Both the position numbers and the translations under genes were made by a program. 64,000 nucleotides of DNA from Limnoperna fortunei (lineage: Eukaryota > Mollusca > Bivalvia > Mytilida > Modiolidae). The stretch is taken from the NCBI GenBank assembly GCA_944474755.1, contig OX104115.1, positions 72,950,993-73,014,992 of the forward strand. The letters are read 5' to 3'. Within the stretch, counting starts at the first letter, position 1; each line of letters opens with the position of its first letter. The notes beneath the pieces were generated by a model. It was not told the origin of the DNA. It did no database searches and worked only from the letters and a program-made list of their open reading frames with translations. Shown one piece after another: positions 1 to 64,000 of this stretch.

Positions 1-1
1 C

Positions 2-1507
2 TGGTTATTAGGTTTCAAAGAACCGCAAGGTCAACTGGCAAGGTGGATGGAAGAACTCAGTCAGTATGACATGAATATCAAGCACCGTCCAGGTAGACTC
101 CACGGAAATGCGGATGGACTTTCACGGATAGGAGAGAGTGAGGTACCATGCCCAGGTTTCCAGGCTGAACTGGAGTTATCGGATTTACCGTGCGGAGGTT
201 GTACAAAGTGTGAGAAAGCACACCGTACTTGGAACAAATTTATGTATGAAGTGGATGAGGCAGTGTCCCTGACTAGAAACAGGAAGTGCAGGGATAAGCC
301 TATTCAGGACATTGCTGTTGCAATGATAACATTATTCAGTGTTGATGAACAATCAAGCACACTGTTGAAAAGTGACACTACACAGGAACGTACTGTGGAT
401 AATATCTTGTTTACTACAAGCATGGACATATGCTCTGGTACCCGACCAGTGATATTGACAGAGTGTGACAATTATTGTACAGTGACAGCCGTGTTACAGG
501 AAGGAGGATTGTTAATAAGTGGATTCAGAAATGAGGAAATAAAACAGGCTCAGTCTGAGGACCGGGATTTGACAATTATTTTAAACTGGTTACGCGATAG
601 CAAAGAACCAGCAGGAAATATCTTATTCATCGCATCACCAGCAGCTCAAAACTACTATATAAACAGATCAACGTTCTACTTGGATGACCAGGGGATATTG
701 AGAAACATTCACAAGAAGGAGGCAGCAGGAACTAGGTTAGTTGTCCCTGCTAGCCTGAGGGAGGAAGTACTAACTCTTTGTCACGAGTTACCGTCAGCTG
801 GTCATCAAGGAACGGAGCGTACAATGGTCAGAATCAAAGACAAATACCATTGGTACAATATGTCAATTGAAATAAGGAACTTCGTTGTAACATGCGACAT
901 ATGCAGTAAGAATAAGAAACCAAATAGACATGCTAAGTGTAAAATGACACCGTATCATGCGGGTGCACCGATGGAACGTGTACACTTAGATTTCATGGGA
1001 CCGTTGCCAAAGACTAAGAATGGGAACGAATACATTCTTATGATGGTAGACCAGTTCACAAAATGGACAGAGTGCATTCCGTTACCGTCCCAGACAGCGG
1101 AAGTAACGGCAAGAGCAGCCATTAATGAATTTTTCACTCGATTTGGGTATCCATTCCAGATCTTCACAGATCAAGGAAGAAACTTTGAAAGTTCACTATT
1201 CAAATCAGTGTGTGAACTCCTTAGAATACACAAGGCTAGGACAATGCCTTACAGACCATCGGCGAATGGTCAGGTTGAAAGGAAAAACAGAGTCCTCATG
1301 GACGCCGTTCGATGTTTTGTGGATGGCTCCCAGGACAATTGGGATGAGCACATTGCTCAGCTAGCAGGAGCTTTACGTTCATCCGTGAACAGGAACACAG
1401 GATTTACCCCTAACAGGCTCATGTTAGGCAGGGAAACAAATCAACCAGCAGACTTATGTTCTCACATGGACCGGAGAAATTGTACACAGGAAGTGATCAA
1501 TACATAG
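2..1507 (+). pseudogene. Gypsy pol fragment: RNase H tail and integrase
   Basis: The frame is open from base 2, so the true start is upstream of the window. The first 40 codons are the end of RNase H, closing in the typical HGNADGLSR. Counting from the ATG at 47, the integrase zinc-binding residues are His246, His253, Cys283 and Cys286. The DDE catalytic triad is Asp315 (in LDFMG), Asp375 (in TDQG) and Glu411 (in NGQVE), with 35 residues between the last two as is usual for retroviral-type integrases. The frame ends at a TAG (1505-1507) just where the linker to the C-terminal module should begin. A neighbouring frame (QYIASFEVAE, about 1500-1530) carries what looks like the start of that linker, so a frameshift is present too. 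The catalytic core looks intact, but the protein is truncated. Confidence 0.85.
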
Positions 1508-1954
1508 CAAGTTTCGAAGTTGCAGAAAGTTGTGTTCAACACAAATCATGATAGACTTAAAGCATGCAGGGACAGGAAAATCCCAGCATGGCTGGAGAAA
1601 GCACAAAAGCGACTCCTCCAAGGAGAAAACATTATAACAGAGGAGAATTCTCACACCAAGAAGGACAAAAAGTATTGCATTTGTAGAGGTCCGGACACTG
1701 GAGAAACAATGGTACAGTGTGACACTTGTAAGGAGTGGTACCATTTAACATGTGTGAAGTTGTCGGCATTGGAGGCCGCGGAATTGGACACATATAAGTG
1801 TCCCAACTGTCAAGTAGTCGGGAGGAGGACCTCCCCTCGAGGAAAGAGGGGGAGACAGGAGAACAAGTTCCACAGTGTAAGGGACTCGGTGGTTGGGGAG
1901 TGGCACCACCACCGAAGGGTTAGTCAGTTATCACGGACAGTTTTTAATTGTTGA
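1508..1954 (+). pseudogene. C-terminal end of Gypsy pol with PHD zinc finger
   Basis: This stretch is in the same frame as the integrase and is separated from it by one TAG. Counting from the ATG at 1520, residues 5-25 include HDRLKACRDR, which matches the end of the GPY/F-type module in molluscan Gypsy integrases. The roughly 80 residues that normally precede it are missing. A PHD-type C4HC3 zinc finger follows, with Cys53, Cys55, Cys67, Cys70, His75, Cys78, Cys94 and Cys97 and the usual WYH before the histidine. PHD fingers generally read histone H3 tails, and on an integrase one could direct insertion to particular chromatin; that role is inference. A basic tail ends at 1954. Confidence 0.8.
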
Positions 1955-2720
1955 AGGTCTCTAATGGTTTCCTTCTATGTTGCTGGATGTATCGAAGCCG
2001 TGGCCTTTTAAATAACACAATCAATGTGGGTAATTTTCACCTTTGGCCGTCACCAGCAGGACAGATGTATATATGTTGGACTCCAGGGAGGAGCGTCCTC
2101 GGGTGGGTTTTTCCATGAACTTTTGTACATAGTAGAGTAGAGAATTAGAAATTAGGAGAAGGGTAATGAATTGGTTCCATGTGATTTCTGTGAAAATGAA
2201 TTTATTAGTCTTGGTTGTTGTGGTGTTTTCGCAATGTCGATGTGCCAGAGTCTTGGACGTGTTTTCTGTTCTTGTGGCGAGGAATGGGTTGGTGTCGGCT
2301 GTTGGATAGTGAGGAAGGAGATGGCCTCAGTGTATTTTACATATTATGTGAAGTGAAGGTTCGCCTAGTTCAGTCCCTTGGTTATGGGGAGTAGTAGGCT
2401 AGGTGTTCTCAGTTGAACGGAACAGGGGTCCCGTCCCTAAGAAAACGGAGGGGGGTGAGGTGAAATTAGGCACTTCCCTGTTTATGGGTAATTGTTCAGA
2501 CCCGATCTCTTGTCCGGGGCATCTCGGGGGTGTTCCAGAGACCAACCATTGGTGGAGCGAAGAAGGCCGAGAGATACGAGAGGTTTCCCGCCACAACAAG
2601 AAGCTGTGACGTAACAAGCAGACAAAAAGACGCCATTGCGATCAACAGTTGTATTCTAATAGTGATCAGGTAATTGCATTGACACATTGCCCCAGGGTAA
2701 ACCCTGTAACCCCCACCTAC

Positions 2721-4835
2721 CGAAGGGAATTACACAATAGTGTACATTTTTTCAATATACATGACCAAAACACTAAATTTAATCTACTTACTTAATAGAA
2801 GATACTTTCCGTTTAGAATGTGGATTTCAGTATAAAAACGTATTTCCTCAAAGTATACGAGTCAATAAATCCTTCAAATCCCAGATTGAAGCACGTGACC
2901 ACCCCTCCCCCTTATTTGTAAATTTCGTCTGCTGTGATTTCAGTTATCGTCAGTGAATCATAGTGTAAATCGTTTCTCAACAAGTTGTTCTAACTATCCG
3001 AACTGCATTTTACCTCACATTTTAATCAAATTGAAACAATTTCCGACGTGAATTTTTGTGTATTCGGTCGTCTGCTACGTGACTCGTGTCATTATTTTCC
3101 AGCGTAAAATTCATATGAAATAATGTGAAAACGTCTTTAAATAATCGTCGGCATACTCCGTTTATAATAATCCGTGTCGTCCTGAAATAAATAATCACTG
3201 AGATTAAAGATCGTGCTTTATGTAATATATGTCCACACAGAACGAGAGAGACAGAAGACGCTGACAAAATGCTATGAACGCGAGCTTTGACGAAGACACC
3301 TCAGTGAAATGTAAAGTGTTCATTTAATGTGTTACTATAAATAGAGCGAAATGACTAAGAAGTATTTATTTCACACCAAAATAATGTATATGAATTTTTA
3401 AAACTAGTTTAACAAATTTTTGTCACAATATTTAAATCTGCAGAGTCCCATTTTTCCGTTGTTTCTCAAAATTAGTGCAAAGCTATTTCTAAATCAATGT
3501 GAGACAATCAATTAAAAATACCAAGATGTATAACAAAATAAGTTTACATGCTGGCCCTGGTTGGGGGGCCGGGCCCTTTTTCTAATAATTAGAATGTTAT
3601 AGAAACAATAGAAAAGAAACCGGGGGAAGGAGGAGGTCTACGGGTATTTTACAATATAAAATAATAGATTTTTACCCTCTGGGGCTTATTGTTTGACATT
3701 TAACGTCAGTTTTTTCTATGGAAATAGGGACAATGCGGGAAAGACCTTCGCATTTGTTCTCGGAACAAATGTCTTTTTAATATTATTCATTTAATTGTGC
3801 ACATACACGAACATGACATTTTTGGAAATCTGCATTGTTTAATAATGCATGTATATTAATTCACATTTGATCATAATGTGGCAGGGTTGAAGTTGAACTG
3901 GTTAATGGGGTCCAAACTACCCATTTATTGCAAAACCCCAAAAGAAGCCATGCATAAATTTATTAATTAAAGACTCTTGCTGAGTTAAGTGATTATAGTT
4001 GGGTCTTAAGTGCTGGCATAAACAATCAATTAAGTCTTTAAGAGAAAAACCAAAAATTGTTCACATTCACAGCTGTTAAATTACAGAATCAATGCAATCC
4101 GTCAGAGCTTTTTGCTTCCCGGGGCTCTAATGTCATTCATGGCCATATTATTTCTTATCATACATGTAATAAACCTGTTTTATTTGAATTTTTATAATAA
4201 TATGAGAGACAAATTCTACAAAATTTGATAAGCGTTTTGAAAAACGACAAAATTATAAAATTTCCCTGTTGAGCAATAAAGTCTTATTAAAATATACCAA
4301 TTATTTTTCTTGTTGTTAATGGCCCACAACTTGATATATTCTATATTAATCTTATCTGCACCCTAAACTTTAAACATGTTACAAATTGAAATATAAACTG
4401 TATGCAAATTAATATTTATTAGACTCAGGTACCTTTTTCCATTTACATTCATTATGAGTATAAACATAATAATACTAGTCTGGTGTCCAACTTTCTGTGA
4501 ATTTTATTTATCATCAAATTAAATTCTTTCTTCTACATACATGTAAGAAGAAGAAAATGAATTAATTTACACATACTTGATCTTATGGCTAGATAAAAGA
4601 CTTTTTCTATTTATCTGTTCGGTATTTATAAGATAAAAGAAATAAATATCAATATAGAATTAATGTATAATGCAATTTATCTGAGCCCTCTTGTCACTCT
4701 ACAATCTGTTTATTTTATTATTTCTACATATATCTGACATGTCCAAGTGGAATCCTAATAACTGGTCAGAGAAATAAAATACAACTGTTCAAATGAAAAT
4801 GTGAAATATTTATCTTAGTTTACGTTGTTGAATAA
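2721..4835. other. AT-rich non-coding stretch
   Basis: I find no convincing gene or complete repeat here. A perfect 9-bp hairpin (CATTTGTTC, loop tcg, GAACAAATG) lies near 3748-3768, and a short GC-rich patch lies near 3552-3580. Short open frames such as 3022-3267 (minus) have no recognisable domain. Confidence 0.5.
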
Positions 4836-6562
4836 TAGTAATAATAATAATAATAAGATAAGATAAGATAAGACAACTTTATTTGAATTCGGCATGACAT
4901 TACTAACAAATAACATAAGCTCTACAGAGCTTTTGACCGAATAAATACATTATAAGACATTACAACAATACAAACAGCAATTAAGATACAATCAGCAGAA
5001 TAAAACAAGCAAGTTAGTGGTTATAAGCACTATGACATAAAATAAGCAGGTTAAGATATGAGGACTAAGCACAAGTTACAAGATACATTCACAGTAAAAA
5101 ATTACATAAAATCAGCTGGTTTACATATAAGCACAACTAAAAAGGATATAGAATTAAAAGTAGTAAAACTGCTTTGCACATAATATGTAATATGTAAAAT
5201 CAGCTGATTACCATATAAGCACTGGCATGCATAAAAAATTATAGTACATAATTAAAATGATTTTTTACATGTTAACATGTGATATGTAAAGCAACACAAA
5301 GTACAGAGCATTTACTAAAATATAAAAGCAATGGCAACAATCAGATGAATTTGATTAAAAGGAGGATATTGTCAAAATTCAGAAAGCATATATGGTTATT
5401 TGCAAATGGAGCAGCGCCATTCTTTACCACTCCAGGACTGAATTAAACTTTTAAATTGAGAGAAACTGTTTTCAGTCCTGAAGTGATCGGGAAGATTATT
5501 CCAAAGCATAGCAGCAGCAAATTTGAATGATATTTTACCATACCTTGTGGTTTTTACCATGGGGACATCCAAAATGTTGCTATATCTGAAAGAATATTTC
5601 GAGTTTTTTGAATTAACAAGGTTATGAAGACAAGAGGGAGATAACTTATTAACAATTTTAAACGTTTCTAAAGCCATAGTTCGCATTCTTCTAATCTGTG
5701 AGGAAGGCACGTTAGCTTTTAATAACAGTTCATTATAGGAACTACTGAAGTCATTATAAATAAAAAGGAGTGCTCTTTCTTGCACTTTTTCAATTTTTCT
5801 TGAATTCTTTCTGTACAGAAATGCCATACCAAAGGGCAAAAATTAAAATTACTTAAAATAGTAAGTTTACTTAACCTGTTTAAATATGAACCCAAACGTT
5901 TAAGGATATTTAGTTGCTGGGAAGCCTTCCTACAGATTGTACTTATATGCATATCAAAGTTATATTGGTAATCTACATCAATACCAAGTTATCTTACAGT
6001 ATTTTCACAGGAAAGATCAAAGTCTTGAATATGAAGAATTGGCTTCTTTTCATTTGTTTTCTTACCCACTGCCAGAACCTGAAATTTATCTGGATTGGCC
6101 TGCATTTTATTAATTTTAAACCATTCTATAAGCCTATTTGAGTCTGTTTCCAGAGTGGAGATAAGTTTATCAAAGTCAGGACTGCAAAATGATAGTGTGT
6201 TATCATCTGCGTAATTGTAAAGTGAGCTGTTCTTGACAAAAAAGAAAATGTCGTTCAGGAAAATATTAAATAGTAGGGGTCCGAGTATAGATCCTTGTGG
6301 GACACCTTTATGGATGTCAGCCCAACTACTGAGTACATTATTGGCAGCTATATACTGGTTTCTGTCCAAAGCTTCACGCCAGTCCTCTAATAACCTGAGT
6401 AGTGTGGTCTGGCAACCATGCCCACGCCTAAAAGCACAAAGATATGGGTTAAATATATATTCCAAAAAATCTGATAATTGACATTATATTACTTTTTCAT
6501 AAATTTTAGAAAAAATGGATAACACGCTTACTGGTCGATAGTTGGTTTTGTTTAAGGGATCA
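4836..6562 (-). mobile_element. LINE copy A (jockey/CR1-like), 5'-truncated
   Basis: This is a minus-strand non-LTR retrotransposon. Its 3' end is a microsatellite tail (ATT/ATA repeats then TTATC repeats on the minus strand) at 4836-4873, followed by a 3' untranslated region with loose subrepeats up to about 5395. The coding remnant runs from about 6560 down to 5396. The 5' end is cut off inside reverse transcriptase, the usual result of incomplete reverse transcription. It abuts directly the ATT-rich 3' tail of a second copy. Confidence 0.85.
5396..6562 (-). pseudogene. Reverse transcriptase fragment of LINE copy A
   Basis: Read on the minus strand this shows NYRPVSVL (RT motif 1), GHGCQTT, KGVPQGSILGPLLFN, NYADDN (the catalytic YADD of motif C) and then the C-terminal domain with NFCPLVWHF. 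About 50 residues with the first catalytic Asp (the LSKAFD motif of this family) are deleted between QYIAA and NNVLSSW near 6345. One in-frame stop (TAA near 5990, after ENTVR) and a frameshift near 5830 also break it. It cannot encode an active enzyme. The family is very common in bivalves; I assign it to the jockey/CR1 group from motif style only. Confidence 0.85.
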
Positions 6563-7803
6563 TTAATAATAATAATAATAATAAGCTCTATGTTACGTCG
6601 GCATGGTAAAACAACATAGCAACACAAGCTCTAATGAGCTTTTGAGCGACTAATAACATAATAAATACAGAAAATATACAAAGCCTACACTAACACAATA
6701 TCAAAAGTGAATGGCATAGCATATTTAAGCACACAATTAAAAGAGATATACATAGTAATTTAAAGAGTCACAATTAATGGAAAAACAAGGTTTATGTGTA
6801 TATAAGCACTAAGTAAAAAGAAGAGTTGTAAACATAAAGTTAAAAGAGGCAATCATAACATATAAAGACATAATTAAAAAGACAAGCAGAGCATAGATAG
6901 AGTTATAAAATAAGAGACAAGCAAACAACACATAAGCACGCAGCACAAATTCATTTAAAGCACTAGTGTTATACAAATTGTATATATATAAAACTAAAAC
7001 TAAAAGGACACACAGATGGAATAAGAGTAAGCTATGCATGGTAGAAGGAAGGCATGAGAGTTTTAATTAGTATTATTATTGCCCACAAAAATGACAATCA
7101 CAATTTTTCCCATCCCAGGATTTCAAAATATTTTTAAAACTGATTCACATTTCCAATTTGTCTAAAATGCTCAGGTAATTCATTCCGTTATACAACTGCT
7201 GAGTCTATAAAACTGTTCTTTCAATAAGTAGAAGTATTGACTCGAGGTATATCTAAAATATTTGAATATCGCAAATTATATCTACAGTTTTTAAAAACTA
7301 TGAGATCATGTAAGCATGACGGTGAAAACTTGTACAATATTTACAACCTTCAAATACATTATTTCGCATCCGCCTTATCGTAAACTATGGTACCCTGGCT
7401 CTACCTAACATGTCGTCATAAGACATACTGTAGTCATCATATATAAAAAAAGTAGAGCCCTCTTTTGTATCTTTTCTAACGTGTCATTGTTTTTCTTACT
7501 ACAGAAATGCCTAGCTAGTGGACAAAAACTAAAATGTGATAAAATAAAATATGAAAAATTGTGAATTGATTAGTTTAGACAAATAATAGCCAATGCTCTT
7601 TAATACACCGAGTTGCTGAGATGCTTCATGTCAAATATTTTTAATATGACAGTCAAAGTTAAGTTTATAATCGATATCAACACCTTATAATTTTACAACT
7701 TCGTCACAAGAGATAGTTGTGACTCAATATTGAAAATATGCTTTTCGTTGCAAGTTTTAGTGCCGACTGCAATTGCCTGAAATTTGTCCGGATTTGCCTG
7801 CAT

Positions 7804-8240
7804 TCAGTTTTGTTTAAACCAGTTTATTAATATTGTGCTCTCATTAACCAGTATTGTAATCAAATAATCATAATTATCATTAGAATATGACAGTTTGTTA
7901 TCGTCTGCATAATTATATAATACACCATATTCAATAAAGTAGAATATGTTATTAATAAAAATATTTAATAACAAGGGTCCAAAAATTGATCCCCGGGGAA
8001 CACCTTTCTTGATGTCAGCCCAATGGCTCAAAGCTTCCTGACGTGTAATCTGTTGCTTACGGCCAGATACGTAATTCTGTAGTAATTTGATTGACTTTTA
8101 AGAAAGGCCATAGTCAGATAGTTTGCAAAGAAGCATATCATGTGGCAGACAGTCGAAAGCCTTTGAAAGGTCCATAAGTATAGCTGCCATTTATTTGTTA
8201 CTGTCCAGTGCCAATTTCCATTCTTCAAGAGCCTGAGCAA
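7804..8240 (-). pseudogene. Reverse transcriptase fragment of LINE copy B
   Basis: Two minus-strand open pieces (7804-8031 and 8028-8240) together carry the RT palm region: WADIKKGVPRGSIFGPLL, then NYADDNKLSY with the catalytic YADD. Frameshifts and a deletion separate them, as in copy A. The C-terminal portion (about 7080-7560) is further decayed. Confidence 0.75.
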
Positions 8241-8495
8241 TGTTGTCTGACATGCATGACCTATCCTGAAAGCACATAAACAGTGGTGAAATAAATTATC
8301 AAAAAGTCGGAGAGTTGTTCGGATATAACCAATTCCAAAACCTTAGATATTGTTGGTAGTATGCTGACTGGTATATATAGTTTGCTTTGTCAAGAGGGTC
8401 ATTCTTTTTGTAAAGTGGAACAACGTGTGTTTCTTTAAGCCGAGATGGAAATAATCCATTATTGATTATAAAGTTAACTAGTGAAGTTACATGAG

Positions 8496-8650
8496 TGCAC
8501 CCATGGTTTTTATTGGGTTCGGGTTACTCTCTTTCTGTGTTTTATGGTTTTGGTTTGTGTGTTGTGTTTGTCTTTATCCGGATTTGTAACTATTCCTTGG
8601 CTTTTGGCTCTTGTTGTTCGGTCGGTTTTCTTTGCTATTTTCTTACATGT
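8496..8650. repeat. Short insertion nested in LINE copy B
   Basis: The LINE coding trace is continuous on both sides (GAPVLNK upstream, TSLVNFIINNGLFPS downstream) but is split here by about 155 unrelated bases. ATGAG occurs on both sides (8491-8495 and 8651-8655), which fits a 5-bp target duplication. The insert resembles 38262-38360, including tccgNatttgta and cggtcggttt. It is probably a fragment of a short interspersed repeat; the class is unknown. Confidence 0.6.
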
Positions 8651-9470
8651 ATGAGCTTGTTTAAAACTGGTGCACCTGCATTTAGGATCTTTGCTAATAT
8701 TTTATCAACTCCAGTTGCTGTTTTGACATTTATCATTTGACCAGTTTATTAACAGTGTCATTATTAGTGTAACCTCAAAAGGTGTGATAACTGTTTTATA
8801 TTCATGGATTTTTTAATGCTAGGATGTGTGCTTTCATTAAAAGCAACCCCCTTTCCAATGTCATTTGCAATATTTACAACAAAAGTTATTATAAGTGTTG
8901 CAGACTTCTGTTATATAATTGTTCTCTGATAAGACAATTTTTGTTGATTAGAAGCAAACTTCTCCGAGAGAAATGGGTTTAACGGTGCTGTAAAAATGTT
9001 TAGATTTCTGACCTCCAGCACACCGTTCGTGAAAGTATACATTTATTGACATTCTCTTTAACTTGGTGACAAGATTTCTTTGTTGCTATAAGCTTCCCAG
9101 TTTTTGTAAGTACTATTTTTTCATATTTAGATCGAAGCATTTGCTTTTGTAAATTGCTTTTCTTAGTTCTCAACTCATATATGGTAGAGAGTTTTTCCTA
9201 GGGTATATAGATTTCATTGGGCATGAATATCTATGACCTGTTCGAACTTATTTTCAAAATCATTGTATAATTATCGATTTTATCAGTGCAATCAGCAGAA
9301 TCATGTAAGAAGTTTATCTTTTCTAGGTCTCTATTGAAATCATATGTGTCAAAATTCTTAAAACTTCTATATTGGGGTTTTACATGCTTTTGTCTTGGTG
9401 TATTACCTTTTATAAATGTTAATGTTATAACATAAGAAAAGTTGTTACATTTCCATTTTGTTTCAAAATT

Positions 9471-10645
9471 TAATATTTAGAGCATGGTTTCTGGCTTAAT
9501 CATGTGACCAGAGTTGTCTCCCATACTTTGAAATATGCAAAACTGATTTTGATTGGCTGAATTATTTATCAATGGAGGCCATTGATAATTGAAGCGAAAT
9601 GAAGTGAACCTAAACATATTTGATACCAGGGGCTATATACGGGGTATGAGAACATCAGACATAGGTAGAGATGAGGAATAATTCGTAAACATTCGACCGG
9701 TAGGTGTTTGCAACGTTCACGTGTTGACAAACCCCGAAAATCTATAGCATACAAATTATAGGCATTCTAATACTTTTTCATTGTAGCTCTTTCTGTCTCC
9801 TTGTGCAGCATAAAAATAAAAATTAAAATTAACGACAAAATAAATAAAATGAACTTCGGATAGTGAAAATATGCACACAGGAGGCAGAAAATTTCGGTCT
9901 AGATACTACGGTTCTGCAGCTACTTAACACTACACAGCGACAGGTTCTGTGGTCGATAAAATGCAATATAGACCAATATATGCGTTATTTAAAAACATAG
10001 TACAAACAAACAAGAACAAATAAAATCTATATTATAAAACTGTAACACTTAAAAATATTCCCAAATGGCACAATACGCCCGCCAACATAAAACATCCAAA
10101 TGTGACGAATTGATCCATAAAAACAAACGAATCCTTACTAATATGTTTTATCGCCATAGACCACATTCTAATCAGTCACATAAAACATCAGAATATAACA
10201 CATTTTGAATATTTTCCTCCAGTGCAAACTGTATGTCAACGTCACCATTTTCGGTCATGGCCGTTAATTTTATTCATCGTTGAAAAAGGGGTTAAAAAGG
10301 AGTAATGGGGATCAGGATAGTAAAACTAACCAAGGAGGGATAACTCTTACCAAAACGACGTGCATTTTTCAACAGAAAGGGAGGTGGCGGGGACAGTCAA
10401 AAATGGTTTATGTTCTGTATGACCTACATGCATATGCATCCTATCAAAATTCTTGTCTAACTTAAAAGATAGATTTATAAATTGACTTGCATTTACTTTT
10501 TGTTGACTATTACTACATGTACATGATAGTGAAATTTAGTGCAATCACAAAATTAATGAACAAGGAATTGTGAGCAAACTTTAAAAAAAAATAATAATAA
10601 AGGACTATATAGTCTGTGCTCGAATTTTGGCAATGTCTACTCCAT
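9471..10645. other. Non-coding stretch
   Basis: No gene or defined repeat is visible. Small open frames (9569-9754 minus, 10280-10465 plus) show no recognisable domain and no family motif. Confidence 0.45.
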
Positions 10646-11180
10646 ATTACTATGATAATCGTCTTAAATTCTATAATAATAGCGAGCATCGCAGATGCGA
10701 GCTATACGGTTACATGCGTGTGTGTAAAAAAAAGTCACGTGATCCATATGAACAAATCCATTTCATATGGTAGTTGAGCTATCCGAAGAAAATATTGTAG
10801 ACGAACGAAAAAATATATAATATAAAAGTAGACAAAAATAATTTTGACATCGATAAAATTAAAGTGTTTATTTTTTAAATTACTACAAAAATGCCAGACA
10901 AATTTTTTTCAATCTGAAACGCTGTATTTGAAATTGAGTTTTGTGACGTCACCAACACATTAGAAAGGACGTCACGTCATCAATGGAATGTAGAGGCACT
11001 GTAAGGGGGCTCTGAAGTAACGACATGAACAATGTGCGATGCTTGCATTTAGGCTGCGCCTACATTCATATTAAATAACTTTGTAAAAGCAGTTCAACAG
11101 TGAACAAGTCAACTTTCTCCAGTTATCAACTGATAATCTTCATTTCCATGTCAAAAAAGTTCAAACAAGACACTACTTCC
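10646..11180 (+). repeat. Dispersed repeat, copy 1 (filled form)
   Basis: The left part (10646-10690, GATAATCGTCTTAAAT) and the right part (about 11072-11180, from AACTTTGTAAAAGC to CAAGACACT) both recur at 11896-12040. There they sit next to each other, separated only by a short AAT-rich bridge. The 380 bases in between (10691-11071) therefore look like an insertion in this copy or a deletion in the other. The extra segment contains two TGACGTCA-like sites and a nearly palindromic GCGAGCATCGCAGATGCGAG. Confidence 0.6.
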
Positions 11181-11490
11181 AGATATGTAAGCGAGAAACC
11201 TCTGATAAAATCGGAAGTAACTTGCAAGAGTTGCACTGGTAATCTTGATGTGGGTTATCAGTCCAGAGTGTCAAGTTATAGACAGTTCACTTTCACTATA
11301 TGTAAAACTAGTACACTTATACTTAGTATATGATCAGTAGTAACAAAAGTAAAGATACATTAATTCTTCTGTTTTCCCCTAACCTGACAGCATTATAAAA
11401 ATAGCATTTGCTAAAAATTTTTTAAAACAATCTCTAAAATAATAATGTTTAGGACAAGACTAATACGTTAATAAATTACAAACTCACGAA

Positions 11491-11692
11491 GAGTTATCTC
11501 GTAAATACGAGAAAATGATATCGTTATTATGAGATATATATCTTGTTATTACGAGATAATTATCTCGTTATTACTAGATAACTATCTCGTTATTACAAGA
11601 AAGTTATCTCGTCATATGAGATAGTTAGCTCGTTATTACGATAAGGAAGGCGTTAGTACGAGATAGTATCTCGTTATAACGAAATATTTTTC
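11491..11692. repeat. Palindromic tandem array (TATCTCG/CGAGATA)
   Basis: About 200 bases are built from alternating TTATCTCG and CGAGATAA words joined by TTATTA. The core unit is ATCTCGTTATTACGAGAT, itself an inverted repeat, so the array can fold into many small hairpins or cruciforms. Units vary by point changes. There is no coding content. Confidence 0.8.
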
Positions 11693-11895
11693 TTAAGTTT
11701 GGGTCCCTTTCTAGATTCTTTTTATCTTCTTCTAACAGGTTGATAAATGTTGTATAAGAATAGATGTTTTTTTTCAAATACTACTGGTTATATATCCTCG
11801 GTCTGTAATAACGGCCACCGGATAACCGTAAAGGCAGTCATTAAAACCCTGTAATATAACCTGTCCACTATCAAATAAAAAGCATTTAATAATAC

Positions 11896-12040
11896 TTTGA
11901 TAATCGTCTTAAATACTATAATAATAAATAATAATAAATAACTTTGTAAAAGCTGTTAAACCTTGAACAAGTCAATTTTCTCCAGTAATCAACTGATAAT
12001 CTTCATTTCCATGTCAAAAAAGTTCAAACAAGACACTGTT
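11896..12040 (+). repeat. Dispersed repeat, copy 2 (empty form)
   Basis: This is a second copy of the repeat at 10646-11180 without its 380-base central segment. The shared right part is about 105 bases long with only a handful of differences. It ends at the point where the Gypsy reverse transcriptase fragment begins, so the Gypsy relic may be inserted in it or joined to it by rearrangement. Confidence 0.65.
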
Positions 12041-12056
12041 TCCATAAAAACATAAA

Positions 12057-13264
12057 AATTCCCAGCAAAGTCAGCGTTTAATACTCCATTTAGACAATGT
12101 GAGTTTACTATCATGGTGTTTGGTCTAAAAACTGCGCTGTCCACATTCGCACGCTTGATTGATGGAGTTGCTGGTGATTTAATACACGTACCAGCGTATT
12201 TTGATGATATAATTGTCAACAGTGGTTCATTCGAGAAGCATATCGAATATTTATGGTCCGTATTTGGAAGGTTACGTGAAGCAAATCTTACTGAACGTCC
12301 GTCTAAATGTGAGCTAGGGTGTTCTGTAATACATTGTCTGGGGCATATCGTTGGAAGTGGAATGGTAAAGCCGAATCCAACTAAAGTAAAAGCTATGACG
12401 GAATTCCCGTTACCGATAAATAAGAACGGACTGAAATCATTTTTGGGACTTATTGGATACTATCGTAGATACATTAGGAACTTTTCGTCAATCTCACAGA
12501 CGCTTTCCGATTTTCTACAAAAGAAAAAGGCGAACGTTATTAATTGGACTGATTATGAAATCAAAGCTTTCAATGAGTTGACGGATGCTATGGTCCGTGC
12601 TCTGGTTTTGAGAAATCCGGACTTTACAAAGGAATTTATACTACAAACAGATGCGTCGAACTATGCCGTGGGAGCTGTTCTGAGTCAATTATTCGAAGTG
12701 GAAAAGCATACAGTTGCCTTTCTGAGCAGGAAGTTATTGCCGAGAGAAAGAAATTATTCCGTCGTTGAAAAGGAATATTGGTCAATCGTGTGGAATACAA
12801 TCTTTAAAGTACTTTCTTTCTGTGCATACATTCGTCATTTAAACTGATAATAATCCATTAACTTGGCTCCAGAAAATGAACGATAAGAATCAGAGGTTGA
12901 TAAGATGGGCATTGACCTAACGATGGTCTAACAGATGCGTAGGACTATGCCGTGGGAGCTGTTCTGAGTCAATTATTCGAAGTGGAAAAGCATACAATTG
13001 CCTTTCTGAGCAGGAAGTTATTGCCGAGAGAAAGAAATTATTGCGTCGTTGAAAAGGAATATTTGTCAATCGTGTGGAATGTAATCTTTAAAGTACTTTC
13101 TTTCTGTGCATACATTCGTCATTTAAACTGATAATAATCCATTAACTTGGCTCCAGAAAATGAACGATAAGAATCAGAGGTTGATAAGATGGGCATTGAC
13201 CTAACGATGGTCTAACGTAAAGGGTCAGCCAACAAAAATACCGATGGACTGTCAAGAATTTAAC
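12057..13264 (+). pseudogene. Gypsy RT-RNase H fragment with 284-bp tandem duplication
   Basis: The open part (ATG at 12113, stop at 12847) has YFDD at residues 29-32 (the YxDD of RT motif C), then PSKCELG, FLGLIGYYRRYI (thumb/connection) and LQTDASN (first RNase H Asp, residue 180). Codons upstream of the ATG (from about 12057, NTPFRQCEFTI) extend the RT domain, so the ATG is internal. After RHLN a frameshift leaves NNPLTWLQKMNDKNQRL in another frame. The segment 12649-12932 is then repeated almost exactly at 12933-13216 and the trace closes with KGSANKNTDGLSRI and a stop near 13262. The protein is dead. Confidence 0.85.
12649..13216 (+). repeat. 284-bp direct tandem duplication
   Basis: Two adjacent copies (12649-12932 and 12933-13216) differ at only a few bases, for example tcgaac/taggac and ttccgtcg/ttgcgtcg. 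The junction falls at the shared word acagatgcgt. Both copies carry the same frameshift, so the duplication happened after the element had died. Confidence 0.9.
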
Positions 13265-13655
13265 CGTCAGTGATTTATGAGTTTTATTCGATTATATTGT
13301 GGAATATATGTCGTTTTTCTATTCGAATTCAGTCAGATTATTATATTGTGGAATATATTTTTTTCGTCAATTTGAATTCAGTGGGAATTATATAATCACG
13401 TGTATTCCGTAACATAACATGTTATCTATTTGCACTGGTTTGGATTGTTCCTGTTTTTCAGCTGATCGCAACTAATTCATTGATAAACTTTTACTATAGA
13501 ATTTACTTTGACCTAGTTTCCGTGCCTGTAGCGTAGTTATAAGCGTTATGCATCAATGTTTTCTCGTTTATTATCTGTACACTATACTGAGGCACTATGT
13601 TATCTTTTATCGAAAATTTCTCGCGAACTGATAAATTTTCTCTTGAGGAGGGATG

Positions 13656-14313
13656 TGTTAAGTGACATTTTTACTATTCAGTTAACTTCAGTGCAATGAT
13701 TATAAATGACAGTTCCAACTGCAATTTGCTTATGTTAGAACCTTTTAAGTTTGTCTGAAGTAACATTTATTTTCATATATTTATAAATTTCTGTTATCAG
13801 TTCAGTTTTAGGTTTTCATAATACCGGCCGTGTCTTTTATTAATGTTAAGTTGTACTGCAACGTTTTCGTGTCATTTATTTTACAAATACATGTTACATT
13901 CAGGAATTATTTGTTATTTAATATAATAGTTTTTGGATAAAAGAACCCTCATAACATTGTCTGTTACAATCTTTTTACTTAATCCACCCTCCATTAGGAG
14001 GCGGATAAGTTATATAGTCACATGTTTTGTGTAAAACCGTTTTTATCCGAAACTACACAATATGAAGAGGATTATCGGTCCCAGTTAGTACTTTTTGACG
14101 AATTGGTTAGTCCTTTTTTATTAATAAAATTGTTAATGAGACTCCATAATTATTGTTTCATTTTATGTCCTAAGATGTAGATCGCTTGAATTCTTATGTT
14201 ACTCAGCTTTTATTATTAACATTTTGTTAGTGGACTGTTGTGTCAATGCGGATGTACAATAAAAAATATATTAATAGGTCTGGTTTACACATTTATTATA
14301 TTATTAGGTAACA
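13656..14313 (+). other. Possible 3' LTR of second Gypsy relic
   Basis: The block begins TGTTAAGTGAC directly after a purine-rich tract (13644-13653) and ends ...GGTAACA. It contains AATAAA-like signals near 14123. TG...CA ends and the position after RNase H support an LTR, but no second LTR is in view for comparison, so the boundaries are tentative. Confidence 0.35.
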
Positions 14314-14639
14314 TCCGAACATACATTAATAGTGGGTTTTCCCATCTCTGTCCGCAGACCTGTACCTAAAAGTTACCCCCCTGTATTACAAGATGTTGAA
14401 ATTTTTCGCTGACAAGTCGGAAAATTTTGACAGCGAAAAGCGCCAAAATTTGGCGTGTACTCCCATGGTCGTTTATAGAATAAAAAAAATATATGAAGTG
14501 TTTGTTCAGAAATATTGTTCAACATTTGTGCTAGAAAGCAAATTTGGCAAGCTGGTTAGTCGAATTCGTATGAATGCATTACTTCATACAGTCAACAAAA
14601 TTATGGACTTATGTTGAATTTAGACTGGTTTCAGCCATT

Positions 14640-16060
14640 TGAAATCGTTTGCTACTCAATTGGGGTATTATTGACCCATTAGTGAAGGAATTAAAAGATG
14701 CTGTCATATAGCAGTCCAGAAGATGAGGTTATATTTAAACTTGCATGCATGTGCGTTGGGTGCGATATTCCAGCAACAAGAAATCTTTGTGGCTTTCTAG
14801 GACATGCTGCGACCCTCTGATATTCCAAGTGCATGAACAATTTTCCGGGTGATATTGGAAAGAAAAACTACAGCGGATTTGATGCAAGAAATTGGACTCC
14901 AAGAAATTTACAGGAACACTTTGACAAATTAGATGAAATTAAATCTGCAACAAAATCCGATAGAGAATGTATAGAAAGTCAGCATGGCATTAGATATTCT
15001 CCTCTATGTGAACTAGAATATTTTAATCTGATAAGCATGTCTATTATTGCCTCCATGTACTAATTTATATCAAGGCACAGCAAAGAAAATGGTTAAAATA
15101 TGGCTTGAAACCAAAATCTTGGACACTAAAAAACTTCAAACAGTTCAACATTGTGTCGATTCAGTGATTGTAGCATCTGACCTCAGAAGCTTGCCGAAAA
15201 ATTGCGTCCTCTTTTGGAAGTTTTACAGCTGACCAATGAAAAACTAGACAAATATCTTTTCGATTTAAACACTGAAAGATATACTACCACCGGAATACTG
15301 AGATATGTCGTAAGTTTGTTCTAGCAAGTACATGTGTAGCAACAAAAAGAATTAACACTGCTGACTTGGTTAAGTACGAGAAATTCATAATAGAATTCTG
15401 TACTCAGTTCGAAGTGAAATACGGGAATATAAAAGTAACACCAATTTTCATCTGGCTGATTGTATTGGGGACTATGGTTCTGTTTATTCATTCTGGCTAT
15501 TTAGTTTTGAAAGATACAATGATCATCTTGGATCTTTGCCAAACAACAGATCCATTGAGATACAAATAATGCGACGTTTCTTGCTTGACTCTTTCTTCGT
15601 CAGGTCGATGCAAACTCCTCAGTTTGAAGATATTTTGGGAAAACTTAATTTTTTGAAAGAAGGCATGCCAGAATCGATAATAACAAAGAACAATGAGGAA
15701 GACATTTTACAAATTTTGTATATGGCTAAGAAAAATGCTCCTTTGGGGGATCAACAATGGAATTTAACTGAGCCATATGTATTCCCCAGAAGTTCGGTAG
15801 AAATTCTTACACAGGAAAACTAATAAGTTGACTGATGTGTATTAGGTCTTATATCCAGGTCTACAACATACTGTTATACCAATTTCGCGTCAGAGGTGTA
15901 ATGTACTTTATCTCGGCAATGAAGAATTCAGATTCTGGAATTCAAGTTATACAAGATCTTCTTATATTATGGCTTATTGGAAGTCAGTTGGCGGACAAAT
16001 TTGTTGAAATTAAACATTTTCCCGTGTATTATTTATCGTACCATTTTGGTATGAAATTTA
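14640..16060 (+). pseudogene. Tnp2-like transposase relic (EnSpm/CACTA class)
   Basis: A chain of short frames on the plus strand reads through a single transposase broken by stops and frameshifts. Recognisable blocks in order are: CDIPATRNLCGFLGHAA (14761-14811), YSKC, then GFDARNW with the downstream HF (14870-14930), GIRYSPLCELEYFN, NLYQGTAKKM (about 15061-15090), FVLASTCVATKRINTADL (about 15315-15370), FCTQFEVKYGNIKVTP, HLADCIGDYGSVYSFW then SFERYND (about 15448-15523), and SSYIMAYWKS (about 15955-15985). These match the Tnp2-type transposases found in molluscs, cnidarians and fungi. At least five breaks are visible, including a stop at 14818 and shifts near 15060 and 15445. I see no CACTA ends flanking it. 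Class assignment is from memory of motifs and is moderate. Confidence 0.75.
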
Positions 16061-16898
16061 AAGATTTATTTTGTATATTTAAATTTGTAAAAAATGTGTC
16101 ATTCCAAAAATAATCATGTAAATTTGAATTTAGTATCTTAGACAAAACATATTTGTTATACCTAAGAGTTTATTGGTGTATGTTTAACAAAATAATGATA
16201 TATTATCGCTGTTATAATTATTAGAGGAATACAATTATTTATATTTTTAATGTTTAAGCGTTCAACTTAAACAATTTTTCTTGTTGGTTGGAAGTGATAA
16301 CTTTCAGAAGTAAACGCACTCCTCGTTTTATTGCATGATTAAATGGCCAGATAGGGAATGAATAGTTGAAGGAAACGGCATCAATTAACACTATCTGACC
16401 GCCAATAAATTATTGCATATGAAAAGATTGATACCCATAATAATGACAAAAGTAAATCTGGGATTAGTTTAACTATAGGGTCCTAAATAAATTTATTTGA
16501 ACACAAATGTACTATTAATAGGTCGTAGAATGTATAATAAATATATTGATTTTCAGTTGCTTCTCTTAAGAATAAGAAAGCAAGATGTTAGATGATAACA
16601 GTTTTAAGTAAAACAATTATATCACTTTCTTTTCTTAACCCCTAAAAACCCTTAAAAACTCTTACCAAAACCATTATTTCTAATACTTTTTAAACATCGT
16701 AGACATAATTTGCGGCAAGTTGATGTTTGTACATATCTATAAATACATGGAGATTCAGAAGTAAGATACATACAATTTTTAATTATCTGAGCATGTTTCA
16801 ATTTTCATTGTGTAACGATTGGATCTTAGAAATATAACAAAAGGAGGGACCCTGTGTTAGGAATTGTTCATATGTTCAAAACCTTTGCTACAACTCAG
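16061..16898. other. AT-rich non-coding stretch
   Basis: No gene or repeat is recognised, apart from the decayed far 3' edge of the transposase relic at its start. Confidence 0.45.
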
Positions 16899-17045
16899 CA
16901 ACGCCACTTTCAGCAATTTTTCAGCTTTAGCAATGGCGTCCCGATTTTATTGGGGGAAGGAAGCCGAAGTACCCGGAGAAAAACCCGGACCTTCGGTAGG
17001 AAAACTGGCAATCCTCGTCAATTAAGATTTGAGTCGAGTGCATAC
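16899..17045 (-). repeat. tRNA-derived SINE, 5'-truncated copy
   Basis: Only the body and tail of the family remain (aacgccactttcagcaattt on the plus strand is the reverse complement of the tail). The tRNA-like head is missing. This is the minus orientation. Confidence 0.8.
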
Positions 17046-17260
17046 TTTTGTACACTATGCTCAAAAGCACGTATAAACACATCCGCTTTTAACTTCATAC
17101 ATAACAAACATTTATTACGCAAACATGTAGCTCAAAGCTGAGAAAGCGCAAATAAATGAACAGTCTGTAGTACGTTTATTATAGACATAGAGCCGACAAA
17201 TGCGAAAATATTATTAATTCTTAATTCTCCCCATACTTCGTTCGACTATTGATGATTTAT

Positions 17261-17511
17261 GTTTGTTTTGTTTGATGTTTTAACGCCACTTTCAGCAATT
17301 TTTCTACTATATCATGGCGTCCAGTTTTTTATTGGGGGTGAAGCCGGAGTACCCGGAGAAAACCCCCGACCTGCTGTAGGAAAACTGGCAATCCTTGTCA
17401 ATTAAGATTGGAGTCGAGTACACCCTGCCCGCATTGAGAATCGAACCCGCAATCTCAGTGTCTCAATAGTAGACGATATAACTACCTTAACCACTCGGCC
17501 AACGAGGCCCC
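17261..17511 (-). repeat. tRNA-derived SINE, full-length copy
   Basis: On the minus strand the copy starts with a tRNA-like head (GGCCTCGTTGGCCGAGTGG, box A; gggttcgattctc, box B). A conserved body with the gggtactccggcttc block follows, and then a tail of tgaaagtggcgttaaa and CAAA-rich sequence. The head resembles class II (Leu/Ser-type) tRNAs. It faces another copy at 17726-17980, forming an inverted pair about 215 bp apart. Confidence 0.88.
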
Positions 17512-17725
17512 TGATGACTTATGAACAGAGTTCTTAATTTATGCTGATCCAAAATTCACGATGCTTTCGAGAGATAAAAAATATTTGATTGGCGAAGATA
17601 TGGAAAAAAGGCTTCGACATCCGGCCTTCCCCCAGGGCTTTGCTTCTTTGCTTAGATCCAATCTGAGGGGCCTTAGACGATCCTTGTGCCGTGGCTCTAC
17701 ATTTCAATGGGTACCTGCAATCAAG

Positions 17726-17980
17726 AGCGCCTCGGTGGCAAAGTGGTTAGGGTAGTTCGTCTACTATTGATCACGTGGTCTGTTAACACTGAGGTTTCAC
17801 TGCGGGCATTGTGCGCTTGACTTTAATCCTAATTGGCAAGGATTGCTACTTTTCCTACCGAGGATCGGGGTTTTTCCGGGTACTCCGGCTTCTTCCGCCA
17901 AAAAAACCTTGACGTCAAATTATAGCTGAAAAATTGCTGAAAGTGGCGTTAAACATCGTTTAGATAAACAAAAACAAACC
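17726..17980 (+). repeat. tRNA-derived SINE, full-length copy
   Basis: This plus-oriented copy has a tRNA-like head (gcgcctcggtggcaaagtgg), the ctattgatcacgtggtct block, the body, and the tail ending near aaaacaaacc. The B-box region is partly deleted. A transcript spanning this copy and 17261-17511 could form a long hairpin. Confidence 0.88.
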
Positions 17981-19627
17981 TGCTATCAAGTAAATATATA
18001 TTAACAATGTTAATAATGACACAATACATGTTTAATAAATTTTTGAGATTTTCACGTATTATTTCTGAATTGTGTTCTTGTTACATCGTTAGAAATAGTT
18101 TCTAGGATTTCCGGCTAAAGTGTGCAAATATGATTTATCCATTTAATTCTGAAAAATTCTATAATTTACTACTAAATACATGTTGATGTTAACGATTTTC
18201 TCTAATAATTCTTGAGCTGGTTGTTGTTTTAGTTTGACTGTTTGTTTTATTGAATTCCTTTCATCAATCGGTCGTGGGTTAAATATGAAACAGATATTTT
18301 AGATCGACTCAGTTTTTATTTGTGTTTAGAATCCAAAGCATGAAGATGTCTGTTTTTATCATATGCTTGATTCTGATTTCATTTTCCTAAGTTTAAGTTA
18401 TTAATTTCGTATGTATTTCTTTTCATTTGGTCGAGCCTTAACATCATATGCAATGTCATGATGAATGCTGACGTGGTATGCTTTCGACAGGACGAAACAA
18501 TCTTCATATTTTAATAAAATCTCATTAAAAATTCCAAGATTATAAATTTACTTATGATGTCGGGTGAGAAAAATTGGTGAAGTACATGCCACGTGACTTG
18601 AAGATTTTGTTACCTGTGATTACTTCTGCAGAGAACAAGTATTCCATAATGTTCTAATCTCTGCAAGACTTTCCTTTTTTTCGAGCAATGACATTTTGTG
18701 TTACGATCTCGTAACCTAAGTATCAAATAACCAGTATATTGCTATATTTTTCTCAATTTAACGAATTATTATTGATCAAAATGTGTATTGAACAAATAAT
18801 ATCGCTTTGTCTCACTAGTATTGTGCCAATCGACAATATACATTACACACATCAGGATTCTTGCAAACTTTTTACACCCGGTATCGCAACCTTTTCTCTG
18901 TTATATGGCCACAATCTTAAAGTATATATACAATATCAGGCTGACTCGCAGACATTTCCATACTAAATAGTTCTTATAAGCTGGCCAAATTACTAAACTA
19001 AAAGTCCTTTCATTAGAAAATAAAGTGTCGGTAACATATAGTTAAGACGGATTAGACAGATGAAAAATAATTGGTTCTTGAACATAGGCCTTCTGTCTTA
19101 ATTTAACATTGAATAAACTTTTTCTTTCACGAAATAATAATTAAATGACTTAATTAAGCCAAGGGGGTTAATTCAAAACATGTCCTCGTAAGATAAAAGG
19201 GGGATAAACTGAACTAAAACTGACGACCAGAATTCAGCACAATTTCATGATATTCTAAAATACGGAGTTAGATATTAGTTTAGTTTGGCCAAATCATACT
19301 ATCAGTAGTTAATTAGTTAAGATCCTTCCATACTTCACTACTTGCGAAATAATATTTTGTATGTATTTTGTTCATTGTGTTTTTATTATCAAATAAATAA
19401 ATATTGATGAAACAGTGTTATTTGATTAAACAAAAACATTATTAGTATTTTTTATTTTCCAATAGGAAAATCTTTATGGCGATAATTCCACCTTACTAAT
19501 TTTTGCCTAAACGTTGATAAATCATCGCGTGCGTAATAATACGCCGTTCATTAGAATCCTTCTTAAGAATTGTTCATAGTTGTTTGTTGTTTTGTTTATT
19601 AAATTGTTTCAGTTTTCTTTACTTTTT
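17981..19627. other. AT-rich non-coding stretch
   Basis: No gene, repeat or regulatory element can be supported. The open frame 18739-18966 (plus) shows no domain. Confidence 0.45.
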
Positions 19628-20330
19628 AGCTCACCTAACCCAAAGGGCAAACCTTTTCAATGGCTTCTTCTCTGTAACTGGTTAACCAATCAAAACAAAA
19701 CTTACTACCAATGATGCGTGGATGGTCCTCTATAACGTTTATGTTTTTTATGCCAACTGCAAATTCAAAATGGCCGCCACCGCAGGACTTAGTTTTACAT
19801 AGGACCCTATAGGCAAAGGTTTTAAATGGCTTCTTTTCTAAAAACCGGTTTACCAATGGAAACAAAACTTACTAGCAATATTGTTTGGATGGTCCTCTAT
19901 AAAGTTTATGTTTTTTATGCCAATTGGAAATTCAAAATGGCTGCCACCACAGGACTTAGTTTAACATAGGATCCTATGGGAAACAGTTTTACATAGCTTC
20001 TTCTCTAAAACCGGTTAACCAACAGAAACAATACTTACCGGCAATATTGTTTGGATGGTCCTCTTCGAAGTTTATGTTTTTTATACCAATAAGAAAATAA
20101 AAAATGGCCGCCACCGCATAACTTAGTTTAACATAGGTCTCTATGGGAATTTTTTTTTCATCTTCTCTGAAACTAGTTAACCAACGGAAACAAAACTTAC
20201 TAGCAATATTGTTTGGATGGTCCTCTTTAAAATTTTTTGAAAATTACAAGACCTAGTTTAACTTCAGGGAAATGCCATCGTCATTGCCTATAAAATCAGG
20301 TGAGCGATATAGGCTCTTAAGAGCCTCTGG
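19628..20330 (+). mobile_element. Helitron-like non-autonomous element with ~166-bp tandem core
   Basis: Four head-to-tail units (the last truncated) carry the word gatggtcctc at 19721, 19888, 20054 and 20216, a period of 162-167 bp. The ends are inverted to each other (CTCACCT at 19630-19636, AGGTGAG at 20298-20304). The right end then has a perfect 16-bp palindrome AGGCTCTTAAGAGCCT (20311-20326) followed by CTGG (20327-20330), which fits the hairpin plus CTRR terminus of Helitrons. No Rep/helicase is present. Bivalves carry many such tandem-core, Helentron-derived elements; membership is inference. Confidence 0.6.
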
Positions 20331-20956
20331 TTTATATTTATTTATGAGGAATGACTAATTTTATTATGCAACGCAATAAAAAATAAGGAGACTCATTTCT
20401 TAATTAAAACTTAAATCGCGAGTCGGTTGCTCTATTATAGTACTTGCACTCGTAATCGCAACACTTTGACTGATTGATGGCGGATCGCAGACTGATTACT
20501 GAAGAATGCATCCTTCCAAAATTATGAATTCGTCATTACCTTAGTAACCGTCAGCGATCAGTCTAATCAGTGCGATCCAGAATCCGTCATTAAATTATAT
20601 CATGTATATTTTTTATCGTATATTAAGTCCCCCACCCAATCAGTAACAGGTTGATTAGCAAAAGATATAGCTTCTTTTTGACATCATTTATACATGCAGT
20701 TAGAAATAACTAGTTACTTAAATGTATGCCTGCATGTTTTTATTTAGTTTACATTTTTAAATACAATTATAAAACGTGTTTTGTATAAACAATTGTTGAA
20801 CTGTTGAACAAGCATTGTCAATAAAACAAATTGTGTACTAAACAAAAAGTTGTATTGTAAAATATACAGCGATTCTTGTCGCAAGTTAAATTTGACAGTC
20901 ATGCAATAAAAGTAGTTAAACTTACAATTCCGCCGGATTGTTTGATTGTATAAGGT
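20331..20956. other. Non-coding stretch with GATC/CAGTC-rich short repeats
   Basis: Around 20425-20600 there are repeated words such as tgactgattgat, agactgattactg and gatcagtctaatcagtgcga. Similar words occur inverted near 23770-23960. No gene is seen. Confidence 0.4.
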
Positions 20957-21140
20957 TTTCAGCAACATTTCATTTATTTCATGGCATCCAGTTTTTATTG
21001 GGGGTGGGGTGGGAGAAAGCCGGAGTACAGGTTAAAACCAACAATCTTTGTCAATTAAGTTGGAGTCGGGCACACCCTACCTGCATTCCGCACCCTGTTG
21101 ATAACTAGTAGGTGACTAACCAATCAGCCACGGAGTCTCC
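20957..21140 (-). repeat. tRNA-derived SINE, divergent copy
   Basis: The reverse complement of the family body and head is recognisable (atggcatccagtttttattg, then tcagccacggagtctcc). It has several small deletions and is an older copy. Confidence 0.75.
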
Positions 21141-21991
21141 AATAACGCTGGGGAGAAAAGTCTGCGAATGCTGCAGTTAAGCGTAAAATTGTGTTACAGA
21201 TAGATACGTTATATAGTACGAAATAGTAAGTTATTATTCTAATATGACGTCCTTCAAACGCTTTGGAAACAAACCTCTATTTAAATATTCAACAAAATAT
21301 GGCTGTTCCAGCCATTTCAAAAATCACACCCCCGTGTGCTGATGTTTTTGCCTGCCTTTTTTATTATTCCATATTGTACCTTTGTAATACGAAAATCAAA
21401 TAGAAAACATGTTTTCACGATAACACATTCATTTTCTATTCTATGCCTTTATTTTTTACATGTTACAAGTCTTCCTTGACTTTTGCTACGTTGTGTTTTC
21501 AAGGGACGTTGCGTTGTTTACAATGACGTTCAATGCAAAACGCGAGACTTTTCCCGCCCCCACCGCAAAACGAATTTACAATATCAAAATGAAAACCAAC
21601 CGAACTTCAAAATGTTGATTAATTGTGGTAAATAACTGTTTGCACAATTTTGGATCTACATCAGGAGCATAAGATCGACCAAATGCGGTAAGCAGTTTTC
21701 ATTTGTCACGCAAACACAGCAACACAGACACAGATACTCCACACGGCGACTGATGTAATGAAGCATTCAATTTTGTCGTTCTTTGTTCTGATTGTTAAAA
21801 TATATTGTTAATGTTAATAAATACGTTAGTTTGTTTTTAATTTATATTTCTTGGTTTTTTTCTACCAAGTTTTACACGAGAAATATAATAATTTTGTAAC
21901 AAGGGAGGATCTCGGAAATTGGAACAGCCAAAATAAAACTTTACCTATGTAGTCGCGAAATGTAAAATTTCTATATTTTCATATCAGAATC
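21141..21991. other. Non-coding stretch with a CpG-containing, promoter-like patch
   Basis: Near 21530-21570 an AT-rich background gives way to aaaacgcgagacttttcccg followed by cccccaccg, which resembles an E2F/Sp1-type site. A splice-donor-like GCGGTAAGC follows near 21685. There is no matching open frame, so a gene cannot be called. Confidence 0.25.
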
Positions 21992-22156
21992 GAAATAATT
22001 CATGGCTGCCCCAATTCTATGGATAATTTAAATATGGGTAAGCATTATGTTCCTAATATTTTACCACTCGCTAACGCTCGTGGCAAAATATTCATGAATA
22101 TAATGCCTACCCATATTTAAATAATCCATAAAATTGGGGCAGCCATGAATTATTTC
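21992..22156. repeat. Foldback MITE-like palindrome
   Basis: The 165-bp segment is almost entirely an inverted repeat. The left arm gaaataattcatggctgccc and onward is mirrored by gggcagccatgaattatttc at the right. The inner arms atttaaatatgggta / tacccatatttaaat lie inside, and a small central hairpin (CCACTCGCTAACGCTCGTGG) sits in the middle. There is no coding capacity. Arm identity is high, suggesting recent spread or gene conversion. Confidence 0.85.
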
Positions 22157-22321
22157 TTAAACGAAACGTCATTAATTCTTTTGGTCTATAAAGATTAATT
22201 TAAACATTGTCATTACAGTCATATCGATAAAAAAGAACCATTTCAAAACTTGCCCTCTAAAAGAGCGTCCTACAATTTAAATAATAACTTATTTCATTGG
22301 ATGTTTGCTTTTCTTCCAGCG

Positions 22322-22645
22322 AGAGTATTTCAGCTTTATTCATGACGAGAACAAGAAAAAAAAACCAATCAATTAGAGAAAGATGGACCAAAGGGCAAAA
22401 CTTTTGAATTCCACTGAAAAAATATGGGTTATGGGTAAGGGCGGAAAATTTAACTTTTTGAGCCTAATCTTTTACGAAATCTACAAAAGTGATCCTTATC
22501 GTGCAAGGAGCCTTACATTCTCTAAACACGTCACCCACTATGGTCTGCGGCCAGGCTTTTACGCACTATGACCTGAAAACCCCCCAACGGGAGGGCATCC
22601 CATATCCGCCAGCTGAGGACGCGCTGGGCAGCGTTGTGTACCCTA
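22322..22645 (-). repeat. Short interspersed repeat family 2, copy
   Basis: This shares blocks with 30008-30384, 39879-40205 and 45504-45850: attcagctttattcatgac-like tail side, aagatggacc, ccttatcgtgcaaggagcct, and cgcgctgggcagc at the other end. By the tail of the copy at 30008-30384, the natural orientation here is minus. Confidence 0.7.
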
Positions 22646-23035
22646 GCAACTAATTTCAAATACTCCCGAATTTTAAGGAAAACATTTATGCTTATATATC
22701 ACTAAATATCAAATATAACAGACATTGTCAAATAAACCAATTGAGACAGCTAAAATGCAAAAAGCAGATTTGTTTGTCATTTTACATGTTCGCATCTTTA
22801 ACTCAGAAGTATCTATTCAAACATGTTTAGTAGTTTATTATTTTTTTAGATTTAATTCTGTGTAAATTCATGTGACACAATGAAATAGTGAATAAAATAT
22901 ATAATAGATGTTTTCGCTTTTGTAGTAAATCTTATTTAATATTTTACCCCGGAATTCTTAGGAATTGTTGCGAAGAAAGAAACCTTTGATCGAACCGCGA
23001 CAAATGATCTTTTTATGCGTTTATAATAAAAAAAC

Positions 23036-23320
23036 TCGACTCGGTGGTTAAGGTAGCAGTAATATACTATTGATCACCGAGGTTGTCTGTTCGACCCTTA
23101 CAGCGAGAGGGTGCTCGACTCATCCCTAAATTTACAAAGAGTACCAATTTTTCTACCCAAGGTCGACGGTTTCGCTGGGTGCTCCAGCTCTTCCCTATAA
23201 ACACCCTTACGGCGATAGGGTGTGCTCGACTCATCCCTAAATTTGCAAAGAGTACCAGTTTTCCTGTCCAAGTTTGGCGGTTTCGCTGAGTACTCCAGCT
23301 CTTCCCTATAAACACTCGAC
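23036..23320 (+). repeat. tRNA-derived SINE variant with internal 109-bp duplication
   Basis: A divergent head (actcggtggttaaggtagc) is followed by two adjacent body units (23095-23203 and 23204-23313), each running from cccttacNgcgaNaggg through tttcgctgNgtNctccagct to ttccctataaacac. The tail is eroded. The body differs from the other SINEs here, so it may be a separate subfamily. Confidence 0.7.
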
Positions 23321-24111
23321 GCCATATTATATAGACTAATATAATTTTTAAAATTGTGTTAAACAAACTTCAAACATAAATACAAATAATGCTAGCGCGA
23401 AGTGAAAAAAAAATGATTCCACCTTCACGTTTTACGTCTTTCTCGCTTTTTCCGCTTTATAAAATGTGGAAGACAATTACGAGAGGTACGCCTTGGCACG
23501 CGAGGTCAAATATTTTTTGAAGTCATTGTGTTTGAGTGTTTTTACTTTGTTTTAATTATTTTGTTAATAAAATGACACTATGTGATGTTTATATTCCGTC
23601 TAAGATACATTAGTTATAGAGTGGGGGAATTTCCAATTATATCATTTATAGCTTTAGACCAGTTTTAACCTTATTCTTAGGTAAAACGAGCCATAAATGA
23701 GGACATGTATTAACCTTTTTATACTTCTAGTAGTTGCGAGTGAAACGAATTTTCGCATTTCGAAATATTAATTTCACTGACCGGAAGTTGAATGGACGGA
23801 TTGGAGCGATCAATCCAAATTTTTCAAAATCCGTCAATTGACGGATGGCCTGATTGGAAACGATCTGACGGATTGGGAACGATTTGACTGATCTGACTGA
23901 TTGATAACTGATTGCTGGCGTATTTTGGAACGCTGACGCATTGCTAAAAGTGTTGCGTTTTCAATCTCGAGTACTGTACCTTGAGCAAGATAACAAAACA
24001 AATGTTATGTTTTAATCATATATTACAAATAATGACTGTAAAATGTAAACTAAAGAATACTACAGAATGCAAAGAGATTATTTAAAATATGTATTGCCTG
24101 CTTCAATTTTA
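23321..24111. other. Non-coding stretch with GACGGATT/TGACTGATT repeats
   Basis: From 23770 to 23960 the words gacggattgg, gatctgac and tgactgattg recur several times. They resemble, in inverse order, the words near 20425-20600. No gene is present. Confidence 0.4.
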
Positions 24112-24180
24112 ATGATGTGAACGTGTTTAGAGAATGTCACGCTCCTTGCACGATAAAGATCACTTTTGTAGATTTCATCT
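24112..24180 (+). repeat. Short interspersed repeat family 2, fragment
   Basis: The block gtgtttagagaatgtcacgc then tccttgcacgataaag matches 30100-30170 in the copy at 30008-30384 and is in the same orientation. Confidence 0.65.
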
Positions 24181-27100
24181 AATTTAACTTCAATTAAACT
24201 TATATGCAAATTTACTGGTAGAAGAATATACATTTTAAATTATGGTAAATTCAAAATTACATGTGACTAAAAAATTCTTAGTAAATTTGGTGTAGACTTT
24301 TAAATAATTTACCATAAAACTAAATTAAATTTGAAATATATTATTTTTAGTAAATTCACATTTTGAAGTTGAATTTACAGTAAATGTCAAGTAAATTAAT
24401 AAACCGACGCTGAACCTAATTAAATGCAAATATTATATCGCATTAAGCTCGTATTTTTATGCAGTGACTTCTTTTATTAGACATTGCTTAAGTTCCTGAT
24501 AAAATTTCAAGCAAAAATGTCTATATACATATGCAAAATTACTACAAGATACAGTATAAACAAACGTTTAATCTAAGTACAAAATATGCCTATGCATTTC
24601 CATAGGCTGGTGTGAATCACAACAGGACACAATAATATTTTGTAAACATTTAACTTGTTTTAATTTTCAGGAACCTTCTGTCATACTTCAAGCATAATAT
24701 TCATTGGGAAATAATAAACAAAATATAAACATGCAAATTTATATAATTAATATGATAATAGACATTCATACATTCATTCACCGTTTGGTGAATATCGTTT
24801 GGTGCATATTTGGGGTATTTGGGCAACGCCAAAAACAGGCATTTTTCCTAATTAATACGGCACATTCTGTAAACCAATACATTGAGGGTGTGTGTGGGTC
24901 TTAACCATTCGTTTATAATATTCTTTGTTTTTGCTGATACGTATCAATCTGAAAAAAAAAATCTAGAAAAAATGCTATGGACCTTTTGTTGTTGAAAATC
25001 TGTTATATGGCGATAACTAGGTTACGTCGTGTACGGTCTCGTTCAAAAAAAAAAAAAAACAAAACAGCAGCAGTGATGAGCAATCAGTATAAAAATAACA
25101 ACATTCAAGAGTGAAGGTTGTATCTGTTTTTGATTTATTTCAGACCTAAATTGGCCAATGGGATGGGATTGTGTCAGTTATTTTTAACACTGGGAATTCC
25201 CGCCATATTTAGGCGTTCGAATATGGAAAAAACAATACCTTCGAATTTATTCGTTGTATCGCAAATATATAATAAAACTTTTTGTCCAGTCAGTCCAGGC
25301 ATGTGAAAGACAGACGTTTCGACATATATTTTAAGTGCATTGTTAATTTTTTAATAGATTAATATCGCGGTAACTGTAAGCAACTATTGTACACAAACAC
25401 GTTTCTCGAGATTACTTCCCTTAATTGGGTATTTGTCTTTACCCTAATGGGCGGAGGTTAAGAAATGGATACTGGCATTCCGGCCGCTCGAAAGTCACTG
25501 AAGAATAATAAATATGTACAGACGGTTTAGAAAATTTTATTTTGCCGGATTTTACTTATATTATTCAATGTGGGTTTTTACTTGCAACCCTTATTTTTTT
25601 GGTTAAATGTTGGATATAAATATTTCAATTTAATAACAGGTGCGCGAACAAGATCGTTTTACATAAATCATCCTCGGAGCGCACGCGTATGATAGCAAAA
25701 GTCGTTCTTTTCAACGTTCAGACCATTAAGTTTAAATGGTCATAACTTTGTATATATGTCATCAATTTATATCATCTTTGCAGTTTTGTGAAGTATAAAG
25801 TCAGTATAGTTATGATGCCAATTCATTTTTCCTTATTCGGACCTGCTTCTGGTATAATTTTTCATATTCCTAAAATTAAAATGAAATTTGCTTGGTGTCG
25901 ATGTCCGTAAGTTTTCCTGACGGCTTTCATAAAAGGTTTCTAAAACTTCTGTGAACTCTTAATATTGTTTTTGATATCAATAGATTGACAATGCTGTAGC
26001 GAAAATATTTACAAAATTATATAGTACAAAATGTCGACTACGGGACGAAAAATTCAAGTAGCATTCATCCTTTTTTCTTTAAACCTATGGACAAACGATA
26101 CAACCACACAACAAAAATATCTTTTTTATACATAAATGGAAAGCTGAGATTCTGAGCTTTTATTAGATACCTTGTTTATTACTGTGGCTTTACAACGCCT
26201 ATTTTATTAGGGTTACATTTCACGTTATTAGCAAGAAAAGCGTTTCACAGGTACCAGGTACTGGTGTGAAAGGGAAAGGGTTAAAATACAAATGCCAGTG
26301 CTACAATTATATTTGCTCCATTTACCTTGTAAAAATCACACCCGTCGTCATTTAAATCAATGTGACGAGTATACTACCATTATGTGGCGAACGAAAGCAA
26401 TATTTGATACAGACTTGAAGTTTAAACTGATTAATTAAAAATTTATTTTAATAAATTTAACTAAGAACAAATGTTAACCTTTATTGAATGAACAAATGGC
26501 ACTGGGATATGATGGCTGTAAGATTGCATCAAAACAATTTAACTGTGAGACAATAAATGTTTCCTTTTTTAAATTGTCTACACCAAAATATTTTTTTTCT
26601 CTTGAGAAAGCTATACGAACAAATTTAATATGTTTAATACAGAAGAAGGGCTACTTGTTTTCACAGTTAAAGCATTTATTTAAGACAATAGTAGCAATGG
26701 TATATCTCCCAATTATAACGCCTACACTGAAATGACTAATCAGATACAATTATGCCGAAGGTAGTGAAACATAATTGTCATTCAGAAAAAGTTAAATAAC
26801 AGCTACTAAAATAATGCTTGGCGTGGACTTCTGTGACAATACAATTTCTTATGTTCCGTTCGGGCGTTCCCTTTTCCTAAAACTAGACATTAAACGCACT
26901 ATTTTTTAAACAATCAAGCTTAGAAAATTAGTTTTACCGAGAAAGGTAATTATAGTCAGTAAGAGCCATTTTTTCATTTCTGCTGACATGTATTAGTGTT
27001 CTACTACAAAGCAGTATTCTGTAACATACTGCCGAATTACAAGACATATTCTGAATGTTACGTAGATGGCAATGTGTCAATGAATAATTCATAATAAGCA

Positions 27101-29390
27101 TTACCTAACATTTTAAAGAAAAACCTTGGGATAAGTACAAAAGCATAATACGATTTGCTTCTAAATGCGCCAAGGTACTGGTACTGTTCAATAAAACAAA
27201 CCGAAGTTAAATGTAAATGAACCGTGACTGTCATGTATACCTATAATATTCGTGTTTACATGTACATAATACCGTGTGGCATTTGTTCTGATATATTTTC
27301 ATGATTCTTAAGATAAGTTTAATTTAAAGTTGACCATATTTCATAATAGTTGTATGTTGCATATTAGCATTTCATCTCAGATTTTGGAACGAATAGCATT
27401 AATGAACAGCGAAAACGTAGCTACAATTAGTCATCATTTGGCAAGAAGTAAGTCAAGGATGTCTTAACCCGGCAGAGTAATAGATGTCCATAGGGCGAGA
27501 AAAATTATCCACGACTGGTTCCGATTCGGCATCGTATTTTTAGTTTCATTTTTCTACGTATGGCATCAAATTAACAAGTTTCTAAAAATTAAGTAAAAGA
27601 CACATGTAGATAGATTTGTTCAGTTTTAGTTATGATGTATGTTCTGTGTGTATGTTTTTAAAAGCTGAAAAATACATCGGTTGCATTTTTTATATATAAA
27701 ATGTGCATGATAATATGTTGATATCTTCTTCATACTCTGATATCTTTTGCCAGATAATGAAAGCTATACAAAATAAATAAATATATTTGTCCTCCATCTT
27801 ACTAATCATAATTGTTCTTATCTTGTTTTATAAATTGTTCTGTATTTATTAATTAATTTGTTTGAAAGAGTTAATTAAATTACATTGCATTTAAGGCGTA
27901 CTATTTTATATCGAGTTATCTGCTTGTTTACATTAATAGTCTGTTCAAAAATATGATTAACGAAAAGCTTTAAATTCCGTCAAAATAAATCTCCCAGTTT
28001 TGTGGTAGTTTAAGGGGTCATTATCCTATTCATAGAATGAATTTCCGGTGCATATCAAAACATGGCAGGATGACAAAATAGTCCCAATTTTCTCTTTTGT
28101 TTCTGCTTTTGCTTATAATTGCTATTGCTTAAGAGTTGGATATTTTGAAAGGTATGGCACTACTGTGGAACAAGAATAATTTTTTTCCAGTCAATGTCTT
28201 TACAGTGGAAGCACTTCCTAAAGTGTGTAATGTGGTACAATGTGACCACAACTTTGAAATGAAAGTAGAAAAATCATTCTTAAACTTTAAGGTAAAATTT
28301 CCGCACAAAGTTCGTGGACTTTCTTCCCATTTTTATGTAATTTAGCATTATATATATGACATTTTAAGTGAAAGATTGTTTTTAATAAAAAAATTTTGAT
28401 GTCCAGCTCGTTCGGTTACTTTTGCACAGGCCATCCAATTGGATAATGACCTTTTAAACAATGAATATGTTGATAAATTTATCATAGGTACTCGGTAAAA
28501 ACAAAAGATAAATATTAATTTTGAAAAGTTGTGTATGCCACTAATTGTACGTACCAAAATAAGAAATTGGTACGTACAATCTGTGTCTGATGATCACAGC
28601 TTGTCGGTTGAATGTTTTAATGTTTAATAGTGTGTTTAATCTAAGCAAAGGTCCGCAAGTTCCTACAGCACTTCAGTTTAAAATTTATTTGCACTCAACA
28701 GTGAAACAATATATGAAAACAGAACAAATAGGTTAGTCCATTGTATGCGAGCTGTCTTACAATGCAATTATGGTAGTAATGTTCACAATTAATGATGAGG
28801 TTTGGTTTTGATTTGTTACGTATAATGAAGAGGTGATCATTGGCGTGTTAAACATCATACAAAATTAGAATTAAAGATACCAACGACAGTCATAATTTGC
28901 AAATCGGTATGCTTTTTGTTTCGTTTTAAGTTTTTGCATTGTCCTCATGCAGTTGTCATTTTTCGACACAAATAATTCCTCCTTACTGCTTTAGAGTGCA
29001 TCTAACGTAACGGATTTAATTTATTACAGGTACTAAATATTTAAAAGCAGACCATGCATCCCAGGCTGAGAGAGGGTTTTTCCATGTTTCCACTAAGTAG
29101 ATTCATGGAATAAAAAGAAACACTCTAATTTACCTGTATCATTTCGATGTTTGTAATTATTGGCAAGCAACAATAATATGTAAATGTTGTCAATGTTCCG
29201 TAAAGTACATGTAGAAGAAGATCACAAGTTCATACACAATTTATTTTACGAGTACTGATATATTTTGTATTTTTACAGTATTCGGTTTGTGATCAAAGAA
29301 AAAAAGTAACACATCATATTGATTCAGTTTAGAATCAATATTAACGATAACGTGTCATGCTTTTCATAGAACAAAAGATCAGCAAGTCTT
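24181..29390. other. Long AT-rich stretch without recognisable features
   Basis: I looked on both strands for family motifs and splice-framed exons and found none that hold up. Near 24200-24420 the word gtaaatt is repeated in both orientations, possibly an old MITE. Open frames at 25118, 26484 and 28136 (plus) and 28348 (minus) have no recognisable domain. Confidence 0.45.
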
Positions 29391-29393
29391 AAT

Positions 29394-29848
29394 CACTATG
29401 AACCCAAATAAGGACTGACATTACCATACACAGTTCAAATTTGATTGATAGAAACTGATAGTGACTGTAAATCACAGTATAAAATTCATACAGTTCACGT
29501 CAGTCATTTACAATTTTTACCCTTTACTGATTGCTTCTGTCCTGAACTGAAACAGTTCATGACAGTTAAGTACAGTACTTTTGTAGGACCGAAAAGAACT
29601 GTTAGTCACTTTATCAGATCGTGACAGTACTTTTAAATATTTACCTGGATTTAGAATGACTGACATTCACTGTAGCAGTCCTTGACAGTGATTATCAATA
29701 TTTACCTGTATTTAGAATGACCGATAATCACTTTAGCAGTCTTTGTCAGTCATCATCGGTTCTTACCTTGATTTAGTATAACTGATGTTCACTGTAGCAG
29801 TCCTTGACAGTCATTATCAGTTCTTACCTTGATTTAGTATGACTTTCT
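29394..29848 (+). repeat. Left terminal inverted repeat of CACTA element
   Basis: The outer 230 bases are unique and contain the outermost CACTA. The inner part holds four 61-bp direct units marked by ttacctNNatttagNatNa at 29641, 29702, 29763 and 29824. It matches the right end 33845-34467 in reverse complement, apart from a short gap near 29475. Confidence 0.85.
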
Positions 29849-30007
29849 CTTCTGTACCATTTTATATATAGTCATTTGTAAACAAAGTCCAACAGTGAAG
29901 ACTTGATTAAATGGGAGTTTAATGGATAAAAAATAGGAAATGTGTCAAATTACCGGAATAAGAAGCCACCTAACGTTACACCTGTACATATTTCTAATAA
30001 ATTCCAC

Positions 30008-30384
30008 AGAGCTGCCCAGCGCATCCACCAGTTGAACAGGGGATGCCTTCTAGTTAAGGGTGGGCAGGTAATAATACGGAAAGCCGGACCACCGTGAGTA
30101 ACATGTTTGGAGAGTGCCACGCTCCTTGCATGATGTAGACTTTTTTGTAGATGTCAAAAAGTGTAGGCTCGTTGTATCCGCCACAAAAGGCTAAGTTTTC
30201 CGCCCGCAATAACTAAACCCCATACTTTTCAAGTGGCATTCACAATTTTTGTTCTTTTGGTCTATCTTTCTCGAATTAATTGTTGTTAACATGTTCTAGT
30301 CCTGAATAAAGCTGAAATTATGCTCACTGGATGTTAAGCAAATATCCAACCAGTCAATCAATCAATCAATCAATCAATCATTCA
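30008..30384 (+). repeat. Short interspersed repeat family 2, full copy with (AATC)n tail
   Basis: The copy starts ccacagagctgcccagcgca and ends with a run of AATC/TCAA tetranucleotides at 30350-30380. That places its 3' tail at the right and defines plus as its natural orientation. An aataaagctgaa word precedes the tail. The tetranucleotide tail and sharp 5' start suggest a SINE or other target-primed element. I do not see convincing tRNA promoter boxes. Confidence 0.7.
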
Positions 30385-31865
30385 AGCATCGTATCCTCTG
30401 GACCAACATTATTGTTGGACATGCGCCTTTTTGATACCGGAAGATATTTATTCCACAATACTTTGTAAATTTCCAAGATTTGTGTAAGAATTTTGTTTTA
30501 AAATAAATTAAAGAGGTTTTAGTTGGGAATTGTCTCTTTAAATAATTACAAAAGTTATAATTTTGGGAAGCATATTTTGTATACTCCTAATTTACAAATA
30601 TATTTAAGACAAACTAAACAATTGTTGTAGTTTTAATCCTTATAAAATTTTTAAGGTGTGGGTTGGGTCATTATAATATCGTGATTTTATTTCAAAAATT
30701 AAATGAACAATTATATTTCCGACATGTTGATAATACCAGTCATGCCAGTGAACACAGATGATCAAGTTCCAGCTGTGACAGGATGTTATTTACATCTAAA
30801 TGTATATTGCATTTATATATATGTGTTTCATCTCCAGCAGTGTTATGTAGCACCTGTGTTTATCTGTTTTTGTCTTTTCTGTACTTAACTTTACAAATTA
30901 AATCACAAAAGAGAACTAACTAAATTGAAACATTGGTTGTTTTTGTTGTTTTTTCTATTTTTTGTTGTTGTTGTTGTTGTTTATTTTTACACTACAAAGG
31001 ATTGAACTGTGAAATTGTAGAGTCACTTCATAGTTTTTTTTATAAAATCATATTAGTTTTTAATTGTCTATATGCTTCAGTTTAGTAAATAAGGTTTAAA
31101 CTAGGAAACACTGTAGTCACTGCAAACGCTTTTTAAAATAAAATCTTTTTTTTAGTTTTGTTTATATGCATCTGAAGGAAAATAAATGTGTGCATCGCCA
31201 CGGGAATATGCCGATTGTAAGCAATGACACGTTCTGTCAGTTAGGGAACAGGTAATTGTGCGCAATCATCAGGAATAAGAATTCCGATTCACCAATTTTA
31301 TAATTTAATACATAGATTTGCAGTGATGAAAGTTTCTAGTAACATTAGAACGTTCTATCCTCCACGTTTTTGTAAATATCCGACAATGGCATTTAGCGTT
31401 GTAAAAGTAAATTAATATCTATTGTCGAAGTATGCCAAACTATATTTAAAATTGCACGCTTCCAAATCTTTACAGACAACAACAGGAGAATCGCCGACCC
31501 TGGTTAAGTGCCGTACAAACTTGAATTTGAATCGATTGCACCATTTCTTTTCACAATGCAGTCAAGCACAAATCAATGCCTCCGCATGTTAAGAGAGAAT
31601 TTAGTTAGAAAAACATCTCGGCTACTCATCCACTCTTGAAAAGTAACAATAATATACAAGGATTCAAATGAGACGAAAATTGAAAAACATGTAAAGATTG
31701 CAATAATTCTCCGAATCAATAAAACGCAAGTCATATTTCCAAACAACAAAAATTTGAGCAATTTAACGCGTTGTTAATACACGTAACACATTATTTACAC
31801 TAAAGTTTACCATGAGTTAAGATATTTTATTATTTGGAAAACAAATGTTTTCTTGTTTGAAGTTA
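30385..31865. other. Interior of CACTA element, no features
   Basis: The stretch is AT-rich with a (TTG)n microsatellite near 30962-30982. No transposase motifs or exons are seen on either strand. Confidence 0.45.
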
Positions 31866-31985
31866 TACGCCACTGTTAGCATTTTTTCGTCCAATTTTTA
31901 ATGGAAGAAGAAGCCAGAGAACTAGTGATAGCTCATACCCACAACTTTTCGGCAAGAAAAGAGATGAAGTCGAGCATGCCCTTAA
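31866..31985 (-). repeat. SINE relic, tail and body only
   Basis: The reverse complement of the SINE tail (acgccactgttagcattttt) and body (ggaagaagaagcc, gtcgagcatgccct) is visible but heavily mutated. Confidence 0.55.
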
Positions 31986-33001
31986 AGCTATTTAAGCCGT
32001 AATATAGCTATTACTTTCAGTAACTTGTTTTAACATTGAAGAGAAAGTTTTTTGCACGGTATTAGTATAATTTCTTCACTGTCCTCTGGTTATTTTATTT
32101 AATTAGTCCTTCAATGTGTCTTGTATTTCTATGATATATTTTTATAAATTTTAATACAAATAAAATAAGCAGGGGGCTTTTTATCGTTATGAACTAGAAA
32201 GTTCGTTGGAAATACGTTAAAGTAATTTTATTGAAGTGATTGTTATTACGCATAAACTTGGTTTCCAATTTTAAGTATCTGGCAGGTGTTTGAAAATGTG
32301 TCGTGTTCGTGTAGCTACCTGGGGTGCAAAGGTAAACTAGAGATGTTGATTGTTAATTTGTTTATTGTAACAACCACACACAAACGATGATAACGTGTTA
32401 CTTTGAAGTGATTTTATTTAAGTTTTATAACAAATTTATATCTTGATAATTACTTTTAATTCGGAGTAACGATGTCGTACGTGCAGGATAATATTTGATT
32501 GATGAAAAGGTGGAGTAGATACATGTATTTCTTGAGATTAATAGTAAACCTTCATTTGTTGGGGGAAGTCAATTGTAAAAACGTCTGATGTTCACAAAGA
32601 AAAATGTCTTTCGTATATATTTCATTATTTTGATAAAATGACATAGGATATACTAGCTAATATTCTGGATAAAAGTTATAATTTCAAATCAATTTGAATG
32701 CACACGGTCATATTTAAAATTCTAAAAAATATACCAAGTTGTGGTTTAATTACTAATAAACATAGATTAACAAATAAAAATGTCTCCTTTTTTAGAAATA
32801 CATGTATGTACACATTTATCCCATCGGCTTAAAATCATACATTACATAGGTATGAACTTATTAGTCCCTCGTTCATGCAATTGTACACAAATGTAGCTGT
32901 TAATGTTTTTTGTATCTGTATCTCTTCTGCTATAAATATTTTTTCCATAATTTGTATATACATTTATAACAAAAGGCGAATTTATATCTGGTTTAGTGTT
33001 T
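31986..33001. other. Interior of CACTA element, no features
   Basis: AT-rich sequence without a supported gene or repeat. Confidence 0.45.
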
Positions 33002-33269
33002 GGGGGCCTCCGTGGCTGAGTGGTTAAGGTAGTTCGTCTACTATTGATCACGTGGTCTGTCCATACTGAAGTTGCGGGTTTCATTCTGCGGGCAGGTTGC
33101 GCTCGACTCCAATCTTAATTGACAATGATTGCCAGTTTTCCCACCGAAGGTCGGGAGTTTTCTCCCGATACACCGGCTTCTTCCCCAAATATAAAAATCG
33201 GACGCCATGATATAGCTGAAATATTACTGAAAGTTGCGTTAAATAACATTCAAACAAACGAAAACAAAC
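33002..33269 (+). repeat. tRNA-derived SINE, full-length copy
   Basis: Head ggggcctccgtggctgagtg (box A), box B region gcgggtttcattctgcgg (mutated), body with cgggagttttctcccgatac, and tail tgaaagttgcgttaaataac followed by CAAA-rich sequence. It is inserted inside the CACTA element. Confidence 0.88.
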
Positions 33270-33451
33270 TATTCAGTGTTCTATTTATTATCTATTTCAA
33301 TTCAGCCTATATATATACTGCTCATATATGATCATGTTCCCAATGACGATGTCAGTAAAAAAGCTCATGAAAGAGATTTACTTTGCGTATAACCACACAA
33401 ATATTAAACAAAGTTCTTTTTATTTTCCTGATGTTCTCATATTGAATTGAA

Positions 33452-33680
33452 GGGGCCTCGGTGGCCGAGTGGTTAAAGTAGTTCCTCTACTATTGATCAC
33501 GTGGTCAGTCAATACTGAGATTGCGGGTTCGATTCTCACTGCGGGCAGGTGCTTCCTTCTGAAGGTCCGGAGTTTTCTCCAGGTACTCCGGCTTCCACTC
33601 CCAATAAAAACTGAACGCCATGATATAGCTGAAAAATTGTCGAAAGTGGCGTTAAACACCATTCAAACCAACGAACAAAC
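33452..33680 (+). repeat. tRNA-derived SINE with internal deletion
   Basis: The head ggggcctcggtggccgagtg and box B gcgggttcgattctcactgc are well preserved. About 45 bases between the head and gaaggtccggagttttctcc are missing. It ends aaaccaacgaacaaac and lies close to, and in line with, the copy at 33002. Confidence 0.88.
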
Positions 33681-33844
33681 ATATTTACTAGTGACAATAT
33701 TGTGACTTTAAAAAAAAACACCCTTCAACGCAATATTAGTGTTAATGTTCATGTGAAAAGCTGTCATACATTGATGCATTTTTTACAACTTTTGTAAAAA
33801 CATAGTTTGCTAGGCTAAAATAAAAACAAAAGTTCAAATATCAG

Positions 33845-34467
33845 TTATTCTAAATCAAGGAAAATATTGCCAATCCCTGCTACAGTGAACATCAGTCATA
33901 CTAAATCAAGGTAAGAACAGATGATGACTGGCAGAGCTGCTACATTGAACATCAGTCATTCTAAATCAAGGTAAGAACTGTTGCAGCGATTATCAGTCAT
34001 TCGAAATCGAAGTGAATATTGATGATCACTGTCCAGGACTGCTACAGTGAACATCAGTCATTCTAAATCAAGGTAAGAACTGATAATGACTGACAAGGAC
34101 TGCTACAGTGATTATCAGTCATTCTAAATACAGGTAAATATTGATAATCACTGTCAAGGACTGATACAGTGAATGTCAGTCATTCTAAATCCAGGTAAAA
34201 ATTTAAAAGTACTGTCAAGATCTGATGCAGTGACTAACAGTTCTTTTCAATCCTACAAAAGTACTGTACTTAACTGTCATGAACTGTTTCAGTTCAGGAC
34301 AGAAGCAATCAGTAAAAGATAAAAATTGTAAATGACTGACGTGAACTGTATGAATTGTACACAGTGATTTACAGATCGTGAACAGTAAATTTACAGTCAC
34401 TATCAGTTTCTATCAATCAAATTTGAACTGTGTATGGTAATGTCAGTCCTTATTTTGGTTCATAGTG
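33845..34467 (-). repeat. Right terminal inverted repeat of CACTA element
   Basis: Read in reverse complement, this repeats the left end base for base over long stretches and then continues with more subrepeat units (about seven against four). Unit-number difference accounts for the longer arm. The outermost bases are TAGTG at 34463-34467. Confidence 0.85.
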
Positions 34468-34470
34468 AAT

Positions 34471-36164
34471 TATAGACCACATTATCGAGGCAGTAGGAAA
34501 CGCCTTTCAACAATTCAACAATTTTCTTACTATGGCGTAAAATGGTCTAAAAAGTTTGGAGAATGTCTCGAAGAGTGCGAATGATTATCTTGTATAATTT
34601 TATATGTAAACAGCTATATCTTTTTAAAAGTAAAATAACCGTACCATGAACTTATCCCACTATTAAGCGACATAATTCGATCGATTTAATAATCATGACA
34701 ATTTACTGGCACCTTATATCATTTATAGTTTGCGCCCACTGGAAAAATATGGAGTTGCACATTTATACAGAAATATTATTCGTTGTTATTAAAAATACAT
34801 GTATTTTGTTTAAGTTATGATAAAGATATATTTTTAATTAATTAATTGATGAGCCCAATGACCTGGTCTATTAGATACCAACTTTGAGTTCAATTTAAAC
34901 ATACACTGTGTAATTTTGTTTGTTCACTTCTGAAATAAAATTAGTTCTAGACTCTAAATTCTTTACTAACAAATCAAATAAAAACATTTTTCATGTTTAA
35001 ATAAAAAATTATGACATTTAATAAAACATTAATCTTAACTTTAGCAACAGATAAATTGCAAATTAAACACTGTTGTGAAATGTTTTTAATAAGCAATACT
35101 AACCAGACAATATAAATGTTTCTGATCAAACTTCAAAACTGCATTTACCAATAATCATGTACTATGCTTCTAAATGTCATGATGGCGTACTTGTCAATAT
35201 TTTAACAAAACATGTCTTTAACTGGTACAGTTACGTTTTATAACCAACTGAAAAACGATAAATTGAGATGAAAAGTTTCACGTGAAGACGCATTTTTAAT
35301 GCCCTTACGACCAATTATAAGACCAATTTCACTCTGACAAGGGGGTCTGATTGTAGAATGCATAATTACACAACCAAGGACAGTCGAAAACATAACCCCT
35401 TTTTAGGTGATTATCACTAACTTAACGTAAATACTATCACGCTGCAGGATATTCTAACAAAACAACACATATATTTTAGTAATGCACTATTATCTGACAA
35501 AAATATATGTTATATCATTTTATTAAAACAAAATTGATGACCGAGTACATGTTCTGCTAAAATCTAACGGTTTAAAAGGACGAACACATGCGCTGGCAAT
35601 ATTTTCCACACAAAAACTATTATTAACATTGATCATATGTTGCCGATTTGTTTACCTTAACCTTTATAAATATTTAAGAGAAAAATGTAAGATAACTCGT
35701 CTGGCATCAATACAAAACTAAACAGGAAAAACACGAACCATAAGTGAATACAGAATCTATAGACAAATAAGCAGTGCGTGTCTCCCATTAGAATTAGCCC
35801 AGGTACTTGGTAGAAAACGTACGTTTATCAAAAATAAAATCTTATCATTTTTTTAGATAGAGATGTTGATGGTCATACGGTTTGCAAAAGGACTGATATT
35901 AACCTGGGTACAACAAATCCTTGTTTAAGTAGCGTATTTCAGCGTCCGGTCTTGAAAACAGAATACTAATAGCAAAATCTATTATAATGTTATAGCTGTA
36001 AAATGTCTGCATCATACGCCGGCTTAATATGGTACGGGTAGTTGTATTGTCTTTTTCTATTTTACATAAAACATCAGCAGTTGACCTAATTGTGAGTCTG
36101 CATAGTTTCGACAACGGATGATTTTTTTTAACTAGATATCAGTGAGATGGTACCCCTCTCTGTT
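34471..36164. other. Non-coding stretch
   Basis: Nothing supported is present. The minus-strand frame 35899-36114 has no known domain. Confidence 0.45.
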
Positions 36165-36860
36165 GGCCCCGTCGACCTTGAGGTCAAGGTCAAAGGTTAT
36201 CAACCAAGGTATGTGACACATCCCCTTGATATTATCTCCCCACATTCCATATATCAAAAGCCTACATCGAAATATAAAAATAAATTACAGCCCGGACATG
36301 AATTTGTCATTCAGAAAGCGATAATGTAACCTTAAGGTCAACGGTCAAGGTCAAAGGTCAACAACTACGGTATGCGACACATCGCCTTGATATGATCTAC
36401 CAACATTCCAAAAATCAAAAGCCTACCTCAAAAGATTAAAACGTTACAGTCTGCACATGAATTTGTCATTCAGAAAGCAATAACATGACCTTAAAGTTAA
36501 AGTTTAAGGTGACAGGTCAGCAACCACGGTATGTGACAAATCGCCTTGATATTATCTACCCACTTTCCAAAAATCAAGAGCCTATCTCAAAAGAAAAAAA
36601 GTTACAGCCCGGACATGAATTTGTCATTCAGAAAGCAATAATGTGACCTTAAGGTCAAAGTTCAAGGTCAAAGGTAAACAACCATGGTATGCGACCCATC
36701 ACTTTGATATTATCTACCATCATTCCAAATATCAAAAGCATACCTCAAAAGATAAAAAAAGTTACAGCCCGGACACGATAAGTTTGGACGGAAGGACGGA
36801 CAGACTGAAGTGGTGGGGCCCTAATAATCGACCTGACAACCTTAAAGCAATAATATAAGG
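36165..36860 (+). repeat. Tandem ~159-bp repeat element, pearl-like, with AGGTCA sites
   Basis: Four units share gaatttgtcattcagaaagc (36300, 36459, 36617; the last unit is truncated), a period near 159 bp. Each unit starts with a run of AGGTCA-type words, and the array ends in an ACGG-rich stretch (ggacggaaggacggacagac). A roughly 160-bp core repeated two to four times followed by ACGG microsatellite is the described layout of bivalve pearl elements. The assignment is from memory and is moderate. There is no coding capacity. Confidence 0.7.
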
Positions 36861-37507
36861 TATCCATCTCTTCCTGTACTTTTTGGGCCATTTTAAGGTT
36901 CGCTTCAATTAATTTTTCTATGTTCATTTTGGTTTATTCTATTTCTGTCTGAGAGACAAGACACTACTGGAGGGTTTTATTACTAATAATGCTTTAAAAA
37001 TAACACTCGACCTGAGGACTATATAGGAGTATGAAATTGAGGAAAAAGCAATCAGTGGCTACGTACGTATGTCTCATGGCATGACATACTGAGCTCTGTG
37101 TATCGAGTTTATACGGCGGAAAGGAAAGGCCCTCAAGTTGGTGTTGTCAGTTATAATACGTAACGATTGCCAGTGAACTCCGAAGCGTAATTTGTTTGGA
37201 AGGTTTCTCTTAGCATAGTAAAAACCCATATTGTAGTTTTCGAAAACAGATAAAGCGCATTGATGGACCTAAAAAAGGTTAACGTACCCGCCTTACCCAA
37301 TGCTCCATACATGCCCAGTGACAGTCAACACTGTGTTCACGTTGTTCCATCGATTTTCTTCTTTGATGTGTACTTTGTTAACTTTTTCCCGTACGTTGGA
37401 ACAACATTTGCTGGAATTAAGCTACAAAAATAATATCCATCAATGCAATTGGTACTTATTGGTTGTCTTTAAAGTCACTGATTGCAAAGGTCCTGCAGTA
37501 CGTGTTG
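36861..37507. other. Non-coding stretch
   Basis: No gene or repeat is recognised. The open frame 37300-37581 runs into the tandem repeat and has no domain. Confidence 0.4.
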
Positions 37508-37713
37508 TGGATAAAGACCATGAGTTTTATGGTTGTATAAGTATAGATATGCAATATAATCGTCACAGCTTGTTTTTGTAGATAAAGACCATGCGTGTTA
37601 TGGTTGTATAAGTACAGATATGCAATATAATTGTCACAGCTTGTTTTTGTAGATAAAGACCATGCGTGTTATGGTTGTATAAGTATAGATATGCAATATA
37701 ATCGTCACAGCTT
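37508..37713 (+). repeat. 71-bp tandem repeat, about three units
   Basis: The word ataaagaccatg recurs at 37511, 37582 and 37653. Each unit continues through ggttgtataagtaNagatat to cgtcacagctt. The units are nearly identical. Confidence 0.9.
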
Positions 37714-38261
37714 TTTTGAAAGAAATTCGTAAAATTTTATGGTAGACCTATGATATAACACACTTAAAACACTTTGTATTGTCTCCTAAAAGGTAACTAA
37801 CGTCATACCTTCATGCATATTCCTGTTTTTATAGGTAATTTTAATAAAGGATTTTACAAAAATTTTAAAAACTCTAGATTATGTTATTTGATGTCAAGTT
37901 GGGTCTATAATGACAGACTTATAAATGGGGCTAATATAACGCATCTTAAGTACAAGATTTGGCTGCTATAATTATAATTTTTATGTAACTTTTAAATTTA
38001 AGTTTATGTAAGATGTTGTGTAAAATGTATGGTTGTTGAGTAAACAGATTAAGTAAATTTATATATTTGTGTTACCATAAACGAGATAAACGTGACAGGA
38101 ACATAGCAAAAACAAAATTGTGTTGCTCTAAATCGCATCGAAAGGAGAAATAAGTTCATTAGATGGCATATGCATGATGCAGATTTCTGTTTAGTTTAAG
38201 CAAAATTTTGTTTCAAAATATCTTATCTTTAGTCATTCTTTTCCTGACGTAGCATGCTACC
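37714..38261. other. Non-coding stretch
   Basis: AT-rich and without supported features. Confidence 0.4.
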
Positions 38262-38360
38262 ATTGTATATGTTTGTTTATATCCGTATTTGTACGTGTTC
38301 TCTGACTTTTGGGTCGTGTTTTCCGGTCGGTTTGCTTGCTGTTTTTACCTTCTATGGTTG
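38262..38360 (+). repeat. Fragment related to the insertion at 8496-8650
   Basis: tgtttgtttatatccgtatt and tccggtcggtttgcttgctg align with the insert in LINE copy B at roughly three bases in four over about 72 bases. Both are in plus orientation. Confidence 0.5.
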
Positions 38361-39878
38361 GTTTCATTTAGTTTCGTGAGCATCAATTTTGTGGGTTGTG
38401 TAAAAACGACATGTCGTGGAATACTTAATTTCGTGGTTCGTACGTTGGTTATAGTTTACGTTTTATTTCTGTATTGACATCGTCTTTACAAATGTAAGAA
38501 TGTAAACACTTTTTTCATTTATATCATGCATTAAAACAAACTTTGACGTGTCATCATCTTAATTTTAGTATTTAAATTTTGCTGATTTCGAGCGTATACC
38601 AGAAGGTTATATAACTTGACTTTTAATCGAAATGAAACGTGCAAATAATTTCGTCTCTGACAATTGACATATTTATATAACAGTAACCTATGAAAACTTG
38701 AAATATTGTTTTACATGCATTTGACAATCAAGTGTTATTATCCTGGCACAATTCTGCACATAATTGGTAACATAAATAAAAAATGATCAGCGGGCTACAT
38801 TGTACCATTGTCACAGTTACGAAAGGGATATTTGTCAATGCAAATTATGAAACAGGGAAGCTGTTTACATAACATTATTTGATTTAAAAAAACGTGCTTT
38901 TGAATACACGTTCGAAAAGCGTGTATTTACAAATCTGTGATGGTTCCGACAAAAGCAACCCGTGACGAGTACTTGAATTCTGATTGCACCCTTAAAGTAA
39001 AGTTATCAAATTAGATGGTCATTATCCAGTGTTAAATTTGTGGTTCCTGTTTTTTTCTAGTATACTATCGCTGCCTTTTCTTATAGTCACTATCGTTTTC
39101 GTGATGTCTAGTTTACATTTCTAAACTAAAACGTTACTCAATACTACTACTATATTGTCCTTAAAGTTTTATAGAAGGCATCGTGTACTTGTCTTGGATC
39201 GTTCGGAGAGTTGCCAATACTTTTTCCTTTTCCAGAAGTAACGTGGACTACATGATTTAGGTTATATGTTGACCAAATTTGGTTGCATAATGTGTATTGA
39301 AGTTTTGCAGTGATATGAAATAATTAGAACAGACTCATCTAAAAATCATGTGATTGGAGTCCTAATTGTATATGACGAAAGATACTGGTAAGGTTGAACG
39401 TTAACAAGCGTTTTGAGAACACAAGGTTTGATAAAGAAAGTTTCTTTTAAAGCGTTCATATTTACACCAACAGGCACAAAATGTCTGCATTCAGTTGGTC
39501 AATATCCAAAACGATTGCCGTATGTTGGTAAATTTTACAACATGGATCCGTTACAGGCATTTTTAAGCAGTTATACTAACAATACATTTTAAAATGAAGA
39601 AACTGTTGTAGTTTGATTATAGAGGTTGTACTGCCTTTTATAAAAAAGTTAATGATTTTCAAAAACAATTACTGAGGTTTCTGTCGGTATCAACGATATT
39701 GTTTACTGAACTACATACAGTGTGTATACCTATAATGCTAACATGTTCGTTGCAAATGTTTTAACATTAGGTAAAAAGTGAAATAAATTAATTTAGACTA
39801 CTATTTCGTTTTATTTATCGTAACGTAAAATTTATTTAATGAAATGGATATTTCAACAGTTATGATGACCAAATGGAT
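38361..39878. other. Non-coding stretch
   Basis: No gene, RNA or repeat could be supported. Confidence 0.4.
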
Positions 39879-40205
39879 GTTTGTTTTACGTCCTGTGAGC
39901 AGTATTTTAGCTATATTGAGAACAAGTTTTCAACAATAATCAATTCAAAAAATATGGAGCAAAATGAACAAATTGGAATGCCATTGGATATGTATGGAGT
40001 ATTGGTAGAGACTGCAACAAGCCTACAATTAGCGACATCTACAACAGGGATATTGTATTGGGCAAGGAACATGGCAATTTCCAAACATATAATCCACTTT
40101 GGTCCGCACTCAGGCTTACCGAATTATGACCTGAAAACCCCACAACGAGAGGACATGTAATATCCGCCACCCGGTGACGCGCTGGGCAGCTCTGTGGTCT
40201 CACGC
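39879..40205 (-). repeat. Short interspersed repeat family 2, copy
   Basis: It begins on the tail side with cctgtgagcagtattttagc, and the natural 5' end is at cgcgctgggcagctctgtgg (right). The middle part is more diverged than in other copies. It lies about 600 bp upstream of the symporter promoter. Confidence 0.65.
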
Positions 40206-40813
40206 AACACTTCACAAAACATATGATCCATAACCTGTCCATTATATATTGATGTTGCAACGATTGGCGAACAAATAGTTTACATTGAATATTACCATAT
40301 TTTGCAAATTCATGTTAAATTTATTTCAGTGCATCTGCACTTTGACCAAACAGTATTGTGTATTGAAGAGTAGTTCAATAGTCAACATTTAGTGATTAGT
40401 TAAAATCTTTTATCTGTTGACAATATAGGATTTGTGCAAATGTCAATGACCTACTTTATATATAGTTACTAATACAAGTACTTTGACTTTGTGATTACTT
40501 TAAATGGAATGTAATGCTTATACAAATGAATACGTGGGTTTTCATTCGTTTTTAATATTATTTATTTTAACAGTCAGTAGGCTGTAGTTACATTTATAAA
40601 TTTTCTTTCTTTAATAAATGTTGCTTCAATTGGTTGCGCACAAATCAAGTAGCTGTTTCTAGCACTTTGATTGGTGGATTGTTTTTTTTTCGCAGTTTCC
40701 TCGGTGTTCGGTATTTTGTTATACCCTTCATTTCTGCTAGTGAAAAAACGGTGGAGCTGAGAAATCAAGATAATTGGATAATAGAAATATGTTTATTTAG
40801 TTTTGTTCGGTAG

Positions 40814-40820
40814 TATAAAA
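40814..40820 (+). promoter_or_regulatory. Probable TATA box of the symporter gene
   Basis: TATAAAA lies 36 bases before the ATG at 40856. If transcription starts about 30 bases downstream, the 5' untranslated region would be only 10-15 bases. The alternative is a further upstream non-coding exon that I cannot see. Confidence 0.5.
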
Positions 40821-40855
40821 CCAACTTTATATCAAACATTTATTAGCAGCTCAAC

Positions 40856-43800
40856 ATGGTTGAGACCTTGGCTACTTGGGACTTTGCAGTTTTAGCAGTA
40901 TACTTCGGCGTTGTTGTTGCAGTTGGAATTTGGGTAATTATTTTTAAAATTGTATTACGATTTGAATGAATTTGAATAAAATTTTACTCGTTTGTTCTAT
41001 TCATATAAAATAGTAATTCAACTGACACTGCCGTGATGGGATGGAATTAATGGGCAAGAAACTGTAAGTGTCGCTGAACTGAATTTAGAAATAGACGGAG
41101 AATCAATACAACTGTTGCGACTGTATTGAAACGACATTAACAAAGGCTATCTTTACCGTGCACGACCTTGTACCTTTGAAACAATTCTAAATCACCAGTG
41201 TTATACATAAAAATAAAAAAACATCAAAAATGATAAACAAATCTTCATGTATTTCTATAGTTAACTAAACATGGTTAAAATTATGCATGGCACTCAAAAC
41301 ATTGTATTACCTTCCATCAAAAGTGCTTAGTCATATATAAGCTATACTGTTAACACAACTGTTAACACAAAGACAGTGTGTATGAGAGTTACTGCGGACA
41401 TGAAGGGTGTAGACTACTCAAACCTTAAGTGCCAGGGATGTCCACTTTACCCTCCAAAGGAAGGGGCTTAACCGGGTACTAAGACTTCTTCCTCCAAAAC
41501 AATGGATGCCTTAATATATCTTTAACAAATAGCTTAAAGTGGTGCTGAAAGGCATTCGAACGAAAAAAAAAACCGGAAAACCGCGAATATTGTAGACATC
41601 ATTTATATCTCACTGAATATATCCGAAACAATGATATGCTTATAAAAATCTAATTTGTACTTATGTCGATTTTTCAGTTCTTTTATTCAAATTTTATTTA
41701 GCCAACTCGGATACCAAACATGACAAAAGATAATATATAAATTGCACATCTATTAACTACGAATTTTGTTTATATCAAAATCTGTTAAATAAAAAATATA
41801 TTTATCTCTGGGGAACGGTTGTCGAGACTTTAGAGGTAACAAATGTTGCATGTATACATTATTCAATCTTCCGCCGACAGGCACATGTTTTATCCTGAAT
41901 GTACAAATTAGTTAATGGCTGGACAATTTCTTGTCAACAAACAACGCTTTCGTTTCTGCCAGTTCATAAATGTTTTGACTTTCCTTAAGGAATAAAGACT
42001 TAAAAATGTCAGTCTTTCGACGTTCCATCTCTTTGTTTGCAAATATATATTTTTATTCACTTTTGTAAGTTTAAAATCTTTTTTCAGATTAAAAATATTA
42101 AAGCAAAGTAAAGACCTGCTATAATAAAGGATATGTAATAAATGAATTTCCTTCGTATTTTTTTTCAAACATGACAACTAAAAAACGTGAATCTTATAAA
42201 AGAAAATTAACATGTTTAACACCTAGAATTTCAAACATGATTGTATTTACTGACCGAGGACATGAGGATTCCGCAAATTATACAACACAGTTCACCAAGT
42301 ACGTATACAAGACAATTATCTATACGGCAAGCCCAAGCAGTCATACAAATCATGTTCAGATGCCGTACCTGCAAAAGTTCTGAAATTAACGACGACATGA
42401 CTCTCCTTTTGATTTCTTGCTGGGGATAAAAAGAAAAGCAACAGAAACCATTCAGCGTATGAAAATGTTCGAACAATAAAGATGCTATAATATTAATAAA
42501 AAATGCGACTTTGCGCACACTAAGAATTAAATGCTGTTCAGTGCGTTTTGGATATTTCCAAAAACAGATCAATTCATGTTTGATAATGACAACAAATATT
42601 GGGCGCCTTTTATGAACACAGCGTAGTTAAAGTAATCGCTTCGATATTTTAGTGCCTTTAAAGAGTGGATTCAAAGACTTTCAGTGATTCTTACGTAAGC
42701 TGATATATTATAATAACTAAAACTGTGTTACGTTTGATGGATACCAACCTTATTAACACGAGTCGTGAAATGGAAACCAAACAAACCAAGTAACCGAATC
42801 GCAAAGTAGGGCAGAAAGCTACGTAGGACACACGAAATTATAAGTAATTCATAACACTTTCACTATAATGTAAAGAAATGTAATCGGCCTTTGTATTGTT
42901 ACTTCGGTAATGACAGAGATTTAAGCCGTGCGTAGCACCTATTATGCGCCTGATATTTGTTTGAAATCTACATAAAGGTTAGTTTAACCTGCAAAAAGCA
43001 TAGCATTCTCCAATACGTTACCCACTATTGTTTTGATTATAATCTAGCAGCCCTAACGGAAAGGCTTCCAACATTCGATACCTGTGGTATATAAAAATGG
43101 AAATAACTGTTATTTAAAATATTCAATATTTGTCGCGAAAATTAGTAGTTATTTGATTACCTCTCCTCTTTTGTATACATTTTTTTGAAACTGTTTTAAT
43201 GACTGTTGAACATTTTGTTCGTAGTCAACATGCAGACCAAACAGAGGAAATGTAACTGGATACTTTTTGGCGGGAAAGACAATGCATTGGATACCAGTAT
43301 GTTGTGTTTTAGTAGATTGTTGCTGTAAAAGTAAATTTAGTTCAAACTTAAAAAGCTATGCCTTTTCCAGTAAAAGTCAGTATGACACTTAGACATGTTT
43401 TTTTTTCTTTTTTTCAGTAACTATAATAAGAAATCTTTTAATGAAGTGGTTTTCCTTGAGTTGTTTTGAAGTTAATAATCCTTTTGTACATAAAATCTTG
43501 TACTTGCACTATTAAGATTCTTTGGCAAGTTTAGTTTATATTAAAAATGCATGACAACTGCAAGTTGTACTCGTCAATTGTTTTTGCCAATATAGTGACA
43601 CGTAAATAGCTTTTAATATATAATTATGGTCTTTTAATAAAAAAATGATCAATTTGGTAGAAAATGTATTGAACGAAAGTTAAAAGGCTATAATTGATTA
43701 TTATAATATTCTTTCATAAATATGTTGTATTTATGGACATTTTGAAAATTTACATAAACATCTGATAGAATTGTCTTCTTTCTATTTATCCGACAACTTT

Positions 43801-46800
43801 TTCATAATAACCTTGTCAATTTTACATATAGCAACAATTTAAGTTTTTAAAATAAACAATAATTTTTACTGAAGTTTGCTAGTTTCTTTGATTAACCATG
43901 ATTACATACTGGATATGATTTGGCTGAAAGGTATGAAATATTCACACAAATCTATTATAAGTAAGAATTAGTGTTCCAGGTATTCATTTGAGGTAGAGGT
44001 AGTTATTCTGTCAACTATGTTCTAGTTAGTTTTTTGCAAAACTGTTCAACTGTTGTATAGTTTTAATTATGTGACATATTGTGACCAATGAAATATTTTA
44101 AATAAAACAAAATCATAATAAATATTAGCAATAGCAAAGACAACAATATAGTTGTTTTAATGCATTACACGTAACGTTATCATAATTTGTTTTAATAGAT
44201 TTTACCTACATTGGCCATAGGGAACGTTTCAGTTTGCATTATATGTCATAACCAACGGAATAACGATTTGACCAACTAAATATAATTGAGAAACAGACAA
44301 AATTGGATCAAGGTGGATTGAACATAACGAAGGAAAACTACGATGAAAACAAACAAAGAACAAAAAAAAACACTACATGCATTTATTTGACACCACAGAA
44401 ATTAAAAATCTGAATAGACTGTTATGACTATATCAAATGCATTTATATATTAACATGTTTTTTAGATTGGAGCTTCAATTTATGCAAGCAACATTGGAGC
44501 TCCTATGTTTATTGGTATAGCGGGATTAGCAGCCGCGTCGGGAGTAGCTGTTACGATATACGAGTGGCATGTATGTAATACAATTTGTACAATAAAACTC
44601 AATGATACAGTTTAATGGAAAATAGGCATCAATAAAAATTATATTATTTTACACTATGTGTCATACTCTTTATGTCTATAATATTTTTGAAACGTTTTCT
44701 ACAAGTCATTCATGTTTTATAAACCTATTTAATATATATAAATCAACAAATGTGTTAGTATTATGTTATTGTAAGACTTTGTTCGCTATTGCTCTGTTTG
44801 TTTCAACCTCGACATATTTTTATGAATAACTCATTAACTTCAAGTAAATCGACATGAAAACAATTCATACATGTGTTTGAGGTTAAAAAATAACTTAAAA
44901 CGACAAAACAAACAACTTCAAAACCACTCAAAACAAAAGATCATAAACTGCATCTACTGGCTAAGGATAATCATCTATGAAACTAAAGTGGCAAATTTGA
45001 ACCTGTTGATGACATTTCAACTCTTCTCGATTCGATTTATCCCATAAGCAATACAAAATAACAGAAACATGACTGTTTTTACTGCCAACCAACACTTTTT
45101 AAATTAGAGTAAGGAAATAAGATATGTCACTCCAATATTCAAATTCAGAACCTGACTACATAGGTGTTATGTGCTAAGCAGAGAACAACACGAAACGGGA
45201 GACAAGATTAGTACTAAATTACATAACTTGCAATTGTATAATAATTAATTATTATGTATTTAAGACCCTATAGACACTAATCGTTTAGGGCAACTTCCAC
45301 GTTTCTGCTTTTTTCCCCTTTTTCATTAATTCTGTTCTTAATTTGACTATAAAAAAGTAATTTATTCTATTTTCAGGCAGTGTTTTTCTTAATTGCGCTT
45401 GGTTGGGTATTTGATCCAGTTTATATTGCTTGCGGGGTAAGCATTTGAACAAATTTAATCATTTGTCTTCAAAGAACATTGATATAACTTTAAGTTATAT
45501 CATGCGTTGATTGATTGATTGAAGTTTTGCTTTCCGTCCAGTGAGCAGTATTCAGCTTTATTCAGAATGGGCAAAATTAAAAACAAACAATAAATCTATT
45601 CGGGAAAGATGGACCTAAGGGAAAAAATTCAAATTGCACAGGGAAAGTATGGGTATGAGTAGGGGAAGAAAATTTAGACTTTCGTAGTGGCTAAAACGAA
45701 CATACTCTAACGGACATCTATAAAATGGGTCTTTATCGTGCAAGTAGCTTGGCACTCTCCAAACACGTTACTCACTGTGGTCCGTGCACAGGCTTTCCCA
45801 TATCCGCCACCTGGAGAAGCGCTGGGCAGCTCTGTGGTGTTGATGAGGCGATACGAAATAAATGTCTTAACAACGACATAAACAAAAACCAAACAATATA
45901 TCAGTTAGTCTTGACTTGCCATAAGTGACCTAATTATAAAGCTTTGATAAAATTTTCTTAGTGGGCACAGGTGGATGACTACAACTCTTCTTTCATCTAT
46001 ATCATATCAAAAGACTTGTTTTATAAGAGTTAAAAGCCATTGTATACGAATGGAACCATTGTGTAAATCACTTGATTACTTGGTATAATTTCAATTAACC
46101 AAACATGTAAATGTTTTACCTCATTTATAATCATTTTAATGAATGGATAAATCAAGACTCGAGAAAGTTAATAGGTCATAATCGTAGATTTTATAACATA
46201 GAACTATGTAGCAAGTAAACGTACATACTACCTAGAACTATGTCCATTAATGCTCATTTCAGTTTCTTTAACAGCTTAACCTTTTTAGATATTTGTTAAC
46301 ATTGAGCGAAAACGATAATCAAAAAGCGACTGCTATTTTAGGCTTTTACCATGCCAGAGTATCTGAGGAAACGGTTGGGTGGAAAGAGGATCCGAACGTA
46401 TTGTGCTTTCTTTGCTCTTATCGGATTCATCTTCGTTAACATTTCGGTATTGTAATTGTAGTTACTGTGCATATACTGCTGTACTTATATGCAACGTAGA
46501 ATAGTGCATGCTGCGTTTATTTGTTTATTTATTTTTGAAGCAGAGAAACTTTAAATACTTGATTCATTAAGAGAACAATAAATGACATTCAATTGCATGC
46601 ATACGATTATCCCTTTTTTTTACTTTAACAAATTCAACTAATGTATATAAATTATTCAATTGTACTTTGGATATACTTGTTAGCAAACAAGGTTAGTTTC
46701 AGTGTTTGAATATGGTGAAGAAAGTATGGTTTAGTGCGCTGATTGTACAATATATATTGTTATACAGAATTTTTTGCAGACGGAATTGTATTCAGCTGCG

Positions 46801-49800
46801 ATATTTCTACAAAGGATACTGAACTGGAACATGTACTTGTGTGTTTTAGTAATTCTAGCGTTCACTGCACTTTTCACAGTTGTTGGTAAGACAAACCTTA
46901 CTAACTTCACGTTTATTAACTCATTCTTCATATTGAACAGAATATCTGAAACATATATTCACCTTGTTTCTGTTTAAATGATGTTTTTCTTTGTAGCAAT
47001 ATTTTTTCAAAGAATGAGACGCTGTCATGGATTATTATTGGACCAATAATATACCATTGTTTTTTGTTTTTTTTTAATCACCTGAGCAATATTTAAAATA
47101 TGTGTATTGAAAAATGTTGTGTAAACATTTATGATATTTAATCAAAGAATCTTGAGATTCGTCGACTTTTTATTTATATTACGTACAGGTGGCCTGGCCG
47201 CGGTAATATACACCGATACACTACAGTCTATTATTTTAGTGATAAGTGCATCTATTCTTTTTGTCATTGGTAAGTAAACAGCTATAATGAATTCCCTATA
47301 ATTGGTTTTAGGTTTCCAACACGACGGCCAATATGAGTATTTGCTGATTGATAACGATGAGGATTGTAGAAATAAACTATTTTTTAATTATTATCATCCT
47401 TATGAATAAAAACATATATTCCTTGGCTTTTGTTGCTGATTACTGATGTTAAGCAAGTTGATGGTCTAAATTCATCTATACTATTTTATTCATCTCAAAA
47501 AAAAAACAAGAGACAGCCAACAACGATTGATGATCCAAGATTTATGGTGCATGTACCTCCTTTAACACAGAACAGATAAACCATATAGATTAATTTCGTT
47601 TCCAAAAGCCATAATTAAGTTAGTATAGCGTACGATGTACATGTACATGTAGCTTAATGCCCAATTTAACTGTATTCCAAGGTACACACAATTTAATCGA
47701 CTTATTACTCGATAAATATTTTACAAATTTATTTCGGTTTTCAATATACACGGGTCTAATACGTGTCTGTTGTAATGTGGTACAACATATCTTGAAGCGA
47801 AGATGTTCTAACATGAAAGGCACTGTGGATTGAAAACGCATTGCGATAATTTTTTTTATAAATGAATGCCTTTAACAGTTACATCCCTATTTATTGTTTG
47901 CATGTTATACATAAAGATAAATAATACAATGAAGACACACATTTAAAAAAATCACGATATTAAAAGTAAGTAACTATATGTTTATTTATAGCTTTAATAA
48001 AAGTCGGGGGTTGGAATGAAGTATCAGCAAAATACATGGTCAGCGCAGCAAATTATACAATAGCTAATGAGACGTACTATTCATGTGGACTTCCTAGGAA
48101 AGACGCCATGCACATGTTCCGAGACCCTTCGACTGGTGATATACCATGGACAGGTGCGCTTACAGGGTTATCAGTCCTGGGAATGTACAACTGGTGCCAA
48201 GATCAGGTCGGAGCTTAATACATTTTTTTCTTTTTTCGTGTCACTGTCTGTGCACATGTACTGTATACGTCGGACAATAACATGCCAACTCGCATAAAAT
48301 TAAATACTGAGAGACTTGTTTTTGTCTATATCCATCCAACATTCAGTATAGTTACATGTTTGTCCTACATATGATTAATTTCAATTTTGAACACAAGGAC
48401 CATAATTCAATAGTTTTATGTCTTGTAGTTATTTTAGTGCGTCTGCTATTTATATCCTAATAGTTGGTTTAATAATCAACAGATAGATACTCATTCCCTT
48501 TTCTCTGTTGAAATATTTTCCAGAAAAACTTCTGTCAAAGACACGTGTTTTTACCTACGGCATTTTGAACTTGATTTCGTGGAAAATTTCATATGTTCGT
48601 AAATACTTCCTAAAGATGGAGCGAGAATTATGTTACTTTTATTATTTCTACATATGACATTTGTTTGTCCTACCTTTCTTCCAAGTTCTTTATTGGTTAT
48701 GCACAAATCGTTATTTCATATGCTACTCTATGGTTTGTTTGCAATGAATATATTACGCACTCATTTAGGAATATGCGAGCTATAATTTGTCAAATACATT
48801 TTGCAGATTCTTGTTCAGAGGACTTTGGCAGCGAAAAATATTGCTCACGCTAAAGGTGGTTCCCTTTTTGCCGCAGTGTTAAAACTCACAGGACTCTTTC
48901 TCTTTGTCTTTCCCGGAATGATCAGCAGGATATTATATCCTAGTATGTATTTAATTATAATTATATCTTCCAATTTAAATATTCCCAAGACAGACCATTT
49001 CGATAAATAATTATACAATGTTCAATTTGAAAGGTACTAGTTTATGGAATACATGTCAAATTTCTTTAATTTAAAAATGCATTGATTTATAAACAGTAAT
49101 ATCGTGTATGTAATATGTTTTTTTATCATTTATTCAAGATGAAATCGCCTGCGCAGATCCTGAAAAATGTTTTCAATTTTGTGGTAACAGAGCTGGCTGT
49201 AGCAATATAGCGTACCCGCTGCTAGTTATGCGGTTGTTACCCGATGGTAGGTGCCTTATCGTAATAACTTATTCAGCTATTTGTTTCCGTTTAATTTTCG
49301 TACTTGATTTACTTGCATTTTATTGGACAGAGGAAGAATTTAATTTTTTGTTTAAACGCTCTCGATGCACACATCTTTTTAATAAAGTTTTTTTATTCTA
49401 TCGTTGGTAAGACCTGGTTTACAAATGAATCAATGCAAACAAAATCGTATCCTATAAAAAATCTCTTTTCTTACACATGATGCAACCTACCAATACAATA
49501 TAGACTTTTAAAAGTTATATCATTCAGAAGGTTATAAACACACGTGTAGTATAATATGCAATGTATATCAACTCAAACTGGTAACAAAAGTAAGTTTGCT
49601 TGTGATGCATTCAAAGAAAGTGAAAACTAATTGTGGTAGTCTGAAATTGATGTCAGTCGATTTCAAATATAATACAGTTATCTCTGTTATAATGCAAGTC
49701 ATTTAATTTAATAAATTTTGTTCAGATAATTATGTCTACCTTTGAGATAAATTTAAGACAGGTTAATTGCTTAAATTGTGTGCACTGTCTTATTAAATTC

Positions 49801-51807
49801 GGCTATGCATAATTATTGTTTCATTAGAATAAAAATGATCCAGCACAATACACTACTTTATTATCTTTAAAGGTTTGCGGGGACTAATGTTGGCGGCCTT
49901 ACTCGCAGCATTAATGAGTTCATTAACTTCCATCTTAAACAGCGCTTGTTCTATTATGACGATGGACATTTGGAGGCAATTTAGAAAGCATGCATCGCAA
50001 TCAGAGCTCATGATAGTTGGCCGAGTCACTGTTCTAATTCTAGTTGGACTCAGTGTTTTATGGATTCCTGTTCTACAAGAAGCTCAAGGCGGGATGTTCT
50101 GGTTCTATATGCAGTCGATACGATCTTATCTTGTTCCTCCCATGTGTGTCGTTTTTCTTCTTGCTTTGTTCTGGAACAGATTGACAGAACAGGTTTGGTG
50201 TTACCTTTATTGACTAACCTTTTTCAATACAAACCTAGACGACAGAAGAGGAAACAGTAACGTATAAAAGCAAACATGTAATGACACTTATGTGTCTAAT
50301 AAACAATTTACGAATTCACAACTCGTATATAAATTTTGAGCTGTTATTGCTACAAAATACTAACGGTATTTCAGATCCCGACAAATATACTAGTAATAAG
50401 ATCATAAGGAGTCACACGTCTTAATGTACATTTTTCACGTTTTGTGTATAATTTATTAGTACGCTATCAGTGATAAACTGATCACATTGATGTAATCAGG
50501 ATTTTACGCCATTTGGATGTTGCTTTATTGATAACATTCGTTTTTGTTTTAGGGCGCCTTCTGGGGACTAATGCTGAGTTTAGCTGTTGGTGTAATACGA
50601 GCAGTTTTAGATTTTGTATACCCGACACCTGCATGTGGAAGTGAGGAAGAAGATAACAGACTATCCATAACAAAATATGTCGACTTTCTACACTTTGCTG
50701 CAATACTTTCAGTCCTAAGTGCAATATTTATGGTAGTGATTAGTCTTATCACAACGCCCAGACCAACCAGAAAGGTTTGGACTGATTTTAAGGAAATCAC
50801 CAGTTTTTAATCTATTAATTTTTACAAAAGACTAAGCGAAATGTCAGATGCAAATTTTTTTATACATATAATTGTTTTTTCAATAGGATATAAAATAATA
50901 AATAAAAATGTGAAATACAAACATTGGGGCCTCGGTAGCTAAAATGATAGATAGTTAGTCATCTACTAGTGATAACGTGCCTGCCAAAACAGAAATCGCG
51001 TAGCCCTTTCTGCAGGCAGGGTTCACTCGACCATAACCTTAATTAACTGTGATTGCTAAGAAGTATATACATGTACGTATTTTGTACTTTCCGATTTATT
51101 TGTTTTATATAGTTACATCGTGTGACGTGGTGGACTAAAGACGATGTCGATGAGCCTGAATTGTCGTCAGACGAGGAAAGGGAAACGGATGAGCTGCCCG
51201 CTGGTCCTAAAAGAAGCATTTCATCCATAAGTATGTTCTTGTGAAATTATTTAATGAACAATATATGTATTCTAATGTCGCCTCTTTTTAACCTGCTACA
51301 TTTAAGATCCTCTGATTAAAGAACCAGTGCCGCTTACATTAAACACTGTTTAAATTTATTTTTAAAACTTAGTCTTGATTAAAACCTTCTTTCCGTTTTT
51401 GTAAAATGAAATGAAACGTATACTTTCTTATACTGGCAGTTTGATATAGTCTTTTCAATTTCTGTTTGGCGTTTAGATATATTTTCATTTTTCCGGAGTA
51501 AGTAAGATTGGTCATGTTTGACTGTATAGAAATGGATATATAACGCGTATATGTAAATATGTGTTTGAAAATTTTTTCTACGCATTTATTGATTTTAGAT
51601 CAACGGTCGAGGTTTACACGATACTGTATTGATTGGCTTTGTGGAACGACGACTGATTCAAGCAATGTATTGACAAAAGAAGAGAAGCTTGCGTTGCGTG
51701 CTAAAATGACATCTTTAGCAGAAAAGCCACGACATCGAATCATATTAAATGTTTCTGCCATATGTATTTCAACGTTCACAGTCTTTCTTCTTGGGTTTTT
51801 TCATTAA
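40856..51807 (+). CDS. SLC5-family sodium/solute symporter (SGLT-like), 14 coding exons
   Basis: The predicted 644-residue protein is complete from ATG to TAA, close to human SGLT1 (664). SLC5 proteins couple uptake of sugars, inositol or other solutes to the inward sodium gradient across the plasma membrane, through about 14 membrane helices in a LeuT-like fold. Landmarks in order: VAVGIW (helix 1), NRGNVTGYFLAGKTM, ASNIGAPMF (helix 2, substrate/Na2 region), TMPEYLRKRLGGKRI, GGLAAVIYTDTLQS, FRDPSTGDIPW, NWCQDQILVQR, AKGGSLF, FPGMISRILYP, a cysteine-rich outer loop (ACADPEKC to AGCSNIAYP), MSSLTSILNSA (Na2 serines), YMQSIRSYL, LHRVTWW, and a final hydrophobic helix ending GFFH. Asn, Glu, Lys and Gln at known SGLT1 sugar contacts are kept, but the His of GSGHF is Met and the Tyr before WC is Asn. 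Paralogue identity within SLC5 is not resolved. Confidence 0.93.
41385..41565 (+). repeat. SINE relic in intron 1
   Basis: actgcggacatgaagggtgt corresponds to the end of the tRNA-like head. The body (aaccgggtactaagacttct) and tail (taaagtggtgctgaaaggca) follow, heavily mutated. Confidence 0.6.
45504..45850 (-). repeat. Short interspersed repeat family 2, copy in intron 4
   Basis: The GATT repeat at the left (about 45508-45520) is the tail, and the right end gcgctgggcagctctgtggt is the natural 5' end. The middle carries ctttatcgtgcaagtagctt and actctccaaacacgttactc as in the other copies. It is inserted in the symporter intron, antisense to the gene. Confidence 0.75.
50926..51060 (+). repeat. 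SINE head fragment in intron 12
   Basis: ttggggcctcggtagctaaa and the box B side gcaggcagggttcactcgac are recognisable. It stops at gattgctaag, before the rest of the body and tail. Confidence 0.7.
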
Positions 51808-52222
51808 TAAGTTAAGCGGCACATGAGAATGATATTTTCAAAAGAAGGTAAAACATGTATGTTTAATAGTTACAGTAACTCTTGTGTTTTACTTACGACA
51901 CTTAAATTTTGGTCTTTTAAGAACTTAATAGACATTTCGTCAGTTATAATATATTTTTTTATAAGAAAAATTATTTTTGGCAATCATGAAAATACAACAG
52001 ATCCTGTCATTCCAAGATTCAAATAACTTTTAAGAACAATTCTTTTCCATATTAGATGTAGAATTATCTCTTAATTAAATAATTAAGGTAGCAAAACTAG
52101 CACAACTTCTATATAAGATAACAACTAGCACCATTCTAAACTGAAAAAAAAAACTATAATAAAAATCAGTTTTGTAAAAATTGTAGTGTAGTATGTAGTT
52201 TCGCATATATATTTGTATTGAG

Positions 52223-52228
52223 AATAAA
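52223..52228 (+). terminator. Candidate poly(A) signal of the symporter gene
   Basis: AATAAA lies about 415 bases after the stop codon. Another AATAAA is at 52388-52393. Which one is used cannot be told from sequence alone. Confidence 0.4.
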
Positions 52229-52456
52229 ATCGCAAAAAGAGATATTGTCATAATTTCATTTAAATGTTTTTAAACTTTTTAAATTAGATACTAGTATTAT
52301 TTTTTATTTATCATGTTTATACAGGTAACAAATGTAAGCGGGTACGTCTTAAAATTTATTAGAAACAAATGTGACTAAGTGAAGAATAATAAACATATAT
52401 TGTTAAATTGTGGATGTACCACGGGATAAAGCAGTATGAATAAGATCTCCTGCTAA

Positions 52457-52692
52457 TGACTAAGTATATAAGATAGTCATCTGCTATTGGTCTCAGAAAT
52501 TTTAACACTAAGGGGTAGCGTTCGAGACAAATGCAGATTGGATAGGATGTGCTCTCTATCCATTATTGACATTGATTGCCACTTTCCCTGCCTACTGTCT
52601 GGGTTCTCTGGGTACTGTGGCTTCCTCCTACGCTATGATGTTGTTAAAATACTACTAAAATGGCGTAAAAACCGTTCAAACAATCAAGCAAA
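52457..52692 (+). repeat. tRNA-derived SINE, divergent copy
   Basis: tagtcatctgctattggtct, then the box B remnant ggtagcgttcgagacaaatg, body tctgggttctctgggtactg and tail tactactaaaatggcgtaaa are in family order. It lies just downstream of the symporter. Confidence 0.7.
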
Positions 52693-53589
52693 CATTAGTT
52701 TAGTTATAATCGTGACATCAACCGGTACATCAACTAAAACAATAAATTTTTATTGCTAAGTAATACACATTTGTAGAAGGCTATTTTTAATAGAAATTTG
52801 AATTCTTAATGGCCACAATGCATCGATTCGTTCAAAAGGAATACATACAAAACAGCCATTAGATTTCAACTGTACTCTTATTAATAACCAGGCGAAATCG
52901 AGCAAATGGCATAACTTTTCCAAATCACGAGATGCACGTGACTATATGTCAGAGTGGTCACAGTTCAAATGCACAACGGCCATGGATAATGAATAAAGAG
53001 AGTGTATAAATATGCCCTATACCGAAAACTGCCATGTTAACTTGTGTTTATGTACAAAATCTTAATAGCTCGAAGACAATCCCCAATAAGGTCAAACTTT
53101 ATGGCGCCTGTAATTTTTTAACAGTAAGATACATTTTAAACTTGCGTTATAGTGAAGGGACTGTTGCATGACACAAATTTGGGTAGTGGTTATAATTGAA
53201 ATATAACTTGTCTTGGTCATACCTATATTTAAATAATTTGCCTGATTAGAGTGTGGAGTTATTTGAAAACTATATATGTTATGAAACTTTTAACGACCAT
53301 CAATATTTCACTTATTTGTTGTATAACTGATAATTTTGGTGTTTAAAGTTTTTCTCTATCTATTATAGTCTTCAATAAATTGATTAAAAATAGTATTGTT
53401 TGTTTTGCTATGACTACTATGAGAAGTTGGTTGACCATTTTCGGACCAATGGAATCAAAAGTAGATTATTGTGTGTGGTCGTTTCAATGTTTTTATATAC
53501 ATTTTTCTATTATAATTTTCAAAATAAAAGACACAAACTCTTTAAAAATGTGACTTCTACGGATGAGATAGCTGCCGATGTTTGTTACT
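52693..53589. other. Non-coding stretch
   Basis: Nothing supported is present. Confidence 0.4.
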
Positions 53590-54560
53590 AATAGGCTGTT
53601 CAATGGCTGTGTGCACGTACAGGTTTGAACATTACCTGCCCATCTCTTTAGAATGTTTTGGTTTTTTGCTGTATATTGGAGGTGCATCCTTGTCGTATAC
53701 TGATGAGGTTATTTACCAGCTGCTACGCGTATTTACTGTAGTTTTGTCTTAAGGCAGTCTTCTATGTTTTGACATTGTTTGTTGTTCCAGGTTTACTTTG
53801 CGTTTTATCGTGCTTTCTTGATTTCTTTGTTAACTGTTCTACTTGTTTGTATCTTCATTTTCAGATATCTTTAATTTTTTACATTTGTCACACAGATGTT
53901 TAAAGTTATCTGTGACCAAAAATTTTCTCGCTTATCGATGTTTGTCAAGAATTACACTAGCTGCTTGTCTCAAGACAGATGGGTTTTAACTAAATTAGAT
54001 CTACAAACTCGGTGTTCCTTATGTCTGTTCATGTTTGTTCTTTCTGCCACTGTAGCAAAGTTTGTGACCTCCTTGTTTATAAAATCATTCATTTTACCTT
54101 AAAGATAATTAATATGTATCTCTGGCATCTGTTTGTCACAAATGTCAATTCTTGTAGCTGGCTTACATTCTCAATATTTGCAAATACCATGTACCAATAG
54201 TAGTGTTATTTCTGGCACACATTGATTTCCTTTTTGTGCCAGCAGCATACTTACAACCTCTGCCTCTGTGCTTTATTTGAGGTGCGGTCATTTGAAGCTT
54301 TGGCGAAGACCTACTAATGCGGTTTAGATTTCAAAATGATTATCTCATAGCGTATCTGGGTTAAGTGCAGCCTGGCTTATTGACCTCAGCGGAATTTTCA
54401 CTTAACTAGTTACTCGCCTTGGTCCTGATCTCATGGCCCTTCATCCTTGTTGTGATTCCTCCGCCCAGAGTTAACTTCTTCAAAAGAAGTTAAAAAGTTG
54501 ACTCTCGTGCCATGTCAGCTATCTTGCCCTTGGGTACATAACACCTAGCATACATGGCAG
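53590..54560 (-). pseudogene. Decayed LINE fragment with APE-type endonuclease trace
   Basis: On the minus strand, about 54140-54215 reads NNTTIGTW, the start of an apurinic-type endonuclease domain of LINEs that encode IGTWNVRTL. GGHKLCYSGRKNKHE follows near 54045-54090, and further down TAKNQNILKRWAG (about 53650-53690) matches the linker before reverse transcriptase. Stops and frameshifts occur every 10-30 codons and a large part of the endonuclease is missing. The lineage differs from the LINEs at 5-9 kb and is perhaps RTE/CFDP2-like. Confidence 0.55.
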
Positions 54561-54989
54561 CACGATTTGACTCGTGGATAACTGTTAAAAGTAGGAAATA
54601 TATTGTCATCAGACATTCCGAATGTATATAGAAGAAATTTTATAATTTTTTTGTTTTCTTTGGTATGCTTACCAGACTTGTGTATAGAATTGAACGCATT
54701 CTTGCAAGCTTTATTAACCGAAGCACGTTTTCAGTCAACGCTTCATTGTCAAAGAAACTTACAAAATGCGTTTGATTCTTATAATTACATTTTAATTTAT
54801 TTAACAATATGCTGGTCGTATTCAGATGCACCCGGTGAATGATTTGAGCAAAGTATATTACATGTAAAGAAAACACACTTAAGTTTAATAATAATAAGTT
54901 TAAGAAAAAATTAAATTTAAAAAAAATAGTTAACACTCAATATGGTAAAGAATTTTAACCCACTGTATGTCCGCTGAACACGTTGTGTC

Positions 54990-55259
54990 TTTGTTTTATT
55001 TGTTTGTTTGAATGCTGTTTAACGCCACTTTCAGCAATTTTTCAGCTATATCGTGGCGTCCAGTTTTTATTGGGGGAGGAAGCCGGAGTACCCGGAGAAA
55101 ACCCCGACCTGCGGTTGAAATACTGGCAATCCTTGTCAATTAAGATTGGAGTCGAGTACACCCTGCCCTCAGTGAGACTCGAACCCGCAACCTCAGTGTT
55201 GACAGACCACGTGATCAATAGTAGACGAACTACCTTAACCACTCGGCCACCGAGGCCCC
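54990..55259 (-). repeat. tRNA-derived SINE, complete with target duplication
   Basis: The copy is complete on the minus strand from tggggcctcggtggccgagt to a CAAA-rich tail. The exact 12-bp word ACACGTTGTGTC flanks it at 54978-54989 and 55260-55271, a clear target-site duplication. This is the youngest-looking SINE copy here and fixes the true ends of the family. Confidence 0.93.
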
Positions 55260-55271
55260 ACACGTTGTGTC

Positions 55272-56815
55272 AAATTGTATCCTAAATACGCAACAGTTAA
55301 AGACGGAGTGCTGCTTAATAAGCACAATGAAGCAACACGCCATGTATTTGTTTCACTCGCATACATACATTTGTCATTTTACGGCTCCTAGCTTGTGATA
55401 CCACCATACATATTTCTGCTGAATGTTATTGCTATTATGAAAAATCTATCACCTTGACTGTCAGCTTTAAAGTCAAGAAATTTCAATCCGCGTAACACAA
55501 AATGAACTGCCAGACTCTTTAACTTAGTAGAATAAAGTCAACTAGTATTTTAATAGATAGCTAGTGAACAATTTGAGATAATCAATTTTTGTGTTGTCTT
55601 TAGTTGATGTAAATTGATGAATTTTTTTTTAACAGGCTTAAGATCTGCTTCCTTTAGGGTTTTGAGCCTGTCTGTGGTAGTGATGGAACGGCATTGGGTT
55701 CTATAGGTTCAGATTTAACATGATTAAGTTCTTCATAATAAAGCAAGACATTTATTACTTCATTTTTGTACATTTATGGTAAACTGTCCGTAACACCTAT
55801 AGGTTCGAGATTAATCATATTCAAATTGACTAATATTGTTAGTCGTCGGAATATATTTCAAACTTTATGTCCATATTGTCGCATAATCTTATGAAAAAAT
55901 TCCTTTGCCATAGTCAATACAGATAGGAGACGATTTTTTTTGCATCCCAGATTTACTTTTGTTTGAGCAATAGTTTTATTTTCTAAATAATTAACAATAT
56001 GTTTGTGTTTTTTTTTTCATTTTAATAGCCAAATAATTTTGGGTATTTATTTTTATCCCTTTTTGTTTATTTCTAACGCCAAACGAGCAACCAAGAAAAC
56101 AAACCCAGGCAATTGACACAGTGGAAAACGGTTTGATTGAGAAATGGTAAGAACATATCTACGTCTTCTGTAACGTGTTAACCAATAGAAATAATGAAAT
56201 ACATAAGTAATGTAATTATTTTCTATTAATAGTTTGTATTGATTTTATAAGTGCAAGAAAATATATGTATGAGATTAGAATTATGTATTGCACCTTATCT
56301 GTGAGATGTTTACACACGCACACAAACACACAACGTAGAACAAAGTGCACTCAAAATAAAGCATGGTCAGCATGATACCTACAAACGTATACATGTACTT
56401 TATGAGCGGTTATAAATTCCATATGGACAGATGGCAAACAAGACGGCCATGTTGACAGTTGCAGCGATCTTCCGCGAATACATTTTCGGAAGTTAATACC
56501 ATTAGGATAAACCAGGTAAACCTTGTTTTAAATCGCCCAGTGGTTTTGTTGTAGGCCAAAATGATGGCAAACACTTTTTTTTATAAAAATAGGAGTGCTG
56601 TCATCGGACGTTCAGCATATCCAAAACTTAATATTCTTATGTAAATGGCCGATTTCTGGTACAGATAACCAAGAACAGAGGAGCTCACGTCCACACATCT
56701 GTACTCGTTGCGTCATCCAATCAAAACACATGAAACATGAACGTTTTTTTAGTAACATAAAAACGCTCTTGTTTACGGTTCTTGTTTCGGGCGTTCTAAT
56801 TGGATGTCGGCGACA
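55272..56815. other. Non-coding stretch upstream of a candidate exon
   Basis: No gene or repeat is recognised. Near 56440-56500 there are CTTCCGCG and TTCGGAAG words like ETS sites, and at about 56716 an atccaatca (CCAAT) word, which could belong to a promoter for the candidate exon at 56816. Confidence 0.3.
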
Positions 56816-57187
56816 ATGGAGTCTGAAACAGAAGAGAGTCTATACGCTCCACTCGCGAAATTTCCAAAACGTATGAAAGAACCTATTATTCTTTTTTTAT
56901 TGGTTTGATGACTAGATATGTATTTCAATTAATGGTGTATGTTTTTAATGAATATGTTCTTCAATCTTCTATCTTGTATCTAGATTTGAACCTCAGTTAA
57001 TTATACACAATAATAACTATTAATTATACCGCATTCAGAATAGTTTCGTTAGAAAAAGACCCTTTACATATTAAACGCAGATTGCATGGATTTTAATGTT
57101 AATTGTCTAATTTAACAGAACGGTTTATTAAAGACAAGATTGAAAGGTTCAAGAAGTACAGAAAAGTTAAAATTGATACAAATCTAA
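56816..57187 (+). CDS. Tentative gene 5' end, two small exons, unknown product
   Basis: An ATG in good context (gacaATGG) opens MESETEESLYAPLAKFPK (56816-56870) followed by a donor-like GTATGA. At 57119, after a tttaacag acceptor, a frame in matching phase continues RFIKDKIERFKKYRK... to about 57187 (GTATAC). The second piece is strongly charged and helix-like, unlike random AT-rich frames. I do not recognise the protein, and no further exons are evident before the window end. Both donors are weak. The model may be wrong, and the first exon may splice elsewhere. Confidence 0.3.
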
Positions 57188-58657
57188 GTATACCGTTTAT
57201 GTGTATACATAATCCAAGAATTTATATACTTTTCCAATAATAGAAGGATGACAACCGACTTTAACGGCAAATCAAGAACATGAAATCTATATTCGAACAA
57301 AAGAAGACAACATAAATATTCAATTTTTAAAAAATAAAAATCATGTTTTTGATGCAGAAAACTTGTCCAGTTTAGCAAACGACAGTTTAATAAAAGGACC
57401 CTCAAATCTTTTATGACCTCTGAAAAACTTTACCGTCAAACATTATGTCTTAAAAACTAAACATGCAATTTATGTCGTTATTTGAGGAAATTGTAACGTG
57501 TATCTTACAATAAAACAGATTTTATAAACTAAATAGATATTGTATATATTTAAACTATACAAAATATATATAAATAATTTTGTAAAAGATTTTTAGAAAT
57601 GGCATATCATAGTTTATTAAGTCAGAAAGTATTATGAAATAAGATATCATATAAAGTATATAACAGGTCTAATGAGATATCCTATTAAACCTATTATATC
57701 TTAACAAAATACGAATATATCTTATCTAAAGTTTAAACATATCTTTGAAATACATATTAAATGACAATCCATACATAACCTGCTCTAAAACAGACATGGA
57801 CTATAAAAAAAGCTTTTGCGTGTTATCTCGAACAGCGAAACTAGCATCCTCAATGAAAGCTCTTATCACAGTTAAAACTTTATTGATTTATAGTATTATT
57901 TACTGATAAAATAATTAAAATATGCTTTATTGAATACACCTTTATAACTACATGTATATACTCGTAATCTTGTGTATACCCAACAAAATAAACTTCAATT
58001 TTATGTAATACGTTATTAATAGAAATGCTATACAATTATTTTCCGTATTTATGACCTTACTAATGGCATAAGTCGCGCTGAATGTTTTAAAAAAATATAT
58101 ATATACATATAAGAGTTTAAAAAGTTGTACAACAATATTGTTGCGATTAATCTCTGATGCAACATAGACTTAATGTGTATTGTAAACTCTTGAACTCTGT
58201 CTCAATAAATAATTGGTATGTTTAGAAAACGGGGTTGCAGAGACATAAAACTTGTCATTAGTCTGTCTGCTCTTTAAATGTAAAATGTCAGCCTGATCTT
58301 TGAATGCATGCTCCAGTTTTAAGGTAGAATTGTTATAGGCAGTTTTGTTGTTGTAGTTCGATTAATAAACATGTAGACTCTTAGTATTCCGAGCTCTTTG
58401 TTCTATATTATAATCATGGATACATAAAACATATGCACCGCTAGTTCCCTGTGTTGCAAAGCACGCAACAATATCTAGATACATAATAAAGCGAAAACAA
58501 ATTTTTATATTTTAAAAATTGCACAAATATTTCGCCTGACCATCATGCTTCATCAGTGTTTTTACAACAAATGACAATAACAGGCATACAGATTTTTTTC
58601 ATTATACGCATATGATGTATACTATTTCTTATAATTAACGAGATATATATATTGTTA
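57188..58657. other. AT-rich non-coding stretch
   Basis: No supported feature is present. Confidence 0.4.
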
Positions 58658-58888
58658 GTTTTAATGGTGTTTAATGCAATTTTCGGCAATTGTACACCTA
58701 TATCGTGCGTTGCTTTGTTTTTTACCTGGAGGAAGCCGTAGTACCCCGACCTTTGATAGGACAACTGGCAATCCTTATCAATTAAAATTGGAGTCGAGCA
58801 GACCCACCCAGCAGTTAGACTCGAACCCGCACCTTCAGCGTTGATGGGCGCGTGATCGATAGAAGATGACTAACTACCTTAACCACCC
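58658..58888 (-). repeat. tRNA-derived SINE, near full-length copy
   Basis: The reverse complement shows head ggtggttaaggtagttagtc, box B ggttcgagtctaactgctgg, body and tail ccgaaaattgcattaaacac. The first bases of the head are eroded. Confidence 0.82.
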
Positions 58889-60580
58889 AATAAAATTGTA
58901 TCTTTGTATATAGCAGACATTCAGTGAACTGAAGTAACAAGTCACTTTGTAACGTTATGTCTTCATGGAGAGTTCATGAAATATTTTAACAACCTTAGAA
59001 TAAATATTTGAATATATTATGCCCACACCAATTTACAATCGTATCTCCTCACAGTATAAGGGAGATAAATCCTATACATTTATGTAATACTGGTTAGTTT
59101 TACATGTTATAACCCTGCACTTTAACTTTCATAAATAGCTCCATTTTAATACGACAACGCAAAGGATCCATTGACAACAAAAGTCAACAGAAGAACTACA
59201 AATTATGAAAGCAAAAAAAAACAACAACATTTTCCTGAAATGTTCATAAGTTAAATTCAAATTTTTCAATATATGTATATAACTTTTGGAATCTCGGTAT
59301 GATGAACAATAAATACATTATATATGTAGTGTAAAGCCACATGTATTTAACTGAATAGTCATTGAAAGTAAACGCGTATTCTAAACGTTTTAGAATTGTT
59401 ATAGACGCACTTTGGCCGAACCTTTAACACGGTATTACGCGATTTGTGTATCTTACTTTTATGTAAACAATATTTAAACACTATTGTCGCATGAAGAGTT
59501 GCAGGAAGCAGAGGAAGTATCAGCGGTGCTATATAAAGTCTTTTTCATGTGGTTATGTCTTAATATATATTAAAAATTATATATGTCCACGTAAATGATT
59601 GATTTATCGATCGATTTATTAACTTCCAGCAAAAAGCTGTACTTCTCTGAACTTGTGAACACAAACTAAACTATTTCGGAAATGTAATGGATAATTATAA
59701 ATTTGACTGCCACTGGATAAAGCGCTCTAAGCCTCGCTGATTTTCGCGATATGTGAGTATTCTCAGTATCCACCGTAAAGATTAGTACCCAGTATAAAAT
59801 TATACGTAAACAAATTAAAACAAGCATTGTTTGAAAATAAACTTTTATAACTTTTATAACTTTGTATTTAGCTTAATCTCCGCGATAATCGAGCTTTTAC
59901 CGTTAAAACACTGAAGCTTCTCTTTGTTTTTTTGTCAGCGATCTGACTAAATGTATCCGATCACATCCTGAATATATGAGAGTAAAACAACTTAAGATGT
60001 TTTTGTGTGTGACGATTGGATTTTTCTATTAATCTAACAATAATTTAATTCGACAATTTTGTATTCACTGCTAGTAGTGGGTATTATGACTGAAAAAGCA
60101 GTAGGAATATAAATGTTTGGTGGGCTTATCTTACTACACAAGTTAACTCACAGATATGTTTATTTATCCTTTCAAAAATCTTTATTTCAAAGCTAATCAT
60201 GTGTTTATAAAAACCACTTATTAAAGAAAACAAGCTTTTAGTTGATTCCGTAATAAAAACAATAGTGCAAAAATTGACAAATCCTTTCAATAAACCCGTC
60301 ACGTTTCATAACGATTGAAATGCTGAGAGTACTTAGCTAAATGCGCAAGTTGTTGGGCACGTTATTTTTGAAAGTTTGATATTCAAATGTATCCGCATTT
60401 GACTCACTTACATACTGAACTCACTAAGCTTTCTAATTCCTTTATTTCTTTCTATGGCAAAATAATGCACGACGTCACCTTAAGTTTTATAAAGATTGAA
60501 AGAAATTGCTTGCTGGGCGTTAAACAACAAACAACTGCCCAAATTTCCTTTGCGTAGTATCGGTGGTAATATACATATAA
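58889..60580. other. AT-rich non-coding stretch
   Basis: No supported feature is present. Confidence 0.4.
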
Positions 60581-60721
60581 TACTATAGGGTTATTGCATG
60601 AATACTGGGATATATTGTCCCAAGCAAATGTTATATTGCACGAGCTTGCGAGTGCAATAAAGCATCTTGCGAGGGACAATATTTCCCAATATTCATGCAA
60701 TGACACTTTTATTATATAGTA
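60581..60721. repeat. Foldback MITE-like palindrome
   Basis: tactata...ttgcatgaatactgggatat and attgtccc at the left are mirrored by gggacaatatttcccaatat, tcatgcaa and tatagta at the right. The centre is TTGCACGAGCTTGCGAGTGC, a small hairpin. The layout parallels the MITE at 21992-22156, whose centre also pairs CACTCGC with GCTCGTGG-like words. Confidence 0.75.
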
Positions 60722-60806
60722 ATAATTTTTTTGGTGCTTTTATAAGTGATTATTCATTATCTTAGCTATTTTGTAATATTTAACTAGGTTCAATATTACC
60801 ATATTT

Positions 60807-62239
60807 TCACTTGGTCAATATTACAGATATATATTTTGATGTAGATGTACATAAGATAAAAACTGATTTTTTGGTGTTTTTATTTGTTGTGTTGTTCCTT
60901 GTTGTTGTGAATATAAATCCCTGTTTTGAAACGAGACACTTGTACACGATATTTAAACCCCGTTTAGTACAGTTTACACTCGATTTTTCTTTTTTTTCTA
61001 TGAATTCTTTAATTTTACTTTTATCGACAATCGAATTCACTTCCATTTGTTCAGTTTCAAGCGGTTCTGCTGATTTTACCCTCAAGAGGGTTCCAGCAAC
61101 ATAAAACATTTTTGAGTAAAAATGTTTTGCTCAGCATGAGAATTTTCTCAATTACCATGACAACAAGGGTAAGGAAAGATTTGATTGGATGAAATTCAGA
61201 ATAAAAAAATTCTCAGCAAAGATAATTTTTATGGCGCTCGGCCCAGATCATGTATGTCATTTTCGGCCATGTTTGTTTACCAAACAACAATAAAAAAAAT
61301 AAAAGCCGATGTTCGGAGCACATCTGTACTTTTCCCGGAAATTACATAAAAGACCGAGATGCAGTGTAAAATATGAAAATATATTGCACTTTATTCCTAT
61401 ATGGAATACAATGGGGAAAACAAATTACTATATAATAAAAGCTGTTAAAATTATTCTTGACATACTTGTACCGAACCCATCATCCAGCTACCTCAGATTT
61501 GTTTTAGAAGTATATATTAGGGCCTCTTAAATTAATAAAACAAAACTGCATACACAGTGTACACTTTCCATTTAATATTAAACATGTGATGTGTAGTAAG
61601 AATAAGAATTCTCTAGTTTATATTTCACTATATAACAGAAGAGAAGATTTGCCTTAAAACATCTATCTTGTCATATATATCTGATACGCTATGAATGAAA
61701 AAAAGGTTTTCTTGAGTATTCAGATGGGCCTACCCTCCAGAACGATTATTTTAAAATTCGAGTTAACCAACTCCCCATTATCAAAACACCCCCCCCCCCC
61801 CAAAAAAAAAAAACCAGTTATACAAATTAAAAAGAAAAAAAATGGTTAAATTTAATACTTTTATTGCCGCTAACAACATACACTAACATAAAATATACAG
61901 TTCTTGTTATCATATCCAATGATTACATAGGATATTTTTTTTATTCTGCAGCATGAAAATATACATACATATATATCATAATACAAACGATATACATTTA
62001 TGATATGAAGTAAACATAATCTTTTAATTGTCAGTATGAGATTTAAGAGAGCAAGACAGGATAAAGGTCTGCTTGTTTACAGTGTGTGTGCTTTGTAGAT
62101 ATCCCACAAACTGAATATAGCTGACTGCGTACTTCGTACTGCTATATAATGTACATTAATTAACAATTTTCTTAATTTGTCAAAAAAGTAGGAAACCCTT
62201 ACGTACAGACGACACTTTACGATAGTTTGCATCCGCCAT
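60807..62239 (-). CDS. Tentative minus-strand gene 5' end, two exons
   Basis: On the minus strand a strong start context (acaaaATGGCGG, a YY1-like word typical of promoters) begins MADANYRKVSSV (62239-62203) and meets a good donor GTAAGG. At 61069 an acceptor (aaaatcag) opens a frame in the right phase: EPLETEQMEVNSIV, then DKSKIKEFIEKKEKSS, then CTKRGLN..., to a stop at 60807. The charged helical run followed by a C/R-rich segment resembles the N-terminal region of KIAA1958/Crypton-like tyrosine-recombinase proteins common in invertebrates. That link is weak. The true 3' end of exon 2 is unclear. Confidence 0.3.
61789..61813 (+). repeat. Homopolymer pair, 13 C then 12 A
   Basis: A run of C (61789-61801) is followed directly by a run of A (61802-61813). 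It is a low-complexity site where the length may be unreliable in the assembly. Confidence 0.9.
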
Positions 62240-62846
62240 TTTGTTCCCAATGAAAACAATTGGGAACGTGGAAAGGAATCAACTTGAAGTTAAAATAAAA
62301 TTTGTTAAGACAAACAAAGTTAATTAAATCAGAAAGGTAAGTAAATAATATAGAATCCATAGATTATGCGCAGATTTCATTAAACGTGTTTTTGTTTACC
62401 TGTATAATACTGTCAATGGGTACTTTAATCGATGTTCGTGCACTGCGTCTATAGACAGTCCTGATTGGACCGACCACATCATGTTGTTGTGTGGAAATAT
62501 TTGTTGTTTAATATCTTATTTTTATATTTTATATTTTATTTTTATTTTTTCTACTTTCTTTGTGCATAGTTTTTTTGGTTTAATATTTGTATACACTTGA
62601 GCCAATAGGTTATGAGATTGTTGGTTAACGTTGTGCATAGTCAGTCTGAAAAGGGGGGTGGCAATGGCGATTTTTATCTTTCCTGCATTTCACGAAATCA
62701 AATTGCGCTCGTTGTGTTAAAATGTATATATTTATATAGTTTTGTCAACATCAATGCCAAAATGTAGACTATAAAAATATTCTAATCAATTGTCAACAAC
62801 TTCATTTTGAATTACAGAGTAAACTACGCCAGCTATATTGTTATTT

Positions 62847-63118
62847 CTAGATTATAAAAAACACTAATATGACTTTCTATACCCCTTTTTCGCCTTTTAA
62901 TAAAAACAACCAAAACATGTTCTATTTGTATCTTTACACCATATACTACATGGTATAGAAAGTCATTATTCAATTCAAGTCGAAATAAAAAAAAATAAAG
63001 CTCTAAAACATGTGTTTTTCTATATTTTTTACATACGGAAATCTGATCTAGATTGTAAATAACACTAGTATGACTTTGTATACTCCTTTTTCACCTTTCA
63101 ATAAAAACACCCAAAACT
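62847..63118. repeat. 71-bp direct repeat pair with an inverted piece between
   Basis: 62847-62918 and 63049-63118 match closely (tctagattNtaaaNaacact, then atgactttNtatac, then aataaaaacaNccaaaac). Between them, ggtatagaaagtcat at about 62952 is the reverse complement of the start of the unit, so a hairpin is possible. No gene is present. Confidence 0.7.
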
Positions 63119-63404
63119 CGGTGTGTAGAAATACTGCAAACTAATAGTTAGTGCACTAACAAGGAGAAAAGTGCACTAACAACATGAAGATTAACAGTAA
63201 TCACACAAACAACAAATAATATAAAAAAATAATGCATAAATATAGTTTTTACCAAGTTTCGTATTTTTTCATTTTGTAGATATAATGTGTTCACTCAACC
63301 GAAGATAATTGCATAATTGTATCGAGATCATTATGTGGTTGTGGAAACCTTATGTGAACGTAATTAAAACAGAATTTATCATATTTAAGCAATTTACGAT
63401 TGAT

Positions 63405-63860
63405 ATAATTTTATTAATAATAACAAACCAGATACAAGACAAGTCGTGTCTTCAGTCTTTTATTAAAGTAGTCAGCAAAAATCGGAAAGTCATTGCACAA
63501 CAGAAGGGATTTCTCGTTAAAGTCTGTCAAATCGTTTGCCATTAAAATGTCATCGTCACCATAAAGTCTTTAAAATTCAGCAGTGCGTTGTTCTTTAGTT
63601 ATCGGCAACTTATTTTTAACATAATCTGTCACATTCTCTTCGTCCAAATAGATGACCACCCACACTTTGCAGCACAGTCTAGAGTCGACGAGACATAATT
63701 TGGTGATACCCGTTTTTGCTATTGGAAGTGTTTTGTACTTATTTTTTCTCAAAACCCTTTCTATACACGTAGTACTAGTAGTTCTGTCGAAATATCTTGT
63801 GAACCACAAATGGACATAGACAGAAAAAGGGATAATAAGTTTTACAGAGGAGTTATTTAT
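63405..63860 (-). pseudogene. Coding-like relic of unknown protein
   Basis: On the minus strand an open frame reads RYFDRTTSTTCIERVLRKNK, then KVWVVIYLDEENVTDYVKNK, to a TAA near 63570. The same frame then continues RLYGDDDILMANDLTDFNEK and NDFPIFADYFNKRLKTRL for about 50 more codons. The amino-acid mix is protein-like and the frame is kept through the stop, so a gene fragment with one nonsense change seems likely. I do not recognise the family; a transposase or zinc-finger SWIM-type protein is possible. A SINE (63896 on) lies directly upstream on this strand. Confidence 0.4.
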
Positions 63861-63895
63861 AGTCCACTCATAGAGTACTAATCTCATAAAAATGT

Positions 63896-64000
63896 GGGGC
63901 ATCGGAGGCCGAGTGGTTATGGTAGTTCGTCTACTATTGATCACGTGGTCTGTCAACACTGAGATTGCGTGTTCGATTCTCGCTGCAGGCAGGGTGTACT
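63896..64000 (+). repeat. tRNA-derived SINE, cut by the window end
   Basis: The head ggggcatcggaggccgagtg, gatcacgtggtctgtcaaca and box B gtgttcgattctcgctgcag are present. The body and tail lie beyond the window. Confidence 0.88.

What the first reader, a model, noticed from the sequence alone, without database searches (positions are those of the whole stretch)
29394..34467. 5.07-kb CACTA-type transposon with giant subrepeat-bearing inverted repeats
Exact CACTA...TAGTG termini, a 3-bp AAT duplication on both sides, and 455/620-bp inverted repeats built partly from 61-bp direct units are all visible. The arms are highly similar although the interior has no transposase and has been invaded by at least two full SINEs. 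The element may be a large non-autonomous family in this genome, with the 61-bp units acting as transposase-binding sites.
Basis: partly seen in the sequence, partly recalled or inferred. Interest (0 to 1): 0.75.

Follow-up and report, generated by a model that had tools for sequence, protein, structure and literature searches.

The report
Helper-dependent CACTA transposon, hundreds of copies
This is one copy of a protein-less jumping DNA element present hundreds of times in an animal genome, whose long mirror-image ends carry a strikingly regular array of short boxes that probably dock the enzyme that moves it.

Summary
29394-34467 is a transposon with CACTATGA...TCATAGTG ends, an AAT duplication, and inverted arms 93.1% identical over 451 aligned bases. 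The window's own genome (1.335 Gb) was searchable. The 26-base terminus occurs 423 times (reversed control 0). Of 20 copies fetched, 16 have both ends; all 16, and the window copy, have 3-bp duplications exactly at CACTA/TAGTG. Two copies inside tandem arrays give empty sites that fit only a 3-bp duplication. Fifteen copies are 96.1-99.9% alike; two differ at 5 of 5067 bases at unlike sites, so movement was recent.

Corrections: three SINE-like copies, not two, lie inside, and all 17 aligned copies carry them, so they are inherited passengers, not local invaders. The 61-bp unit is not the smallest module: the arms are built of ACTG/CAGT boxes in dyads (ACTG-N6-ACTG-N3-CAGT-N6-CAGT), 1088 exact sites genome-wide against 0 for the control.

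Best reading: a helper-dependent CACTA/EnSpm-type family with Foldback-like arms. CACTA-type transposase genes exist in the genome (60 places), but none was linked to this family; the helper is unidentified and box function is inferred.

The parts
29394..34467 (.). whole non-autonomous CACTA-type transposon, 5074 bp
   Evidence: matching ends and duplication; family copies of like length with the same ends
29391..29393 (+). target site duplication AAT, left
34468..34470 (+). target site duplication AAT, right
29394..29844 (+). left inverted arm (451 bp; carries a 22-bp deletion after 29464 compared with the majority of 34 arms)
33995..34467 (-). right inverted arm, the 473 bp that align with the left arm
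33837..33994 (-). further degraded 61-bp units at the inner side of the right arm
29598..29844 (+). tandem array of 61-bp units, left; consensus boxes ACTG at 0 and 10, CAGT at 17 and 27 (some lost in single units)
33973..34241 (-). tandem array of 61-bp units, right
29394..29597 (+). outer left arm outside the tandem array, with the same 7/10/17/27-bp box spacings
34242..34467 (-). outer right arm outside the tandem array, with the same box spacings
30004..30388 (+). SINE-like repeat, family A, with (TCAA)n tail; shared by all 17 aligned copies (62% covered in L009)
30389..33002 (.). non-coding core (GC 0.299), 82-98% covered and 89-95% identical in the other 16 copies
33003..33270 (+). SINE-like repeat, family B, copy 1; shared by all 17 aligned copies (54% covered in L023)
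33452..33683 (+). SINE-like repeat, family B, copy 2; shared by all 17 aligned copies

Best explanation
The feature is one member of a non-autonomous cut-and-paste DNA transposon family of the CACTA/EnSpm type, with Foldback-like long arms. Shown: common ends CACTATGA...TCATAGTG, a 3-bp duplication made on insertion, hundreds of termini, recent copies, no coding sequence found, passenger SINEs. Inferred: a transposase made elsewhere in the genome recognises the terminal 20 or so bases, and a DNA-binding domain or partner protein (as TnpA is held to do in maize Spm) sits on the helically spaced ACTG dyads of both arms, pairs the two ends and lets the 5-kb body be moved. The tandem 61-bp units arose by duplicating one dyad module and raise the number of docking sites.
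For: 3-bp duplications at exactly these ends in 16 of 16 two-ended copies plus the window, none with a 4- or 5-bp match; junctions in tandem arrays restored only when exactly 3 bp are removed, 57 of 60 in L022 and 70 of 80 in L026; 423 termini against 0 for the control; near-identical copies at unlike sites: 5 mismatches in 5067, duplications TAT and AAT; boxes 55-56 per kb in the arms against 7.5 per kb in the rest of the window; same box spacings in the outer arms, 12 of 18 and 13 of 18 pairs, 0 of 20,000 random placements as high; box columns better conserved between eight units, 0.961 against 0.842; dyad pattern 1088 against 0 genome-wide; Transposase_21 genes with open frames up to 1014 aa, 60 places; soybean CACTA elements have 3-bp duplications and subterminal repeats thought to be bound by TnpA-like proteins (PMC2613891, passages).
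Against: No helper was linked: 0 of 60 Transposase_21 places lie within 46 kb of the 140 arm or terminus entries listed (some are the same place; only 100 of 423 termini were listed). Box conservation is weak in two tests: across 34 arms 0.990 against 0.982, with 33 of 470 circular shifts as good; between the window's two arms 6 of 114 box columns differ against 25 of 337 others. The spacing set tested was chosen after seeing the whole arms, 5-6 of 18 close pairs do not fit it, and the two outer arms are copies of each other. Many of the 1088 dyads descend from one module by copying, so they are not independent. The long insert of one 14-kb copy encodes an integrase-core frame of another type (PF24764); I read it as a nested element, but did not trace its ends. 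Published animal CACTA (TRC) elements begin CCC with 2-bp duplications (PMC1636069, passages), unlike this one.
Confidence: 0.7

Rival explanations
1. It belongs to another branch of the same clade (Chapaev, Chapaev3 or an undescribed lineage) and is moved by such a transposase; the CACTA letters are shared ancestry or coincidence.
For: Chapaev elements also have CAC...GTG ends and 3-4 bp duplications (PMC4079192, passages); no helper was found here, so the transposase class is not proven.
Against: Chapaev3 duplications are TWA, inserted between A and T; here only 2 of 17 fit TWA (TTA, TAA). For plain Chapaev the passages gave no target rule that I could test.
Confidence: 0.18
2. It is a non-autonomous RAG-like or Transib element: the ends read CACTATG, like a Transib heptamer (recalled).
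For: The terminal heptamer CACTATG was invariant in 34 of 34 arms.
Against: Protostome RAG-like elements invariably have 5-bp duplications and the end consensus CACTWMCAAAC (PMC7204232, passages); here the duplication is 3 bp in 17 of 17 with no 5-bp match, and base 6 is T.
Confidence: 0.02
3. The ACTG boxes are not docking sites; they are left over from how the arms grew by tandem duplication of one module, and only the terminal 20-80 bases matter.
For: Weak excess of box conservation across 34 arms (33 of 470 shifts as good) and no clear excess between the window's arms.
Against: The same 7/10/17/27-bp spacings recur in the outer 204-226 bp that is not part of the tandem array; between units box columns exceed others with only 2 of 61 shifts as good, the unshifted one included.
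Confidence: 0.3
4. The element is a Foldback-type or other element whose inverted arms are joint products of recombination rather than ends of a cut-and-paste unit.
For: Long arms with internal tandem units are the hallmark of Foldback-like elements (PMC3688188, passages).
Against: Precise ends, 3-bp duplications and exact empty sites.
Confidence: 0.03

Closest known systems
CACTA/EnSpm elements of plants (Spm/En, Tgm1, Tgmt* of soybean)
   Same: CACTA ends, 3-bp duplication, direct and inverted short repeats next to the ends (PMC2613891 and PMC8978399, passages)
   Different: Tgmt* has 13-bp inverted ends and asymmetric subterminal repeats (159 bp left, 732 bp right); here the arms are true inverted repeats of about 470 bp and the motif is an ACTG dyad mostly on a 10-bp lattice
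Animal CACTA elements SmTRC1 / TRC, Spongebob
   Same: animal host, CACTA superfamily; SmTRC1 also has a region of tandem repeats
   Different: ends CCC and 2-bp duplications (PMC1636069 and PMC4298943, passages)
Galileo and Foldback elements
   Same: long inverted arms with internal direct units; in Galileo a THAP domain was shown to bind one site near the end and two sites in the repeats (PMC3688188, passages)
   Different: Galileo belongs to the P superfamily; ends and motif differ
Chapaev3
   Same: CAC...GTG ends, 3-bp duplications
   Different: TWA target rule (PMC4079192, passages) not followed here
RAG-like transposons of molluscs
   Same: 5'-CAC ends
   Different: 5-bp duplications and another end consensus (PMC7204232, passages)

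Membership tests
CACTA/EnSpm | ends CACTA...TAGTG | tested here: met
   CACTATGA at 17 of 17 left and TCATAGTG at 17 of 17 right ends
CACTA/EnSpm | 3-bp target duplication without fixed sequence | tested here: met
   17 of 17 copies, 14 different triplets; two empty sites
CACTA/EnSpm | closely spaced direct and inverted short repeats near the ends | tested here: met
CACTA/EnSpm | related CACTA-type transposase acts on these ends | tested here: inconclusive
   Transposase_21 genes exist in the genome (60 places) but none was linked to these ends (partial list of termini)
Animal TRC-type CACTA | CCC ends and 2-bp duplication | tested here: not met
   against PMC1636069 (passages)
Chapaev3 | TWA duplication | tested here: not met
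   2 of 17 against PMC4079192 (passages)
RAG-like / Transib | 5-bp duplication | tested here: not met
   0 of 17 copies match at 5 bp
Foldback-like structure | long inverted arms built partly of tandem direct units | tested here: met
   a structural label shared by several superfamilies, not a family
Foldback-like structure | transposase binds the tandem units | not testable with these tools
   needs protein and DNA

The most novel reading that the evidence does not exclude
The whole arm, not only the 61-bp array, is a helically phased scaffold: about 30 ACTG boxes per 480 bp mostly on a 10-bp lattice, grouped as symmetric four-box dyads, on which a tetramer of a transposon-encoded or domesticated protein builds a long filament-like end complex. 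A CACTA-type system would then have reached, on its own, the multi-site long arms known from Galileo, and could carry a 5-kb cargo with host SINEs at high copy number.
Probability: 0.3. Interest if true: 0.55.

Novelty: new member of a known kind. Interest (0 to 1): 0.36.

Why it matters
Non-autonomous CACTA-type families in animals with the plant-like CACTA end and 3-bp duplication are sparsely described in the passages seen here, and this one was recently mobile. Its arms offer a natural test of why several unrelated transposons evolved long, internally repeated ends: box identity, number and helical phase vary between copies and can be related to copy success. It also shows SINEs being multiplied as passengers of a DNA transposon, which matters when SINE copies are counted or dated. 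The helper gene is an open, answerable question.

Tried and rejected
Two interiors: a first comparison restricted to one strand made the window copy and L009 look unrelated in the core to the other 15 copies; a later comparison showed matches in opposite orientation, and all copies were re-oriented.

Autonomous copy: of 21 facing terminus pairs listed the two longest (9971 and 14038 bp) were fetched. The 10-kb one has no frame above 113 aa and no transposase match in it; the 14-kb one is a family copy with a long insert whose longest frame (195 aa) is an integrase-core domain, PF24764, E 1.4e-24. I read that insert as a nested element of another type; its ends were not traced. A search for the same 20 terminal bases with a different continuation gave four places; two were fetched. 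One of them has polymerase-like frames by eye (L040), but it shares sequence outside its end with the other (L041), so it looks like an old duplicated arm beside unrelated sequence; I do not claim it as the helper. Five more dyad places (1 kb each) gave one ordinary end, one diverged end and three older arms without this end; no helper.

Captured gene: a weak F-box match (E 0.0014, below the cut-off) in one interior frame. Variable columns fall evenly on codon positions (14, 10, 11 of 81 each) and the frame is broken in the window copy, L009 and some others: not a gene.

Viral contigs: the 20-base terminus has 0 matches. Rfam 0 matches and ARAGORN 0 genes in the window.

Dropped rows: 4 of 20 fetched loci (L011, L013, L017, L025) have no second end within 9.5 kb and were left out of the 17-copy tables. 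L016 was uninformative in the empty-site test. One search gave 40 places, the window's own included; 20 of the 39 others were fetched, the best-scoring ones, so the copies seen are not a random sample.

Full report
Observation. The window carries a 5074-bp element at 29394-34467. It starts CACTATGAACC and ends GGTTCATAGTG, with AAT on both sides; no other duplication length from 2 to 10 matches perfectly. The left arm (451 bp) and the right arm (473 bp aligned) agree at 420 of 451 positions, with one 22-bp gap that is a deletion in the left arm. Tandem 61-bp units occupy the inner part of both arms. The terminus has no third hit in the window with up to 3 mismatches and none in 100 shuffles.

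Family. The window is C5:72950993-73014992 of a 1.335-Gb assembly. The left arm has 698 first-look candidates there; 40 were scored and gave 70 alignments at 40 places, the window's own included. The 26-base terminus with up to one mismatch occurs 216 + 207 = 423 times, and the reversed control 0 times. Twenty of the 39 other places, the best-scoring ones, were fetched. Sixteen have both ends, 4817-6998 bp apart, and all sixteen have identical 3-bp duplications exactly outside CACTA and TAGTG; with the window that is 17 of 17, with 14 different triplets, none extending to 4 bp; the triplets are AT-rich (0.80) but include CCG and CTG. The other four (L011, L013, L017, L025) show no second end in the 9.5 kb and were not used further; L017 is interrupted by a long insert and L013 probably too. 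Among the 100 termini that the tool listed, 21 facing pairs span 3.4-14.0 kb with a median of 5054 bp.

Empty sites. Three fetched copies lie in or beside tandem arrays. Joining their flanks in a script, with 0 to 6 bp removed, gives the array sequence back only when exactly 3 bp are removed: L022 57 of 60 (best other length 48), L026 70 of 80 (best other 56). L016 is uninformative, 46-53 of 80 at every length.

Age and structure. After orientation, 15 copies form a group 96.1-99.9% alike; the window copy and L009 form another (94.1% to each other; the window copy is 89.5-90.3% to the first group). L021 and L022 differ at 5 of 5067 aligned bases, lie about 73 kb apart, have duplications TAT and AAT, and their flanks do not match each other, so one is a recent transposition product. 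L024/L028 differ at 21 of 5111. The window copy is thus an older member of a family whose other branch was active recently.

Interior. No stop-to-stop frame of 120 aa or more exists in 16 of the 17 copies; L024 has one of 121 aa. Seven frames of 70-105 aa from the window copy, L009 and L021 showed no transposase domain. Three SINE-like repeats lie inside, related to other copies in the window. The other 16 copies carry all three by alignment: family A at 62-99% coverage, family B copy 1 at 54-99%, copy 2 at 85-97%.

Arms. ACTG/CAGT occurs 25 times in the left arm and 35 times in the right (623 bp), 55-56 per kb, against 7.5 per kb in the rest of the window and 6.75 per kb in the element's interior; 300 dinucleotide shuffles of each arm gave at most 13 and 17. 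In the 61-bp unit the consensus boxes sit at 0 and 10 (ACTG) and at 17 and 27 (CAGT), a symmetric four-box cluster with 10-bp steps. Across eight units, box columns are 0.961 conserved against 0.842 elsewhere (Mann-Whitney p 0.003; 2 of 61 circular shifts as good, one being the unshifted case). The outer arms, which are not part of the tandem array, show the same spacings: 12 of 18 and 13 of 18 close pairs against about 1 expected, 0 of 20,000 random placements. That spacing set was picked after seeing the whole arms, and the two outer arms are copies of each other, so this is one observation, not two. Genome-wide the pattern ACTG-N6-ACTG-N3-CAGT-N6-CAGT occurs at 1088 places and the reversed control at 0; the 100 rows listed look like family units by eye, so the figure measures the family and its old relatives, not independent origin. 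Of 31 consensus boxes in 34 arms, 30 are intact in at least 30 arms and one in 16. Against strong selection on the boxes: across 34 arms the box excess is small (0.990 against 0.982; 33 of 470 shifts as good), and between the window's own arms it is not clear (6 of 114 against 25 of 337).

Arm homogenisation. Arms of one element are no more alike (mean 0.974) than arms of different elements (left-left 0.970, right-right 0.979, left-right 0.970). The arms were made alike before the copies seen here spread and have evolved separately since.

Helper. Transposase_21, the CACTA transposase domain, has 60 matches in the genome, many in long open frames (up to 1014 aa); it is found in 0 of 14 control genomes. 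None lies within 46 kb of the 140 arm or terminus entries that I had coordinates for, some of which are the same place. One search listed only 100 of the 423 termini, so this does not exclude a helper with the same ends. Two long pairs were fetched; neither shows a CACTA-type helper, but the insert of the 14-kb one encodes an integrase-core frame of another type (PF24764), read as a nested element.

Comparison. The duplication length excludes RAG-like elements (invariably 5 bp in protostomes, PMC7204232, passages). The lack of a TWA rule speaks against Chapaev3 (PMC4079192, passages). CCC ends and 2-bp duplications set apart the published animal TRC branch (PMC1636069, passages). Ends, duplication and subterminal repeats fit CACTA as described for soybean and goosefoot (PMC2613891, PMC8978399, passages). 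In design the arms resemble Galileo, where binding of the transposase THAP domain to a site near the end and to sites in the repeats was shown (PMC3688188, passages). A bivalve survey's curated library holds two CMC consensus elements among its DDE transposons (PMC10294476, passages). Nine literature searches (listings with the start of abstracts, apart from the passages named) showed no earlier description of this family that I recognised; Repbase and Dfam could not be searched.

Verdict. A real, recently active, non-autonomous CACTA-type family with Foldback-like arms: a new member of a known kind. The most interesting part is the regular box lattice, whose role is inferred.

Noticed in passing
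L013 (C6:57235547-57245546), minus strand: A family copy whose match stops about 1.1 kb from its end; beyond lie several long frames that look by eye like a Maverick/Polinton-type element. Described only.
   Followed up: no
L017 (C7:74721654-74731653): A family copy interrupted by about 7.5 kb with a 1496-aa open frame that looks by eye like a Pao-type retroelement.
   Followed up: no
L038/L039 (C5:36814400-36828520): A 14-kb family copy whose insert holds an integrase-core frame (PF24764, E 1.4e-24).
   Followed up: partly
L040 (C12:5054700-5059699), about 3294-5000: Frames that look by eye like a type-B DNA polymerase beside an old truncated arm of this family.
   Followed up: partly
L022 and L026 flanks: Copies sit inside tandem arrays of about 30-bp and about 68-bp units, which serve as natural empty sites.
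   Followed up: yes
G000, 60 places: Transposase_21 genes, several as sets of three with equal or nearly equal scores and equal frame lengths (for example 974-aa and 1014-aa frames), suggesting other recently active CACTA families.
   Followed up: no
window 12646-13213: A 284-bp unit directly duplicated at 98% identity.
   Followed up: no
window 36116-36758 and 19640-20235: Tandem arrays of about 160-bp and 167-bp units.
   Followed up: no
window 49839-50213: Frame matching sodium/solute symporter proteins (PF00474), probably a host exon.
   Followed up: partly
window 12056-12847 and 5396-8342: Frames that look by eye like reverse transcriptase pieces.
   Followed up: no
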